Below are positions 1 through 47,111 of a DNA stretch of 47,111 nucleotides, piece after piece. Position numbers and translations under genes: made by a program. Source of the DNA: Candidatus Firestonebacteria bacterium RIFOXYD2_FULL_39_29. Its GTDB lineage: Bacteria > Oederibacteriota > D2-FULL-39-29. The notes below the pieces were generated by a model, which was not told the DNA's origin, did no database searches, and saw only the letters and a program-made list of their open reading frames with translations. The stretch lies in NCBI GenBank assembly GCA_001778375.1, contig MFGV01000010.1, positions 1-47,111 of the forward strand. Reading direction: 5' to 3'. Positions within the stretch are counted from its first letter, which is position 1. Each line of letters begins with the position of its first letter.

Positions 1-1067
1 TTAAAGCTTACAATTGTAAGATTTAAAGAATTTGTGCCGGGGGCATCACCGGATAGATCAGAAATATTGTAATTATTATTGGTAACGTTCCAAGTTCCGG
101 TAGCCAGGTAATAGCCATCCCCGCAATCTTGCGTAATATTATTTTTAGCAAATGAGGCCGTATTCGTTCCACCGCAATAAATACCTGTTTTACAGTTTTG
201 AATTGTATTATTATACAAATACCCTGTTCCAGCATCAAATACGATAGCAGTATTAGTATATGAACCATTAACAAAATCATAAATAATATTATTAAGCAGA
301 TAATGAGTAGCATTAAAAGTTCTCAGCCAAAAGGCTTTAGTATTTTCAGTAGTACCTGAAAAACTGTTGCCGCGTATAATATTTTTGTAACTTCTTATCC
401 ATCCCACAGTTGCCGGTTGATATTTAATACCAAATCCCCAAGAACCATTTGCGACTTTAATCTGAACTCCTTCTATTTTAGCGTAAAGAGTACTTATATC
501 AAAACCGGTTGTTGCGACTATTCTATATTTCGTATCATCCCACTTTCCTGCATGTCTTGCAGTTGCATCCGTATAAACATATACATAATTTGTCGCGCTT
601 GTCGTCCAATTAGTATTTATTGTAGTCCCTGTTGAGTCCTGGAAGGCGAAACACACTGCAGACGCTATTGCCGTATCCCCTATACTTGAAAGCGTCACGG
701 TTCTTGAGGCATCAGCAGTCTTCTGAACTATTTCTCCTGAAGAAAAAGTACCGACAATGTTCTTTATGAGAATCTGGCTGTTATTGGTAGTTTGGGATAC
801 ATGGATACACGTCCCGGTAGCTCCTGAGGTCAGACCGGTAACAGCAGCTCCATCTTCTATAGTTGTACCGGAATTGGCAGATATTGAGAATACCTGAGTT
901 GTAGAGGCAGTGAGATCACACCTGACTGCGGTTGACCAGGCATTTACTCCGGCATAATCACCGCCTGATGATTTTATATTACATTTGAATTCAGTTACGG
1001 CAAAAAGGCAGGAAGAAAAGGGGAGAAACACAAATAATACTAAAAGGAGGTGTGTTTTTATAATCAT
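1..1067 (-). CDS. Secreted right-handed beta-helix protein (3' end outside window)
   Basis: The minus-strand frame stays open from an ATG at 1067 to the window edge, giving about 355 residues without a stop. The N-terminus is a clear Sec signal peptide (MIIKTHLLLVLFVFLPFSSC, then LFA). The body is rich in Thr, Ser, Asn and Gly. From about residue 215 it shows repeating turns ending in Asn-Asn (LLNNIIY, LYNNTIQNC, FAKNNITQDC), the pattern of parallel beta-helix (PbH1) repeats, so a surface or exported adhesin or carbohydrate-active protein is likely. In-frame ATG-ATG at 1095-1100 could start it eleven codons earlier; both starts have distant Shine-Dalgarno-like sequences (AAGGG or GGGAG about 13 nt away). 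The 1067 start gives the more canonical signal peptide. A consensus promoter lies just upstream. Substrate and exact family are unknown. Confidence 0.75.
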   Translation of the reverse strand, partial: MIIKTHLLLVLFVFLPFSSCLFAVTEFKCNIKSSGGDYAGVNAWSTAVRCDLTASTTQVFSISANSGTTIEDGAAVTGLTSGATGTCIHVSQTTNNSQILIKNIVGTFSSGEIVQKTADASRTVTLSSIGDTAIASAVCFAFQDSTGTTINTNWTTSATNYVYVYTDATARHAGKWDDTKYRIVATTGFDISTLYAKIEGVQIKVANGSWGFGIKYQPATVGWIRSYKNIIRGNSFSGTTENTKAFWLRTFNATHYLLNNIIYDFVNGSYTNTAIVFDAGTGYLYNNTIQNCKTGIYCGGTNTASFAKNNITQDCGDGYYLATGTWNVTNNNYNISDLSGDAPGTNSLNLTIVSF

Positions 1068-1145
1068 GTTTTGCAAAAGACCCTTAAAATCACCCATCAT
1101 TTTTTTGGCAAAGCTCCCTGACATTACTGTCAGACTTATATCAAA

Positions 1146-1190
1146 ACTAATATACACATGTATATTAGTAAATTCTGCTAACTTTGTCAA
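1146..1190 (-). promoter_or_regulatory. Consensus sigma70 promoter overlapped by a palindromic operator
   Basis: On the minus strand TTGACA (1185-1190) is followed by a 17-nt spacer and TAATAT (1162-1167). A perfect inverted repeat with 10-bp arms (ACTAATATAC, 1146-1155, and its complement, 1160-1169; 4-nt centre) covers the whole -10 box and the expected start site. A bound dimeric regulator would block RNA polymerase, so repression of the beta-helix gene downstream is the natural reading. The regulator is not identified. Confidence 0.7.
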
Positions 1191-1211
1191 GAGGCTATAA
1201 TGTATTACTAT

Positions 1212-1563
1212 TTATACACTTTTGTTATTCAAAGTAAAACTCATAGGAATATCTATATTTTCAAGAGATGCTCCGTCTTTGCAGATATTATCCGGAAGAA
1301 ATGTTGCAGTATTCCGCCCGGATCCGTTTTCGCCTCTTATAGTATTATAAGCACCGTATTTTCCTTCCCTTATAAAGATATTCTTTGTGAATTATGATAT
1401 CCGCCGGAATCCCGTAATGGTCGAAAAGCACAACATTTTGGGTCGTGCTTACAACCATATTATTTTCTTTAGCCCATTCTTCAAAAACAGGTTTATTCTC
1501 TTCAGCAAACATTTGGGACAAAAAAGCGGTCAGCAAAACTATAACTGAAACTCTTGTTTCCAT
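1212..1563 (-). pseudogene. Small secreted-type ORF, frameshifted, function unknown
   Basis: An ATG at 1563 with a good ribosome-binding site (AGGAG, 8 nt spacing) starts 15 bases after the GH4 gene stop. It reads 72 codons in one frame: a signal-like N-terminus (METRVSVIVLLTAFLSQMFA) then EENKPVFEEWAKENN and LFDHYGIPADII. Coding-like sequence then continues in another frame (TKNIFIREGKYGAYN, later GRNTATFLPDNICKDG and IPMSFTLNNKSV) to a stop at 1212-1214. The switch is near 1387-1400 and amounts to one base. Joined, the product would be about 117 residues. I do not recognise the family. Either the gene is decaying or the base is a sequencing or assembly error; the adjacent GH4 gene carries the same kind of lesion. 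If there is no error, only the 72-residue form (1345-1563) is made. Confidence 0.45.
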
Positions 1564-1578
1564 TCTTCTTTTCTCCTA

Positions 1579-2872
1579 TTATTTAAACTGCGGCAAATAA
1601 GCTTTATGAACCTCATACATTTCTTTTAAGACTTTTTCAAGTGTATCAAGATCCTTAACCGAAGAATGCAGCATGGCAGCCTGGACTACCTTGTTTCTAT
1701 CCCCTGTTAACGCCGCATCTACAGTCAGCTCCTGATGATCAAGCTGGCTCCTTACAACGGAATAGACAGACTTTGGAAACGCGCCTGCCGCCAGAGGAAT
1801 CGCTCCATGAGCTCCGACAAAGCAGGAAACTTCAACAATCGCAGAGTCCGGAAGGTTGGATACGGCACCATTATTTATAACATTCCAAATATGCATCTCT
1901 TTCGCATCAGCAACCATCGCACGTATAACACTGATAGCCTGATCCCCATGCGCCGCATCCGAGGCATCCATCCGGCCCAAGTCCCCGTTATTTTCTTCGA
2001 GTTTTTCACTGATGAATTTTCTGATGTTTACAGCTCTATTTTTCAGCATTTGAGAACGGAATTCGTGACCGGGAGTTTTAAACATCTTCAGCGTAGTTTC
2101 AAGACAATAAAAATATCTGGCGTAATAAATAGACCCCGGAATAATCAAGAAGACGGCAGGCAAATTGCTGCATATCATCCATCTTGCTCTTATCTGCTTT
2201 TTTTATTAATTTATCCAGTCCGGCATAAATATCCTTTCCTTTGTAAAACATCTTCAATGTCCACGTGCAGTGATTTACCCCCTCCACATAGGTTTTTATC
2301 TCGCGGCTCTCTTCTACGGGAAGGCCGAGCAGTTTTGCAATATACCATTTAACGCCGAACACCCCGTCACAAAGCCCCAGTGTTTTTACCGGAGCAATTC
2401 TTCTTGCTGCATCACAAACAAAATTTGTAGGATTTGCATAATTTATCAGCCAGGCATCAGGACAGCTTTTTTCCATCTGTTTTACCAGCTTGACTATTTC
2501 CGGTATACATCTAAAAGCCATAAACATTCCGCCGACACCCGTTGTTTCCTGGCCAAGAATTCCATATTTCAAAGGAACCGTCTCATCCAGATATCTTCCG
2601 TCTAACCCGCCTGTCCTGAAAGTCGTTAAAACAAAATCAGCCCCGTCCAGGGCTTTCTTTAAATCCATAGTATCTTCGACTTTAAAAGGAACTTTCATAT
2701 CTCTCATGACTATTCTTCCAAAATCCGCCATTGGTTTTAAATTCTCTTTATTAACATCATAAAGCATTATGGTAGATCCCTTAAAATCATCCTTGTACTT
2801 TACAAGAGTATTCAGCATTGAAACCGTATACACACTTCCCCCGCCGATTATTGCTAACTTTATTCCTGCCAT
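1579..2872 (-). pseudogene. GH4 family glycosidase (NAD-dependent), single-base frameshift
   Basis: The first reading frame (2872 to about 2130) carries the GH4 hallmarks: an N-terminal Rossmann motif (KLAIIGGGSVYT), the FRTGGLDGRYLDETVPLKYG segment, GQETTGVGG, the conserved NYANPTN, the CDG segment and GVNHCTW. The second frame (about 2130 to 1579) continues with YYARYFYCLETTLKMFK, NNGAVSNLPDSAIVEVSC and a typical C-terminus. GH4 enzymes hydrolyse alpha- or beta-glycosides by an NAD+/Mn2+ redox-elimination mechanism, usually in the cytoplasm and often on 6-phospho-sugars or galacturonides; the substrate cannot be fixed here. With one base corrected near 2125-2135 the protein is about 430 residues, a normal family length, so the lesion is recent or artefactual. 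The start has a strong AGGAGG site. No transporter gene is adjacent. It precedes the small ORF at 1563. Confidence 0.8.
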
Positions 2873-2898
2873 AATTTAGATCCTCCTAACTATCAATT

Positions 2899-2984
2899 GT
2901 AGTTGCCCAATTCATTGGGCGTTTCTCTAAAACGCCTGATACCTTTTTGCCCTCCAATCTTTAAGGAGGGAATCAGGCAACTAC
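2899..2984. repeat. REP/BIME-like multi-hairpin palindromic element
   Basis: Both ends read GTAGTTGCC inward (2899-2907, and as complement 2976-2984), giving a 9-bp outer stem. Nested inside are GCCCAAT/ATTGGGC (2905-2920), GCGTTT/AAACGC (2919-2935), CCTGAT/ATCAGG (2935-2940 with 2972-2977) and CCCTCC/GGAGGG (2950-2970). A GTAG tetranucleotide flanking a hairpin is the signature of REP sequences, and two in inverse orientation make a BIME. A single related unit lies at 44091-44112. Confidence 0.6.
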
Positions 2985-3003
2985 TTTTTCATAAAATCCA
3001 AAA

Positions 3004-5490
3004 CTACTTTACTTCAACTTCTTCTTTATCTGTGTACTCCAATTTACAACGTACTGTCCGGTTGGCATATTCATCCGTTATAAAAAGCAGGTCTTTCCAT
3101 ACTGCCATACCCGTAGGCCTTGTCAGAGGAATTTCCGGGTCAATTACTATATTTGTTCCCGCAAGTTTTTTATTTCCGCCGCCGCCTTTGCAGTCTTCAT
3201 TGCCGTAAACTCCGACCCTGAGCATTAAATTACCCGCGGCATCCAGAGCTTTAACATTATAAACTGCCGCATCGTGGCACCATACTCTATCATCCTCATC
3301 TACCGAAATTTGAGCAGTGTGGCATTCATAATAGCCGCAAGACCAACCACCGGTACCGGAAATACCCGCATGCTCCCATTCAGTATCTGATTTACCCGGA
3401 CTCTTTTGCCCGCCCTTTGGCGGAAATTTTACAAGCTTATCTTCAGTAGAATAACGCCACCTGGAAGGTTCTGACAAATTTTTATTTTCCCAATATTTTC
3501 TCACAAGAGGACTTCCATTGTGAGCATGAGCATCTACCGTATAAATACTTCCGTCTCTGGCTACAGCCACGCCATTAGAAGCCCCATGGCCATTATGATA
3601 CCAGAACAGATATTTGTCACCGCGAAGCATAATATTAAATTCATCTATTAATTTTACTTTGCCTTTTTCTTTTAAATTACCGTCTTTATCGTAAACATCT
3701 ATACGGCTTATAGTTATAGGCATATTTTTATTTACAAAAGGTTTCATCTCTTCCTGAGGCCTGTCATCAGAGGTAGTAATAGAAAGATAAATATCTTTAT
3801 TCGGACCTATCCATAGTCCTCTGACCACTAAGACGTCAGGTTCAAGGGTTATCGAGTCTTTACTTCCAAATTTAATACGGTTACCCATGTGATCATATTT
3901 TTGTAAAATATCTTGTTTTCTCCAGTCTAATTGAACCCCCACATATAAATTACCTTCACTATCCAGGCAGCTTTGTCCGGATCCTTCCTGCCGTCCATAA
4001 TTTCCGATAATCTTTTTACAATTTTTTCCATCCAGGTCACTGACGAAAACTGCATTTTCAACGGCACTTGTACAATAAAACTTCCCATCTCCCACACTCG
4101 GATATGTCGGAAAAGAAACGCTTAAATCTTTTTTTCCTTTAATAATTTGCAAATCAAAACTTTTCCCCGTATCTAAAGCTCTGACAAGAGTATCCTTACC
4201 CGCACCATTCATAACCCACACTATATTATTTACGGAATCAACTGCTATTTGGCTGATTTTTTCCGGAATATTACACTCATATACAACAGCTAGCGTCTCG
4301 GATGACTCTATTTTTTGAAGTTTACTTCCTTTACAAATATATACCGCTCCTGTTTTTAAATTGCAGCCCAGCTGACCGTTAATTTCTTTATTATTCTTGA
4401 TTATTTTTCCGTTTTTATCAAAAATAGTTAAACCGGTTTTATCTGTCACCCAGATATTGCCGTTTGGCTGGACAGCGACTGAAACCGGCGCTTGCATCTT
4501 TATCATAAAATCACCGCTAAAACTTTTTACCGGCTCCAAAGTTTCCCCGTGTATATGAGACAATACATTAAGATCACGGTCAATAATATAAAAATCACGG
4601 TCGGGACCAATCGCCACACGAATATGTTTTGATTCACGTACTTTTAGGCCAACAGCCCAGGGGAATGTAATAGCAACTCCCTGGAAAGGAAAACCATCTT
4701 TCATAACCCAGAACTGAGGACCGCCCCAACACCAGTTTCCCAGAGCAACGCCATAAGGACTTATACCCATTCCTGTTGCTTGTGTATAAAAATAATAAGC
4801 CGCCGAATGGTTTATTGATATCGGAACGGTATTCCCTTCGTAGTCAGGAACTCCGGCAGGAACAGGGATTCCTCTGACAAATTTGCTATTGTAAAATTCT
4901 ACCGTGCCTTTCAACGCGGGACTGTAAGGCCAATCTCTTCTTAAATATTTTCCGTCTTTATCAAAAACGCGCAAGCTTGAATCGTGCACACCTGAACTAC
5001 CGGATATATACAACTCCCCTTTAGAATTTACCGCAATCGCACCAATAGCAATAAAAGCATCAGGATTGTACAATAAATATTTATCGAATTTTGCGTTCAT
5101 ACCAGCACCGACTGAAACTTTACACTTTTCCGTTACATTCTTCCCTTTATCATCATTTCCGTCCCACACAATGGTTTGAGAAAGAGATTTTGGATGAAAA
5201 GGCTTTGCCGCTTTATCACCGCCTACAAAACCGCTGGCTAAATGACGTACAACTTCACCTTTTTCATTAACAATTCGTACAGTAACATCGGTAGCCTTTT
5301 TAACACTAAATGACACCTCATACCCTTTATCGGATTTTTTAACTGACGGTTTGTCTTTTATAAGTTTTACGGAAGCGGACTTGCTTGATTGATCTGCTGA
5401 TTTCTGAGCAAAAATACTTTCACCGCCGGCAACAAAAAAGGACATAAGAACTACCACTGTAAAAACCGTTATTTTTTTCCATATCATCAT
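3004..5490 (-). CDS. Large secreted protein with Ig-like (FlgD type) and beta-propeller (NHL-type) regions
   Basis: 828 residues with a signal peptide (KKITVFTVVVLMSFFVAGG, cleavage around residue 28). Residues about 45-130 form a FlgD/FN3-like Ig fold (VTVRIVNEKGEVVRHLASG ... IVWDGNDDKGKNV). The rest is built of repeats such as IAVNSKGELYISG, VAVQPNGNIWVTDKTGLTIF, CLDSEGNLYVGV and VAVARDGSIYTVDAHAHNG, with the G-x-hydrophobic-Y/W-V pattern of NHL/SMP-30-type beta-propeller blades. No catalytic motif was recognised; exported substrate binding or surface display is likely. The start is ATG-ATG at 5490 behind GGAGGAG. The gene has its own promoter at 5581-5609 and is separated from the GH4 gene by the palindromic element, so the two may not be cotranscribed. 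The last ordinary coding segment ends in a KEEVEVK tail. Confidence 0.75.
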   Translation of the reverse strand: MMIWKKITVFTVVVLMSFFVAGGESIFAQKSADQSSKSASVKLIKDKPSVKKSDKGYEVSFSVKKATDVTVRIVNEKGEVVRHLASGFVGGDKAAKPFHPKSLSQTIVWDGNDDKGKNVTEKCKVSVGAGMNAKFDKYLLYNPDAFIAIGAIAVNSKGELYISGSSGVHDSSLRVFDKDGKYLRRDWPYSPALKGTVEFYNSKFVRGIPVPAGVPDYEGNTVPISINHSAAYYFYTQATGMGISPYGVALGNWCWGGPQFWVMKDGFPFQGVAITFPWAVGLKVRESKHIRVAIGPDRDFYIIDRDLNVLSHIHGETLEPVKSFSGDFMIKMQAPVSVAVQPNGNIWVTDKTGLTIFDKNGKIIKNNKEINGQLGCNLKTGAVYICKGSKLQKIESSETLAVVYECNIPEKISQIAVDSVNNIVWVMNGAGKDTLVRALDTGKSFDLQIIKGKKDLSVSFPTYPSVGDGKFYCTSAVENAVFVSDLDGKNCKKIIGNYGRQEGSGQSCLDSEGNLYVGVQLDWRKQDILQKYDHMGNRIKFGSKDSITLEPDVLVVRGLWIGPNKDIYLSITTSDDRPQEEMKPFVNKNMPITISRIDVYDKDGNLKEKGKVKLIDEFNIMLRGDKYLFWYHNGHGASNGVAVARDGSIYTVDAHAHNGSPLVRKYWENKNLSEPSRWRYSTEDKLVKFPPKGGQKSPGKSDTEWEHAGISGTGGWSCGYYECHTAQISVDEDDRVWCHDAAVYNVKALDAAGNLMLRVGVYGNEDCKGGGGNKKLAGTNIVIDPEIPLTRPTGMAVWKDLLFITDEYANRTVRCKLEYTDKEEVEVK

Positions 5491-5580
5491 AGTTTACTCC
5501 TCCAGTAATGAAATATTCTCCTATTTATTTCTAATTATTCAGCAGGTTATTTAAAACCCGGATATTTCAAATCCTGCTTT

Positions 5581-5609
5581 AGTATACAAACAGATATGCT
5601 TTTCGTCAA
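5581..5609 (-). promoter_or_regulatory. Sigma70 promoter of the beta-propeller gene, with downstream dyad
   Basis: TTGACG (5604-5609), 17-nt spacer, TATACT (5581-5586) on the minus strand. Immediately downstream, AGCAGG and CCTGCT arms about 26 nt apart flank an AT-rich centre in the 5' untranslated region. They could be an operator or leader stem, followed by the GGAGGAG ribosome site. Confidence 0.6.
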
Positions 5610-5662
5610 GGGTACTATTACGGTTATTACTTGACTTATAGCGTGATATTTTTATCCAGGGC

Positions 5663-5780
5663 TTACTTTTGTCTGTATTTGGTGGGATTTAAACCGTACC
5701 TCTTTTTGAACAAACGGGAGAAATACGAAATACTTGAATATCCGGTTTTTCTTGTTATTTCTCCTATATGTATATACATT
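5663..5780 (-). pseudogene. C-terminal remnant of an AraC-family regulator
   Basis: In one minus-strand frame the sequence reads EITRKTGYSSISYFSRLFKK then RYGLNPTKYRQK and a stop at 5663-5665. This is the second helix-turn-helix and signature of AraC/XylS regulators (G-Y-x-S-x-S-Y-F-S-R-x-F-K-K-x-x-G-x-x-P-x-x-Y-R). Everything N-terminal to it (the sensor domain and first HTH) is missing; the frame runs directly into KaiC-like sequence. No start codon with a ribosome site was seen, so this is a non-functional fragment. Confidence 0.7.
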
Positions 5781-5943
5781 TTTTATTATTTTCCAGGCTG
5801 CTCTTTAAAAATTGCAAACCAAACATGGTTTTTCCGGTTCCTGAATGGCCTTCGATAAGAGTAATACTACCCTCAATAATTCCGCCACGCAGCATTTTGT
5901 CCAAACCGGGAATCCCAGATCTTATTCTATTTAGTTTGTCCAT
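5764..5943 (-). pseudogene. N-terminal fragment of a KaiC/RAD55-type RecA-fold ATPase
   Basis: About 59 residues from ATG at 5943 (AAGG ribosome site, 8 nt spacing; an in-frame GTG at 5952 is less likely). It begins LNRIRSGIPGLDKMLRGGI, the canonical KaiC-domain opening, and includes Walker A (GHSGTGKT) and FGLQFLKSSLENNKKCIYI, the usual first strands and helices. A stop follows. Full KaiC-domain proteins exceed 220 residues, so Walker B and the rest are lost. The 3' end overlaps the AraC remnant in a different frame, so a deletion probably joined the start of one gene to the end of another. Confidence 0.65.
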
Positions 5944-6076
5944 TTTTATCACCTTAATAATAATAGTATGAAATAAATAATTGATTTTGGGAAGAGATGA
6001 TTATTCCGTGCGATGCCAAAAGTCTTAAACCTATCGTAGCTGCTCTACTCCCTGCATAAAGTCAGTTTCAATCTGC

Positions 6077-8722
6077 CTATTCCTCAACTACGACGCCTTC
6101 CATTTCAGCAACCAGATCTGTTATCATCTTCGAAAATGCCTGAGTATAAGAAGAACCGGGGTCTGTTGCAAGGTATACAGATAAATTATCAAGAAACTTT
6201 TCAGCATTGTCATATTTACTGAGTATCCTGTAATTTGTCAGATAAATATTCATCGGCATATGCTGAGGGGGGGTCCTTCTGAAACTATTTGCATATATAA
6301 CTCTGGCGCTGCTCGAATTAAGAACTTCATCTGAAAGTTTTTTTGTCAGCGCATCCGCTACGACATTACTATCAATGCAATGATAAAGACTTCCAACAAT
6401 AGTTGGCGCAGTCGCATAAAGACCTGTATTATAGTTATTGGTGTTAAACTCCGGACGGAATCCGCTAGCCATACCAAGCATTCCCAATCTGTCAGAATCA
6501 GAAGTCGATACGGGAGGCGGTTCTCTTAAAGAATGATATATCGCAACTTTATTTAATGTAACGCTGGCTCCTATGCCCGGGAAAAACATACTGCTTGGCG
6601 TTGTTCCGGAGACCCCCAGCGAAAAATCATAAAAAAGAATTCCGCTGGTAATTATACCAACAGGATTTGCATCTTTCGAATCTTCAACAAGGTTTGGATC
6701 TTTTGGAATCCACCACTTACTTATATCATTCGGATCCAGCTGCGCCGCATTTATCGGACCGACATACAAGTCCTTAGTACATACAATAGTAACAGGAACT
6801 TTTGGAGTGCCCCAAACGACCAAAGGAACTTCGGAAAAGATAACACCATACTTTTGCCTGTCTATCGGAATAATACTACTTTTGTATTTTGGATCCCTCG
6901 GACAGTTTGCCTCGGTTATAGTATTTAAATCAAGCTTTACTACCTTCTGTTTATCACTTATCCAGGCTTCAACCCCCTGGGAAACATCAAAATCATGGCT
7001 ATATACAATTTCTATTATATGATCTTTATCAGCATCCAGACACTTTCCACCAGGAATCGAGGAAGAACCAAGTTTTATTGTTCCTGCTGCATAATCAACT
7101 TCATAGTAATGATCAACCGGGTGAGTAACTAAAGTGCTTCCTGTTGCACTCAAATCATTATCCGGAGCTTGAGTCCATAAAAACTCGCTTGCCCCCCCGA
7201 CATCATATACCAAAACCGGATGCTGGCTGGGTTCATTTACTATCCCTTTTCCTATTGGATACCCCATAAGCGCAAGAGGACTTATGACTTTGTTTTGCAC
7301 CGATAAGACAGTTGCGCCTGATAAGACTGTTGCGCCTACTGAATGGCCTGGGATGCCTCTTTGTTTCCTGCCTCTCCAATCATTTGGGGAAGCAGTTCCC
7401 CAATAACCCGGAGGGGATTTAAACTCAAAGGTATCTATAAACGTAGGAAAATTTAGTTTAATCTTTTTGCCTGACCTGTCAATCGTAAAACTGTTATACG
7501 TCCCCTGTACAGGCCCAACCGGTCCGAGAAAAACACTCCGTGTGGCTTTTAATTTCAAAAACAAAAGCTTGATATAATTCATATCTCTTTCAGCCGGTAC
7601 CGGTATATCCGCGCCGTTCAGACCAAAATTTACACTATCTGCTATCTTCTCCCTGTGCGGTGCGTCTTCGGCGGTGCCAATACCATATCCGCCTCCAACG
7701 ACACCCCCTGCTCCGTAAGGGTCAATTGTATACATCATTTCATTTGTAATATTCGCAACCGTACCTTTCGGATTATCCCAGGTAATATTCCAATCCGGAT
7801 CTATGACACTCCTATAACTGTCATACGTTATTTCGTTTACTTTGGGAAGTTTAATCTCCCTGCCGCCGGTATCTTTGTCATCTATCAGGTTGTATTCATA
7901 CTTACTTCCATCCGCTCTTTCCTTTTTTACTACCAGGTCGTCACCAAATTGATTTGCATTATATGGCCATATCGCGCCATGTGTCGAAATCCATCCGGGC
8001 CAGCCGCCTGATTGCGGACCTACAGGAGTAACATAATATTTAGCCGTATAATTACTAATATCAAATAAAAATGGTACCGGTATTGTACCTTCTCCAACCA
8101 TTAAAAAATTATCAATAGAGTCAGGCTCCGAATGACCAGGAGTCCAATCCGCAGCATTGTAAAGTTTGCCTGAAACTTCCAGGGCCGGACCGTATTCATC
8201 TTTTGATTTAACAAAAAATTCATTACCCCAGGATCTTCCGATTATACAATCACCATTAACATGTACAGGACCCGCAAACGGTGTTCTATAATATGGACGG
8301 GTAACTCCGATATCACTGAAATGCAGATAGTCTGTCGAGGTATTCATCGAAACTTCCGCTATCAGCGCATATTTTGAAATATTCGTTACATCCGTACTTT
8401 CAAGCGGATATTGACCTACCGATACAGCTAAGGTATTATGATAACCGCGTCCTATAAGTGTCGCGCTTCCTACTCTGTACTTACCCCCTCCAAATTCCTT
8501 TTCACCGCTATACTGTTCGTAAAGATTATAGTATTGTCTCAAATTATATATTAATTCCGCGATACCTGCTTTTGCTATCCAGAATGCTTTTTGCCTTTCA
8601 CTGTCTTTTTGCAGCAATTTAATATTCCCAACAGTCATTGTAAGGAATATTCCCCCCAATAACGTTACCACCGTAAGCAAAAACATTGACAAAATCAAAA
8701 TCGAACCTTTTCGTTTACTCAT
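6077..8722 (-). CDS. PilX-like type IV pilus / type II secretion minor pilin-like protein, very large
   Basis: 881 residues starting MSKRKGSILILSMFLLTVVT. The positively charged N-terminus and single hydrophobic helix (about residues 6-30), then KLLQKDSERQKAFWIAKAGIAEL, match the PilX_N/pseudopilin-like group, where membrane-associated helices precede an 'AFWIAKAGIAEL'-type segment. The remainder is a long extracytoplasmic region rich in beta-strand and Gly/Pro, without recognised catalytic motifs. Ordinary PilX proteins are under 250 residues; this resembles the large adhesin-bearing PilX/DUF4900-like proteins of uncultivated diderms. It has a perfect-spacing promoter at 8798-8826 and a GAGG ribosome site. 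The two tad genes upstream are on the same strand and may supply a pilus or secretion platform, but no pilin, ATPase or secretin gene is present. Confidence 0.65.
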   Translation of the reverse strand: MSKRKGSILILSMFLLTVVTLLGGIFLTMTVGNIKLLQKDSERQKAFWIAKAGIAELIYNLRQYYNLYEQYSGEKEFGGGKYRVGSATLIGRGYHNTLAVSVGQYPLESTDVTNISKYALIAEVSMNTSTDYLHFSDIGVTRPYYRTPFAGPVHVNGDCIIGRSWGNEFFVKSKDEYGPALEVSGKLYNAADWTPGHSEPDSIDNFLMVGEGTIPVPFLFDISNYTAKYYVTPVGPQSGGWPGWISTHGAIWPYNANQFGDDLVVKKERADGSKYEYNLIDDKDTGGREIKLPKVNEITYDSYRSVIDPDWNITWDNPKGTVANITNEMMYTIDPYGAGGVVGGGYGIGTAEDAPHREKIADSVNFGLNGADIPVPAERDMNYIKLLFLKLKATRSVFLGPVGPVQGTYNSFTIDRSGKKIKLNFPTFIDTFEFKSPPGYWGTASPNDWRGRKQRGIPGHSVGATVLSGATVLSVQNKVISPLALMGYPIGKGIVNEPSQHPVLVYDVGGASEFLWTQAPDNDLSATGSTLVTHPVDHYYEVDYAAGTIKLGSSSIPGGKCLDADKDHIIEIVYSHDFDVSQGVEAWISDKQKVVKLDLNTITEANCPRDPKYKSSIIPIDRQKYGVIFSEVPLVVWGTPKVPVTIVCTKDLYVGPINAAQLDPNDISKWWIPKDPNLVEDSKDANPVGIITSGILFYDFSLGVSGTTPSSMFFPGIGASVTLNKVAIYHSLREPPPVSTSDSDRLGMLGMASGFRPEFNTNNYNTGLYATAPTIVGSLYHCIDSNVVADALTKKLSDEVLNSSSARVIYANSFRRTPPQHMPMNIYLTNYRILSKYDNAEKFLDNLSVYLATDPGSSYTQAFSKMITDLVAEMEGVVVEE

Positions 8723-8797
8723 ATTACCTCACTGAATCAAAAAAATAACAAGCCGGCTTTAATAATACATGCCGGAACAGCTTATATTTCTTTATTT

Positions 8798-8826
8798 ATT
8801 ATATATCGGATTTATGTCATTGTCAA
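8798..8826 (-). promoter_or_regulatory. Consensus sigma70 promoter of the PilX-like gene
   Basis: TTGACA (8821-8826), 17-nt spacer, TATAAT (8798-8803) on the minus strand: both boxes are perfect. The roughly 75-nt leader holds a weak CCGGC/GCCGG hairpin followed by a T-rich run, so attenuation is possible but the stem is short. Confidence 0.75.
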
Positions 8827-8914
8827 CTGGTACTTGCCGTTTTGCCCGGAGGTTGTTTCTTCCTATGAAAACGTAAACTGTATGCAGAAAAAACATACCT
8901 CACAACCCCTCAAA

Positions 8915-9805
8915 TTAAAACATTTTGATAAGGCGAATTACAACAGGGCCAAATATCACGATAAATATAACAGGGAAAATAAATAAAACAAGAGGCAGCA
9001 TAAGTTTCACCGGAGCCTGCATAGCCTGCTTTTCAATTCTTTGTACTCTTTTAGTACGAATTTGACGGGTTTGAAGCCTTAGAGTTCCGGCAATACTTGT
9101 CCCCAGTCTTTCCGATTGGATTATAGAAGAAATAAAAGATGAGAAATCAGACATGTTGACCCGCAAAGACATGTCTTTCAGCGCATCTCCCCTTTGTCTT
9201 CCGATTTTTACATCCTTGAGGTAGTTCTCAAACTCCTCTCTTAACACCGAGATCCTCGCTTTTGAAACATACTTTATTATGGCATTATCAAAGGTAAGAC
9301 CGGCCTCAACACATACGGTAATAATATCCAGGGCAAAAGGTAATTCTTTGAATATTTGTTTCTCGTAATTATCTTTATTACTTTTAATTTTGATATCAGG
9401 GTATACAAACAATCCGAGAGTAACTCCGACAGTATAAATATTTACGGAATCAAAGAGCAGAAAAACAACAAGGAATCCGGAGAGAGCCATAAGTTCTTTA
9501 TAAGCCAAAAATTCATCAGGATTATATTTTTTATCAGATTTACACTCTATCAGCTTTCTTCTAATTTTCCCGCGATATTTTTCTACCGGCAGGTAAGAAT
9601 TGAGAGCTGCAATAGTTTTCACTATAAACTTTAACAACTCTGAAATACCGGAAGTTTTGACACCTCCGGTACCGGCAACTCTCCTGCTAACAAGTATAGT
9701 GTTATAACCAAACTGAAGATGCCTTATCACAAGAAATATTGCCGCTGAAAATATTATTGTCACCGCAATTACCATTTTTCCGCCTAAATTTTGAAGTGAT
9801 TCCAC
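8915..9805 (-). CDS. tadC: Tad/Flp pilus assembly platform protein TadC (T2SSF domain)
   Basis: 296 residues. Hydrophobic segments lie near the N-terminus (MVIAVTIIFSAAIFLVIRHL), at about 105-135 (ALSGFLVVFLLFDSVNIYTV) and at the C-terminus (LMLPLVLFIFPVIFIVIFGP). Between them is the cytoplasmic T2SSF four-helix region: ELPFALDIITVCVEAGLTFD, then LRVNMSDFSSFISSIIQSER and LGTSIAGTLRLQTRQIRTKR. That E-x-x-A-G-x-x-x-D signature is typical of TadC, an inner-membrane platform protein of Flp pilus or Tad secretion systems. The GTG start at 9805 has a weak ribosome site; ATG at 9775 behind GGCGG is an alternative. It lies ten bases after tadB. The ATPase (TadA) and pilin genes normally found upstream are absent. 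Confidence 0.8.
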   Translation of the reverse strand: MESLQNLGGKMVIAVTIIFSAAIFLVIRHLQFGYNTILVSRRVAGTGGVKTSGISELLKFIVKTIAALNSYLPVEKYRGKIRRKLIECKSDKKYNPDEFLAYKELMALSGFLVVFLLFDSVNIYTVGVTLGLFVYPDIKIKSNKDNYEKQIFKELPFALDIITVCVEAGLTFDNAIIKYVSKARISVLREEFENYLKDVKIGRQRGDALKDMSLRVNMSDFSSFISSIIQSERLGTSIAGTLRLQTRQIRTKRVQRIEKQAMQAPVKLMLPLVLFIFPVIFIVIFGPVVIRLIKMF

Positions 9806-9815
9806 TGATTTCCGG

Positions 9816-10505
9816 TCAAAAGTCTATTTTAGTGATTTTTCTGATGAAAAACGCGCCGATCAGTTCCATTGTCAGGGCTGCTATCATTAATAACATTCCC
9901 AAAACTGTATTAAACATTGGAAGAATTAAATCCCTGTCAATCAAAGAAAGAAAAAACAACAAAACAAACGGGAGAGCTCCGACAATAATACCTGAAAGTT
10001 TTCCCTGAGAAGTCAAGGTCTTTATCTGCCCCTCCAACCTGGCATTTTCCCTCATATTTTCTGAGACTTTCGATAATACTTCAGCCAGATTGCCTCCGGC
10101 TTCTCTTGAGATTATTACAGAAGTTACGAACAACTCCAGATTATCATCTTTATGCTTTTGACTTAACTCAATGAGAGCCTTTTCAACATTAGAGCCCAGC
10201 ATTATTTTATCCTGTACTTCTTTAAACTCTCCGGCCAACGGTTGCGGCAGTTCTTTAACGAGATATGCCACCGCCTGTTGAAAGGTCATGCCCGAACGAA
10301 GTGAACCCGCAATTAATTCCACCCCGTCAAGTAATTGACTTCTAAATTTATCATTGATCAGCTGTTTTTTCCGGTACTCAAGGAATTTCGGCAGGCCAAA
10401 AACTAAAGCGGAAATAATGAAAGCAAAAAGCAGATTAGAAATTAATAATAATCCGAAAAATAAAGCTACAGACACGTATATTAATGATCTCCCCTTGAGT
10501 ATCAT
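9816..10505 (-). CDS. tadB: Tad/Flp pilus assembly platform protein TadB-like (T2SSF domain), short
   Basis: 229 residues, against about 300 in usual TadB. The T2SSF core is clear: LLDGVELIAGSLRSGMTFQQ, then AVAYLVKELPQPLAGEF, VTSVIISREAGGNLAEVLSK and a LEGQIKTLTSQGKLSG segment. Hydrophobic helices lie at residues 8-38 and 170-220. The extra N-terminal region of longer family members is missing. TadB and TadC form the inner-membrane platform that couples the TadA ATPase to the pilus. The ATG at 10505 has no ribosome-binding site and lies 5 nt after a -10 box, so translation is probably leaderless. Upstream is repeat-filled sequence and the end of the efflux operon, so the pair is detached from a tad locus. 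Confidence 0.75.
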   Translation of the reverse strand: MILKGRSLIYVSVALFFGLLLISNLLFAFIISALVFGLPKFLEYRKKQLINDKFRSQLLDGVELIAGSLRSGMTFQQAVAYLVKELPQPLAGEFKEVQDKIMLGSNVEKALIELSQKHKDDNLELFVTSVIISREAGGNLAEVLSKVSENMRENARLEGQIKTLTSQGKLSGIIVGALPFVLLFFLSLIDRDLILPMFNTVLGMLLMIAALTMELIGAFFIRKITKIDF

Positions 10506-10510
10506 AATAC

Positions 10511-10539
10511 ATAATATCGAAGTTCATACTAGAAGTCAA
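10511..10539 (-). promoter_or_regulatory. Promoter placing the transcript start at the tadB ATG (leaderless)
   Basis: TTGACT (10534-10539), 17-nt spacer, TATTAT (10511-10516). Only GTATT separates the -10 box from ATG, and no Shine-Dalgarno sequence is present. Confidence 0.5.
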
Positions 10540-10566
10540 TATTATTTTTGTTACGGGTGAAAACAA

Positions 10567-10660
10567 GAACAAACTCGAAATTCTAAAAACCAAAAGCTGT
10601 AAATCAACAGGCAGAAACAAGAACACCAGACTGGATCCCGTGTCCTGGCACGGGATGACA
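10567..10660. repeat. Dispersed intergenic repeats: CGAAATTCTAAA unit and an ATCCCGTG palindrome
   Basis: CGAAATTCTAAA occurs near 10575, with copies near 26735 and variants inside the GT4 gene and near 46920. It is followed by CTGGATCCCGTGTCC then TGGCACGGGATGACA (10631-10660), whose arms ATCCCGTG/CACGGGAT (10635-10642, 10649-10656) form a hairpin. The second element closely resembles the GGATCCCG...CGGGATGAC palindromes known from intracellular alphaproteobacteria such as Rickettsia and Wolbachia. That similarity is from memory and untested. Confidence 0.5.
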
Positions 10661-10681
10661 GAAAATAGTATTTTCTGTTTT

Positions 10682-10731
10682 TGCCAAGCCTCTAAGCCTC
10701 AAACCATCCAACCTTCGGAGCCTTCGGCTCC
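10682..10731 (-). repeat. Short language-like repeat block (GAGGCT/GGATGGTT family) at the permease stop codon
   Basis: Read on the minus strand the block runs from the TAG of the upstream permease through GGAGCCGAAGGCTCCGAAGG, then TTGGATGGTTTGAGGC and TTAGAGGCTTGGCAAAAAC. The same words recur at 36479-36562, 40085-40240, 41286-41322, 41776-41817 and 43724-43768. The first 20 bases contain the hairpin GGAGCC/GGCTCC. Confidence 0.6.
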
Positions 10732-11868
10732 CTATCCCAGTTTCTTCCTGAATCTCATCGAGCTTAAAGTAAATATAACTACACCAAAAATAATAAGCGC
10801 TGCTATCTCCGGCCAAAGTATTTCAATACCGTTACCTTTAAGGATTATTCCTCTGATTATAGTTAAAAAGTACCTTAAGGGTATTAAATAAGTCAGATAT
10901 TGGGCCGGCTCCGGCATATTTGTAACAGGGAAAACAAATCCCGAAAGGATCATTGCGGGAAAGATGAACATGAAGGTTGTTAACATCGCCTGCTGCTGTG
11001 TCCTGGAAATAGTGGAGATAAATAGACCTATACCCAGCGTACTCATGATGAATATAAGGGAGCATACGGCAAGAAGCCAAACACTGCCAAGAATCGGAAT
11101 ATTAAAGACGACAATACCTCCGGTTATTACCAATACTACATCTACCATCCCTATTATAACAAAAGGAAGCGTCTTCCCGAGTATTATTTCGTAGGGTTTC
11201 AACGGCGACACGACAAGTTGCTCAAGCGTCCCATTTTCTTTCTCTTTTGTAATAGACATCGAAGTTAAAAGCATCGTCATAAGCGTAAGAATTAACGCCA
11301 TAACACCGGGAACCATATAATTCGCGCTTTTTAACTCCGGGTTGTACATTATTTTTACTTCAGGACTTACCCGGGGAAATGAGATGCTTTTCCCAAGTAA
11401 ACCGGCCCGGCTATTCATTATTTTGTCCCTGATCTCTTTGTTTTTTCTTTGAACAATCTCATTTAAATAATTAAGTCCTATGCCTGTAAGTGTTGCATCG
11501 CTCCCGTCCGCTATTACTTGAAAAGACGCTTTTTTATTCATCTTGATGTTCTTACTGTAGTTTGGCGGTACATACAAGACAAAATCCGCTTTTCCTGATC
11601 TTAAAGCTTCTTCAATCTCACTTTCTTTTTCAACACCCTGTTTTAAGTCAAAATATCCGCTATTTAAAGCGGCTCCCACCAGTTCCCTGCTTTCAACAGA
11701 GTTATCACGGTCTATAACCGCAAGATAAATATGCTTTACATCTGTTGTAACGGCATAACCAAGAAGAATGAGCTGAATTACGGGAGCTACAAAGATAACA
11801 GGAAGCATCTTTTTATCCCTGAACGTCTGAATAAACTCTTTTTTTGCAAGATTAAATATTTTTTTCAT
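10732..11868 (-). CDS. ABC-2 type efflux permease, second copy
   Basis: 378 residues with ABC-2 permease topology: TM1 at about 20-42 (KMLPVIFVAPVIQLILLGYA), a roughly 130-residue periplasmic domain, then a cluster of five hydrophobic helices (about 178-370) including the MSITKEKENGTLEQLVVSPL motif and GKTLPFVIIG. It pairs with the permease encoded just upstream in the same operon, giving a heterodimeric channel of the YbhS/YbhR or YhhJ type fed by the two ATPases and linked to the HlyD and TolC proteins. Probable role: export of hydrophobic drugs, dyes or lipids. The start has a GAG-rich ribosome site. The TAG stop abuts a dispersed repeat block. The two permeases share architecture and sequence, so they arose by duplication. 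Confidence 0.9.
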   Translation of the reverse strand: MKKIFNLAKKEFIQTFRDKKMLPVIFVAPVIQLILLGYAVTTDVKHIYLAVIDRDNSVESRELVGAALNSGYFDLKQGVEKESEIEEALRSGKADFVLYVPPNYSKNIKMNKKASFQVIADGSDATLTGIGLNYLNEIVQRKNKEIRDKIMNSRAGLLGKSISFPRVSPEVKIMYNPELKSANYMVPGVMALILTLMTMLLTSMSITKEKENGTLEQLVVSPLKPYEIILGKTLPFVIIGMVDVVLVITGGIVVFNIPILGSVWLLAVCSLIFIMSTLGIGLFISTISRTQQQAMLTTFMFIFPAMILSGFVFPVTNMPEPAQYLTYLIPLRYFLTIIRGIILKGNGIEILWPEIAALIIFGVVIFTLSSMRFRKKLG

Positions 11869-11996
11869 CTACACTCTCATCCTTAAAATGAATTATAACT
11901 ATTCAAATCAAAACTTTTTAAAACCTATATTCCTGTTTGATAATCAGTGGAATCCAATAGTTTTGCAATCTCTTCAAAAGATCCACCCGATATAAT

Positions 11997-12044
11997 TGGT
12001 GGAAGCGGAATCGAACCCGAAATTCCTTGTTTCTGATTTCGGGT
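11997..12044 (-). other. tRNA 3'-end-like sequence and hairpin between the permeases
   Basis: Reverse complement of 11998-12019 reads CGGGTTCGATTCCGCTTCCA then CCA, which looks like a T-loop, acceptor strand and CCA end of a tRNA. No 5' half is present: no complementary GGAAGCG acceptor strand or D and anticodon arms were found. Overlapping it is a 9-bp stem ACCCGAAAT/ATTTCGGGT (12015-12023, 12036-12044; 12-nt loop), directly after the permease stop. It lacks a following U-tract, so it is not a normal terminator. Confidence 0.4.
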
Positions 12045-12045
12045 C

Positions 12046-13182
12046 TCACTTTAATTTCTTTTTGAAATTCTTTGAGGCAATTAACATAAACAGAAAACCA
12101 AATACCGTCAATACAACAAGTTCTCCAAAAAGAACGACCAACCCGCTGCCTTTCAGGAAGATCCCGCGAAGCACCAGAAGGAAATACTTGGCCGGAACAA
12201 TAACAGTAACCGCCTGAATAATCACAGGCATGCTTTTGACCGGGAACATGAAACCCGAAAGTATAAATACAGGAAGAAAGGAAATCAGCATGGCTACCTG
12301 ATTGGCAACTTGCTGGGTATTTGCCAGAGCCGATACTACAAGCCCTATTCCCAGTCCTGAGAAAGCAAATATTCCGGTCATGAAAAACAGCAAAATAATA
12401 TTTCCTTTAAGCGGAACCCCAAAGACGAGAGTACCGACAAGAACGACCAGAAACATATCAAACATTCCAAGGACCCAATACGGTATTATTTTCCCTATTA
12501 TAACTTCATGCGGTTTAACAGGAGTGACTATAAGCTGTTCAAAGGTCCCTTTTTCTTTTTCCCGAACAATAGTCAAAGAAGTAAGGATACCCATTATAAC
12601 GCTCATTATAACGGCTATCAACCCCGGAATAATAAAATTCCTGCTCTTCATCTCCTGATTGTAAAATATTTTAATATTTGATTCTATTCCCGGAGTCTGC
12701 TTAATTTTTGCCAGTCCATTTTTATTAAGAGTTTCTACGGTAAGCTTAGCCGTATAGAGAAAAGAGATACCCCTTACGTAACCGACTGCAATATTCGTAC
12801 TATTGGTATCCGCACCGTCCACCACCACTTGTATTTTAGTCTCTTTATTTTTTATAAGTTTATCTGAAAACCCGGCAGGAATAATAAGACCTGCCTTTGC
12901 CTCTCCCTTATCTAAAGAAAGCACCAGATCATTTTCCCTGTCTGTATAACTGATAATATTAAAGTAGCCGCTTGCCGTGAATCCGGAAATGTACTCTCTG
13001 CTCTTTGCCGTCTTATCATGATTACACACTACTATTTTTACGTTATCTATATCCATATTTATGGCGTAACCGAAAAGAACTATAAATATCATAGGCATAC
13101 CAATCGCCATAAACAAAGATCTGGGATCCCTTATAATATGAAGAATCTCTTTTTTCATTATGGCATATATTTTAGAATTCAT
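12046..13182 (-). CDS. ABC-2 type efflux permease, first copy
   Basis: 378 residues, same length as its partner. TM1 spans about 22-44 (SLFMAIGMPMIFIVLFGYAI); a periplasmic domain follows, then five hydrophobic segments with SLTIVREKEKGTFEQLIVTP (the conserved cytoplasmic coupling motif of ABC-2 permeases) and GFMFPVKSMPVIIQAVTVIV. It belongs to the ABC-2/YhhJ-YbhS group. It probably forms a heterodimer with the 10732-11868 product in the inner membrane. AGGAG lies 12 nt before ATG, a rather long spacing. It is separated from the ATPase upstream by a repeat block of about 200 nt, unusual for an otherwise tight operon. Confidence 0.9.
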   Translation of the reverse strand: MNSKIYAIMKKEILHIIRDPRSLFMAIGMPMIFIVLFGYAINMDIDNVKIVVCNHDKTAKSREYISGFTASGYFNIISYTDRENDLVLSLDKGEAKAGLIIPAGFSDKLIKNKETKIQVVVDGADTNSTNIAVGYVRGISFLYTAKLTVETLNKNGLAKIKQTPGIESNIKIFYNQEMKSRNFIIPGLIAVIMSVIMGILTSLTIVREKEKGTFEQLIVTPVKPHEVIIGKIIPYWVLGMFDMFLVVLVGTLVFGVPLKGNIILLFFMTGIFAFSGLGIGLVVSALANTQQVANQVAMLISFLPVFILSGFMFPVKSMPVIIQAVTVIVPAKYFLLVLRGIFLKGSGLVVLFGELVVLTVFGFLFMLIASKNFKKKLK

Positions 13183-13222
13183 CTTACTATTGAGCTCCTA
13201 AATATTAATCACTAAAAATATA

Positions 13223-13424
13223 ATCAATTACTAAGATCTAAGCACTAAATTCTAAACAATTACTAAATACTAAATTCTAATAACTAAACTAAATCATTGT
13301 AATTATTTTAATAAACTTCCTTACGTTTAGTGCTTTAATCTTAGTCATTGCTTTTCTTAGTGCTTAGTGCTTTAATCTTAGTCATTGCTTTTCTTAGTGC
13401 TTAGTGCTTTAATCTTAGTCATTG
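13223..13424. repeat. Composite inverted repeat block, family A, copy 1
   Basis: Left arm: short words CAATTACTAAGATCTAAGCA then CTAAATTCTAAACAATTACT and variants. Core (about 13289-13328): AAATCATTGTAATTATTTTA then ATAAACTTCCTTACG. Right arm: a 37-nt unit beginning AGTGCTTTAATCTTAGTCAT at 13329, 13366 and 13403 (two identical units and a partial third). The right arm is the reverse complement of the left-arm words. A second copy with the same core lies at 15760-16038. Confidence 0.8.
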
Positions 13425-14168
13425 TTTTTCAGTGTATTTCCTAATTGAATTAACAAAAAGTTCTTCCAGACTGTCTGTATTATTAGCTGCTTTAAGCTCC
13501 GCGGGGCTTCCCATTGCAATAATATCTCCGGTATAAACGAGCGCAAGACGGTTACAATTTTCCACCTCATCCATATAATGCGTGGTTACAAATACCGTTG
13601 TACCTTCTTCTGCCAACTTTCGAATTAGTCTCCAGAAATCCCTGCGGGATAAAGGATCTACCCCGGCCGTAGGTTCATCCAGAAAAAGTACTTTTGGCCT
13701 GTGAATAATCGAACAACCAAGAGCCAGCCTCTGTCTCCAGCCGCCTGACAATAATGAAGTAATGATCTTTTCTCGCCCCTTAAGTCCTGCCATCTCAAGT
13801 ATCTCAGTTTTCCGGGCAGCAAATTCTCCTGAGGCAACATTATGAATACCCGCAAAAAATTCTATATTTTCTTCCACAGTCAAATCGTTATACAAGGAGA
13901 ACTTTTGCGACATGTAACCTATTATTTCTTTTATCTTATCGGACGCCGTATCCACGTCAAAACCTTCAACGGTCGCGCTTCCTTTTGTAGGAGCCAAAAT
14001 ACCGCAAAGAATTCTTATGGTTGTGGATTTACCGGCTCCGTTTGGACCTATAAAACCAAATATTTCTCCGCGTCTAACTTGAAAACTTATACTATTAACG
14101 GCAATAAAGCTTCCAAAGGTCTTAGTAAGCTTATTTGCTTCTACTGAAAATATACCGTTTTCAATCAT
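13419..14168 (-). CDS. ABC efflux transporter ATPase, canonical subunit
   Basis: 249 residues. Walker A GPNGAGKSTT (about 40-49), Q-loop in GYMSQKFSLYNDLTVEEN, signature LLSGG (about 140), Walker B VLFLDEPTAGVDP and switch histidine in FVTTHYMDEVE are all intact. It powers the two ABC-2 permeases and most likely pairs with the neighbouring ATPase as a heterodimer, as in the YbhF/RbbA family where two such domains are fused. The ATG overlaps the preceding gene's stop (4 nt) behind GGAG. The protein's TGA stop is formed within the first bases of the family A repeat (CAATGACTAAG), so the repeat begins exactly at the gene's end. Confidence 0.93.
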   Translation of the reverse strand: MIENGIFSVEANKLTKTFGSFIAVNSISFQVRRGEIFGFIGPNGAGKSTTIRILCGILAPTKGSATVEGFDVDTASDKIKEIIGYMSQKFSLYNDLTVEENIEFFAGIHNVASGEFAARKTEILEMAGLKGREKIITSLLSGGWRQRLALGCSIIHRPKVLFLDEPTAGVDPLSRRDFWRLIRKLAEEGTTVFVTTHYMDEVENCNRLALVYTGDIIAMGSPAELKAANNTDSLEELFVNSIRKYTEKQ

Positions 14169-14884
14169 TTCTCCAGTCCTTGTATTTTCTCTATGAAATA
14201 CTCTTCAAAAGAGCCGGGTTTTTCTTTTGGTTTCTCTTCCGAGATAAACTTCCCTTTATATATCAAGGCCACCCTGTCAAAACGGTTAACTTCATCCATG
14301 TAATTAGTAGTCACAAGTATAGTTATCCCGGAAATTTTATTTAATTCTTCAAGCATTTCCCATAACTCCTGTCTGGAAAGAGGGTCCACACCGATAGTCG
14401 GTTCGTCCAGTATTAATATTTTAGGGAAATTTATCAGAGCACAGGTTAAAGCAAGTTTCTTCTGCATTCCGCCTGACAAAAACTGAGCCTGACGGTCTTT
14501 GAATTTTTCAAGATGGCTGAATTTATAAAGCTCTGCTATTCTTTCAGCTCTTGCCTTTTTTTTAATACCGTAAATATCTGCAAAAAAATTAATGTTTTCC
14601 TCTACAGAAAGGTCTTCATACAGGGAGAATCTTTGCGGCATATACCCTATAAGATTTCTTGCTTCTTCCAGGTTTTTTTTAATATCTATCCCTGAAATAG
14701 AAACCTCTCCGGAGGTTACATCAATTATTCCGGAGACTAACCTTACAGTAGTAGTCTTACCCGCTCCGTCCGGACCCACGATACCGTATATTTCCCCTTC
14801 CTCTACAGAGAAGGAAACCTTATCTATAACTTTGATTCCGGAGTAATCCTTTATAATGTCTTTAACTTCAATTATCTTTGACAT
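14165..14884 (-). CDS. ABC efflux transporter ATPase, degenerate H-loop subunit
   Basis: 239 residues. Walker A GPDGAGKTTT, Q-loop GYMPQRFSLYEDLSVEEN, signature FLSGGMQKKLAL and Walker B ILILDEPTIGVDP are intact, but the H-loop reads VTTNYMDEV, with Asn where the switch His normally sits. In heterodimeric exporters this marks a site with reduced hydrolysis. Its partner (13419-14168) keeps the His. The gene overlaps the end of the adaptor gene by 17 nt and the next ATPase by 4 nt, so the three are translationally coupled. Product is cytoplasmic, at the membrane. Confidence 0.92.
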   Translation of the reverse strand: MSKIIEVKDIIKDYSGIKVIDKVSFSVEEGEIYGIVGPDGAGKTTTVRLVSGIIDVTSGEVSISGIDIKKNLEEARNLIGYMPQRFSLYEDLSVEENINFFADIYGIKKKARAERIAELYKFSHLEKFKDRQAQFLSGGMQKKLALTCALINFPKILILDEPTIGVDPLSRQELWEMLEELNKISGITILVTTNYMDEVNRFDRVALIYKGKFISEEKPKEKPGSFEEYFIEKIQGLEK

Positions 14885-15743
14885 TTATTACCGCATCCGC
14901 AGGCATTCCCGGTTTTAGTTCGTCCTTTACATTATCAAGGAGTATTTTTACCGCAAAAACCAATCTTGTCCGTTCATCTTTAGTCTGAATATTTTTTGGT
15001 GTAAACTCCGACTGCGAGGCAATATTCACTACTTTCCCTTCATACTTTTTCCCCGGAAACGAATCATTTGTTACTTCAGCTTTCTGTCCGAGTTTTACTT
15101 TACCTAGTTCCGTCTCTGCAATATAAATTTTTAAATATGGCTTTTCTGTGTTCCCGACAGTTGCAACTGCCATTCCGGGGCTAAGCATCTCGCCTTCTTC
15201 TGCATTCTTACTCAGTATCACACCGTCTATCGGTGACTTTAGATAACAATTATCGATCATAGCTGAAATATAGGAAACCTGAGCTTCTGTCTGGTTTTTC
15301 TGTTCTGTACTTGATTTAAGTTGGGACTCAAGAACTTTGTATTGGGTCTCAAGCTGGTCAAACTGTTGCTTGGAAGCGGAACCGGCCTTTAATAGCTCTC
15401 CTGCTCTCTTATAATTATCCTCAGCATTCTTGTACTGCGCCCTTATCTGTACCATAACCTCAGAAGCACCATTCAGGGAGGCTTTGGCTTGTTTAAGCTG
15501 AGCATTTAATTCATCGTGCGCCAGTTCAGCTACAAGACCGCCCCTGTTAATCCTTCCTCCTTCTTCCACCGTCATCTTTTCAATCTTCCCCATTATCTTG
15601 GATGAGATGTCAACCTGCGTTACCTCAATGGTTCCGGAACCGGAAAGACCGTTACGCCTTGAATTATTTATACCGCTGATTACGAAATAAGCGGAAATAC
15701 CTAAAACCAGAACTATTGGAACTATTATCCTGCGTTTATCCAT
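14868..15743 (-). CDS. HlyD-family periplasmic adaptor (membrane fusion protein) of the ABC efflux pump
   Basis: 291 residues. The N-terminal anchor helix is RRIIVPIVLVLGISAYFVIS. It is followed by a lipoyl-like half-motif (VDISSKIMGKIEKMTVEEGG), a long alpha-helical hairpin at about 70-150 (NAQLKQAKASLNGASEV and LETQYKVLESQLKSSTEQ), the second lipoyl half (LKSPIDGVILSKNAEEGE) and a beta-barrel domain (KLGQKAEVTNDSFPGKKYEG). Closest group: YbhG/YhiI. It bridges the inner-membrane ABC complex to the TolC channel. The start has AAAGGGGG. Between it and tolC lies family A repeat copy 2. Confidence 0.92.
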   Translation of the reverse strand: MDKRRIIVPIVLVLGISAYFVISGINNSRRNGLSGSGTIEVTQVDISSKIMGKIEKMTVEEGGRINRGGLVAELAHDELNAQLKQAKASLNGASEVMVQIRAQYKNAEDNYKRAGELLKAGSASKQQFDQLETQYKVLESQLKSSTEQKNQTEAQVSYISAMIDNCYLKSPIDGVILSKNAEEGEMLSPGMAVATVGNTEKPYLKIYIAETELGKVKLGQKAEVTNDSFPGKKYEGKVVNIASQSEFTPKNIQTKDERTRLVFAVKILLDNVKDELKPGMPADAVINVKDN

Positions 15744-15759
15744 AAAACCCCCTTTAAAA

Positions 15760-16038
15760 TCAATTACTAAGATTTAAGCACTAAATTCTAAACAATTACT
15801 AAATGCTAAATTCTAACAACTAAACTAATAAAATCAATTACTAAGATCTAAGCACTAAATTCTAAACAATCACTAATACTTAATAATTAAATCTTAAAAT
15901 AAATCATTGTAATTATATTAATAAACTTCCTTACGTTTAGTGCTTAGTGCTTTAATCTTAGTCATTGCTTTTCTTAGTGCTTAGTGCTTAATTCTTAGTT
16001 ATTGTTTAGTATTTAGTGCTTTAATCTTAGTCATTGCT
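15760..16038. repeat. Composite inverted repeat block, family A, copy 2
   Basis: It has the same plan as 13223-13424: left arm of CAATTACTAAGATTTAAGCA and ACTAAATTCTAAACAATTAC words (here in two sub-blocks), a core with AAATCATTGTAATTATATTA then ATAAACTTCCTTACG, and a right arm of TTAGTGCTTTAATCTTAGTC words ending at the tolC stop. The core is nearly identical to copy 1; the arms differ in number and order of words. It fills the whole tolC-hlyD gap. Confidence 0.8.
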
Positions 16039-17334
16039 TTACCGTAGTTCTCCTGTTGCTTTCAAAAACGCGGCTTTCGCTATCGTCAGATCGTACAGTG
16101 CCTGCAGGTATGCAGTTCTGGCCGTAAGAAGGCTCAGGTGCGCATCCATTACGTCATAATTAGTATTTATACCGCTCGTATAGCTGGCTTCTGCTATTTT
16201 GTAATACTCCTCCGCCTGCTTTACGCTGTCTGACTGAGAGAGTATCCTTTCATTTGCTTCGTTCATGTTCAAAACCGCCTGTTTAACCTCTAGCTCTATC
16301 ATATTTTCTATCTGCGCTTTTGCAAGCTCAGAGGACTTTACCGCGGCTTCACCCTGTTTATATTTCCCGGCCGTAGAAAAGCCGTCAAAAAGAGGAATTG
16401 TAAGGAACACACCTGCATTCCAGCTCTCCACCCAGGCAAGCTGGGAATAATACGGATTTTGATAATTATAGCTCAAAGCACCCGTAAGCAAGGGTTTATC
16501 CTGCGTGGCGGTTAAAGCAAGAGAGGCTTCTGTAATCTCTTTTCTCGCTTTTGCCTTCTTAAGCTCTACCCTGTCTGAAAGAGCTTTTTTAAGTGCAGGC
16601 TCAAAGCTCTCAGCTTTAAATTCAACACCTTCGACTTCTTTAAAATCTCCTTCTACTTTTATTTCCTGCGCCAGAGGAACTCCCAGAAGATTTTTAAGGT
16701 TCTGCTGCGCCAGCTCATAATTATTTCTGCTTTTCGCAAGGAGCGGTTTAATATTCGAACCCCTCACTTTTGCCCGGAGCGAGTCAAAAGAAGAGCCGGC
16801 TCCGGCTTTTAACCGCGAGTCCGCCATTTTAATATTTTCTTCAGATAATGTATATGACTCCTCGTTGGTCTCCAGTATTTTTTTCGAAAGGATAACGGAA
16901 TAAAATGCCTGGTTGAGATTAAAAAGCGCCTGTGCTTTCACTTGTTCAAGTTCCAGCCTTCCGGCTTCCAGTCCTTTCCCGGCAACTTCGGGAGCTAAAA
17001 ACATTCTTCCCCAGTCAAAGATGGTTTGATTTAACGATGCTTTAAATATCCAGTTGTCACTCGCACCAAATTGTATGGCTCTGTTTATAGGAGCCGGCAT
17101 CTGGATAACAGGGACATTAGAGATGTAGTTATAACCTCCGGATAAAGAAAGCTTGGGCAAATATCCGGAAGATGCATCCGTAAATTTCCCCTCAGCATCA
17201 AGAACGCTTTGTTTTGCCAGAAGAATCTCGCGGTTCTTCTCAAAGAGAATATTTTTTGCTGCGTTATAATCCCAAGGCAACGTCCCTGCCCAGGCCGCAA
17301 CCAGCATTATTAACACCATTAAAACAGCTTTCAT
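16039..17334 (-). CDS. TolC-family outer-membrane efflux channel
   Basis: About 431 residues from ATG at 17334, chosen because AGGAGG lies 7 nt upstream; a longer frame from 17361 would include that ribosome site. Signal peptide KAVLMVLIMLVAAWA, no lipobox Cys. Two homologous halves carry TolC/OEP helices (LLAKQSVLDAEGKFTDASSG, LEAGRLELEQVKAQALFNLN, LEVKQAVLNMNEANERILSQ, LSLLTARTAYLQALYDL). The product is a trimeric channel across the outer membrane that takes substrate from the HlyD adaptor. It starts 31 nt after the tetR stop, so it is transcribed from the tetR promoter. Its TAA stop touches the family A repeat. Confidence 0.92.
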   Translation of the reverse strand: MKAVLMVLIMLVAAWAGTLPWDYNAAKNILFEKNREILLAKQSVLDAEGKFTDASSGYLPKLSLSGGYNYISNVPVIQMPAPINRAIQFGASDNWIFKASLNQTIFDWGRMFLAPEVAGKGLEAGRLELEQVKAQALFNLNQAFYSVILSKKILETNEESYTLSEENIKMADSRLKAGAGSSFDSLRAKVRGSNIKPLLAKSRNNYELAQQNLKNLLGVPLAQEIKVEGDFKEVEGVEFKAESFEPALKKALSDRVELKKAKARKEITEASLALTATQDKPLLTGALSYNYQNPYYSQLAWVESWNAGVFLTIPLFDGFSTAGKYKQGEAAVKSSELAKAQIENMIELEVKQAVLNMNEANERILSQSDSVKQAEEYYKIAEASYTSGINTNYDVMDAHLSLLTARTAYLQALYDLTIAKAAFLKATGELR

Positions 17335-17364
17335 AATTATACCTCCTGATTGAGAGATCATAAA

Positions 17365-18003
17365 TTAAAGTAACGTCTTTTGTGTTTTGTTATTTTCACT
17401 TGCCTTTTTAAGTTCTTTTAGATTCTTTCTGCCTTTATCCGTAAGAACACCCTGAAACATCATGGTAATTATTACATCAAATACTTCTCCGACGCTGTAT
17501 TCCATCTCGGAAAGCACTTGAGGGTTTATGACATTTTCAATTGCTGCAAGATAAATAATAATAACAAGTTTTTTGTCCAGGTCTGACCTTATTACTCCAC
17601 TCTCAATACCTTCATCAACAACTTGTGTAAAATACTTAAGTACAAGATTCTTTCTCTTAGCACTGACCTCTTCCCAAAGTTCAGGAGCATTTTTTTTCAT
17701 ATCGCGGATAAAGACAGGCGTAATCTTTAAAGTACTTGCTATCAGGGTTTCACTTAGCCTCTTAAATCTTTCCATTAAGGGTGTCTTTCTGTCTGCAAGT
17801 ATTTTTGAAACTTTTGCTTCTGTCATATTTATTTGAGAAAATATTGCAACGCGCAGCAGGGTCTTTTTATCCGTGAATATTTTATAAAATGTCTTCTTGC
17901 TCATTCCAAATTCCGAGGAAATATCCTCCACTGTCGTACCGGAAAACCCGGAAGAAAGGAAAAGCTCTCTGGAAATATTGATTATTTTCTCTTTAATATT
18001 CAC
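17365..18003 (-). CDS. TetR-family repressor of the efflux operon
   Basis: 212 residues from GTG at 18003 behind GGAG (7 nt). The N-terminal helix-turn-helix is typical of TetR: ISRELFLSSGFSGTTVEDIS then SEFGMSKKTFYKIFTDKKTL. The C-terminal ligand-binding half is helical and divergent (RFKRLSETLIASTLKITPVF; VVDEGIESGVIRSDLDKKLV). It is the first gene of the operon, with its own strong promoter and a 28-bp dyad right after the -10 box. The simplest model is autorepression plus control of the whole pump, relieved by a pump substrate. Confidence 0.92.
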   Translation of the reverse strand: MNIKEKIINISRELFLSSGFSGTTVEDISSEFGMSKKTFYKIFTDKKTLLRVAIFSQINMTEAKVSKILADRKTPLMERFKRLSETLIASTLKITPVFIRDMKKNAPELWEEVSAKRKNLVLKYFTQVVDEGIESGVIRSDLDKKLVIIIYLAAIENVINPQVLSEMEYSVGEVFDVIITMMFQGVLTDKGRKNLKELKKASENNKTQKTLL

Positions 18004-18014
18004 TTGTACACTCC

Positions 18015-18071
18015 GGAAACTATATCGGTACTCCTAGTTTCCATTATAACAAGAGTTGCTCTTTTTGTCAA
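18015..18071 (-). promoter_or_regulatory. Consensus promoter plus TetR operator of the efflux operon
   Basis: TTGACA (18066-18071), 17-nt spacer, TATAAT (18043-18048), both perfect. Starting at the base after the -10 box is an inverted repeat with GGAAACTA (as read on the minus strand, 18035-18042) and TAGTTTCC (18015-18022) arms separated by 12 nt. It covers the start site and early transcribed region, the usual place for a TetR operator. The spacer itself holds a smaller AAGAG/CTCTT dyad. Confidence 0.8.
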
Positions 18072-18101
18072 CAGGGAAACATATTTCACCAAAGACTTAC
18101 T

Positions 18102-19118
18102 CTATCTGTTTACAAGACTTTTCACTACATCATAAACTTGTTCTACGCTCACATTGTTCATGCATTTCAGATCAGCGCAGGCAGTTTTTTCACATCCTAA
18201 ACAATCGAGCTTTGCAGATACGCTTATATTATTAGTATAGTCTTTTGGAGTTATCGCACTGTTATTTGTCGGCCCTATTATTGTAACTATCTTTTTGTTC
18301 AGCCCTACAGCTATATGCCTGATAAAACCGTCGTTAGTAACCAGCAGCTGTAATCTGGATACTATTTCTGCTATCTTTTTAATATCCGGCTGGGCCAGGA
18401 TCAGATACTTCCCTGCCGGATTTATTTTATTAAGTTCATCAATTTCTTTTTGTCCTCCACCCAGAAGGGCAACAGTATATCCTTCATTAACAAGCTTATC
18501 CGTTAGTTTTAAATATTTTTCAACTGTCCATCTTTTAGTACGCCATGTCCCGAATATATTCACCCCGATTATTTTTTTCCCTGAAAGATCATTCTCGTTA
18601 AATATATTATCTATTTCTTTTTTATCAGATTCTCCGACATTAATACTGAATCTTTTATTCCCGGTCTCACAACCCGCTACTCTTACGATACTCAGCATAA
18701 CATCAGAAATATATGTATCAAGAGGGGCTACGCCTGCTCTCATATTGTAAAAATACTTTCTTATTCTCCAGGAACCGCCGACCCTGTATTTTGCCCCGCT
18801 TAGAAATGAAATAAGCGCGCTTCTCATATTTCCAAAAAGATCAATTACCATTTCCGGACGCAAATCCATTATCCTTTCTATTAAATCCAGGTCTCTTATT
18901 AATGGTTTTCCCTTATTTTTATCAAAACAAATAATTTCATCAACTAGATCAAGTCCCGACAGTATATCCTCTGCTTCCTTATTGACAAGCATATATATTT
19001 TGCTCTTTGGATATTTTTCACGGACAGCCCTTAACGCAGACTGGGTCAAAAGAATATCCCCAAGCGCTTTGAACCTTATTATAACTATCTTTTTTATTTC
19101 TTCTTCAACTATCTGCAA
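18102..19118 (-). CDS. Glycosyltransferase family 9 (heptosyltransferase-like)
   Basis: 338 residues. N-terminal KIVIIRFKALGDILLTQSAL is the GT9 signature (R-x-x-x-x-G-D-hydrophobic); the C-terminal nucleotide-binding half has GVNIFGTWRTKRWTVEKYLK and VTNDGFIRHIAVGLNKKIVT followed by GPTNNSAITP. It ends with a cysteine cluster (C-x2-C-x4-C-x4-C-M) seen in three of the four GT9 genes here. GT9 enzymes move heptose from ADP-heptose to the LPS inner core at the inner face of the cytoplasmic membrane. The start is TTG at 19118 behind GGGGGG, and the gene follows the next GT9 by 3 nt. It is the last gene of the operon. The acceptor is not known. Confidence 0.88.
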   Translation of the reverse strand: MQIVEEEIKKIVIIRFKALGDILLTQSALRAVREKYPKSKIYMLVNKEAEDILSGLDLVDEIICFDKNKGKPLIRDLDLIERIMDLRPEMVIDLFGNMRSALISFLSGAKYRVGGSWRIRKYFYNMRAGVAPLDTYISDVMLSIVRVAGCETGNKRFSINVGESDKKEIDNIFNENDLSGKKIIGVNIFGTWRTKRWTVEKYLKLTDKLVNEGYTVALLGGGQKEIDELNKINPAGKYLILAQPDIKKIAEIVSRLQLLVTNDGFIRHIAVGLNKKIVTIIGPTNNSAITPKDYTNNISVSAKLDCLGCEKTACADLKCMNNVSVEQVYDVVKSLVNR

Positions 19119-19121
19119 AGC

Positions 19122-20183
19122 TTAAATACCCCCCTTATTATTCTTCTTATCTTTTCTGTCAAGCAGTTCAATAACTGAATTAAATACTCTTTCTCCGGTT
19201 ATTTCAGTCATACATTTTGGGGAAGCACAGTCACTGCTTTTGCATACTTCACAACCGGTATTATTATCTATTACTTTAAACTTTGGATCTTTGTAGGGGA
19301 ACCATAAATACGACTCGTCATACCTGTAAATACCCACAGTAGGGATATTTAAAGCGGCGGACATATGCACGGGACCGTGGTTATTTGTCACAAAGCAATC
19401 ACAAATACTCATAACCGCTAAATCTTCGCGAATACTCCGGGTACTGACTATCACCGGTTTATTTTTCATTGCTTTTACAACCTCATCATTAACAACCTTA
19501 TCTAAAGGTCCGCCAAAAAGCAGAACTTTGTTACCGGAGGTTATCAATCTGTCGGAAAGCTCTGCATATTTTTCTTTAGGCCAGGTAAACGATTCACCCC
19601 GCCTGCATCCCGGATGAATACCTATAATATTTGACGACTCCGGAAGGGAATGATCCTTCTTAAAAGCTTCCCCAAAGGCCTTTTCACTTTCAGACAAATA
19701 TAACTTTGTTTCCCTTTCGCTCTTTTCTATCCCAAACATCCTGACAGCATCTTCATAGGCATCTATAGAATCACTCTTTAGGGAAGGATCAATAATATCC
19801 TTTCTTTCAATGAAAGTATTGTAACAAAAAGCCCTGCCGCGGATATTCCAGCCAATCCTGTATTCTGCTCCGGAAAGAAATGTCAGCAGGGCACTTCTTG
19901 GATTCCCAAATACATCTATCACAGCATCGTAACGTTTTTTTCTTATTTTCAATATATTCTTAAAAGTAAACAGGTTCCCTTTTTCCGCCTCTATCATATT
20001 ATTTATGTCAGGGTTATTTTCCAGCATTTTTAGCGGTATCTTTTCCGCGAGATAATCCAGCTTCATTTCCGGGAATCTCTTTTTAAGGTCTCTAATAATG
20101 GCAGTAGAAATTATGACATCTCCAATGAATCGCAATCTTACGAAAAGCACCTTTTTTATATCCTCTGTTTTAAGAAGTTTCAC
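19122..20183 (-). CDS. Glycosyltransferase family 9 (heptosyltransferase-like)
   Basis: 353 residues. KKVLFVRLRFIGDVIISTAI opens the acceptor domain. The donor domain has GIHPGCRRGESFTWPKEKYA, LLFGGPLDKVVNDEV and VTNNHGPVHMSAALNIPTVG. The usual acidic residue before the G-x-x-H-x-A segment is replaced by the NNHGPVH form. A terminal cysteine cluster (C-x2-C-x4-C-x4-C-M) matches its downstream neighbour. It overlaps the GmhB-like gene by 4 nt. Role: addition of a heptose to the LPS core; the order of action among the four GT9 enzymes cannot be read from sequence. Confidence 0.9.
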   Translation of the reverse strand: MKLLKTEDIKKVLFVRLRFIGDVIISTAIIRDLKKRFPEMKLDYLAEKIPLKMLENNPDINNMIEAEKGNLFTFKNILKIRKKRYDAVIDVFGNPRSALLTFLSGAEYRIGWNIRGRAFCYNTFIERKDIIDPSLKSDSIDAYEDAVRMFGIEKSERETKLYLSESEKAFGEAFKKDHSLPESSNIIGIHPGCRRGESFTWPKEKYAELSDRLITSGNKVLLFGGPLDKVVNDEVVKAMKNKPVIVSTRSIREDLAVMSICDCFVTNNHGPVHMSAALNIPTVGIYRYDESYLWFPYKDPKFKVIDNNTGCEVCKSSDCASPKCMTEITGERVFNSVIELLDRKDKKNNKGGI

Positions 20184-20731
20184 TTTTTAATGTCCTTCAA
20201 TATCCATTTTACCGCTTCCATCAAATCCTGAGCTATATAATCCGGCTGACATGAAATATCCTTCTTTTCTACTTTGCCGTAACCGGTAAGGACCAAAACA
20301 CTCTTTCCTCCCGCTTTCCGCCCCATCTTAATATCGCAGACTTTATCACCGACAAAATATGAATGTTCCGTATCAATATTCAGTTCCTTACCTGCTTTTT
20401 CTATCATACCGAGCTGTGGCTTTCTGCAAGCGCACTTATCTTTTGGAGTATGGGGACAAAAGTAAACACAGTCAATGACCGCACCGGCTTCTTTCTTTAG
20501 CATTTTCGCCAATTTTAAATGAATATTATTAAGCGTTTCAATTGTAAACATTCCACGGCCTATACCTGACTGGTTAGTCACGACTACTACAGGGATCCCT
20601 GCATCATTTAATTCTTTTATTGCTTTTGCCGACTTGGAGTAAAGTTCCAGCTGTTTGGGATCAGAAAGATATTCTTTCTCAATATTAATAGTCCCATCCC
20701 TGTCTAAAAATACTCCCGCCTTATTCATCAT
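20180..20731 (-). CDS. gmhB: D-glycero-D-manno-heptose 1,7-bisphosphate phosphatase
   Basis: About 183 residues from ATG at 20731 (GGAGAAG ribosome site; ATG-ATG pair). A longer frame exists but would read through the deacetylase gene. HAD motif I is FLDRDGTINIEK with the DxD pair; motif II lies in VVVTNQSGIGRGMFT. The zinc loop CPHTPKDKCAC (C-x-H ... C-x-C) is diagnostic of GmhB/histidinol-phosphatase-type HADs. The C-terminal motif is FVGDKVCDIKMGRKAGGKSV. It removes the 1- or 7-phosphate in ADP-heptose synthesis in the cytoplasm. Its place amid four GT9 genes fits heptose supply; GmhA and HldE homologues are not in this window. Confidence 0.92.
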   Translation of the reverse strand: MMNKAGVFLDRDGTINIEKEYLSDPKQLELYSKSAKAIKELNDAGIPVVVVTNQSGIGRGMFTIETLNNIHLKLAKMLKKEAGAVIDCVYFCPHTPKDKCACRKPQLGMIEKAGKELNIDTEHSYFVGDKVCDIKMGRKAGGKSVLVLTGYGKVEKKDISCQPDYIAQDLMEAVKWILKDIKK

Positions 20732-21491
20732 GTCTTCTTCTCCAGGCTCTACAAGCTTCCCTAAAGCCCCTGAACCAAATATACCATGGGGCAATTTTTC
20801 TTTTAAAATCAACAAGACTATCGGTAGGTTTAATAAATACTCTTCGTATTTCAAAATAATCCTGAAGAACAGTGCGTTTGGAGGAAGCTATTGCAATCCC
20901 GAACATATATCCGGCTTTGGAGGCACAACTCTTCACATTTTCATTATAATTTCCGTAAGGATAAAAAACAGCCCGCACCTTTTTTCCTGTAATACTTTCC
21001 AGAGTATTTTTTGAGTTTACCAGGTCTCTTTCAGCATCCTGAACACTACACATTGCAAGATAGGCATGATTTTCGGTGTGTGATTCAAAAGATACTAATG
21101 TTCCCGTATATTTTTGTATTTGTTCTTCTGAAATGGTCAAAGAACCGTCAATTTCCTTTTCCCAATTGCTCTTTTTACCGATACATCCGGTTACTACTGA
21201 AAACACACTTTTTAGTTTTCGTAAAGCAAGTATGGGGATAACATTATTTATAGTTTCCAAATAAGCATCATCAAAGGTTATCATAACAGGTTTCTCAGGA
21301 GACTCTTTTTGACCCTTAAGTATATTCTCTAAATCTTCAAAGTTCAAACAGGTATAACCCCTTTTAACCAGGATATCCATTTGTTTTTCAAACTGAATTG
21401 TCTCTACGTGAAAATTATTCCATTTTTTTGCCGTTTTTTTATCTATAACATTATGATACATCAAGACAGGCAAGTATCTTAACTTCTCCAT
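20721..21491 (-). CDS. Polysaccharide deacetylase (NodB homology domain)
   Basis: 256 residues. The NodB fold is clear: LPVLMYHNV at the start, motif 1 MITFDDAYLE (TFDD), motif 2 SFESHTENH (the H-x3-H metal site) and motif 3 VRAVFYPYGNYNENV. There is no signal peptide, so it works in the cytoplasm or on membrane-linked precursors, like lipopolysaccharide-locus deacetylases acting on an N-acetylated sugar. It overlaps the WaaE-like gene at the start and the gmhB gene at the end. The substrate within the core glycan is unknown. Confidence 0.88.
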   Translation of the reverse strand: MEKLRYLPVLMYHNVIDKKTAKKWNNFHVETIQFEKQMDILVKRGYTCLNFEDLENILKGQKESPEKPVMITFDDAYLETINNVIPILALRKLKSVFSVVTGCIGKKSNWEKEIDGSLTISEEQIQKYTGTLVSFESHTENHAYLAMCSVQDAERDLVNSKNTLESITGKKVRAVFYPYGNYNENVKSCASKAGYMFGIAIASSKRTVLQDYFEIRRVFIKPTDSLVDFKRKIAPWYIWFRGFREACRAWRRRHDE

Positions 21492-22255
21492 TTAATTTCC
21501 TTTTTGTCAAATTTATACATTTCATAGAGCTTAAGTTCAGAAGAGAACACATAAAAGGCAGAGAAAGAGTGAAACAGCAAACCCCGTATGCCGTCTAATA
21601 TTCCCAGTTTTACTATATAATATTTTAAAAATCTTATCGTCGGACGGATAAACACTCCGTACCAACTTGGTTTTTTATTCCTCCGAAATCGGCCTGAAGC
21701 TTCAAGATATGTATAGGAATTGAATTTATGGAAATATGCAGAAACCGAAGTATAGGAATAATGCAATACAGGATTTTTTAATTTAAAAACCATACCTTTG
21801 CCGATACTCACTGTTTCATGGACTTCTTTAATACCATAAGAAAACCTGCCTTTGCTTTTTTTAAACATCCTCAAATGGTAATCAGGATATTGACCGCCAT
21901 ACCTGAGCCATCTTCCCAGGAAAAAGTTCTTTATTGGGAATAAATATCCTTCTTTATCAAAATTCAAGGACTTAATTTCCTGTTTTAGCTCTTCCGATAC
22001 TCTCTCATCAGCATCAAGACTCAGGATCCATTCATTTTTTGCCTTTGAGATGCCATAATTTTTCTGCGAGGCATAACCGTCCCATCTTCGTGTAAATATC
22101 TTTTTTGTATACCTTTTGGCTAAATATACTGTTTTATCACTGCTCTCTGAATCGACAATAATAATTTCATCCACAAAATCAAGCGTCTGCAGACAGTCAA
22201 TAATATTATGTTCTTCATTCTTCGTTATAATAACAGCACTTATATTTGCAATCAT
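21479..22255 (-). CDS. WaaE/KdtX-like glycosyltransferase family 2
   Basis: 258 residues. The GT2 opening ISAVIITKNEEHNIIDCLQT, DEIIIVDSESSDKTVYLAKR and SLDADERVSEELKQEI (D-x-D) match the WaaE group. The RWDGYASQKNYGISKAKNEW segment is very typical of that group, which adds a beta-1,4-glucose to heptose I of the LPS core. The C-terminal part holds RIKxV-type sequence and two short hydrophobic stretches. It overlaps the preceding gene by 4 nt. Role in heptose decoration is inferred from family and location. Confidence 0.88.
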   Translation of the reverse strand: MIANISAVIITKNEEHNIIDCLQTLDFVDEIIIVDSESSDKTVYLAKRYTKKIFTRRWDGYASQKNYGISKAKNEWILSLDADERVSEELKQEIKSLNFDKEGYLFPIKNFFLGRWLRYGGQYPDYHLRMFKKSKGRFSYGIKEVHETVSIGKGMVFKLKNPVLHYSYTSVSAYFHKFNSYTYLEASGRFRRNKKPSWYGVFIRPTIRFLKYYIVKLGILDGIRGLLFHSFSAFYVFSSELKLYEMYKFDKKEIKWRS

Positions 22256-23709
22256 TTAACCGCCTTTAAAACAACCTGTAGCACTTGATTCACTGTTATC
22301 GCATCAAGACACAGAGGCATATTGCAGTCATTTTTCCAGCAAGGCTTGCAATTCACATCAGCGCTAAGCGTATAATGCTTATCTTTAGAATTGTACGGAT
22401 TAAATATTTGAGACTCTTCCGGTCCCACAATAGATATCGAAGGAACTCCAAGAGCAACGGCAGCATGCAGCAATCCTGAGTCATTTCCTATGAAGAGATT
22501 GAAGCCGGACAAGAGAGCCATAACTTTTCTCAAGTTTCGCTCACAAATCGTAAATGGTTTATTTTTCATTAATTTTATTACTTGTTCTAAAGCTTCAGGA
22601 TTTTGAGGATCTTCAATAAATATTATTTTAAAACGTTCTTTTATCAATTTGTCTGCAAGATCCGCAAACCGTTCTTTAAACCACATTTTATTCTGCCTGC
22701 TGGCAGAAACATTTATCCCGATTATTTTATCACGTATTGAAAATCCAAATTTCCTGATATTAATCAGCTCGTTTTTCAAAAGTTTAACTTCCACTTTCCT
22801 TGTTTTAACCGGTATCCCTATTGCCCTCAAACAATCCAGATCTCTGTCAATTGCATCTTCATATTCTTCAGGTTTTCTCACTCTAAAACTGCTGAAATAA
22901 TTTTTCCCGTTATGATTATTTACAACCTTATAGTCAGCTCCGGAAGCCGCAGCCAGCAATGCTGTTCTTAAACTTGCTTGCGGGCATAAAACCAAATCAA
23001 ATTTACCGGCTTTAAATATTTTAAAAAAAGCATCAAAAATACCGTCAAAAGTTATAATTGCTTTAATGTTAGGATTGTTTTTAATAATTTCCCTGTTGGC
23101 CGGATATACAGCACATGTAATCGCTGCATCTTTATAGTACCTTTTAAGATTTGCCAAAAGCGGCGTCATAAGAACTGTATCACCTATACCCCTTAGCTTT
23201 ATTACAAGAATTTTTCTAATATCCATTTTCTTAAGCACCGGTTTCAACGGGAACTCAGCCTGAGAGTATTTTCTTATCGAACCGCTAAAGACAGCACTCT
23301 CATTTCCTTTTTGCCAGACATACCTTTTATAAATTCTTGTTTCCAAGTCAGATTCAGGAATCCAGATATCCTTATAGTTTTTTACAATTTTAACTTTTAC
23401 ACGATCCTGGATTACACCGGACAACTTAGTTCTCATCTCTATCTTCAGGGGAATAGATATTTCCTCATCAGCATTCAGGACAACAACCCAATCTGCCTTT
23501 GAAGTTTTAATCCCCTTTTGTATCATTTTCTCCCGGTTATCATCAAATATCAATACTTTAACTTCATATTTTTTCATAATTTTTCTTTTTATTTTTGAGG
23601 ATGAACTTGTAACCATTATTATTTCACTCGTCCAGCCATATATTGTTTTCAGGCATCTCTCAATATTCTCTGTTTTATCTTTCATTACTATAACAGCTGA
23701 TATTTTCAT
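22252..23709 (-). CDS. Two-domain glycosyltransferase: GT2-like N-terminus fused to GT9
   Basis: 485 residues. Residues 1-110 are GT2-like (MKISAVIVMKDKTENIERCL, WTSEIIMVTSSSSKIKRKI, WVVVLNADEEISIPLKIEMR), resembling the WaaE-type protein encoded next, but without the second half of a GT2 fold. From about 165 a complete GT9 begins (RKILVIKLRGIGDTVLMTPL), with GINVSASRQNKMWFKERFAD, LFIGNDSGLLHAAVALGVPS and IVGPEESQIFNP, and ends with the cysteine cluster CKPCWKNDC/C. The GT2 part is too short to be certain it is catalytic; it may be a binding or scaffolding domain. It overlaps both neighbours by 4 nt. Confidence 0.85.
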   Translation of the reverse strand: MKISAVIVMKDKTENIERCLKTIYGWTSEIIMVTSSSSKIKRKIMKKYEVKVLIFDDNREKMIQKGIKTSKADWVVVLNADEEISIPLKIEMRTKLSGVIQDRVKVKIVKNYKDIWIPESDLETRIYKRYVWQKGNESAVFSGSIRKYSQAEFPLKPVLKKMDIRKILVIKLRGIGDTVLMTPLLANLKRYYKDAAITCAVYPANREIIKNNPNIKAIITFDGIFDAFFKIFKAGKFDLVLCPQASLRTALLAAASGADYKVVNNHNGKNYFSSFRVRKPEEYEDAIDRDLDCLRAIGIPVKTRKVEVKLLKNELINIRKFGFSIRDKIIGINVSASRQNKMWFKERFADLADKLIKERFKIIFIEDPQNPEALEQVIKLMKNKPFTICERNLRKVMALLSGFNLFIGNDSGLLHAAVALGVPSISIVGPEESQIFNPYNSKDKHYTLSADVNCKPCWKNDCNMPLCLDAITVNQVLQVVLKAVK

Positions 23710-24794
23710 AGAAAACCCTTTATGCCGGTAAGAACCTCGGCTACTTCAATATCAGAGCAGCGTTTTGCCGATATTACCTGAAGCTTACTTTTATCCTGTG
23801 GAGTCCAATTGAGATGGTCATTTTCCCCGTACAAACCAACCAAGGGTACTTCCATAGCCATTGCAGCATGAGCCGGTCCGGTATTTCCGCAAACAAGCAA
23901 TTTAAATCTTTTCATCAAAGAAGCTAACTGCAGGATATCAGTTTCACAAGCCATATAAGCGTTAGCTCCAATATTCTTTACAATTTTTTCCGCAATAGTC
24001 TTATCTGCTTTTCCCCACGACACAATTATCTTAGCATTATATTCCGATGTTAGAATTTTCCCAAGAGCAATATATTTTTCCAAAGGCCACTCCCGCCTTT
24101 TTCTTCCGGTGCCCGGATTAAAGCCTATAACTAGATCTGTTTTTCCTATACCAACACTTTTAAAATATTCTAAAGACTGCTCAACTTCCTTACTTTCCGG
24201 GTATAATCTGCTTTTTATTACACCGGTTCCAAACCCAAGCTTTTCTATAAGATCCAAATTTCTAAGAAGCTCATATTTTGGAGCTTTATTTTTTTCTATT
24301 AATATATTAAAAAACTCTTCAGAATACTTATCCTTAAATCCGGCTCGATAAGCCGCACGGCTGAGATAACAAGCATAAGCGCCCTCAAGACTAAAATCAT
24401 ATATAAGACTGATGGCAAGATCATAATTACTATTCTTAAGTTTTTCCCTGTCATTATAATTGTCATACTCCAGGACTTCATCCACAAAAGGATTATTTTT
24501 CAATACTCCGGAATTATAGCTTCTGACTAAAGCGGATATTTTAACATCAGGAATTGTATTCTTTATATTTTCAAAAACCGGAGTTGAAAGAATGAGATCC
24601 CCTACCTTATCCAATCTTACGACTAAAACTCTCTTTACTTTTGAAATCCGGAATGATTCCGGATTTACTTTTTTTTTAAAATAACGTAAATAGTTAGCTA
24701 ATAATACAGTCTTTATGCTTTTCCATGAATCCCGAAGTATTGAACTATGAAGTCTCAATTTCTCCTCCGTCGTTCCGGAGCAGCTTTCGAACAA
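23706..24794 (-). CDS. Glycosyltransferase family 9 (heptosyltransferase-like)
   Basis: 362 residues from a TTG at 24794. A second TTG at 24758, behind GGAGG with 5 nt spacing, looks a better start (350 residues). An N-terminal helix-rich extension (residues 13-45) precedes the GT9 opening KRVLVVRLDKVGDLILSTPV. The donor half has IGFNPGTGRKRREWPLEKYI, KLLVCGNTGPAHAAMAMEVP and GLYGENDHLNWTP. Unlike the other three GT9 proteins here it lacks the terminal cysteine cluster. It follows the first gene of the operon by 27 nt and overlaps the GT2-GT9 fusion. Role: heptose or related sugar transfer to the lipid A-core. Confidence 0.88.
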   Translation of the reverse strand: MFESCSGTTEEKLRLHSSILRDSWKSIKTVLLANYLRYFKKKVNPESFRISKVKRVLVVRLDKVGDLILSTPVFENIKNTIPDVKISALVRSYNSGVLKNNPFVDEVLEYDNYNDREKLKNSNYDLAISLIYDFSLEGAYACYLSRAAYRAGFKDKYSEEFFNILIEKNKAPKYELLRNLDLIEKLGFGTGVIKSRLYPESKEVEQSLEYFKSVGIGKTDLVIGFNPGTGRKRREWPLEKYIALGKILTSEYNAKIIVSWGKADKTIAEKIVKNIGANAYMACETDILQLASLMKRFKLLVCGNTGPAHAAMAMEVPLVGLYGENDHLNWTPQDKSKLQVISAKRCSDIEVAEVLTGIKGFL

Positions 24795-24821
24795 AGGAAT
24801 AATATCATAGCCGGTTCTCCC

Positions 24822-25556
24822 TTACCTTATAAAAATCCTTGACTTTATTATCCCTATTTTGGCTAAAGAGAATTTGAGAATTGACAGGAGAGTCTGAAGT
24901 CCGTAAACTAAACTGTTTTTAAAATTAATCGAAGACGCATCTTTCATGTATCTGGTAGGACAGGGAATTTCTGTAATTCTAAACCCAAAATATACAGTTT
25001 GAACTATAACCTCCGTATCAAATACAAAATTCTCCGAATTATTCATAAATGGAATGGTTGTCAGTAACTTCTTGCTGTATGCACGGTATCCGGTATGAAA
25101 TTCCGATAATTTCTGACCTAAAAACAGATTTTCAAAAATAGTAAGGAACCTGTTACTTATGAACTTATATAGGGGCATCCCTCCCGAAATAGCAGTACCG
25201 CTTAAAAGTCTGGAAGCCAGCACCAGATCGGCTTTACCTTCAACTATAGGCTTAATAATTTCAGGAATTAATTTTGGATCATATTGATAGTCCGGATGCA
25301 GCATTATTACAATGTCAGCACCTTCTTTTAAAGCTTCAGTATAGCAGGTCTTCTGATTTCCGCCGTATCCCCTGTTTTCCGGATGAACAAATACTTTCAG
25401 CCCGAGTTCACGCGCTCTTTTCGCAGTTTCATCATGAGAAGCATCATCCACAAGTATTATTTCATCTACATATTTCCTGGGGATATCATCAAAAGTCACC
25501 TGCACTGTTTTAGCGGCATTATAAGCCGGCATCACAACTACTACTTTTGGTTTCAT
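24822..25556 (-). CDS. Glycosyltransferase family 2, DPM1-like (polyprenyl-phosphate sugar synthase type)
   Basis: 244 residues, no membrane anchor. VVVVMPAYNAAKTVQVTFDD, EIILVDDASHDETAKRAREL and VIMLHPDYQYDPKLIPEI (a DxD-like HPDY position) are the GT2/DPM1 elements, followed by LLSGTAISGGMPLYKFISNR and GYRAYSKKLL. Such enzymes usually load a hexose on polyprenyl phosphate for later periplasmic transfer. First gene of the LPS-core operon. The ATG at 25556 has no ribosome site and sits 6 nt after a -10 box, so translation is probably leaderless. Confidence 0.88.
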   Translation of the reverse strand: MKPKVVVVMPAYNAAKTVQVTFDDIPRKYVDEIILVDDASHDETAKRARELGLKVFVHPENRGYGGNQKTCYTEALKEGADIVIMLHPDYQYDPKLIPEIIKPIVEGKADLVLASRLLSGTAISGGMPLYKFISNRFLTIFENLFLGQKLSEFHTGYRAYSKKLLTTIPFMNNSENFVFDTEVIVQTVYFGFRITEIPCPTRYMKDASSINFKNSLVYGLQTLLSILKFSLAKIGIIKSRIFIR

Positions 25557-25562
25557 GTTTAC

Positions 25563-25591
25563 ATAATATCATAAAACCGCTTTGTAGTAAA
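25563..25591 (-). promoter_or_regulatory. Leaderless promoter of the LPS-core operon
   Basis: TTTACT (25586-25591), 17-nt spacer, TATTAT (25563-25568) and then 6 nt before ATG at 25556. With usual -10 to start-site spacing, transcription begins at the A of the start codon. Confidence 0.55.
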
Positions 25592-25750
25592 GATTTTACT
25601 TACCAGAAATCTATCGAGACAAGCATATTTATCCCCGTATTATTCTATTTTAAAGTAATTAACCACGCCGCTTATTATGCATTTTACGGTAATTGCCCAA
25701 GGAAAACATACATAATTCAGAAAGGTCATATTTCTCTAAAAAGAAAAGCT

Positions 25751-25786
25751 GGCAGTAAAAAATAAAAAAACACCGACTTTACTGTC
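25751..25786 (-). terminator. Possible terminator after the PorV-like gene
   Basis: The stem GACAGTAAA/TTTACTGCC (9 pairs including one G-U) begins a few bases after the stop, with an 18-nt T-rich loop and a T-rich tract downstream. The loop is large and the stem AT-rich, so function is uncertain. Confidence 0.3.
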
Positions 25787-25790
25787 AAAA

Positions 25791-26708
25791 TTAAATAGCG
25801 TGTAAAGGCTTTGGTTCTGAAAGATTAACAGTAATCCTGTGCGAATTTACTCCATCAACATAGCCTATAGGTAAAGTAAAAGAATAATCCAACCTCAAGT
25901 CAAGAAGTTTAGAAGGAAACAGGAGACTGAAACCCGCAGAAATATTTGAAAGACTTTTTGTACCCCTGACATAACCTGCCCTGACAGCGATACTTGAATC
26001 ACCTAAACCAAACGATTCAAAAAACTTCGCATTAATAAAGTATTCTGAACCAACAGAGGCTTTAATTTCTCCGTTCCTCATATCACCCTGTACTGCAGCC
26101 GACAAATCTTTCATAATCTTATAAGAAACTCCCATCCTGTATACAGCTGCTACAGTATCCTGATATTTTATTGAGACATCCGGCTGATTCAAGTTTTCCA
26201 GAGACACACCCACAGCCATAGCATCTCCTAATTTTGTAAACCCGCTTAAACACAGACCAAACCCTGAAGCGTTCATTGTTGTGAACTCTGAATATGAAGG
26301 GGTAGAAACATCGGGAGAATAGCCTTTCATAAAAAATCTCACACCGGCTCCGATGTAAGAATTCTTTGCTAATGGGTAAGAATAACCAAGGGTTATAATA
26401 TTCTCATTGTAATAAGGGGCAATTGTATCAGTCCAGCCGATACCTATTGCTCCCTTTTTATAAATTGGAACAACAAAAGCAGCATATCCTTCATAAAACT
26501 CTGCAAAATAAGAACTATAGGTTGCCGTAAAACTCATCTCTTTCATCTGTCCTATGCCTGATATATTATAGTACATCGCATTTGAATCATCCGCAATACC
26601 GGCAAAACTACCTCCAAGCCCTATTGACCGGGCCCCCGCTCCCATATCATAAAAAGCGCCGTAAAAGCAGGACGTAAAAACAAGGAATGCAATAAATATT
26701 TTCTTCAT
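25791..26708 (-). CDS. PorV/PorQ-like (UPF0164) outer-membrane beta-barrel protein
   Basis: About 305 residues from ATG at 26708 (GGGGG just upstream; the frame extends to 26729 without a ribosome site). The signal peptide is KKIFIAFLVFTSCFYGAF. The mature start DMGAGARSIGLGGSFAGIAD then SNAMYYNISGI is the family's hallmark, followed by alternating amphipathic strands ending in LDLRLDYSFTLPIG and the terminal SHRITVNLS strand. The family includes PorV of Bacteroidetes type IX secretion and treponemal TP0548 proteins. No other T9SS genes are in the window, so the role as a secretion partner is unproven. The neighbouring secreted protein (26862-28616) has a FlgD-type Ig tail of the kind handled by such systems. 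Confidence 0.8.
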   Translation of the reverse strand: MKKIFIAFLVFTSCFYGAFYDMGAGARSIGLGGSFAGIADDSNAMYYNISGIGQMKEMSFTATYSSYFAEFYEGYAAFVVPIYKKGAIGIGWTDTIAPYYNENIITLGYSYPLAKNSYIGAGVRFFMKGYSPDVSTPSYSEFTTMNASGFGLCLSGFTKLGDAMAVGVSLENLNQPDVSIKYQDTVAAVYRMGVSYKIMKDLSAAVQGDMRNGEIKASVGSEYFINAKFFESFGLGDSSIAVRAGYVRGTKSLSNISAGFSLLFPSKLLDLRLDYSFTLPIGYVDGVNSHRITVNLSEPKPLHAI

Positions 26709-26729
26709 AAAGCCCCCAGTATAAAGCAA

Positions 26730-26861
26730 ATTCGAAATTCTAAATTTAAAACTTGCGACAAAACAGACCTTGCTATGCCTTATCTTTTTCTCTTTTCAAT
26801 TCTCTTTTTCAGTTTATACTTATTTCGTGCTTCGGATTTATTTTTATTTAAGCTCTCGTAT
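26730..26861. repeat. Repeat-bearing intergenic spacer
   Basis: Contains AATTCGAAATTCTAAATTTA near 26731, related to copies near 10575 and 46925, and reiterated GAAAAAGAG/GAAATAAG-like words further upstream. No gene or strong promoter was seen here, so the PorV-like gene is probably cotranscribed with the upstream gene. Confidence 0.4.
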
Positions 26862-28616
26862 TTACTTTGCAAGAACCATAGTGCCGCTTCCGGCTAATGT
26901 ATTATCAACCGTAATCTGCCACATATAAATACCGCCCTCAACTATGCTTCCGCCGTTATTTGTCCCATCCCAATAAATTATTGTATCCGCGCCGGGAATA
27001 GTTCTCACCAGTACTCCGGTAGGCTGATAAACTTTTAACTCTGTCGCAGCACCTGAAGGATTATACACCGTAAATTGTATTTTATTTGCCGCACTATTTG
27101 CACTATTGGGCATAAAAGGATTATTTAAAACTTTAACTCCGGGATGCGGATTTGCATTAAGCTCAGCAGCAAATGCCAGAGGCAATTCATCAGTCGTTAA
27201 CGTTCCCGTAGATGTTTTCGTAGAAATAACCGACGTGATCTTATAATAATATGAATTACCGTTTACAACATTCGTATCATTGTAGCTTGTACCTGTTGTA
27301 GAAGCATATGGAGTAGCACCGTAAGTTCCGGCGGTAGTACTTCTATAAATATTATAGCCTGCTATCTCACCAGCATAAGAATAACCCACTGTCCAGTTGA
27401 TTTTCACTACACTATCCCCGCCATTAGCATTAGGTGATGTCGGCGCAGGAAGCACTTCTACATTATCGATAATGTATTTCTTGTCGCAACAAACACCGAC
27501 GTACCCGCTCAAAACAGGATTTGTAAGATCAGAAACGATTGGTCCGGGGACCCATGTCAAGGGAGTCGTATTCGTCGCATAATAAGTTTTAATATTACTG
27601 CCATTTACCTCTGCTTTTAACCAGAAAGAATTACCGGTTAATACCGTCCCCGATGTATCAGCATCAAAAACAGCTGTGCTTGTAATAGTTAAAGTCGAAG
27701 TATCAGTATTGTTTTTCTTTATTTTCAACACGGCATTACTTCCTGATTTTGTCACAACAAATTTATAGTAATTACCGCTGATATATCTGAAAATAAGACT
27801 CGCATCATTATAAGCATTCGTATCATTTACTACCTTGAACTTTGCACTGTAAACAAAATCCTTGTACTGGGACTTAGTAAATAACTGAGGATTGGACGAA
27901 TTTGAGCCGGAAGATTCGAGTTGAGAATATACAGTATCAGAATTAACTTTAAAGATCTCCCAGATTCCGCTTCCTTCATTCCAGACCCCTCCTGTAGTAT
28001 TCCTGTTAGAAATAACACGGATATTCGAAATCTGCGCACCAAAAAATGTTGTAAGCTGAGGTGCCGTAATTTTTATACTGGCAGACTGTATACTCGAATA
28101 ATCAAAAGCAGATCCCGATATTGACATTGCTGAAGATTTTAAATAAGTAAATCCCGTTGTAGCCGTATCAATTGTGATATTGATCGAACCTGTAAGCTTA
28201 CTTCCAATGGTTATAACTGCCGAAGAAGTCAATTCAATTGATACCGGGGAAATACTACCTGTTATCGTCGGGACGCTGAGCAGACATGTGACATAACCAT
28301 CATTCATCCCTGTGATATTCCTTTGATTTAATGACGCCGAAGGATAAATTCCATTGCCATTTATGGTCACGTTCGACCTTAAATTATTTTTATCAAATTG
28401 CAGAGATGTTACAGTCGTCGCCCCTGTACCGATTGCAAGATTTGCAGCCCCAGTAAGTGTTGTATCAGACACCCAACTCACAGAATGCGGTGCTAAGCTC
28501 ACACAATTATCTATCACTTCATAATAACTTTCATACCCGGAAAAATCGTCATATAATGCATAAGATACCGCAGGAAGGAGAATTAACAGAGCAAGAAGAT
28601 GCAGAAGCTTTTTCAT
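26862..28616 (-). CDS. Secreted protein with LamG-like, FN3 and C-terminal FlgD Ig-like sorting-type domains
   Basis: About 584 residues from ATG at 28616 (GGAGG, 6 nt). The alternative ATG at 28634 lies upstream of that ribosome site. The signal peptide is MKKLLHLLALLILLPAVSYA. Residues about 200-390 look like a concanavalin/LamG fold (FVYSAKFKVVNDTNAYNDAS, LIFRYISGNYYKFVV). An FN3 domain follows (VKINWTVGYSYAGEIAGYNI, YYYKITSV). The last 90 residues form a FlgD-like Ig domain (ATELKVYQPTGVLVRTIPGA, IIYWDGTNNGGSIVEGGIYM), common as the end of large exported proteins in uncultivated diderms. Binding to a glycan is plausible; no catalytic residue was identified. The gene has its own consensus promoter. 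Confidence 0.75.
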   Translation of the reverse strand: MKKLLHLLALLILLPAVSYALYDDFSGYESYYEVIDNCVSLAPHSVSWVSDTTLTGAANLAIGTGATTVTSLQFDKNNLRSNVTINGNGIYPSASLNQRNITGMNDGYVTCLLSVPTITGSISPVSIELTSSAVITIGSKLTGSINITIDTATTGFTYLKSSAMSISGSAFDYSSIQSASIKITAPQLTTFFGAQISNIRVISNRNTTGGVWNEGSGIWEIFKVNSDTVYSQLESSGSNSSNPQLFTKSQYKDFVYSAKFKVVNDTNAYNDASLIFRYISGNYYKFVVTKSGSNAVLKIKKNNTDTSTLTITSTAVFDADTSGTVLTGNSFWLKAEVNGSNIKTYYATNTTPLTWVPGPIVSDLTNPVLSGYVGVCCDKKYIIDNVEVLPAPTSPNANGGDSVVKINWTVGYSYAGEIAGYNIYRSTTAGTYGATPYASTTGTSYNDTNVVNGNSYYYKITSVISTKTSTGTLTTDELPLAFAAELNANPHPGVKVLNNPFMPNSANSAANKIQFTVYNPSGAATELKVYQPTGVLVRTIPGADTIIYWDGTNNGGSIVEGGIYMWQITVDNTLAGSGTMVLAK

Positions 28617-28684
28617 AAAGTTCCTCCATTTCAATCAAGTTATTCATTTACACGGTAACATGTCTATTGAAAAAGTTCATCTAA

Positions 28685-28713
28685 ATTTTAGCATTAATAT
28701 ACTTTTTTGTCAA
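28685..28713 (-). promoter_or_regulatory. Near-consensus sigma70 promoter of the secreted FlgD-Ig protein
   Basis: TTGACA (28708-28713), 17-nt spacer, TAAAAT (28685-28690) on the minus strand, followed by a leader of about 60 nt with GGAGG before ATG 28616. It separates this gene from the glycan operon that ends with the yfhO-like gene. Confidence 0.65.
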
Positions 28714-28767
28714 AAGAATTACCACATTCATTTCCAATAGGATTAAAGACGATACAAAATCAAAAAC

Positions 28768-31146
28768 TTAAGAACCCTTCTCCTCTCTTTTTTCTTTTTT
28801 TAAGAGTAATGAACCATAAAATATTATCAGGAAAGCAATAAAAAGTGAAACACTCGCACCTATATAGAATATCTTCGCATCCCATCTGAACTCAACATTA
28901 TGTTTGCCTTTTGGCAGATATATCGACCTGAAAAGTCCAAAAGCCTGGTAAATCTTTGTCTCCTTCCCGTCAACATAAGCTTTCCACTCAGGATAATAAA
29001 CCTCACTAATAAAGAGCATTGAATTTCCTGAACTTTCAACTTCTAAATCTATCTTATTTTCTTCATATTTTGTTATAACGGCTTCTTTCCCGTCGTATTT
29101 CACATTATCAAGAGTTTCCGGAATGCTTTCATTGAGCATTATAGCTTTTTGAGGTTCAAAAGATTGTTCCAGCATTTTAGCAAACATTTTTTCTTTTTCA
29201 AGCACAACAGCTTGAGAATATAGGAATGCCCGGGGCAATATTGAAATGTTTTGGTGGATTTTCACTTTACCGTCATTTACAAGCCGGAGGTATGGATGAG
29301 CTATTTGATTATCAGAGATGACATATTTCACATTAAGTAAACTGAGGAATCTGAAATCATTTAATAATCCTTTATTCTGCACTATAGTATAATTTTCAAG
29401 CGGAGCGCTGTGATATCCTCCGCAACTTTGAATTTTTTCGGAAACAAACCAATTTTTGGTAAACAAATCACCTACAGGCATCACCCGATAAAGGGAATTA
29501 TCATTTTTCAAGAAATTATGAATATCCGTTTTTCTCGGATCTTCCTGATTTGCCGGTTCTGTTTTTACACATTGAACCTTATATTCACTTCCTGCAACAT
29601 TGAAGGTTCTTGGAGCCATAAAACGTATTCCATTATCCAAAAATACCATCAGCAAACACCCTGCAAAGAACAATCCCTTCCCCAGCTTACCTTTAACCAT
29701 AAGATAGATAAGAGACATCCCGATAGAAAAATACACGACAAAGAGGAACATATCATCTTTTATCATCTGATAAAGAATTTGAGCCACATAATCAAGATTC
29801 GGAGGAGGAAACCGTTTATTGAATTGCTCAAGTCCTTTTAGATCATTTACCATTGAGGACTGGTTTGAAGAGAATAATATATATACACTCAGGAATACTA
29901 TAAGTATAACCATCAGCACGCGAAAAAATACACGCATCTTATTACTATTTTGCTCTTCCTTTTTAACCTTAAAATATTCTTTTATATACTCAAAACCGAA
30001 AGCTGCCAGAGTAATAATAGAAAAAGCAAAAAATCCCAGCCACCGCGTTGAGTTCCTGAAACCATTTATTACCGGAATTTTAAAAAGCAATTTATAAAGA
30101 GGAGTAAAACCTCCAAAAGCCAAAATCAAGGTACTTATTGCCATAAAGAGGAAGAATTTAACACGTTTATCTTTAAATACAAAATATATTGCAGCAAAAA
30201 CAAAGATCCAAGGAATTATGCCGAGGTAGTCATTATGCAGCCAGAATTGACTTTTTCCCCAATAGGTCGATTCAAGAAATCCAAAAAATTTCGGATAAAT
30301 ATAAACAATAGTCTCCAAAGGATGAAATGACCAGGAGGTAAAAAATTCATAATTAACACCTGCTCTAAAAGTAAATTTAAGGAAATAGTAGGACTGAAAA
30401 AGCTGGATTGCTGCGGCAAATACGGTTGTTACTGCAGTCGCAAAATAATATAAGAGGTGCTTCGGTTTTTTTTTCTCTGTTATAAAAAGAAAAAGAAAAT
30501 ATGCAGTCATGCATGCGGCTGTATAAAAAGTAACCTGATACATGCAAACCAGGGATTGAAGACCCAGCATAAATCCGGCAAGCAGATAATAAATAAACTT
30601 ATTCTCTTCTACTCCCTTTTTAATAAAGTAAAATATTATAGGAAGAAAAGCTAATGCAATCATAATAACGGCATGTCCGGGATTAATATAAGAAAAAAAG
30701 CTGCCGCAGGCTATAAAGAATACTCCGGAGATACAGGAGGTTAATTTAGAAAAATTCATACCGCGAATAAAAAGATACATAAAAATACCGGCAAGGACTA
30801 TTCCGGTAAAACAATCATAAAGAAAGTATAAATGAACAGGTAAACCGAGTAAAAGTATAATCAGGGTAGTCGGAAAAAATACAATATTGGCATTCATTGA
30901 AGCCATATGAGGCATCCCTGCATTAATATAAGGATTCCAATAAGGCAGTCTTCCTTTGCTTATAACATCTTCCATAAAGGGTATTCCATCGCCCTGCAAA
31001 GCTACATCATGCCCAAAAAGCTGCCTGCCCGGCTGCTGAACAATAATAATGAATAAAAATCCTATTAACAGGAAGAGCATAAAAGACCACATATGTTCTT
31101 TTAAAAAACTTCTTACTGAAGAAATAATATTCCTAAATCCGGACAT
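28768..31146 (-). CDS. YfhO-family polytopic membrane glycosyltransferase-like protein
   Basis: About 792 residues from ATG at 31146 (AGGAG, 5 nt; the frame reaches 31167). The first hydrophobic helix is FMLFLLIGFLFIIIVQQPGR. GDGIPFMEDVISKGRLPYWN follows, then NPYINAGMPHMASMNANIVF: the loop after TM1 that defines YfhO/GT-C-type proteins. About a dozen membrane helices span residues 20-520, then a roughly 200-residue soluble domain with SEVYYPEWKAYVDG near the end and a final TM. YfhO proteins act in glycosylation of cell-envelope polymers using lipid-linked donors. It is last in the glycan operon, just after a polyprenyl-phosphate GT2 that could make its donor. Confidence 0.85.
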   Translation of the reverse strand: MSGFRNIISSVRSFLKEHMWSFMLFLLIGFLFIIIVQQPGRQLFGHDVALQGDGIPFMEDVISKGRLPYWNPYINAGMPHMASMNANIVFFPTTLIILLLGLPVHLYFLYDCFTGIVLAGIFMYLFIRGMNFSKLTSCISGVFFIACGSFFSYINPGHAVIMIALAFLPIIFYFIKKGVEENKFIYYLLAGFMLGLQSLVCMYQVTFYTAACMTAYFLFLFITEKKKPKHLLYYFATAVTTVFAAAIQLFQSYYFLKFTFRAGVNYEFFTSWSFHPLETIVYIYPKFFGFLESTYWGKSQFWLHNDYLGIIPWIFVFAAIYFVFKDKRVKFFLFMAISTLILAFGGFTPLYKLLFKIPVINGFRNSTRWLGFFAFSIITLAAFGFEYIKEYFKVKKEEQNSNKMRVFFRVLMVILIVFLSVYILFSSNQSSMVNDLKGLEQFNKRFPPPNLDYVAQILYQMIKDDMFLFVVYFSIGMSLIYLMVKGKLGKGLFFAGCLLMVFLDNGIRFMAPRTFNVAGSEYKVQCVKTEPANQEDPRKTDIHNFLKNDNSLYRVMPVGDLFTKNWFVSEKIQSCGGYHSAPLENYTIVQNKGLLNDFRFLSLLNVKYVISDNQIAHPYLRLVNDGKVKIHQNISILPRAFLYSQAVVLEKEKMFAKMLEQSFEPQKAIMLNESIPETLDNVKYDGKEAVITKYEENKIDLEVESSGNSMLFISEVYYPEWKAYVDGKETKIYQAFGLFRSIYLPKGKHNVEFRWDAKIFYIGASVSLFIAFLIIFYGSLLLKKEKREEKGS

Positions 31147-31194
31147 CTTCACTCCTATTGCTCTCATGATTAAATATCAATATTACAGCTTTGC

Positions 31195-32136
31195 CTATTT
31201 TCCTTCTTCAAAATTTATTCTTTCTTTTTCAACAACGAGCATACGTTTTTGTACGTGAGTGAATATAGCTCCTATATACTCTCCAAGTATTCCTATAAAA
31301 AAAAGCTGTACGGCCCCAAAGAAGAAAAGACCAATTACAAGCGGGGCTATACCAACAGTGAAACTATCCCAAAATATCAGTTTATACACAAAATATCCGG
31401 CAGCAATAAGTATACTTATAGTTGCGCCAAAAAACCCCATCATCGTGGCAAGTCTTAGAGGGACTTTTGAATGACTTGTAATGCCCAACATCGCCATGTC
31501 AAAGAGAGTATAAATATTGTTTTTGGTTTTACCTTTTTTTCTGACAGCCAGGTCGAATTCTATTTCTGCTCTTTCAAACCCTATTTCGCAGATCAATCCC
31601 CTGAAATACGGGTAAGGGTCGTTAACCTCTCTCAGTATTTCAATAACCTTCCTGTCATACAACCCGTATCCTCCAAAATTCTGTACAAGTTCTATATCTG
31701 CCATTTTCTTGACAAGCTTATAATACATTCTTCTTAAAAAAAACATCAATTTATTTTCGGCACTTTTTCTTTTAATTGCTATGACAATTTTATAGCCTGC
31801 CTCCCATTTTTTAATAAAATCATATATCAAAACAGGCGGTTCTTGAAGATCAGCAGCCAGAATAGTTGCAGCATCACCCTTGGTCTGCAAAAAAGCATGA
31901 AACGGTGAACGTATATGTCCAAAATTCCTTGAATTTACTATTACTTTCACCTTTTTATCTTCAGCGGCCATCTCTCTTAATACTTGCACAGTTTTATCCG
32001 TTGAAGCATTGTCAATAAATATATGTTCAAAAGTATACCCGGGAAGCCTTTCGAACACTTCTTTTACTTGTCTGTTAACTTCCCGTACATTTTCTTCTTC
32101 GTTATAACAAGGAGTTACAATACTTATCAGCTTCAT
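31195..32136 (-). CDS. Polyprenyl-phosphate glycosyltransferase, GtrB/ArnC-like (GT2 with two C-terminal TM helices)
   Basis: 313 residues. SIVTPCYNEEENVREVNRQV, HIFIDNASTDKTVQVLREMA and ILAADLQEPPVLIYDFIKKW (with the DLQ-type D-x-x-P motif) are GtrB/DPM elements. Two C-terminal membrane helices follow (ATISILIAAGYFVYKLIFW; APLVIGLFFFGAVQLFFIGI), then a cytoplasmic tail. The enzyme moves a sugar from NDP to undecaprenyl phosphate on the cytoplasmic face. AAGGGAG precedes the ATG. Next to YfhO, it likely provides the lipid-linked sugar for a side-branch. The donor sugar is not evident. Confidence 0.9.
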   Translation of the reverse strand: MKLISIVTPCYNEEENVREVNRQVKEVFERLPGYTFEHIFIDNASTDKTVQVLREMAAEDKKVKVIVNSRNFGHIRSPFHAFLQTKGDAATILAADLQEPPVLIYDFIKKWEAGYKIVIAIKRKSAENKLMFFLRRMYYKLVKKMADIELVQNFGGYGLYDRKVIEILREVNDPYPYFRGLICEIGFERAEIEFDLAVRKKGKTKNNIYTLFDMAMLGITSHSKVPLRLATMMGFFGATISILIAAGYFVYKLIFWDSFTVGIAPLVIGLFFFGAVQLFFIGILGEYIGAIFTHVQKRMLVVEKERINFEEGK

Positions 32137-32195
32137 AGCACGCTCCCTTTTAAGTTTTTTTCCTTATTTTTTTAAAAATTTAAATATACTCCGGT

Positions 32196-33239
32196 TCATC
32201 TCGAACCCATTATCTCCTCTATTTTCACAGGTAAATCTTTTCCATATGTTTTAGAAATATACTTTTCTATAAAATCCTTATCTTCAGACACTAAGCACTT
32301 TCTCTCGTTTTTAGAAAAATATTTCATACCCTTTTTCAATATATCTTTAAGCGGCTCTTTAAAGAAATTGCCAAGAGAAAAATACATCCATGGACAAGGA
32401 AGCACATCCCCCCATTTAGTTATAGAGATCATACCTTTAACAGCAAGACAGCCAAGATCCTGCCCGTACTTTGGACTGAGGTGATCATAGACATGATACT
32501 TTGAACTAAGTTCATGTATATATGCGATATCTTCCCCGGTTATTGCTAAATCCGTACGCCCTTCCCACTCTCCGACAAGCTTTGGGAACACAACAGACAC
32601 GGCACATTCCTTTTTTCCGGCAAACTCCAAAAATTGAATAAACTCGTCAGAATGAACCCTTTGATGAGTCACCACTGTAGCCAGCTGCATATTCAGGCCT
32701 GCACTTTTTATTGCATCAATGGAACGGATTGCTTTATCAAAAGAACCAGGTTTCTTTCTAAAATCATCATGCTCCGCCCCGTTTAAATTATCCAGACTTA
32801 ATTGTATCTTGTCAACACCAATACTTTTTAAATGTTTAGCGGCAACTTCGTCCATTAACCAGCCGTTAGTATCAACTTGGAGATAAAACTTATTAGGATC
32901 TATAGCTTCTATTACCTTGTCAAGATCTTTAAAAACCAAAGGCTCCCCGCCTGTCAAATCTAAATGACCCAAACCATATTCATCTGCCTGTCTGGATAAT
33001 TCTTTTACATCGTCTATTTTAAAGAACCTTTCCCCTTTTTTATGCCTGAAGCTGCTGATTGAACAATGCTGGCAATGAAAGTTACAGGCATAATCATATT
33101 GAAACTGGATAATGGCAATACTTTCACCTTTAGCCAGTTTCTCATCATATTTCATTACCTTTTCAAATACCAAAGGTTTATTCTTTTTTAATTGATTTCT
33201 TTTTTCTATTTCTAATTTTGTCAATGGCCTGTTAATCAT
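32196..33239 (-). CDS. Radical SAM enzyme with C-terminal cysteine-bearing (twitch/SPASM-like) region
   Basis: 347 residues. C52-x3-C56-x2-C59 in YACNFHCQHC is the [4Fe-4S]-SAM site. The partial TIM barrel shows GHLDLTGGEPLVFKDLDK, LQVDTNGWLMDEVAAKHLKS and IGVDKIQLSLDNLNGAEHDD. A C-terminal part with GCLAVKGMISITKWGDVLPC then PWMYFSLGNFFKEPLKDIL is like the auxiliary-cluster domain of SPASM/twitch proteins but has few cysteines. GGAGG precedes ATG. Lying between an SDR and a GT2 in a glycan operon suggests sugar or nucleotide-sugar modification (for example epimerisation, deoxygenation or methylation). The reaction cannot be named. Confidence 0.85.
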   Translation of the reverse strand: MINRPLTKLEIEKRNQLKKNKPLVFEKVMKYDEKLAKGESIAIIQFQYDYACNFHCQHCSISSFRHKKGERFFKIDDVKELSRQADEYGLGHLDLTGGEPLVFKDLDKVIEAIDPNKFYLQVDTNGWLMDEVAAKHLKSIGVDKIQLSLDNLNGAEHDDFRKKPGSFDKAIRSIDAIKSAGLNMQLATVVTHQRVHSDEFIQFLEFAGKKECAVSVVFPKLVGEWEGRTDLAITGEDIAYIHELSSKYHVYDHLSPKYGQDLGCLAVKGMISITKWGDVLPCPWMYFSLGNFFKEPLKDILKKGMKYFSKNERKCLVSEDKDFIEKYISKTYGKDLPVKIEEIMGSR

Positions 33240-33254
33240 AAGTCCTCCGGTTTT

Positions 33255-34100
33255 CTATACTCTGATATTTGCAGTTTTGTAGTATTGTACCAGTTTTTCT
33301 ATTGAATTGTTAATATTTTCGAATTGCATTTTTATTTCTTTTAATAACAAAGTATTATCCCCGGTATATTCTCTGTTAAGACCGGGTTTTAACACCTTAA
33401 CACTAACCTTATTACCCGCTATTTGAATAACTTTATTAGCCAATTTAATTAAATCCTGCCCCTTCCCGGTACAAACATTATACGCCCTATATTTAAAATC
33501 TTTTTTAATAAACTGTCCGGTAATTGTAATCAGATCATCTACATACAAGTAATCAAATATCCTATTTTGATGAATTTCTATAACCTCTTTGCGAAGTACT
33601 TTGATAATACAATAAGAAATGAATCTTTTATTATCTTCATAAGGCCCAAACACACCAAATATTCGCAAATTATATATGTTCTGAAACTGACGGGCCTGCA
33701 AAAAATTTACATATTTGGACAGACCATAATCATCTTTCGGGATACTTAGGCTAAAATATGATTCATCCATCATGGATTTCCAATTATCCCTGTCAAATTC
33801 GGCGCCGCTGCCAAAGTATATTATTTTTTTAACCAAACTGCTGCATGAAGAGATATTAAAAAACATTTTCACATTATTTACAAAGACCATATCTTTAGTT
33901 TTACTTGAATTGGTATAAGAATTCCAGCAAGTGCAATCAACTATGACATCTATCCTGTTGTTTTTGATATAAGCAACTAAACTATCTCTATCTAAAAGAT
34001 TCAGCTCCAAGGATCCGGGCGCAAATACAGTATAGCCCTGCAGCTTTTCATGCATATTCCTTCCGATAAAACCTGTAGCTCCGGTTAAAAGTAAATTCAT
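33255..34100 (-). CDS. NAD(P)-dependent SDR-family epimerase/dehydratase or reductase
   Basis: 281 residues. The N-terminus is MNLLLTGATGFIGRN (G-x-x-G-x-x-G). The catalytic pair Y125-x3-K129 sits in DDYGLSKY, preceded by IIYFGSGAEFD in place of the usual Ser/Thr. The rest matches extended SDRs that reduce or epimerise sugar nucleotides (FGVFGPYEDNKRFISYCII, DYLYVDDLITITGQFI, NVCTGKG). The start ATG directly follows the methyltransferase stop and shares its GGAG. In a YerE-like context it is the obvious candidate for the final ketone reduction (YerF-type role), but 4-ketohexose reduction or epimerisation is equally possible. Confidence 0.85.
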   Translation of the reverse strand: MNLLLTGATGFIGRNMHEKLQGYTVFAPGSLELNLLDRDSLVAYIKNNRIDVIVDCTCWNSYTNSSKTKDMVFVNNVKMFFNISSCSSLVKKIIYFGSGAEFDRDNWKSMMDESYFSLSIPKDDYGLSKYVNFLQARQFQNIYNLRIFGVFGPYEDNKRFISYCIIKVLRKEVIEIHQNRIFDYLYVDDLITITGQFIKKDFKYRAYNVCTGKGQDLIKLANKVIQIAGNKVSVKVLKPGLNREYTGDNTLLLKEIKMQFENINNSIEKLVQYYKTANIRV

Positions 34101-35231
34101 TTATTTCTCCGACAAAATAATAGTTTCATTAATCAGCCCCATTTTACTAATCTGATTTTTGATATCCTGAGATCCATAGACCGAAGCTATTAATATTTTA
34201 TTATCTGATTTAATATCTGACGGAGCCGTTACAATTTTACCGCCGAATTCCTTACCCCATTTATTCTTATCGTTATCAACAAACATTGAAATATTGCACT
34301 TATCCAGGCGGGTTTGCATATACAATCTCTGTGCAAAACTCCCGGTTCCCCACACAATAATTTCTTCACGTGTTTTTATCAATTTTTCTATTTCAGGGTA
34401 AGTTTTAATCAAACAATCCTTTACATATACCTTAACAAGATCTCGACATTTTTCAGATTTTTCTATTTTCGGAAAAGAAGCTAATACCCAGCAAGCAGGA
34501 TAAAATTTATCTCCTCCTATGGCCCACTTCTTACTTCCATTCTCTAAAACTTTAAACCCATGCTGTATTGCCAGATTCACAAGAGAATAAACACCAAAAT
34601 GGTTAATATGTTCCAGATCAAAATAATTAAACGGAGTTACACTGTTTGCCTTATATTGCTCCAGATCCGGAGTTTCAATATATATTTGGCCTCCATCTGC
34701 CAATAAATCTTTAATACTATTCATCGCGGCGGCTATATCCAATATATGCTCCATAACATGCGATAAAATAATTGCATCAAATTTTTTATTAACTGAATTA
34801 TTATTAATACTGCCCCGAAACGCACTGATTCCATTTTTAATCAAAGAATCAACACAGGCCTTGCTGGGATCCAATCCGTAAACATATTTATAACCATCCT
34901 TTTTCAGCATCTGCAAAAGCTCGCCATTAGCAAATCCTATTTCCAGAACACTTTTACTTTTGTCAAATCTCCTGCGTAAACACTCAAAGATTATTCTGTA
35001 TTTATCCATATCAGAAACACTTACACCATTTTCATATATACTATGATCCCTATAAAATATATCATATTGCGCTTGAGTTGCGCTTGTATCAGCATAAACA
35101 AAATAACATCTATTACAAATAACTATATCGTAATTATCAGGCAGGTCAACACCTTTTAATAATTTAAATTCTAGTTTATGCAGAATCTCTACATCTCTAT
35201 TTCCGCAAACCGGACACGATCTATATTTCAT
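34101..35231 (-). CDS. Sugar C-methyltransferase (SAM-dependent, zinc-binding N-terminus)
   Basis: 376 residues. The N-terminal zinc knuckle CPVCG at residues 5-9 and CNRC near 37-40 opens the C-methyltransferase family (TylC3/NovU type). Motif I is SVLEIGFANGELLQMLKKDG, with GLDPSKAC next and LSHVMEHILDIAAAMNSIKD. The C-terminal third is Methyltransf_14-like (IIVWGTGSFAQRLYMQTRL, SMFVDNDKNKWGKEFGGKIV). These enzymes methylate C3 of 4-keto sugar nucleotides, or close relatives. The TGA of the ThDP gene overlaps its ATG. Which 4-keto sugar it methylates is unknown. Confidence 0.87.
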   Translation of the reverse strand: MKYRSCPVCGNRDVEILHKLEFKLLKGVDLPDNYDIVICNRCYFVYADTSATQAQYDIFYRDHSIYENGVSVSDMDKYRIIFECLRRRFDKSKSVLEIGFANGELLQMLKKDGYKYVYGLDPSKACVDSLIKNGISAFRGSINNNSVNKKFDAIILSHVMEHILDIAAAMNSIKDLLADGGQIYIETPDLEQYKANSVTPFNYFDLEHINHFGVYSLVNLAIQHGFKVLENGSKKWAIGGDKFYPACWVLASFPKIEKSEKCRDLVKVYVKDCLIKTYPEIEKLIKTREEIIVWGTGSFAQRLYMQTRLDKCNISMFVDNDKNKWGKEFGGKIVTAPSDIKSDNKILIASVYGSQDIKNQISKMGLINETIILSEK

Positions 35232-37081
35232 TTAGCCTCCGGAACCGCTATCATATTGGAATTAAACTCCTGTCTATCGAGAAACGGGTACAAGTCCTCC
35301 ATAGGCATTGATACAATTTTACCGTCAGGCATTACTTTTGAAGAGACTCTGGGTATAGTTTCCTGCATCGGGTCGACAAACACTTCGCATATTACCGGCT
35401 TATTTCCGCTCAATGTTTTTTTAATTCCTGATTTCAAACTTGTATTTTTGGTTATCTTCATGTATTTTATGTCATAAGCTTTAGCTACTTTTTTAAGTCT
35501 CGGCAGTGTTAGCCCGCTTGAAGGGTCGCAGGAAACAAGTCGGCCTTTAAAATGTCTATTCTGCATCATTCTAATGGAACCATACCCGTTATTATTTAAT
35601 ATAAATAACTTAAAAGGTATATTCAAGCGTTTTACTGTCTCCAGTTCTTGAATATTATGCTGCAACCCTCCGTCGCCTATAATACTTATTGTTTTCTTCC
35701 CGCTTGCAACACACGCCCCAATACCAGCCGGAAGACCAAAACCCATTGAACCCAACCCCGGGGTGTTCAGTATTCTTAGCCCTTTTTTAACTCTTATAGT
35801 TTGCATAGTTACTTCCGCACAGCTTCCTGAACTCCCGGGGACAATCACTTCCTTCCCTGTCAGACACTCAGAAAGCTCTTTAATAAACGCATACGTATTA
35901 ATATATTTATTATTACTCTTCAAACTCTCCGGATCCGGCACCGAGTATTTATTTCTCATCCCACTGCACCATTCTCTCCATTCCTTTTTTTCTTTATTAA
36001 ATATTTTCTCTTTATTTTTTTGTTTAGAATTTAGTGCTTTAGTCTTAGTTATTTGATTTAAGATTGCCTTTATGAATTGCCCCGCATCCATATTCACCGC
36101 AATTTTCTCAAAACCCAGCTTATTTATTTCATTCTTGTCTATATCCACAACTATCTTCTTGGCATTTTTTGCAAAGTTCCCATGATCAAATGCGGTCTGT
36201 GGCAGATCAAGCCGGGCTCCGATCGTTATAATTAAATCAGCATTTTGTTGGATGAAGTTAGCTGCTCTTTGCCCGACAGATCCAGGCCTGCCAAAATATA
36301 AAGGATGCATTTCTTCAAGAATATCCGAAGCCCTCCAGGTCAAAAGCACAGGTATTTTCAGTTTCTCTGCAAGTTTAACAAATTCCTTCTCCGCACCGGC
36401 AGCCCTAATTCCGTTCCCCGCCAGGATCACCGGTCTCTTCGCATTTTTCATCATCTCAACTATTCTTTTAATATTCTTTTGCCAACCATCCAACCTTCCA
36501 ACCTTCAAATCCTCTTTCTTTTTTTGCTGCGCATCCGCGCCTCTGAGCCTCCGAGCATCTATCATCGCTCCCTGCACATCAAGCGGTATTTCCAGCCAGA
36601 CCGGTCCCTGCCTTCCGGTTTTTGCCAGATAAACAGCTTTTTCTAGATGGTATCTGATACTGTTAGGATTCATTATTGTAACCGCATACTTTGTGATAGG
36701 TTTGACAAGAGAAACTACGTCAACTTCCTGAACTCCCATCTGACGGATACCTCTTCCTTTCAAAAGATCTTGCCTTTTGGCCTGCCCTGACATGAATAAA
36801 ACAGGTGTAGAGTCAATCCAGGATGCAGCAACACCGGTTATAGTGTTAGTACCTCCCGGACCGGTAGTAACAAGCACAGCACCAATTTTTCGCAAGTATT
36901 GAGCATCAGCATCCGCCGCAATCGCCGCTGCTTGTTCATGCAAAACCGTAATTTTATTCAATTTTTTGTTTTTGCCCAGGGAGTCAACCAAGTGCATACA
37001 TCCTCCCCCGGGAAGAAGAAATACATCTTTAGTACAATTTCTTTCAACAAACTTGATAACATAATCCGACAATTTTATCAT
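35228..37081 (-). CDS. ThDP-dependent acetolactate synthase-like enzyme (YerE-like), with two repeat-derived linkers
   Basis: 617 residues from ATG 37081, overlapping the stop of the preceding gene by 4 nt (a frame reaching 37114 lies inside that gene). The PYR domain has FLLPGGGCMHLVDSLG and catalytic Glu49 in VLHEQAAA. The PP domain has GDGG (469-472) and NNNGYG, the 25-30-residue-spaced ThDP/Mg site. This subgroup lies in O-antigen loci; its best-known member YerE joins a pyruvate-derived C2 unit to C4 of CDP-3,6-dideoxy-4-hexulose. RfbG and RfbH genes in the operon would supply that acceptor. Two interdomain linkers (residues about 174-201 and 343-356) are repeat-coded; without them the length is about 575, the family norm. 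Confidence 0.85.
   Translation of the reverse strand: MIKLSDYVIKFVERNCTKDVFLLPGGGCMHLVDSLGKNKKLNKITVLHEQAAAIAADADAQYLRKIGAVLVTTGPGGTNTITGVAASWIDSTPVLFMSGQAKRQDLLKGRGIRQMGVQEVDVVSLVKPITKYAVTIMNPNSIRYHLEKAVYLAKTGRQGPVWLEIPLDVQGAMIDARRLRGADAQQKKKEDLKVGRLDGWQKNIKRIVEMMKNAKRPVILAGNGIRAAGAEKEFVKLAEKLKIPVLLTWRASDILEEMHPLYFGRPGSVGQRAANFIQQNADLIITIGARLDLPQTAFDHGNFAKNAKKIVVDIDKNEINKLGFEKIAVNMDAGQFIKAILNQITKTKALNSKQKNKEKIFNKEKKEWREWCSGMRNKYSVPDPESLKSNNKYINTYAFIKELSECLTGKEVIVPGSSGSCAEVTMQTIRVKKGLRILNTPGLGSMGFGLPAGIGACVASGKKTISIIGDGGLQHNIQELETVKRLNIPFKLFILNNNGYGSIRMMQNRHFKGRLVSCDPSSGLTLPRLKKVAKAYDIKYMKITKNTSLKSGIKKTLSGNKPVICEVFVDPMQETIPRVSSKVMPDGKIVSMPMEDLYPFLDRQEFNSNMIAVPEAK
36014..36055 (-). repeat. Family A repeat words in frame inside the ThDP enzyme
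   Basis: On the plus strand TTAGAATTTAGTGCTTTAGT then CTTAGTTATTTG matches the TTAGTGCTTTAATCTTAGTC words of 13329-13424. It codes for QITKTKALNSKQKN between the central and PP domains. Confidence 0.65.
36479..36562 (-). repeat. GAGGCT/GGATGGTT-family words in frame inside the ThDP enzyme
   Basis: The minus strand reads GATGCTCGGAGGCTCAGAGG then CGCGGATGCGCAGC and, after a K/E-rich stretch, GAAGGTTGGAAGGTTGGATG then GTTGGCAAAAG. It codes for IDARRLRGADAQQ and KVGRLDGWQK in the linker between the PYR and central domains. The same words occur in five intergenic blocks. Confidence 0.7.
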
Positions 37082-38610
37082 TTTAATTTCGCATCCTCCA
37101 TCCAATCTGCCCAAAAAGTCATTACTGTCTTTCTATCTTTATTGTTTACTATTTTTTCGTCGTCATAGAAAGAGTCTGATGCATAATGTGTCGTAGAAAC
37201 TTCCTCGAAAATAGTTCCGGTCTTTGAAGTAAAACTGTGTTTTACTCCCCGTTCGACCACAATAATATCTCCTCTTTTATATTCAGTTGTTTCTCCGTTC
37301 ATCTCTAAAATAAAATCACCATAAAGCACCTGAAAAGTCTCTTCTTTCTTCTGATGAGAATGAACGGGATTTGTCTGCCCGGGGAGGGTTATTATTATAG
37401 TTTTACAATACTCGCGGTTAATACATCTTATTATGGTTGCACCATACTTCTCAAAGCTCTCTATACCATAATGGTGTGATAGTTCAAATTCAAATTTACT
37501 CGGAAGCGGGACATTGCTCTTTATTAAAATATCCCGGATGCTTTTTACGATTTGCATAAAGCGTCCTCTGAGGTTTTTAACTTCCAGATTAGAGCTCATA
37601 ATCGGAGAATCGGCAGAAATATCATTCTTCACAGTATACTCAGTATATTTCGAAAGTTCACTGGGAAGCAACTGTCCTTCTATGTTTGGTATTGCAAAAT
37701 AGATATTATTATTTGTTAATTTTTCGCCTTTTTTAATATTGCTCTTTGCAAAAACACCTCTTTTAAGGCCGGTCAAGTCATTTTTTTCTTTCTCAGATAT
37801 ATTCCGCCGCTTGTTTTTTACACCGGCCATTATATACGCTTCTTTTGCAGAAGCAAGCCAGTTATCTATTTGCAAAGGAGTAGAAGAATAGGCATTGATA
37901 GAATATTTTTCCGTTTTCAACCCGACATGACGTTCGAATACCTCGGCACCTTCTCCGACAGCTATTTTAATAGAATCAGTATCATCCGGCGGTTCATGGG
38001 TTGAATAACCAATTACTAGATTTGGGTATCTTGCTTTAAGAAAGGCAATTTGATTTAATTCGAAATTTTCTTTTGCAGTCGGATATTCCCCCACACAATG
38101 CATTATTGCAAACTTTTTCTCGCGATGGTCAAAAAAAGCAAAAACCCGGTCAATATCATTTTGAACGGCTCCGGCGGTTGAAAGGATCACCGGCTTATCC
38201 GTTTTTACTATCTTTTCCAGTAATGGCCAGTCCGTAAAAGAACAGCTGCCAATTTTTATTATGTCGTACCCGTGTTCAACAATAAGGTTAACCGAATTCT
38301 CATCAAAGGGTGTACAAATAGCAACAAAACCCTGCCCGATAATTTCATCTTTAAGCTTCTTAAAATCTGAATGACTAAGCCGGGTCTCTTCAAATCTCTT
38401 AACATATTTTATATCTTTATTGCCTTTGTATTTCGAATGAATAAAAGTATCCAAGTCCCTATATTGCAATTTAAAAGCAAAAGTAAATTCAGGGTACTTC
38501 ACTGTTACTTTTTTAAATTCCCTGATAATATTCAAACCGTGTTCCGGATCACCCATGTGATTATTTGCCATTTCAAGAATAAACAGTTTATTAAATTCAA
38601 TACTTTTCAT
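37078..38610 (-). CDS. NeuB-family sialic acid-like synthase with SAF domain and C-terminal cupin
   Basis: About 510 residues from ATG 38610 (GGAGG, 5 nt; a frame from 38622 would contain this ribosome site). Residues 1-270 are a NeuB TIM barrel (FILEMANNHMGDPEHGLNII, CTPFDENSVNLI, IIKIGSCSFTDWPLLEKIV, STHEPPDDTDS). Residues about 280-345 are SAF-like (KRGVFAKSNIKKGEKLTNNN, then LPSELSKYTEYTVK). The last 120 residues are a cupin (PVHSHQKKEETFQVLYGDFI, then LEMNGETTEYKRGDIIVVE and GVKHSFTS) with His/Glu metal ligands. NeuB enzymes condense PEP with an aldose to make nonulosonic acids. The cupin could isomerise or epimerise the sugar. No NeuA/NeuC genes are adjacent, so the product is open. Confidence 0.85.
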   Translation of the reverse strand: MKSIEFNKLFILEMANNHMGDPEHGLNIIREFKKVTVKYPEFTFAFKLQYRDLDTFIHSKYKGNKDIKYVKRFEETRLSHSDFKKLKDEIIGQGFVAICTPFDENSVNLIVEHGYDIIKIGSCSFTDWPLLEKIVKTDKPVILSTAGAVQNDIDRVFAFFDHREKKFAIMHCVGEYPTAKENFELNQIAFLKARYPNLVIGYSTHEPPDDTDSIKIAVGEGAEVFERHVGLKTEKYSINAYSSTPLQIDNWLASAKEAYIMAGVKNKRRNISEKEKNDLTGLKRGVFAKSNIKKGEKLTNNNIYFAIPNIEGQLLPSELSKYTEYTVKNDISADSPIMSSNLEVKNLRGRFMQIVKSIRDILIKSNVPLPSKFEFELSHHYGIESFEKYGATIIRCINREYCKTIIITLPGQTNPVHSHQKKEETFQVLYGDFILEMNGETTEYKRGDIIVVERGVKHSFTSKTGTIFEEVSTTHYASDSFYDDEKIVNNKDRKTVMTFWADWMEDAKLK

Positions 38611-38631
38611 ATATACCTCCATGGTAATATA

Positions 38632-38739
38632 GTTACGAGTGTCGGGTTACGAGTTACGGGTGAAAACTTTTCTGTTCTTGCTGGTTATCCAGACCTTTAT
38701 ATTTTCTTTTCGCTACTCGTCACTCGCTACTCGCTACCG
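38632..38739. repeat. CGAGTAGCGAG repeat block with inverted arms
   Basis: Left arm GTTACGAGTGTCGGGTTACG then AGTTACGGGTGAAAAC (38632-38666). Core (38667-38704) contains TTCTGTTCTTGCTGGTTATC. Right arm is CGCTACTCGTCACTCGCTAC then TCGCTACC (to 38739). The right arm is an approximate reverse complement of the left. The arm nearest rfbH supplies that gene's TAG stop. Confidence 0.7.
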
Positions 38740-40077
38740 TTTTCTAATAAAATCTTTGATTTTGTTCGCGATGTAGACAGCCATTTTTTCCGTAATACCG
38801 GGATAGACTCCCAGCCAGAAAGTATTGTTCATAATCAGGTCCGTATTCTTTAGACTTCCGACAACTCTGTAGCCTTTTCCGCTCTTTCTCATATCATCAA
38901 AACACGGGTGTTTTAAAATGTTACCCGCAAAAAGCATTCTTGTTTGGATCTTTTCGCTCTCAATGAAATTCACTATTTTTTCTCTTGTAAAACGCGAGCC
39001 TTCTCTTACTGTAAGTAAAAAACCGAACCAACTCGGGTCTGAATTCTCCGTAGCTTCAGGTAATATAAAAACATCATCAAGCCCTTTCAATATCTCAGAA
39101 TAAGTGCCAAAGTTTCTTTTTCTGGCAGCAGTAAAACCATCCAATTTTTCCAGCTGAGCGCATCCGATCGCAGCTTGCAGATCTGTTGCCTTTAAATTAT
39201 AACCAAAATGAGAGTAGATATATTTATGGTCATATCCATACGGGAGTTCGCCCAATTGCCATTTAAACCTTTTATTACATACATTATCCTTGCCTGACGG
39301 ACACCAACAATCTTTTCCCCAATCCCTGAAGGATTCAATTAATCTTTTCAAAATAATATCACCGGTATAGACAGCTCCGCCTTCTCCCATTGTCATATGA
39401 TGGGGAGGATAAAAACTTGAAGTTCCAATATCCCCGAATGTCCCGGTATGCTGCCATTTCCCGTTTAACTTATATCTTGATCCCAAAGAATCACAATTAT
39501 CTTCTATTAGCCAAAGATCATGTTTAGCGCAAAATTTCTTTACTTTTTCAATATTAAAAGGATTTCCGAGAGTGTGGGCCAGCATTACTGCTTTTGTCTT
39601 TGAACTTTTCGCGTTTTCAAGCTGGGAACAATCAATATTGTACGTCGGGAGTGTAACATCCACAAAAACAGGAACAGCGCCATATTGAATTATAGGTGTG
39701 ACCGTTGTGGGAAAACCCGCCGCGACTGTTATTACTTCATCCCCCGGCCGTATCATCCTTTCTTTTAATTTTGGAGAAGTTAAAGCCATAAAAGCCAGCA
39801 AATTAGCGGAGGATCCCGAATTGACCAAAGAACAATATTTTATCTTTAAGTACTCCGAAAGTTTCCCCTCAAACTCCAGGGAATATTTTCCTGTAGTCAA
39901 CCAAAAATCCAGTGAAGCATCAATCAGGTTAGTAATCTCCTTTTTATTAAATATTCTTCCCCCGTAAGGAATCCTATCTCCCGGCTTAAACGCTCTTTTC
40001 GAATGAAACGACTTAAAGTGTTCGCCTACAAGTTTCATTATACTCTTTCGTAATGCTTTCTCATCCATCTTTGCCAT
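38734..40077 (-). CDS. rfbH: CDP-4-dehydro-6-deoxyglucose 3-dehydrase (E1, PMP/iron-sulfur)
   Basis: 447 residues. It has an aminotransferase class V fold, but the PLP lysine is replaced by His226 in SFYPPHHMTMGEGG, the diagnostic change of RfbH/AscC (E1). Cysteines of the [2Fe-2S] site are C257 and C259 (DCWC) and C267 in DNVCNKRFKW, followed by GYNLKATDLQAAIGCAQLEK. Together with a reductase (E3) it removes O3 from CDP-4-keto-6-deoxyglucose to give CDP-3,6-dideoxy-4-hexulose. No E3 gene is present in the window. AGGGG precedes ATG. It lies between the rfbG and NeuB-cupin genes, each separated by a repeat block. The terminal codons RKR then TAG run straight into the repeat. Confidence 0.94.
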   Translation of the reverse strand: MAKMDEKALRKSIMKLVGEHFKSFHSKRAFKPGDRIPYGGRIFNKKEITNLIDASLDFWLTTGKYSLEFEGKLSEYLKIKYCSLVNSGSSANLLAFMALTSPKLKERMIRPGDEVITVAAGFPTTVTPIIQYGAVPVFVDVTLPTYNIDCSQLENAKSSKTKAVMLAHTLGNPFNIEKVKKFCAKHDLWLIEDNCDSLGSRYKLNGKWQHTGTFGDIGTSSFYPPHHMTMGEGGAVYTGDIILKRLIESFRDWGKDCWCPSGKDNVCNKRFKWQLGELPYGYDHKYIYSHFGYNLKATDLQAAIGCAQLEKLDGFTAARKRNFGTYSEILKGLDDVFILPEATENSDPSWFGFLLTVREGSRFTREKIVNFIESEKIQTRMLFAGNILKHPCFDDMRKSGKGYRVVGSLKNTDLIMNNTFWLGVYPGITEKMAVYIANKIKDFIRKR

Positions 40078-40084
40078 AATCCCC

Positions 40085-40240
40085 TCTCTATTTGAAGTTT
40101 GGATGGTTTGATGTTTAGATGTTTGGCAAAAACAACAAACAATCCTAAATGCATCATCACTTAACTAACCATCCGATCTTCGAACCTTCTAATCATCAGC
40201 CTTTCAGCAAACCCTATAACCTTCCAACTCTCCGACCTTC
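40085..40240. repeat. GAAGGTTGGATGG repeat block with inverted arms, extending into rfbG
   Basis: Left arm GAAGTTTGGATGGTTTGATG then TTTAGATGTTTGGCAAAAAC. Core CAACAAACAATCCTAAATGC then ATCATCACTT. Right arm AACTAACCATCCGATCTTCG then AACCTTCTAATCATC and further ACCTTCCAACTCTCCGACC words. The last part (40214-40236) is the 3' end of the rfbG coding sequence, encoding EGRRVGRL. Confidence 0.75.
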
Positions 40241-41326
40241 GAAATCTCGTATCTGCCTCTCCGAGATTTCCCTTACATCTATTCCCGCTTCATAAGCTTT
40301 CGTCCACTCCACCACTCTCGAAATAGCTTCATTAATATCCCATTTCGGATACCAGCCAAGTTGTTTTTTTGCTTTTGAGTTGTCTAATTTTAAAAAATGA
40401 GCTTCATGAGGATGTTTACCTTTTTGAATAGAACATGACTTTGACGAACCCCATAACTCGCAGAATCTTTCTGCTATCCACCCTACAGATTTGCAGTCTT
40501 TTAAATCCGGACCAATGTTCCAAGCCCCTGCATATTTGGGACCGTTGTTGTAAAGCCTCTCGCAAATCATCAGATAACCGTTAAGAGGGTCCAGTACATG
40601 CTGCCAAGGACGTGTTGCACCCGGATTTCTTATCTCTATCTTCCCATCGGATAAAACCGCCCTGACAAAATCCGGAACAAGCCTATCAGAAGCCCAATCC
40701 CCGCCGCCAATAACATTCCCTGCACGCGCTGTGGCAACTGCTACTCCATGATTATTAAATTCTAAAGGATTAAAAAAAGAAGATCTATAAGCTGCCGTGA
40801 CAATCTCCGAACACGCTTTACTGCTTGAATAAGGATCATACCCCCCAAGAGGCTCTCCCTCTTTAAAACTCTTTCCGAGCTCTCTATTTTCATAAACTTT
40901 ATCAGTCGTCACATTAATAAAAACCCGGACATTTTTACAGCTTCGCACAGCTTCTAAAACATTAACTGTCCCCATAACATTTGTTTCATAGGTCTCTACC
41001 GGAATTCTATATGACTCTCTGACAATCGGTTGAGCCGCCATATGTATAACAATATCAGGATTTGCATTTTTAATCTCTCTTTTAACACGTTCCAAATCCC
41101 TGATATCCGCAATAACAGAGTTCATATCTTTTTTTAACTTCAACAATTCAAACAAACTTGGAGTAGTAGGAGGTTTCAGAGCATATCCTGTAACCTTAGC
41201 CCCCATTTTAATAAGCCAGAGCGTGAGCCAGGAACCCTTAAAACCGGTATGTCCGGAAAGGAAAACCCTTCGATTTTTCCAAAATCGCTGATGCGCAGAT
41301 GCTCGGATGCTCGGATGCTCAGTCAT
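40214..41326 (-). CDS. rfbG: CDP-glucose 4,6-dehydratase, with repeat-derived termini
   Basis: 370 residues from ATG 41326 (AGGAG, 8 nt; one base after the upstream stop). Core: FLSGHTGFKGSWL (NAD site), AAQPIVRESYRIPVETYETN, VTTDKVYENRELG, YDPYSSSKACSE (Y-x3-K), GGGDWASDRLVPDFVRAV and NPGATRPWQHVLDPLNGYL, all classic RfbG. The reaction converts CDP-glucose to CDP-4-keto-6-deoxyglucose in the cytoplasm. The family usually starts about 12 residues later; the extra HPSIRASAHQ is encoded by GATGCTCGGATGCTC repeats, and the tail EGRRVGRL beyond QIRDF is encoded by the block at 40214-40236. Both look like repeat invasion of a real gene. A glucose-1-phosphate cytidylyltransferase gene (rfbF) is not in the window. 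Confidence 0.93.
   Translation of the reverse strand: MTEHPSIRASAHQRFWKNRRVFLSGHTGFKGSWLTLWLIKMGAKVTGYALKPPTTPSLFELLKLKKDMNSVIADIRDLERVKREIKNANPDIVIHMAAQPIVRESYRIPVETYETNVMGTVNVLEAVRSCKNVRVFINVTTDKVYENRELGKSFKEGEPLGGYDPYSSSKACSEIVTAAYRSSFFNPLEFNNHGVAVATARAGNVIGGGDWASDRLVPDFVRAVLSDGKIEIRNPGATRPWQHVLDPLNGYLMICERLYNNGPKYAGAWNIGPDLKDCKSVGWIAERFCELWGSSKSCSIQKGKHPHEAHFLKLDNSKAKKQLGWYPKWDINEAISRVVEWTKAYEAGIDVREISERQIRDFEGRRVGRL
41286..41322 (-). repeat. GGATGCTC words coding the RfbG N-terminus
   Basis: The plus strand reads CGCTGATGCGCAGATGCTCG then GATGCTCGGATGCTCAG. In the rfbG frame (minus strand) this is the HPSIRASAHQ segment just after the start codon. Confidence 0.65.
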
Positions 41327-41327
41327 T

Positions 41328-41681
41328 CTAATTGCTCCTTTGGAGCTTATTTCGTAAAGCATTTATTCTTCTACCAAGTACAAATATTTTTTCCCTTAAC
41401 AATTTATCCTCCTGGATAAACCCAAGCACTTCACAAATAGACAGTATTGCTTCAACTTCAGATAATGAACCATTCGCTATTACAAGAAAGTTGCTAAAAT
41501 CTTTTGCTGTTTTCCTGCTTTTTCCCTCTGCGATGTTCAACGCAACTGATACTATTGACCGCTTCAATTGCTGCTTTAAATTATATTCTTCATTTTTCGG
41601 TAGTAAATCTGCAACTTTGTATACATCTTTAATCAAAGAAACACTTTCCTGCCAAATTTCCAGCTCTTTATACATATTCAT
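41328..41681 (-). CDS. Four-helix bundle protein (S23/IVP family, Avd-like fold)
   Basis: 117 residues. YKELEIWQESVSLIKDVYKV is the start typical of the 23S-rRNA intervening-sequence protein family; QQLKRSIVSVALNIAEGKSR then FLVIANGSLSEVEAILSICE covers helices 2-4. Proteins of this fold are often found in intergenic or rRNA-insert sites and are related to Avd, the accessory protein of diversity-generating retroelements. No reverse transcriptase or template repeat was seen. It lies between the initiating transferase and rfbG, stop one base before the rfbG start and containing the AGGAG that starts rfbG. Function in this operon is unknown. Confidence 0.85.
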   Translation of the reverse strand: MNMYKELEIWQESVSLIKDVYKVADLLPKNEEYNLKQQLKRSIVSVALNIAEGKSRKTAKDFSNFLVIANGSLSEVEAILSICEVLGFIQEDKLLREKIFVLGRRINALRNKLQRSN

Positions 41682-41775
41682 TATATCATTCCCCCTATCT
41701 ATCTTTAACCCAGCTACCCCCGTAGCCTATTTTTCATCTCTTACCGCTCCTCTGAACATCCGCTCTTTAGCCGCA

Positions 41776-41817
41776 CCTTTAGCCGCACATCTGCGCCTCT
41801 GAGCCTCCGCGCATCTA
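41776..41817 (-). repeat. GAGGCTCAGAGGC block beginning at the stop codon of the initiating transferase
   Basis: The minus strand runs from TAT-TAG (stop) into ATGCGCGGAGGCTCAGAGGC then GCAGATGTGCGGC. Upstream on the plus strand (41740-41775) further GCACCTTTAGCCGCAC words appear. Same family as 36479-36562 and 43724-43768. Confidence 0.65.
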
Positions 41818-43221
41818 ATACGCCCCGTCTCGCTTAAACACCGCCTTTACTGTCCTAATAAGTATAACAACATCCAACCACAACGACCAGTTACTGACAT
41901 ACCAGACATCCAAACTCACGCGTTTCTTGTAATCCACTCCGCTTCTTCCGCTTACCTGCCATAATCCGGTAAGCCCGGGATAGACATCATAATAATATTC
42001 GCTATATTCACCATAATACTTGTCCAGCTCTTCCTGTAAAACAGGCCGAGGCCCGACCAGGCTCATCTGTCCCATAAAAATATTAAAAAGCTGGGGAATT
42101 TCATCCAGACTCGTCTTTCTAAGAAAACCGCCTATTTTCGTTATCCTTGGATCATTTACAATCTTGTAATTCTTTTCCCACTCCTTCCTCGCTGTCTCAT
42201 CTTTTTCCAGCAGTTCTTTAAGCCTCAAATCCGAATCAAAATACATCGTTCTAAATTTCAGACATTTAAATTTCTTCCCGTTATGTCCGATTCTTTCATG
42301 TCCATATATAGGATTGCCCCTGGAATTTACTCTGATTAGAATTGAAATCAGCAAAATAAACGGTAAAGCGATTGACATTATAAGCAAACTTAAGATTAAA
42401 TCAAATGTATTTTTGACAACTCTGTTAAATTCGCTTTTAAGTGTATTTCTGACATTTAAAAGTAAAACCTGGTTATCAAAAAAGAAATCCATATCACTCT
42501 GTAAAAACGGTATTCCAAACAGATCCGGGACAAAAGAAACTTTTTTAACTTTCTTTTGCAGCAGGTTTACCAAATGAACCATTTTTTCAGAGGCCATCCC
42601 CGGAATTGCGACTACAACCTCTATTCCTGGTGAAAGATAGCTGTCTATTTCTGATATTTTTCCCAGAACTTTTACATTATTTACAGCTGTCCCCTTTTTT
42701 TTCTCGTCGTCGTCAAGAAAGCCTATAACGTCATAGCCTATTGTTTTCTCTTTGCGTATTGATTTAAGAAAAAGTTCTCCGGTCAATCCCGCCCCGATTA
42801 TAATAATTTTTCTTTTCCCTATTCCCATACCAAAAGCTGCTCGTTTTCCCAGCAACCGTGCCATTGGAACTATCCAGAGAGAGTTCAGAAAAGTAAAAAT
42901 CAGAACAGTTCTGGAAACCTCATCACTTAATTTCCCTATAGATACAATAGAAAAACCGGCAAGAGAGGCCAGCAAAGAAGCTTTGCAGATCTGTCTTATT
43001 TCCTCCCAAAAAGGGTACTTTCTGGAGTATAACTGTTCAAACCAATAAAAAAACAGGAAAAGCAATGGCAGCCAGATAGGATTAACAAGAACAAAAGGCA
43101 GCGGTTCAGGAAAGGGAAATGTAATAAGTTTTGGTAATATACCCGTCCTAACCAGATAGGCTAATTGATAAGAGCATAAAACCGCAACCAGATCGATGAG
43201 TATCAAAATAAAGACAATCAT
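41815..43221 (-). CDS. Initiating sugar-phosphate transferase, WbaP/polyprenyl glycosylphosphotransferase family
   Basis: 468 residues. Four or five N-terminal hydrophobic helices (IVFILILIDLVAVLCSYQL onward), a CoA-binding/NAD-like middle domain (KRKIIIIGAGLTGELFLKSI, GYDVIGFLDDDEKKKG), then the catalytic C-terminal domain: a re-entrant helix about 275-300, FKCLKFRTMYFDSDLR, TKIGGFLRKTSLDEIPQLFN, GQMSLVGPRPVLQEEL and GLTGLWQVSGRSGVDYKKRV. WbaP moves galactose-1-P or glucose-1-P onto undecaprenyl phosphate to start repeat-unit assembly. It heads the glycan operon. The ATG has no ribosome site and lies 6 nt after TATAAT. It ends at a repeat block whose first base follows the stop. Confidence 0.92.
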   Translation of the reverse strand: MIVFILILIDLVAVLCSYQLAYLVRTGILPKLITFPFPEPLPFVLVNPIWLPLLFLFFYWFEQLYSRKYPFWEEIRQICKASLLASLAGFSIVSIGKLSDEVSRTVLIFTFLNSLWIVPMARLLGKRAAFGMGIGKRKIIIIGAGLTGELFLKSIRKEKTIGYDVIGFLDDDEKKKGTAVNNVKVLGKISEIDSYLSPGIEVVVAIPGMASEKMVHLVNLLQKKVKKVSFVPDLFGIPFLQSDMDFFFDNQVLLLNVRNTLKSEFNRVVKNTFDLILSLLIMSIALPFILLISILIRVNSRGNPIYGHERIGHNGKKFKCLKFRTMYFDSDLRLKELLEKDETARKEWEKNYKIVNDPRITKIGGFLRKTSLDEIPQLFNIFMGQMSLVGPRPVLQEELDKYYGEYSEYYYDVYPGLTGLWQVSGRSGVDYKKRVSLDVWYVSNWSLWLDVVILIRTVKAVFKRDGAY

Positions 43222-43227
43222 TGTACC

Positions 43228-43256
43228 ATTATAATTAGAAACCCATTGAAAATCAA
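43228..43256 (-). promoter_or_regulatory. Leaderless promoter of the glycan operon
   Basis: TTGATT (43251-43256), 17-nt spacer, TATAAT (43228-43233); the ATG at 43221 follows after 6 nt. No Shine-Dalgarno sequence is present. The spacing is identical to that at 25563-25591. Confidence 0.6.
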
Positions 43257-43279
43257 TGTTTTTTGTATAGAATTAACGG

Positions 43280-43666
43280 TTAATATATTATTATATCCGG
43301 AATCATTCGAAAATGCTTGATATTTTCAGTTACCAATACAAGACCATGAATATTGCAGGTAGCAGCAATTAATATATCAGCAAGTCCAAGAGAATTAATA
43401 ATATTTTTATCCCTTGCGTAATCAGCGGCTTTTTTTGCTATTTCAGAACTTATTTGAATCCTGCCAAAGAATGAAAGACTTTTTTCCAATGCTGCAATTT
43501 GATTTTCATTGTGTATTCCCCTGAAAAGCTCATATTCATTAATAACACTTATGTATATATACTCCGTTTCGTTTACTACCGCAGATAATTTATTGCTTCC
43601 TGCCTTTAATTGGTTTATCAAAACATCGGTATCAATAAGGTATTTTCTTTCTTTCCGTGTACTCAT
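43280..43666 (-). CDS. vapC: PIN-domain toxin, VapC family
   Basis: 128 residues. YLIDTDVLINQL holds acidic residues D12/D14, E44/E46 lie in INEYELFRG, D97 is in LGLADILIAA, and the C-terminal segment VTENIKHFRMI matches the end of PIN domains. VapC proteins are Mg-dependent RNases that cleave tRNA or rRNA when unopposed. GGGGG precedes ATG. Its partner is the CopG/RHH-type gene upstream, but the two are separated by 91 nt containing a repeat block instead of the usual overlap. Confidence 0.88.
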   Translation of the reverse strand: MSTRKERKYLIDTDVLINQLKAGSNKLSAVVNETEYIYISVINEYELFRGIHNENQIAALEKSLSFFGRIQISSEIAKKAADYARDKNIINSLGLADILIAATCNIHGLVLVTENIKHFRMIPDIIIY

Positions 43667-43723
43667 TTCTTATTCCCCCTGCCAATCAATTAAAAAAAAC
43701 CTATCTTTTCCGTTTTTCTTTCT

Positions 43724-43768
43724 TGCCAAGCCTCTGAGCCTCCGACCATCCACGCATCTATCTGCCTC
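43724..43768 (-). repeat. GAGGCTCAGAGGC/GGATGGTC block between antitoxin and toxin
   Basis: The minus strand reads GATAGATGCGTGGATGGTCG then GAGGCTCAGAGGCTTGGCAA. The words are shared with 10682-10731 and 36479-36562. It begins inside the 3' end of the antitoxin gene (NRGR-stop) and fills much of the gap to vapC. Confidence 0.65.
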
Positions 43769-44003
43769 TGTTCATCCCTTTATTTGATTCTTCACGGACA
43801 TTATCTATCCCGGTATCCGCAAACAGACCTTTCATATATTTTGTTGCCTCTTTTATATTTTTGGGACCGCTTTTGTATCTTCCTATAAGCTCATGCACAG
43901 CTTCTTTGATAATCCCGGACTGGGATTTTGACATAGCATGAGCCACAGCTTCAAGCTGTTTCTTTTCATCTTCATCGAAAGTAATTGTCAACCCTTTTCT
44001 CAT
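43758..44003 (-). CDS. Ribbon-helix-helix antitoxin of the VapBC module
   Basis: 81 residues. The N-terminal RHH fold is LTITFDEDEKKQLEAVAHAM then SKSQSGIIKEAVHELI. The C-terminal tail IKEATKYMKGLFADTGIDNV would wrap the VapC toxin. GGAGG precedes ATG. The protein ends SNKGMNRGR; those last residues overlap the repeat block, so the native C-terminus may have been altered. A palindromic operator and consensus promoter lie upstream, as expected for autoregulation by the toxin-antitoxin complex. Confidence 0.85.
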   Translation of the reverse strand: MRKGLTITFDEDEKKQLEAVAHAMSKSQSGIIKEAVHELIGRYKSGPKNIKEATKYMKGLFADTGIDNVREESNKGMNRGR

Positions 44004-44028
44004 ATACCCTCCATAATAGTACTTTCTT

Positions 44029-44062
44029 ATACTATTATAGTATATTATTATAGTAATGTCAA
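44029..44062 (-). promoter_or_regulatory. Consensus promoter and palindromic operator of the vapBC-like module
   Basis: TTGACA (44057-44062), 17-nt spacer, TATAAT (44034-44039). A perfect 15-bp palindrome ATACTATAATAGTAT (minus-strand reading, 44029-44043) covers the -10 box, with related ACTATAATA and TACTATTAT words on both sides, suggesting several binding sites for the RHH protein. Confidence 0.75.
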
Positions 44063-44090
44063 TATAGCATAGAATTACTAAGAAACACTC

Positions 44091-44112
44091 GTAGTTGCCT
44101 GATCAATCAGGC
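44091..44112. repeat. Single REP-like element
   Basis: GTAG followed by TTGCCTGATCAATCAGGC, a hairpin with CCTGAT/ATCAGG arms. The first 13 bases equal the right-hand end of the element at 2899-2984. It lies just after the GT4 stop and could also act as a weak terminator, though no U-tract follows. Confidence 0.6.
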
Positions 44113-44118
44113 TTTATC

Positions 44119-45222
44119 TTACAACCTTTTCAATGCTATATATTCCGATATTCTTTCCTTGAATTTTTCTTTGGAAAATTTTTCAGACTGTTTTATGATC
44201 TCTTTTTTATCAAATTTCATATTTCTACTTTTATTTATTGCCTTTATTAATTCCGTTTCTGTCTGGGGGAAGAAAAGCACCCCTGTTTTTCCGTCAATAA
44301 CTGTCTCTAAAGCCCCGCCTTTACTATAAGCAATTACAGGAGTGCCGCAAGCCATTGCTTCCACCGGTACTATACCAAAATCTTCTTCTCCGGGAAAAAC
44401 AAGGGCTTTACAGTTAATATAATTTTCTTTGATAATGTCATCTGTTTGCCAACCCAAAAACTCTACATTATTTTTTGCCATTCCCTTTAATCTATTTTCA
44501 TCCTGTCCGTTACCGACTATTTTCAGTTTATATCCAAGCTCATTAAACGCTTTTACCGCAATGTCAATCCTTTTGTAAGGCGCAAACGCAGAAACCACCA
44601 GATAAAACTCCTTATTTTTTTCGAATTTCGAAGTTAGAATTTCGGGTTTGTACTTATTAGTATCAACCGGAGGATATATCACAACAGAATCACGGGAATA
44701 CGTTCTTTTTATTCTGCCTGCAATAAAATCTGAGATTGCAATAAAATGGTCAACCCGCTTTGAGCTCTTTACATCCCACTTCCTTAAAAACGGCCTTATT
44801 ATTCTCATTACGACTCTGACCGGAAAACCTGCTTTACCCGTACCAAAATAATCATTATACACATCCCAGATATAACGCATCGGAGTATAGCAATAGCAAA
44901 TATGTACCGCATCTTTTCCCGGTTTCACACCCTTAGCAACACAATGACTGGAAGAAATTACAAGATTGTAGCCTTCCAGGTTAAACCGCTCAATTGCAAA
45001 AGGCATTAACGGAAGATAATACCTGTATTTAGTTTCAACAAAAGGCATTCGTTGGAGAAAAGAAGTAAATATTTTATGGCTTTCTATTGTTATTGAAACA
45101 GAACCTTTGATATGTATCAATGAAAATATATCAGCATCAGGATAAAGTTCACAAAGCGCCTCTAGAACCTTCTCCCCGCCCCGCATTCCTGTCAGCCAAT
45201 CATGTACAATTGCTATTTTCAT
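44119..45222 (-). CDS. Glycosyltransferase family 4
   Basis: 367 residues. The N-terminal domain is IAIVHDWLTGMRGGEKVLEA, with SSSHCVAKGVKPGKDAVHIC and CYCYTPMRYIWDVYNDYFG. The C-terminal Rossmann domain has VVSAFAPYKRIDIAVKAFNE, VEFLGWQTDDIIKENY, then FPGEEDFGIVPVEAMACGTP (E-x7-E motif) and AYSKGGALETVIDGKTGVLF. This is the usual WbaZ/mannosyltransferase-type GT4 of polysaccharide loci. AGAGG precedes ATG. Residues about 193-203 (PEILTSKFEKN) are encoded by repeat-like sequence between the two domains. The donor sugar cannot be fixed. Confidence 0.92.
   Translation of the reverse strand: MKIAIVHDWLTGMRGGEKVLEALCELYPDADIFSLIHIKGSVSITIESHKIFTSFLQRMPFVETKYRYYLPLMPFAIERFNLEGYNLVISSSHCVAKGVKPGKDAVHICYCYTPMRYIWDVYNDYFGTGKAGFPVRVVMRIIRPFLRKWDVKSSKRVDHFIAISDFIAGRIKRTYSRDSVVIYPPVDTNKYKPEILTSKFEKNKEFYLVVSAFAPYKRIDIAVKAFNELGYKLKIVGNGQDENRLKGMAKNNVEFLGWQTDDIIKENYINCKALVFPGEEDFGIVPVEAMACGTPVIAYSKGGALETVIDGKTGVLFFPQTETELIKAINKSRNMKFDKKEIIKQSEKFSKEKFKERISEYIALKRL
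44614..44648 (-). repeat. CGAAATTCTAA-type words inside the GT4 gene
   Basis: The minus strand reads GAAATTCTAACTTCGAAATT then CGAAAAAAATAAGG, in frame, between the two Rossmann domains. Related words occur at 10567-10590, 26731-26755 and 46917-46940. Confidence 0.45.
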
Positions 45223-45300
45223 TTAGATCCTCTTTTTCTTCCCCATTTAACTGCCTTTTCAAAATCCTCTATGCCCATTTCTGATCTTTCAATTTTTGCC
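45219..45300 (-). pseudogene. Possible C-terminal remnant or tiny ORF before the GT4 gene
   Basis: A frame reading AKIERSEMGIEDFEKAVKWG then RKRGSK ends in a TGA that overlaps the GT4 ATG, as a true upstream gene would. No ribosome site lies near its only ATG (45278). It may be the end of a gene cut off by the ATPase gene, which stops at 45302. No family recognised. Confidence 0.25.
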
Positions 45301-45301
45301 C

Positions 45302-46585
45302 TTATTTTTTTAGAATATATTTATTTACGCCTTCGTAACCTTCCTTCATCAAGTCCCCGGCTTTAAGATATGTTATCTTATATTTTACGCCGCCGGCTTC
45401 AGCTTCGACATCAACAGATTTATTTAAATTAATAACAAAAAGGTTGTCGCAATCTAAAGTTTTTGAAGCCCACACCAAGCCCTTTATTTCCCTTTCTTCC
45501 GCAGTCTTATTGCTTAAGTCATAGCATACCTGAATCAATGCAACTACTTTATTCGCTTTCTTTAAAACAAAATCTACTTCATGCTTGTTTTCACTTTTCC
45601 AAAAGAAAACCTCAAACATGCTCTCGTATTCACATCTTTTAAAATATGAAGCAATTGTATTTTCCAGGAGTTTCCCGGAATCGCGACTGATTGAGAATCC
45701 TTTTGCCGCAATAAAACCGTTATCAAAAGAGTATATTTTTTTGTTTGACTGAATTTGTTCCTTCACCTTAAAAGAATATTTTGGAAGAGTAAACAGGATA
45801 AGAGCTTCCTCAAGATAGTCAATATATCTTGCTATAGTATTTTTGCTTTTTATTTCCAGAGTTTTAGCGATATTTCGCGAAGAATACTCTGACGACACAT
45901 TCGAGAGCAGATAATATGTCAGTTCTTCTATAGTTTTTGAGTAGCGAATTTTAAATCTTTTAATAATATCCTTATAAATTATTGACTCAAGCAGAGTCCC
46001 CAGATAATTTTTTAAATCTAATCCTGACAAAACCGGTTCAGGGTATCCGCCTTTATGTAAGAATTGATCCAAATATTCTTGTGTTTCTGCCTCAGTAAAG
46101 CTCCGGCCATTAATTATTTCCTTGAGGCCAAAGGGAAAAACAAAAACAGAATTATATCTTCCTGTCAGATGAGTGGCTAATTCCGTACCGAGAAGATTGG
46201 CATTACTTCCCGTCAAGACTATTTTATAATTCCGCCGTTGAAGTTTATTGACAAACAGTTCCCAATTCGGCAAATTTTGAATTTCATCAAAAAACAATAT
46301 TTTAGGATCCGCATAAACACTTTTTATCGCTGTAATAATTTCATCATAATTTTCTATTTTAAACAAGCTTTCATCGTCAAAATTTGCGTAACCAAATTTG
46401 CCTTGTTTTAGAAGAGAATGCATGCAAAAATATGACTTTCCTGCCCTTCTTGGACCAATTACAACATTGATAAGCGAAGATTTGAAATCCAGGTTAACGC
46501 CATCCCTTTCAACGTAAACCTTATCCTTATAGGCTTCAAGCTCACTCTTTTGGTTTTGGATAATATCTTTTACCGTATTAGCCAT
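45302..46585 (-). CDS. AAA_14/DUF4143 ATP-binding protein
   Basis: About 427 residues from ATG 46585, chosen because AGGAG lies 4 nt upstream; the frame extends to 46618 but that region is the leader dyad. Walker A GPRRAGKSY (44-52), Walker B ILFFDEIQNLPNWE and a sensor-like VLTGSNANLLGTELATHLTG. The DUF4143 half follows: GGYPEPVLSG, YKDIIKRFKIR, SVSSEYSSRNIAKTLEIKS-like helix-turn-helix, LIFTLPKYSFK-type and FVLKKANKVVALIQVCYDL, including the D and Q-x-K-like nuclease-fold positions. These are widespread, mobile, poorly understood genes. Own consensus promoter and dyads upstream. The start of the message lies within the dyad. Confidence 0.85.
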   Translation of the reverse strand: MANTVKDIIQNQKSELEAYKDKVYVERDGVNLDFKSSLINVVIGPRRAGKSYFCMHSLLKQGKFGYANFDDESLFKIENYDEIITAIKSVYADPKILFFDEIQNLPNWELFVNKLQRRNYKIVLTGSNANLLGTELATHLTGRYNSVFVFPFGLKEIINGRSFTEAETQEYLDQFLHKGGYPEPVLSGLDLKNYLGTLLESIIYKDIIKRFKIRYSKTIEELTYYLLSNVSSEYSSRNIAKTLEIKSKNTIARYIDYLEEALILFTLPKYSFKVKEQIQSNKKIYSFDNGFIAAKGFSISRDSGKLLENTIASYFKRCEYESMFEVFFWKSENKHEVDFVLKKANKVVALIQVCYDLSNKTAEEREIKGLVWASKTLDCDNLFVINLNKSVDVEAEAGGVKYKITYLKAGDLMKEGYEGVNKYILKK

Positions 46586-46599
46586 AATACTCCTATTTT

Positions 46600-46761
46600 G
46601 GCTATTTGCAATAGCCATATTAAAGATTATAACCTAAGTTTAAGTAGTTGTCAATATGCAATATTCAGAATTATTTCTTTCATTGCAACATTTCTATTGG
46701 ACAAAACAAGGCAGGATTTTTCCGATTTTGGCTATTAGATTCATTCATAATAGCCAAAATC
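46600..46761 (-). promoter_or_regulatory. Consensus promoter with leader dyad and upstream matching dyad
   Basis: TTGACA (46649-46654), 17-nt spacer, TATAAT (46626-46631), both perfect. A dyad GGCTATT/AATAGCC (46600-46606, 46610-46616) sits at the expected start site. About 70 nt upstream, a larger dyad has 14-bp arms GATTTTGGCTATTA and its complement (46724-46737, 46748-46761; 10-nt loop). TTTTGGCTATT occurs in both, suggesting one protein binds both sites, or that these are ends of a small mobile element. Confidence 0.65.
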
Positions 46762-47099
46762 CGAATTTCAAAATAACTCATATTACATCTTGTGTTTTCT
46801 TAGGCGGATTTTGCAAAGATTTATGGTATATATTAAAGCTTTGATCAACTGCCTTTACCGACCTCTGTCCTCCGACTTTTTCAGACCTCAGTCTTTTCCA
46901 TCTCCCGCTAAGCAGACGAATTTCAGATTTCGAATTTGATCTTTCCGCCCTCAGGCTCGCCCCCATCCCTTTCTGTTGTTATTTATTGCTTATCACGATA
47001 TGAAAACGATTTGGTTTAAATTATTAGTAATTCAGACTGTGTCGCAATTAAATTACTAACATGATATAATATGGCATATTCACTCCAAAGGAGCAAGCC
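46762..47099. other. Intergenic stretch with repeats; no gene seen
   Basis: Holds short words of another repeat family (GACCTCTGTCCTCCGAC then TTTTTCAGACCTCAGTC, 46859-46893) and a GATTTCGAATTTGATC word near 46925. The right part (47015-47060) has TTAGTAATT and AATTACTAA arms around a CAGACTGTGTCGC centre. No ORF above about 60 codons looks coding here. Confidence 0.5.
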
Positions 47100-47111
47100 A
47101 TGTATCGCACT
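47065..47111 (+). CDS. First codons of a plus-strand gene (truncated by window end)
   Basis: ATG at 47100-47102 follows AAAGGAG (47088-47094) with 5 nt spacing, and TATAAT stands at 47065-47070; a -35 box is weak. Only MYRT is visible, so no product can be named. It is the only gene-like signal on the plus strand of this window. The inverted TTAGTAATT/AATTACTAA pair upstream would suit the end of an insertion sequence. Confidence 0.35.

Follow-up and report, generated by a model that had tools for sequence, protein, structure and literature searches.

The window, i.e. the whole stretch of 47,111 nucleotides analysed here, constitutes a single contig of the 3.0-Mb genome G000. It carries a sugar-nucleotide gene cluster in which the gene of a ThDP-dependent enzyme lies together with those for CDP-glucose 4,6-dehydratase (TIGR02622, above the cut-off), RfbH and a NeuB-like protein. 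The enzyme gene and the repeats within it are as follows:

35228-37081, minus strand: open reading frame of the ThDP-dependent enzyme, of the acetolactate-synthase fold and YerE-like by gene context (Pfam TPP_enzyme_N/M/C).
36528-36559, minus strand: linker 1 array 1, four octads GATGCTCG GAGGCTCA GAGGCGCG GATGCGCA, coding DARRLRGADAQ.
About 36475-36514, minus strand: linker 1 array 2, a period-8 array with GTTGGAAGGTTGGATGGTTGGCAAAAG, coding EDLKVGRLDGWQKN.
36014-36060, minus strand: linker 2 array of family A heptads, AACTAAGACTAAAGCACTAAATTCTAAACAAAAA, coding ITKTKALNSKQKN.

From its ATG start the enzyme counts 617 amino acids and begins MIKLSDYV. A role like that of YerE, in yersiniose A synthesis, would fit the gene neighbourhood, with CDP-glucose 4,6-dehydratase and RfbH/E1 genes nearby. 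The peptide MGRLDGGCEIK, 5' of the true start in a stretch that overlaps the adjoining gene, is regarded as a likeness due to chance. Both interdomain linkers of the enzyme hold in-frame arrays of degenerate DNA words: octads of the pattern GA[TG]G[CG][TG][CT][GA], in two arrays, in linker 1 (residues 174-203) and heptads of the CTAAGCA type in linker 2 (residues ~343-356). The first-pass annotation of this DNA had recognised two repeat families in frame in the one enzyme, and shuffled or reversed controls yield none or almost none of either. It had also placed them between domains, as is borne out by the Pfam matches, which in true-start numbering set TPP_enzyme_M at residues 204-339 and TPP_enzyme_C from residue 419; the best PDB match, 8rph, has gaps at both sites. 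An AlphaFold model computed from a two-sequence alignment with one orthologue had a mean pLDDT of 30.6; it was discarded and supports nothing here.

Orthologues are found in the window's own family (f1, comprising G000, G001, G003 and G004) and in a sister family (f2, G005-G008); G001, Candidatus Firestonebacteria RIFOXYA2_FULL_40_8, belongs to the same genus as G000. The enzyme measures 614-625 residues in the four f1 genomes and 593 in the four f2 genomes, the f1 linkers being longer than those of f2 and of more distant orthologues at the same two places: G001 and G004 are longer at both, G003 at linker 1 and slightly at linker 2. In the orthologue comparison the longer linkers were absent from G005-G008 and from G009, G011, G013 and G018. 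The comparison with orthologues lacking the inserts, proposed in the annotation, thus favours it, the arrays being absent from the 593-residue sister-family proteins and from distant ones. Its view that the protein has normal length once the inserts are removed holds in part: the orthologues are indeed shorter, but the net gain over the nearest uninserted ones is 24 residues (about +10 at linker 1, +16 at linker 2 and -2 at the C-terminus) and not 42. Similarly, the repeats do lie in the linkers as DNA, in frame, but linker 1 array 1 is a replacement and not a clean insertion. Since IDARRLRGADAQQ is colinear with native IDEKRLKGFTPAKK, this array substitutes sequence more than it adds any, and the exchanged stretch is nearly length-neutral (39 vs 42 nt). 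The native f2 linker 1 has ATAGATG and GCCAAAAAG where array 1 starts and stops, a single case judged by eye. As for homologues from distant organisms with the same linker peptide and no DNA repeats, which the annotation had named as contrary evidence, no distant homologue has the peptide, and the one near relative with it, G004, has the words too.

The words themselves differ between species. Linker 1 is built from GATGCTCGGAGGCTCAGAGGCGCGG words in G000, GATGCTTGGAGGCTTAGAGGCTTGG words plus CTCGTAACCCGTAACTCGCAACCCG in G001, GATGGTTCGAAGGTTAGAGGG words in G004 and GGTCGGAGGGTCGGAGGGTTGG words in G003, and linker 2 from family A in G000, a variant of the same array in G004 and family D, AATTCGAAATCCAAAATTCGAAATTCGAAAC, in G001. 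Because the sites are filled in four species of two genera, their occupation is old, and what has happened since is a turnover of words at fixed sites. Array 2 of linker 1 is identical at 29 of 30 nt between G000 and G004, which makes it the best-conserved 30-mer between them, although fourfold degenerate sites are only 37% identical (saturated). Outside this gene G004 is nearly wordless (one octad and no heptad pattern match), and words in the ThDP gene of so poor a genome require either array loss or lateral transfer, between which the gene tree does not decide. The G004 gene also has a third period-7 stretch, AACTCGAAACTTAAAACTCGAAATTCGAA (L139:6770-6798, coding VTRNLKLEIR), in its C-terminal domain, with length unchanged.

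Word arrays are not confined to this gene. Further arrays in the window are:

44619-44649, minus strand: in-frame run of family D words CCCGAAATTCTAACTTCGAAATTCGAAA, placed in a glycosyltransferase (open reading frame 44119-45222) at the linker between its GT-B domains.
13217-13430: intergenic family A hairpin of inverted heptad arrays with a short loop and no open reading frame (fold z = -3.45).
15753-16040: second intergenic family A hairpin, no open reading frame.
38632-38737: family C heptads of the GTTACGAG / CTCGTAAC type, paired in inverted orientation in the spacer that separates the RfbH gene from the NeuB-like one.

The glycosyltransferase insert occurs in G000 and, in a longer form, in G001, i.e. 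in two species of one genus, and in none of 11 other genomes. Octads also occur within a variable linker of a Fer4 protein of G000 (L066). The ThDP enzyme reads them in frame 0, the Fer4 protein in frame 1 and RfbG in antisense; with two sense frames and an antisense reading in use, the identity of the repeat resides in DNA and not in protein. Arrays also make protein ends, namely the N-termini of RfbG and RadC and the C-terminus of TsaE. The intergenic hairpins have inverted arms and look like MITEs. The linker 2 segment AACTAAGACTAAAGCACTAAATTCTAAACAA (36020-36057) resembles three intergenic arrays (13226-13259, 15738-15795 and 15829-15869), with 78-88% identity over 34-58 nt, and the in-gene family A copy departs from the commonest intergenic version in a way that leaves no in-frame stop.

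Arrays were detected by period scanning with laxer scoring and by IUPAC patterns; strict scoring missed most of them, and single-seed nhmmer was too weak for words so degenerate. The 12-mer CTAAGCACTAAA has 29 copies in 441 kb where 0.03 are expected. In 1.1 Mb of G000 there are 10 three-octad arrays and none in a third-order Markov control, and a scan of 1.1 Mb at threshold 12 gave 102 period-7, 21 period-8 and 108 period-9 arrays against 3, 3 and 6, respectively, in shuffled sequence. The heptad pattern matches 84 times in G000 and its reversed control once; the octad pattern occurs at up to 79 places per genome in f1, f2 and f7 and at one or two places in two other genomes, and its reversed control has no match in 59 genomes. 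G002 and G004 are nearly without either pattern. Open reading frames contain just 15 of the 102 period-7 arrays, though genes take up about 90% of the sequence. These tandem degenerate heptads, above chance and mainly intergenic, thus have the properties of the repeats known as STRR; the octads of family B have a period of 8. Among 229 G000 arrays, 36% have an inverted partner within at most 700 nt, compared with 1.2% of random segments. Two further families deserve mention. The nonamers GTTTGTAAG/GTTTATAAG are among the commonest G000 arrays and form the arms of some of the elements described below (e.g., L193, L194), and a 12-mer with a palindromic core, CGCCTAGGCGGA, with 12 copies in the G000 sample against 0.01 expected, apparently represents an unrelated repeat family.

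About 4 kb from the ThDP gene, in the same cluster and between protein genes, the octads recur as the arms of a small element (41290-41815):

41328-41681, minus strand: open reading frame of 117 amino acids for a four-helix-bundle protein, PF05635 23S_rRNA_IVP / TIGR02436.
41290-41321, plus strand: octad arm on the RfbG side, overlapping the 5' end of the CDP-glucose 4,6-dehydratase gene.
41784-41815, minus strand: octad arm on the sugar-transferase side, inverted with respect to 41290-41321.

The reading frame matches PF05635 with 103.8 bits (cut-off 33.8), and linker 1 array 1 resembles one arm of this element, with 88% identity over 40 nt (41778-41817). The other arm codes EHPSIRASAHQ in antisense within the CDP-glucose 4,6-dehydratase (RfbG) gene. 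An element lies at this place, between the sugar transferase and RfbG genes, in G000, G001, G003 (two copies, both degraded) and G005-G008, and its intact IVP proteins are 65-73% identical between genomes. Its arm words vary by species, the left and right arms being closer to each other than to the arms in most other species, and in each of the seven genomes the right arm lies in frame within the N-terminal part of RfbG, with differing words. At this site G004 has a fragment matching IVP residues 87-114 together with arm-like sequence, i.e. a remnant without reading frame. The complete 23S genes (~3.0 kb) of G000, G001 and G005 match the model end to end and have no large insertion.

Arms of this kind also flank other PF05635 genes. 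When the left flank is aligned locally with the reverse-complemented right flank, scores of at least 20 are reached at 22 of 42 PF05635 reading frames (the other 20 fall below) and at 1.1% of 843 control frames. The window element itself scores 16, a value reached by 2.4% of the controls. The arms are drawn from many word families (A, B, C and others), and PF05635 frames of other families and phyla have the same kind. Inverted repeat arms, mostly of heptads, flank all 12 such frames tested on cyanobacterial plasmids (L264-L275), where one of 40 control coding sequences reaches a score of 17. All controls were taken from just two sources, G000 and one Nostoc plasmid, and the enrichment is thus not matched genome by genome. 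Several of these loci have features of their own: L269 and L274 sit between cas6 and cas4 and L264 between ribonucleotide reductase genes, and two IVP elements (L220, G013:C4:6879-7187; L222, G024:C25:35813-36124) have arms of ~100 nt with a complex word order and scores of 43 and 52. An inverted word pair at L121:803-1371 overlaps a frame of 171 amino acids that appears HEPN-like by eye and is not PF05635; other cargo may exist.

We consider it probable, if not strongly so, that the arrays in the linkers derive from IVP-type hairpin elements, as solo arms that were copied there in frame and later rewritten. In such an element, arrays of degenerate 7-9-nt words would form a pair of inverted arms around a PF05635 four-helix-bundle gene; many copies would have lost the gene and persist as hairpins or single arms. 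PF05635 elements, whose inverted arms use the same word families, are the likely source of the linker arrays. Arm sequence would have entered both ThDP linkers in the ancestor of f1, or else spread within f1, most likely by template switching from other arrays during replication or repair, guided by microhomology or homology and not by a transposase; the match of ATAGATG and GCCAAAAAG in the native f2 linker to the array ends suggests such microhomology. The words at each site may then have been slowly swapped, both by slippage inside an array and by conversion from other arrays, selection retaining only stop-free, in-frame versions where the fold can accommodate them. Paired change of both arms of an element could come from hairpin-templated correction, a known mutational process. 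The in-frame words, different ones of which stand at the same joints in related species, suggest that besides spacer DNA such elements also reshape proteins. The first-pass annotation went further and called the inserts direct evidence of repeat movement, which they are not: neither a transposase nor a within-species empty site is in evidence, and inspection revealed no target-site duplication, all of which counts against the solo-arm reading too, as do the scarcity of words elsewhere in G004, the small number of IVP genes relative to arrays, the single case of microhomology and the 20 PF05635 loci that score below 20. The direction from element to gene is likewise our inference, and IVP genes could instead have settled in pre-existing arrays.

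A real but minor chance must be given to the explanation that these are STRR-type repeats and nothing else, arising by slippage and spreading by recombination, with PF05635 genes targeting hairpins and the linker arrays unrelated to the element. To our knowledge, the cyanobacterial STRR heptads have been described without any linked gene, as this explanation would have it, and degeneracy within arrays suits slippage. Most arrays here are without a reading frame; indeed, the seven IVP frames of G000 face some hundreds of arrays, which leaves most of these with no visible tie to the gene. Related heptads, inverted pairs included, are found in Nostoc and Xanthomonas (PMC4692102). On the other hand, PF05635 elements tend to own a matched pair of arms, the words of the orthologous element differ by species while its left and right arms still match, and arms are present at 12 of 12 cyanobacterial plasmid frames. 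Vertical descent under constraint, i.e. one insertion in the f1 ancestor that gave linkers now conserved at the protein level, the repeat likeness being residual, has little probability. It would explain why KVGRLDGWQK and ITKTKAL are common to G000 and G004, but the same sites hold unrelated peptides in G001 and G003, these peptides are again encoded by DNA words, of other kinds (at both linkers in G001, at linker 1 in G003), and other genes use these words in different frames and in antisense. Very little probability attaches to a classical MITE or RPE-type insertion, with a transposase acting in trans and palindromic inserts in frame as the result, for which in-frame selfish inserts in many Rickettsia genes (PMC10969869) and the MITE-like intergenic hairpins are precedents, given that the gene inserts are single-direction arrays without the palindrome that marks a Rickettsia palindromic element in a reading frame, that linker 1 array 1 is nearly length-neutral, and that no target duplication was seen by inspection.

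Returning to the solo-arm reading, a wider proposition, held tentatively and with slightly more doubt than belief, is that arms of degenerate 7-9-nt words are a general hallmark of PF05635 genes across phyla. Dispersed repeats of this sort, the cyanobacterial STRR heptads included, would then be arms or remnants of an unrecognised but widespread class of hairpin elements, with arms that are rewritten pairwise and that also enter proteins in frame. The dispersed heptad repeats of cyanobacteria and other bacteria have lacked an owner for decades, and most of what is known of the IVP protein comes from insertions in rRNA; the evidence given here unites the two, such repeats being arms of elements around the IVP gene. 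It also offers clear cases, at fixed sites and in several species, in which selfish repeats appear to have become protein linkers and then been rewritten, which opens direct tests of how disordered linkers arise and of what IVP does.

Several known systems share part of this picture. The STRR of cyanobacteria are heptad repeats, and Elhai and colleagues are reported to have worked on small dispersed repeats in these organisms. The heptad arrays of Nostoc and Xanthomonas lie mostly between genes and, in the latter, frequently form inverted pairs (PMC4692102). With these and with STRR our arrays have in common the heptad arrays and the mostly intergenic location, and they differ in their link to PF05635, which extends to cyanobacterial plasmids; no paper connecting PF05635 with heptad repeats was found in the literature searched, most subscription journals lying outside its reach. 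The TAACTGA heptamers of marine Beggiatoaceae likewise form mostly intergenic arrays, the few in reading frames lying mainly at protein peripheries (PMC4679880); that system consists of one heptamer with few internal gene insertions, whereas here many degenerate families and internal linker sites are involved. The RPE of Rickettsia (PMC10969869) resemble the present inserts as selfish DNA held in frame inside unrelated protein genes, but are palindromes of ~150 bp in ten families, in contrast to short one-way arrays whose words vary by species. The tandem repeats of Borgs (PMC9879509), which also evolve fast and add disordered segments to proteins, have in-gene units in multiples of three that result in amino-acid repeats; units of 7-8 nt, as here, give no such repeats. 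Finally, the IVS with an S23 gene, e.g. that of Coxiella burnetii, are suspected mobile elements of unknown mechanism (PMC4990558). The elements described here lie outside rRNA, have word arrays for arms and have probable solo arms inside protein genes, but they share with the 23S rRNA IVS an S23/IVP gene set between complementary arms that form a stem.

Follow-up and report, generated by a model that had tools for sequence, protein, structure and literature searches.

The DUF4143 ATPase gene and its product

We identified two dyads around the consensus promoter of a gene encoding an ATPase with AAA_14 and DUF4143 domains (Table 1). The window referred to throughout is the whole stretch of DNA that was analyzed, 47,111 nucleotides in length. 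The protein is above the Pfam cut-offs for both AAA_14 (E 1.6e-28, 99.7 bits compared with a cut-off of 27) and DUF4143 (E 6.3e-24, 85 bits compared with 28.1), and it matches the PADLOC model for the phage-defence candidate PDC-S01 (1.7e-92). No NCBIfam model matches the protein at E up to 0.001, and no PDB chain was found by phmmer at E up to 0.01. Among the best 60 of 374 matches in a profile search of the PDB, most are AAA parts, with the addition of 2fna and 2qen. An AlphaFold model made from five sequences was poor (pLDDT 60), and the Foldseek matches obtained with it (ORC, MuB, TnsC and others, query TM 0.2–0.3) indicate an AAA+ protein only.

The start codon is most likely the ATG at 46585, as it is preceded by the Shine-Dalgarno (SD) sequence AGGAG and the starts of aligned relatives fall within a few residues of it. 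An alternative leaderless start at 46618 would lengthen the protein from 427 to 438 amino acids. With the start at 46585, the first dyad lies at the predicted transcription start (approximately 46619) and in the leader.

Walker A (GPRRAGKS) and Walker B (FFDEIQ) sequences are present, and residues G44, G49, K50, D100 and E101 are invariant in 30 sequences. The acidic residue of the nuclease motif, D338, is conserved in all 199 aligned proteins. The E-x-K pair of PD-(D/E)XK nucleases, found in 168 of the same 199 proteins, is absent from the window protein, which has Q352-x-C354 at this position. Glutamine comes first in 25 of the 199, and the near relatives listed for the window protein also have glutamine there and no lysine. 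Since Q-x-C replaces the nuclease pair, the subfamily of the window protein may have lost cleavage and kept its operator.

Relatives of the protein occur in its own phylum, in genome_contigs loci and, at E 1e-60, in 13 of 379 genomes of another phylum. Searching viral contigs with the window protein alone gave no relative; a search with the alignment gave four weak ones, and a pattern scan of these contigs gave 120 candidate stretches. Three DUF4143 genes elsewhere (L269, L272 and L274) contain an in-frame TGA where relatives keep a conserved tryptophan, and a fourth (L022, in genome G047) opens to 418 amino acids when TGA is read as tryptophan. The genome carrying L022 may read TGA in this way, or its contigs may be misbinned.

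Table 1. Features of the DUF4143 gene and its upstream region (positions in the window)
Feature	Position	Strand	Remark
AAA_14 and DUF4143 ATPase gene	45302..46585	-	427 aa; start from SD and relatives
Segment with proposed winged helix-turn-helix, residues 199-275	45761..45991	-	relatives' alignment and weak model helices
Half-site match TTTTGGATAATA	46554..46565	+	10/12, within coding sequence
Half-site match TTATGGCTAATA	46576..46587	-	10/12, over start codon
Dyad 1	46595..46622		over predicted +1 and leader; core GGCTATTTGCAATAGCC 46600-46616
Half-site TTTTGGCTATTT	46596..46607	+	11/12
Half-site match ATATGGCTATTG	46609..46620	-	9/12; counts only as dyad 1 arm
Consensus sigma-70-type promoter TTGACA-N17-TATAAT	46626..46654	-	12/12 match
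Family-consensus half-site TTTTGTCCAATA	46695..46706	-	sole copy in 3.0-Mb genome
Dyad 2, upstream putative operator	46720..46765		18-nt arms, 10-nt gap
Half-site TTTTGGCTATTA	46726..46737	+	12/12
Half-site TTTTGGCTATTA	46748..46759	-	12/12

The promoter and the dyads

The original prediction listed three elements: a promoter with the perfect sequence TTGACA-N17-TATAAT, a dyad located at the start site and, 70 nt upstream, a larger one with 14-bp arms and the same core. All of this is borne out. The -35 hexamer occupies 46654-46649 and the -10 hexamer 46631-46626, separated by 17 nt. Perfect promoters with spacers of 16–18 nt occur four times in the window, compared with a mean of 0.05 and a maximum of 1 in 100 whole-window shuffles. 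The nearest edge of dyad 2 is 65–69 nt upstream of the -35 hexamer. Its arms have a single mismatch and the inner 14 positions pair perfectly, for a score of 15 (matches minus 2 per mismatch). This score excludes chance, as 300 shuffles of the region give no score above 12; the dyad is also the strongest in the window among those with a gap of up to approximately 20 nt, the runner-up scoring 11. Dyad 1 scores 8, which is weak taken alone, and it has its arm in common with dyad 2. The sequence TTTTGGCTATT occurs exactly three times in the 47 kb, always in the dyad region.

Of the other three perfect promoters in the window, one lies ahead of a vapBC-type pair and another ahead of a gene for a TetR-type regulator, each with dyads beside the -10 hexamer. 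Such pairs and regulators commonly repress themselves. The pair (43280-44062) consists of an RHH protein of 81 amino acids and a PIN protein of 128, with overlapping TATACTATAATAGTATA-type dyads at its promoter. The TetR-type gene (17365-18071) has a GTG start and a GGAAAC/GTTTCC dyad. The remaining perfect promoter (8722-8826) precedes an 881-amino acid ORF without known self-control. A gene for a 23S rRNA intervening-sequence-type protein (PF05635) is located at 41328-41681, and the translations of its neighbors resemble polysaccharide synthesis genes by eye.

Recurrence within the genome

The original prediction suggested, as one check, a search of the genome for further DUF4143 genes with this dyad, and it named lack of recurrence together with lack of binding as the outcome that would count against it. 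Half of that outcome is what we found, as the exact dyad is absent elsewhere in the genome. The genome has 17 DUF4143 genes, and within its 3,003,844 bases the exact dyad core occurs at the two places in the window only. The reversed pattern likewise occurs at two places, so the count is not above chance and is uninformative alone.

When the 17 upstream regions were read, 10 had a dyad scoring at least 8 between -100 and +60 of the first ATG. The sequences of these dyads are mostly different, and they often adjoin a near-consensus promoter, so we tested the layout instead of the letters. The search for one dyad had presumed a common operator; in our reading the operators are private and it is the layout that recurs. 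High copy numbers of DUF4143 genes are also seen in a genome of 0.9 Mb (G045), where 12 of 14 matches are over the cut-off and five matches share a span of about 27 kb on a single contig (C15).

Recurrence of the layout across the family

The DUF4143 family (PF13635) occurs in at least 36 of 45 genomes of the window's phylum. We added 80 further loci, which were hand-picked among the matches listed and mostly high-scoring, as they were for all phyla surveyed. The complete set gave 156 DUF4143 ORFs, of which 145 were kept after removing ORFs that were open-ended, near a contig edge, overlapping or duplicated. The controls are 810 other ORFs from the same loci, uncurated and with start codons set by rule. 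An upstream gap of at least 80 nt is found for 132 of the 145 DUF4143 genes and for 462 controls, and owing to this free space the 132 genes seem to start their own transcription units. The survey comes nearly all from the window's phylum, with some loci from other phyla and L022 included as a truncated reading. The 132 genes are not independent of the first look, since they include the 17-gene genome that gave the idea and close relatives.

A dyad scoring at least 9 between -100 and +30 is found for 47% of the 132 DUF4143 genes, compared with 11% of the 462 controls, 14% of GC-matched controls and 2% of shuffles (Mann-Whitney p 2e-20). Promoters matching at least 10 of 12 consensus positions precede 64% of the DUF4143 genes and 14% of controls (20% when GC-matched). 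The excess of dyads is limited to the region from about -90 to +14 (42–44% compared with 8–12%), where a dyad may lie over the -35 hexamer, in the spacer, or on the downstream side of the -10 hexamer. About half of the DUF4143 genes are without a strong dyad by the score used.

Two further sets were taken independently of that first look. In the one from a second phylum of bacteria, where PF13635 occurs in at least 51 of 145 genomes and 40 loci were taken, strong dyads precede 17 of 38 DUF4143 genes and 30 of 280 controls (p 1.5e-6; GC-matched 11%). In an archaeal phylum (at least 62 of 147 genomes, 20 loci taken) the corresponding numbers are 9 of 24 and 20 of 154 (p 0.006; GC-matched 12%). 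As expected, sigma-70-like promoters are rare in the archaeal set, with 1 of 24 and 5 of 154.

Other arrangements in the window gene do not extend to the family. Dual operators had been predicted, and the window gene has two putative ones, one of them far upstream. A far-upstream dyad (near -150) is not a family rule, as it is found for 14% of genes compared with 10% of controls, and arm 9-mers recur between -270 and -100 in 42% compared with 38% after shuffling. We also rejected family-wide arrays of many copies, as arm 9-mers recur in the remaining promoter region in 40%, compared with 38% after shuffling. Among exact 8-mers, those repeated directly are slightly enriched at spacings of 22, 32, 33 and 44 bp (3–5% of the 132 genes, 0.2–0.4% of the 462 controls), whereas inverted 8-mers are raised over about 8–36 bp with no single period. 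A spacing rule of 20–22 bp is thus shown for some subfamilies only.

Six plasmid loci (L303–L308), for which there is no control set, have a dyad score of 9 in four cases, 7 in one and no dyad in one. At one of these (L307, Acinetobacter towneri) the gene for a DUF4143-type ATP-binding protein adjoins qatD; at another (L308, Treponema saccharophilum) it is flanked by hsdR and a DNA methyltransferase gene. Many DUF4143 genes have a leaderless look. A distance of 6–11 nt from the end of the -10 hexamer to the start is seen in 35 of 85 DUF4143 promoters and 5 of 65 controls, with L010, L007 and L142 as apparent examples; in the second phylum a -10 hexamer ending 3–11 nt before the start is seen in 6 of 19 and 12 of 49, a small difference.

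Half-sites in the subfamily of the window gene

A motif search was conducted on the upstream regions of 14 relatives of the window protein (33–51% identity), our choice among 26 aligned, with the window gene left out. The 14 include four near pairs (L290/L291, L293/L294, L026/L030 and L027/L028). The search returned the half-site TTTTGTCCAATA with a likelihood of 55.8, compared with 24–29 in 12 shuffled sets. The motif matches 11 of the 14 with at least 10 bits, and L270 more weakly. The learned motif finds no match in L022 or L297 among the 14, and both can be aligned by eye to the half-site of the window; L297, at 33% identity, carries AAAGTGGCTAATA, which is near the window's own variant. 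Half-sites of alternating orientation approximately 20–21 bp apart are found in L293, L294, L026, L030, L027 and L028, with additional weaker matches out of step in L026, L027 and L028. L290 and L291 have a single match each.

The best match of this motif in the window is a perfect consensus located between the two dyads, a score that none of 500 shuffles reaches. The arms of dyad 2 follow with 5.8 bits each, and when their half-site is used for scanning, matches occur at -174, -152, -121, -35, -22, -2 and +20 from the ATG. Those at -22, -2 and +20 alternate in orientation and are spaced 20 and 22 bp apart, like those of the six relatives above. On both strands of the window there are 18 matches of at least 10/12, and five of them are here, including the two that define the half-site. 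At 9/12 or better there are 117, which is uninformative alone, and single half-sites as weak as 9/12 or 10/12 may be chance matches. The window half-site (GGCTA) differs from the subfamily consensus (GTCCA). In our reading the window gene and its subfamily would form one operator family, with the specificity shifted in the window gene.

Putative operator sequences follow protein subfamilies

In the 3.0-Mb genome the single copy of TTTTGTCCAATA compares with five of its reversed pattern. Two paralogs, L011 and L010, have putative operators that each occur once in the genome, at their own gene; in the genome the reversed patterns occur at one place and at none.

We compared the dyad arms of 62 genes with a strong dyad with the regions upstream of other members. 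Up to four 9-mers were sampled per case, and a near-match was counted when their best matches averaged at least 7.75 of 9. Among relatives with 55–90% protein identity, arm 9-mers are near-matched in 68% of 65 pairs and flanking 9-mers in 8%. At 44–55% identity the values are 16% of 235 pairs and 0.4%, and in unrelated pairs arms are near-matched in about 3%. Dyad sequences are common to closer relatives and different between subfamilies. Grouping by protein identity gives operator families which include, among the groups listed, ACTCA-N6-TGAGT in tandem, ACAATTTG[CT]TCA adjoining the -35 hexamer, TTTAACCTG, TTTGCA, and others.

A probable operator for the gene's own product

The original prediction offered self-control or a small mobile unit. 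Comparison of genes supports self-control well, both through the enrichment of dyads and through their sharing among relatives. We consider it likely that the dyads are the operator of the protein itself, and that binding through an internal winged helix represses its own promoter. The window protein would thus probably switch itself off via private sites across that promoter.

In such a mechanism the reader would be the AAA+ ATPase, with the proposed winged helix inside the chain and a PD-(D/E)XK-type domain at the C-terminus. Its half-sites, of about 12 bp, would cover the transcription start, leader and start codon, partly alternating and about two helical turns apart, with the second dyad upstream. 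The protein may bind these as a dimer or a larger assembly and thereby repress a very strong promoter, leaving little protein in the cell. ATP state, damage or an invader could then draw the protein off the DNA. With a strong promoter controlled by its own product, a gene could be kept at a low level and still be induced fast once that product is removed.

The proposed winged helix rests on the alignment of relatives and on a weak model, which place the recognition helix at about residues 248–261. HTH_11 matches the window protein at E 9.5e-4, under its cut-off, and is found in 2 of 14 members; HTH families in general match few of the 14. In a relative on Thermus thermophilus pTT27, two such families, HTH_IclR and HTH_5, score above their cut-offs at the corresponding place (residues 225–261). 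A winged-helix profile gave one weak match in the PDB. Identity in the winged helix predicts operator similarity with a partial correlation of 0.087 (bootstrap interval -0.003 to 0.161), compared with 0.032 for the AAA domain and 0.019 for the nuclease domain, and it exceeds the AAA value in 78% of resamples. This covariation is suggestive only. The strongest argument for the protein as binder, although an indirect one, is the privacy of the operators. As they are private to subfamilies, and to single genes in the three cases checked, the gene's own product would be their natural reader.

The dyads could instead be the operator of a separate repressor, encoded elsewhere and controlling DUF4143 genes. 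Binding by the encoded protein is itself putative and the covariation with its winged helix is weak, which leaves room for such a regulator. However, operator sequence tracks the protein subfamily. One common regulator is unlikely because operators differ between paralogs and the three checked are unique to their own genes, and we regard a separate repressor of any kind as unlikely.

Alternatively the dyads might act in the mRNA, the start-site dyad forming a leader hairpin that shows or hides the SD sequence or stabilizes the message. The sequence TAGCCAAAATAggagTATTATGGCTA can pair with GGAG of the SD in a loop, and 60 nt of this region fold at -11.6 kcal/mol. However, the z-score of -1.5 is weak and 16 of 200 shuffles fold equally well. 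Dyad 2 has the same arm and yet lies upstream of the promoter, where it is untranscribed from it, and the range of dyad positions in the family, over and between the hexamers as well as downstream of them, does not suit a leader structure. We consider an RNA role quite improbable.

REP elements are recognition sequences of their transposases, and the dyads might similarly mark the ends of a small mobile unit or serve as its recognition sequences. Relatives in distant phyla and the 17 DUF4143 genes in one genome would suit this explanation. However, repeat copies at both ends of the gene were not found in the 47-kb window, where the contig ends at 47111, in the genome, or downstream of 65 genes, where arm 9-mers matching at least 8 of 9 occur in 34% compared with 38% after shuffling. 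The window's dyad is also confined to this gene, and the half-site matches do not stop at the start codon but extend into the gene. The predicted mobile unit ending at the dyads is thus not upheld, and we regard it as very improbable. Chance palindromes in AT-rich DNA are just as improbable an explanation and an unlikely cause of the family-wide dyads, for although the mean GC content of DUF4143 regions is 30–37%, GC-matched controls and shuffles are far lower and dyad 2 surpasses all 300 shuffles.

Self-repression through private operators would have consequences beyond this gene. It would explain the many paralogs per genome, which could coexist without cross-talk because their operators are private. 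A private self-operator would also supply a defined DNA ligand and a reporter for derepression, and in this way an unexplained family becomes testable. A wider proposal, which we hold tentatively and regard as somewhat doubtful, is that DUF4143/PDC-S01 proteins of bacteria and archaea combine sensor, repressor and effector in one chain, with private operators that some bind as phased oligomers, and that titration by invader or damaged DNA both arms and induces them. If so, private operators would have evolved anew with the winged helix of each subfamily, allowing a dozen or more paralogs to coexist, and nuclease-dead members such as the window protein would be pure regulators or decoys.

Comparison with known systems

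PMC12988326 describes PDC-S01 as a fusion of an ATPase domain with the PD-(D/E)XK superfamily. The passages available from it place PDC-S01 fourth among the commonest defences of prokaryotes and call most candidates of this type still in need of experimental validation. In rumen genomes PDC-S01 is found more often than any other individual locus, according to passages of PMC13356809. The window protein has the same domains and differs in being without the E-x-K pair; an anti-phage role is a candidate function, suggested by its PADLOC match and PMC12988326. The passages considered from PMC4406477, PMC12988326 and PMC13356809 mention no operator of DUF4143/PDC-S01 genes, and those considered on PDC-S01 describe no regulation.

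PMC4406477 reports that a DUF4143 gene of T. thermophilus HB27, TT_P0211, is 6.6-fold up in cells with Argonaute and a plasmid compared with no plasmid, and that in a strain without Argonaute no gene changes more than 4-fold. This induction fits the proposed mechanism. On the pTT27 stretch, TT_RS11170 is annotated as an ATP-binding protein and has both domains; from position and domains we infer that it is TT_P0211. Upstream of it, TGCCATCTC-N5-GAGATGGCA adjoins a -35-like TTGTCT, and a -10-like TATCAT (promoter 9/12) ends 6 nt before the ATG.

Among defence systems, AbiE has a winged-helix antitoxin, AbiEi, that represses its own operon via inverted repeats at the promoter. The proposed control of the window gene would be alike in its putative winged helix and its inverted repeats. 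However, AbiE is a two-gene toxin-antitoxin system, whereas here the regulator, ATPase and nuclease-type domain would be in one protein. DnaA is an AAA+ protein with a helix-turn-helix that binds several short sites lined up at the promoter of its own gene, as proposed for the window protein. DnaA boxes are shared genome-wide, whereas the sites in the window are private. CapW/BrxR, RptR and restriction controller proteins hold defence genes at a low level by repression. Each is a protein of its own, next to the effector, in contrast to the single protein proposed here. Autoregulated defence-type genes are a known kind, and the window gene would be a variant of it.
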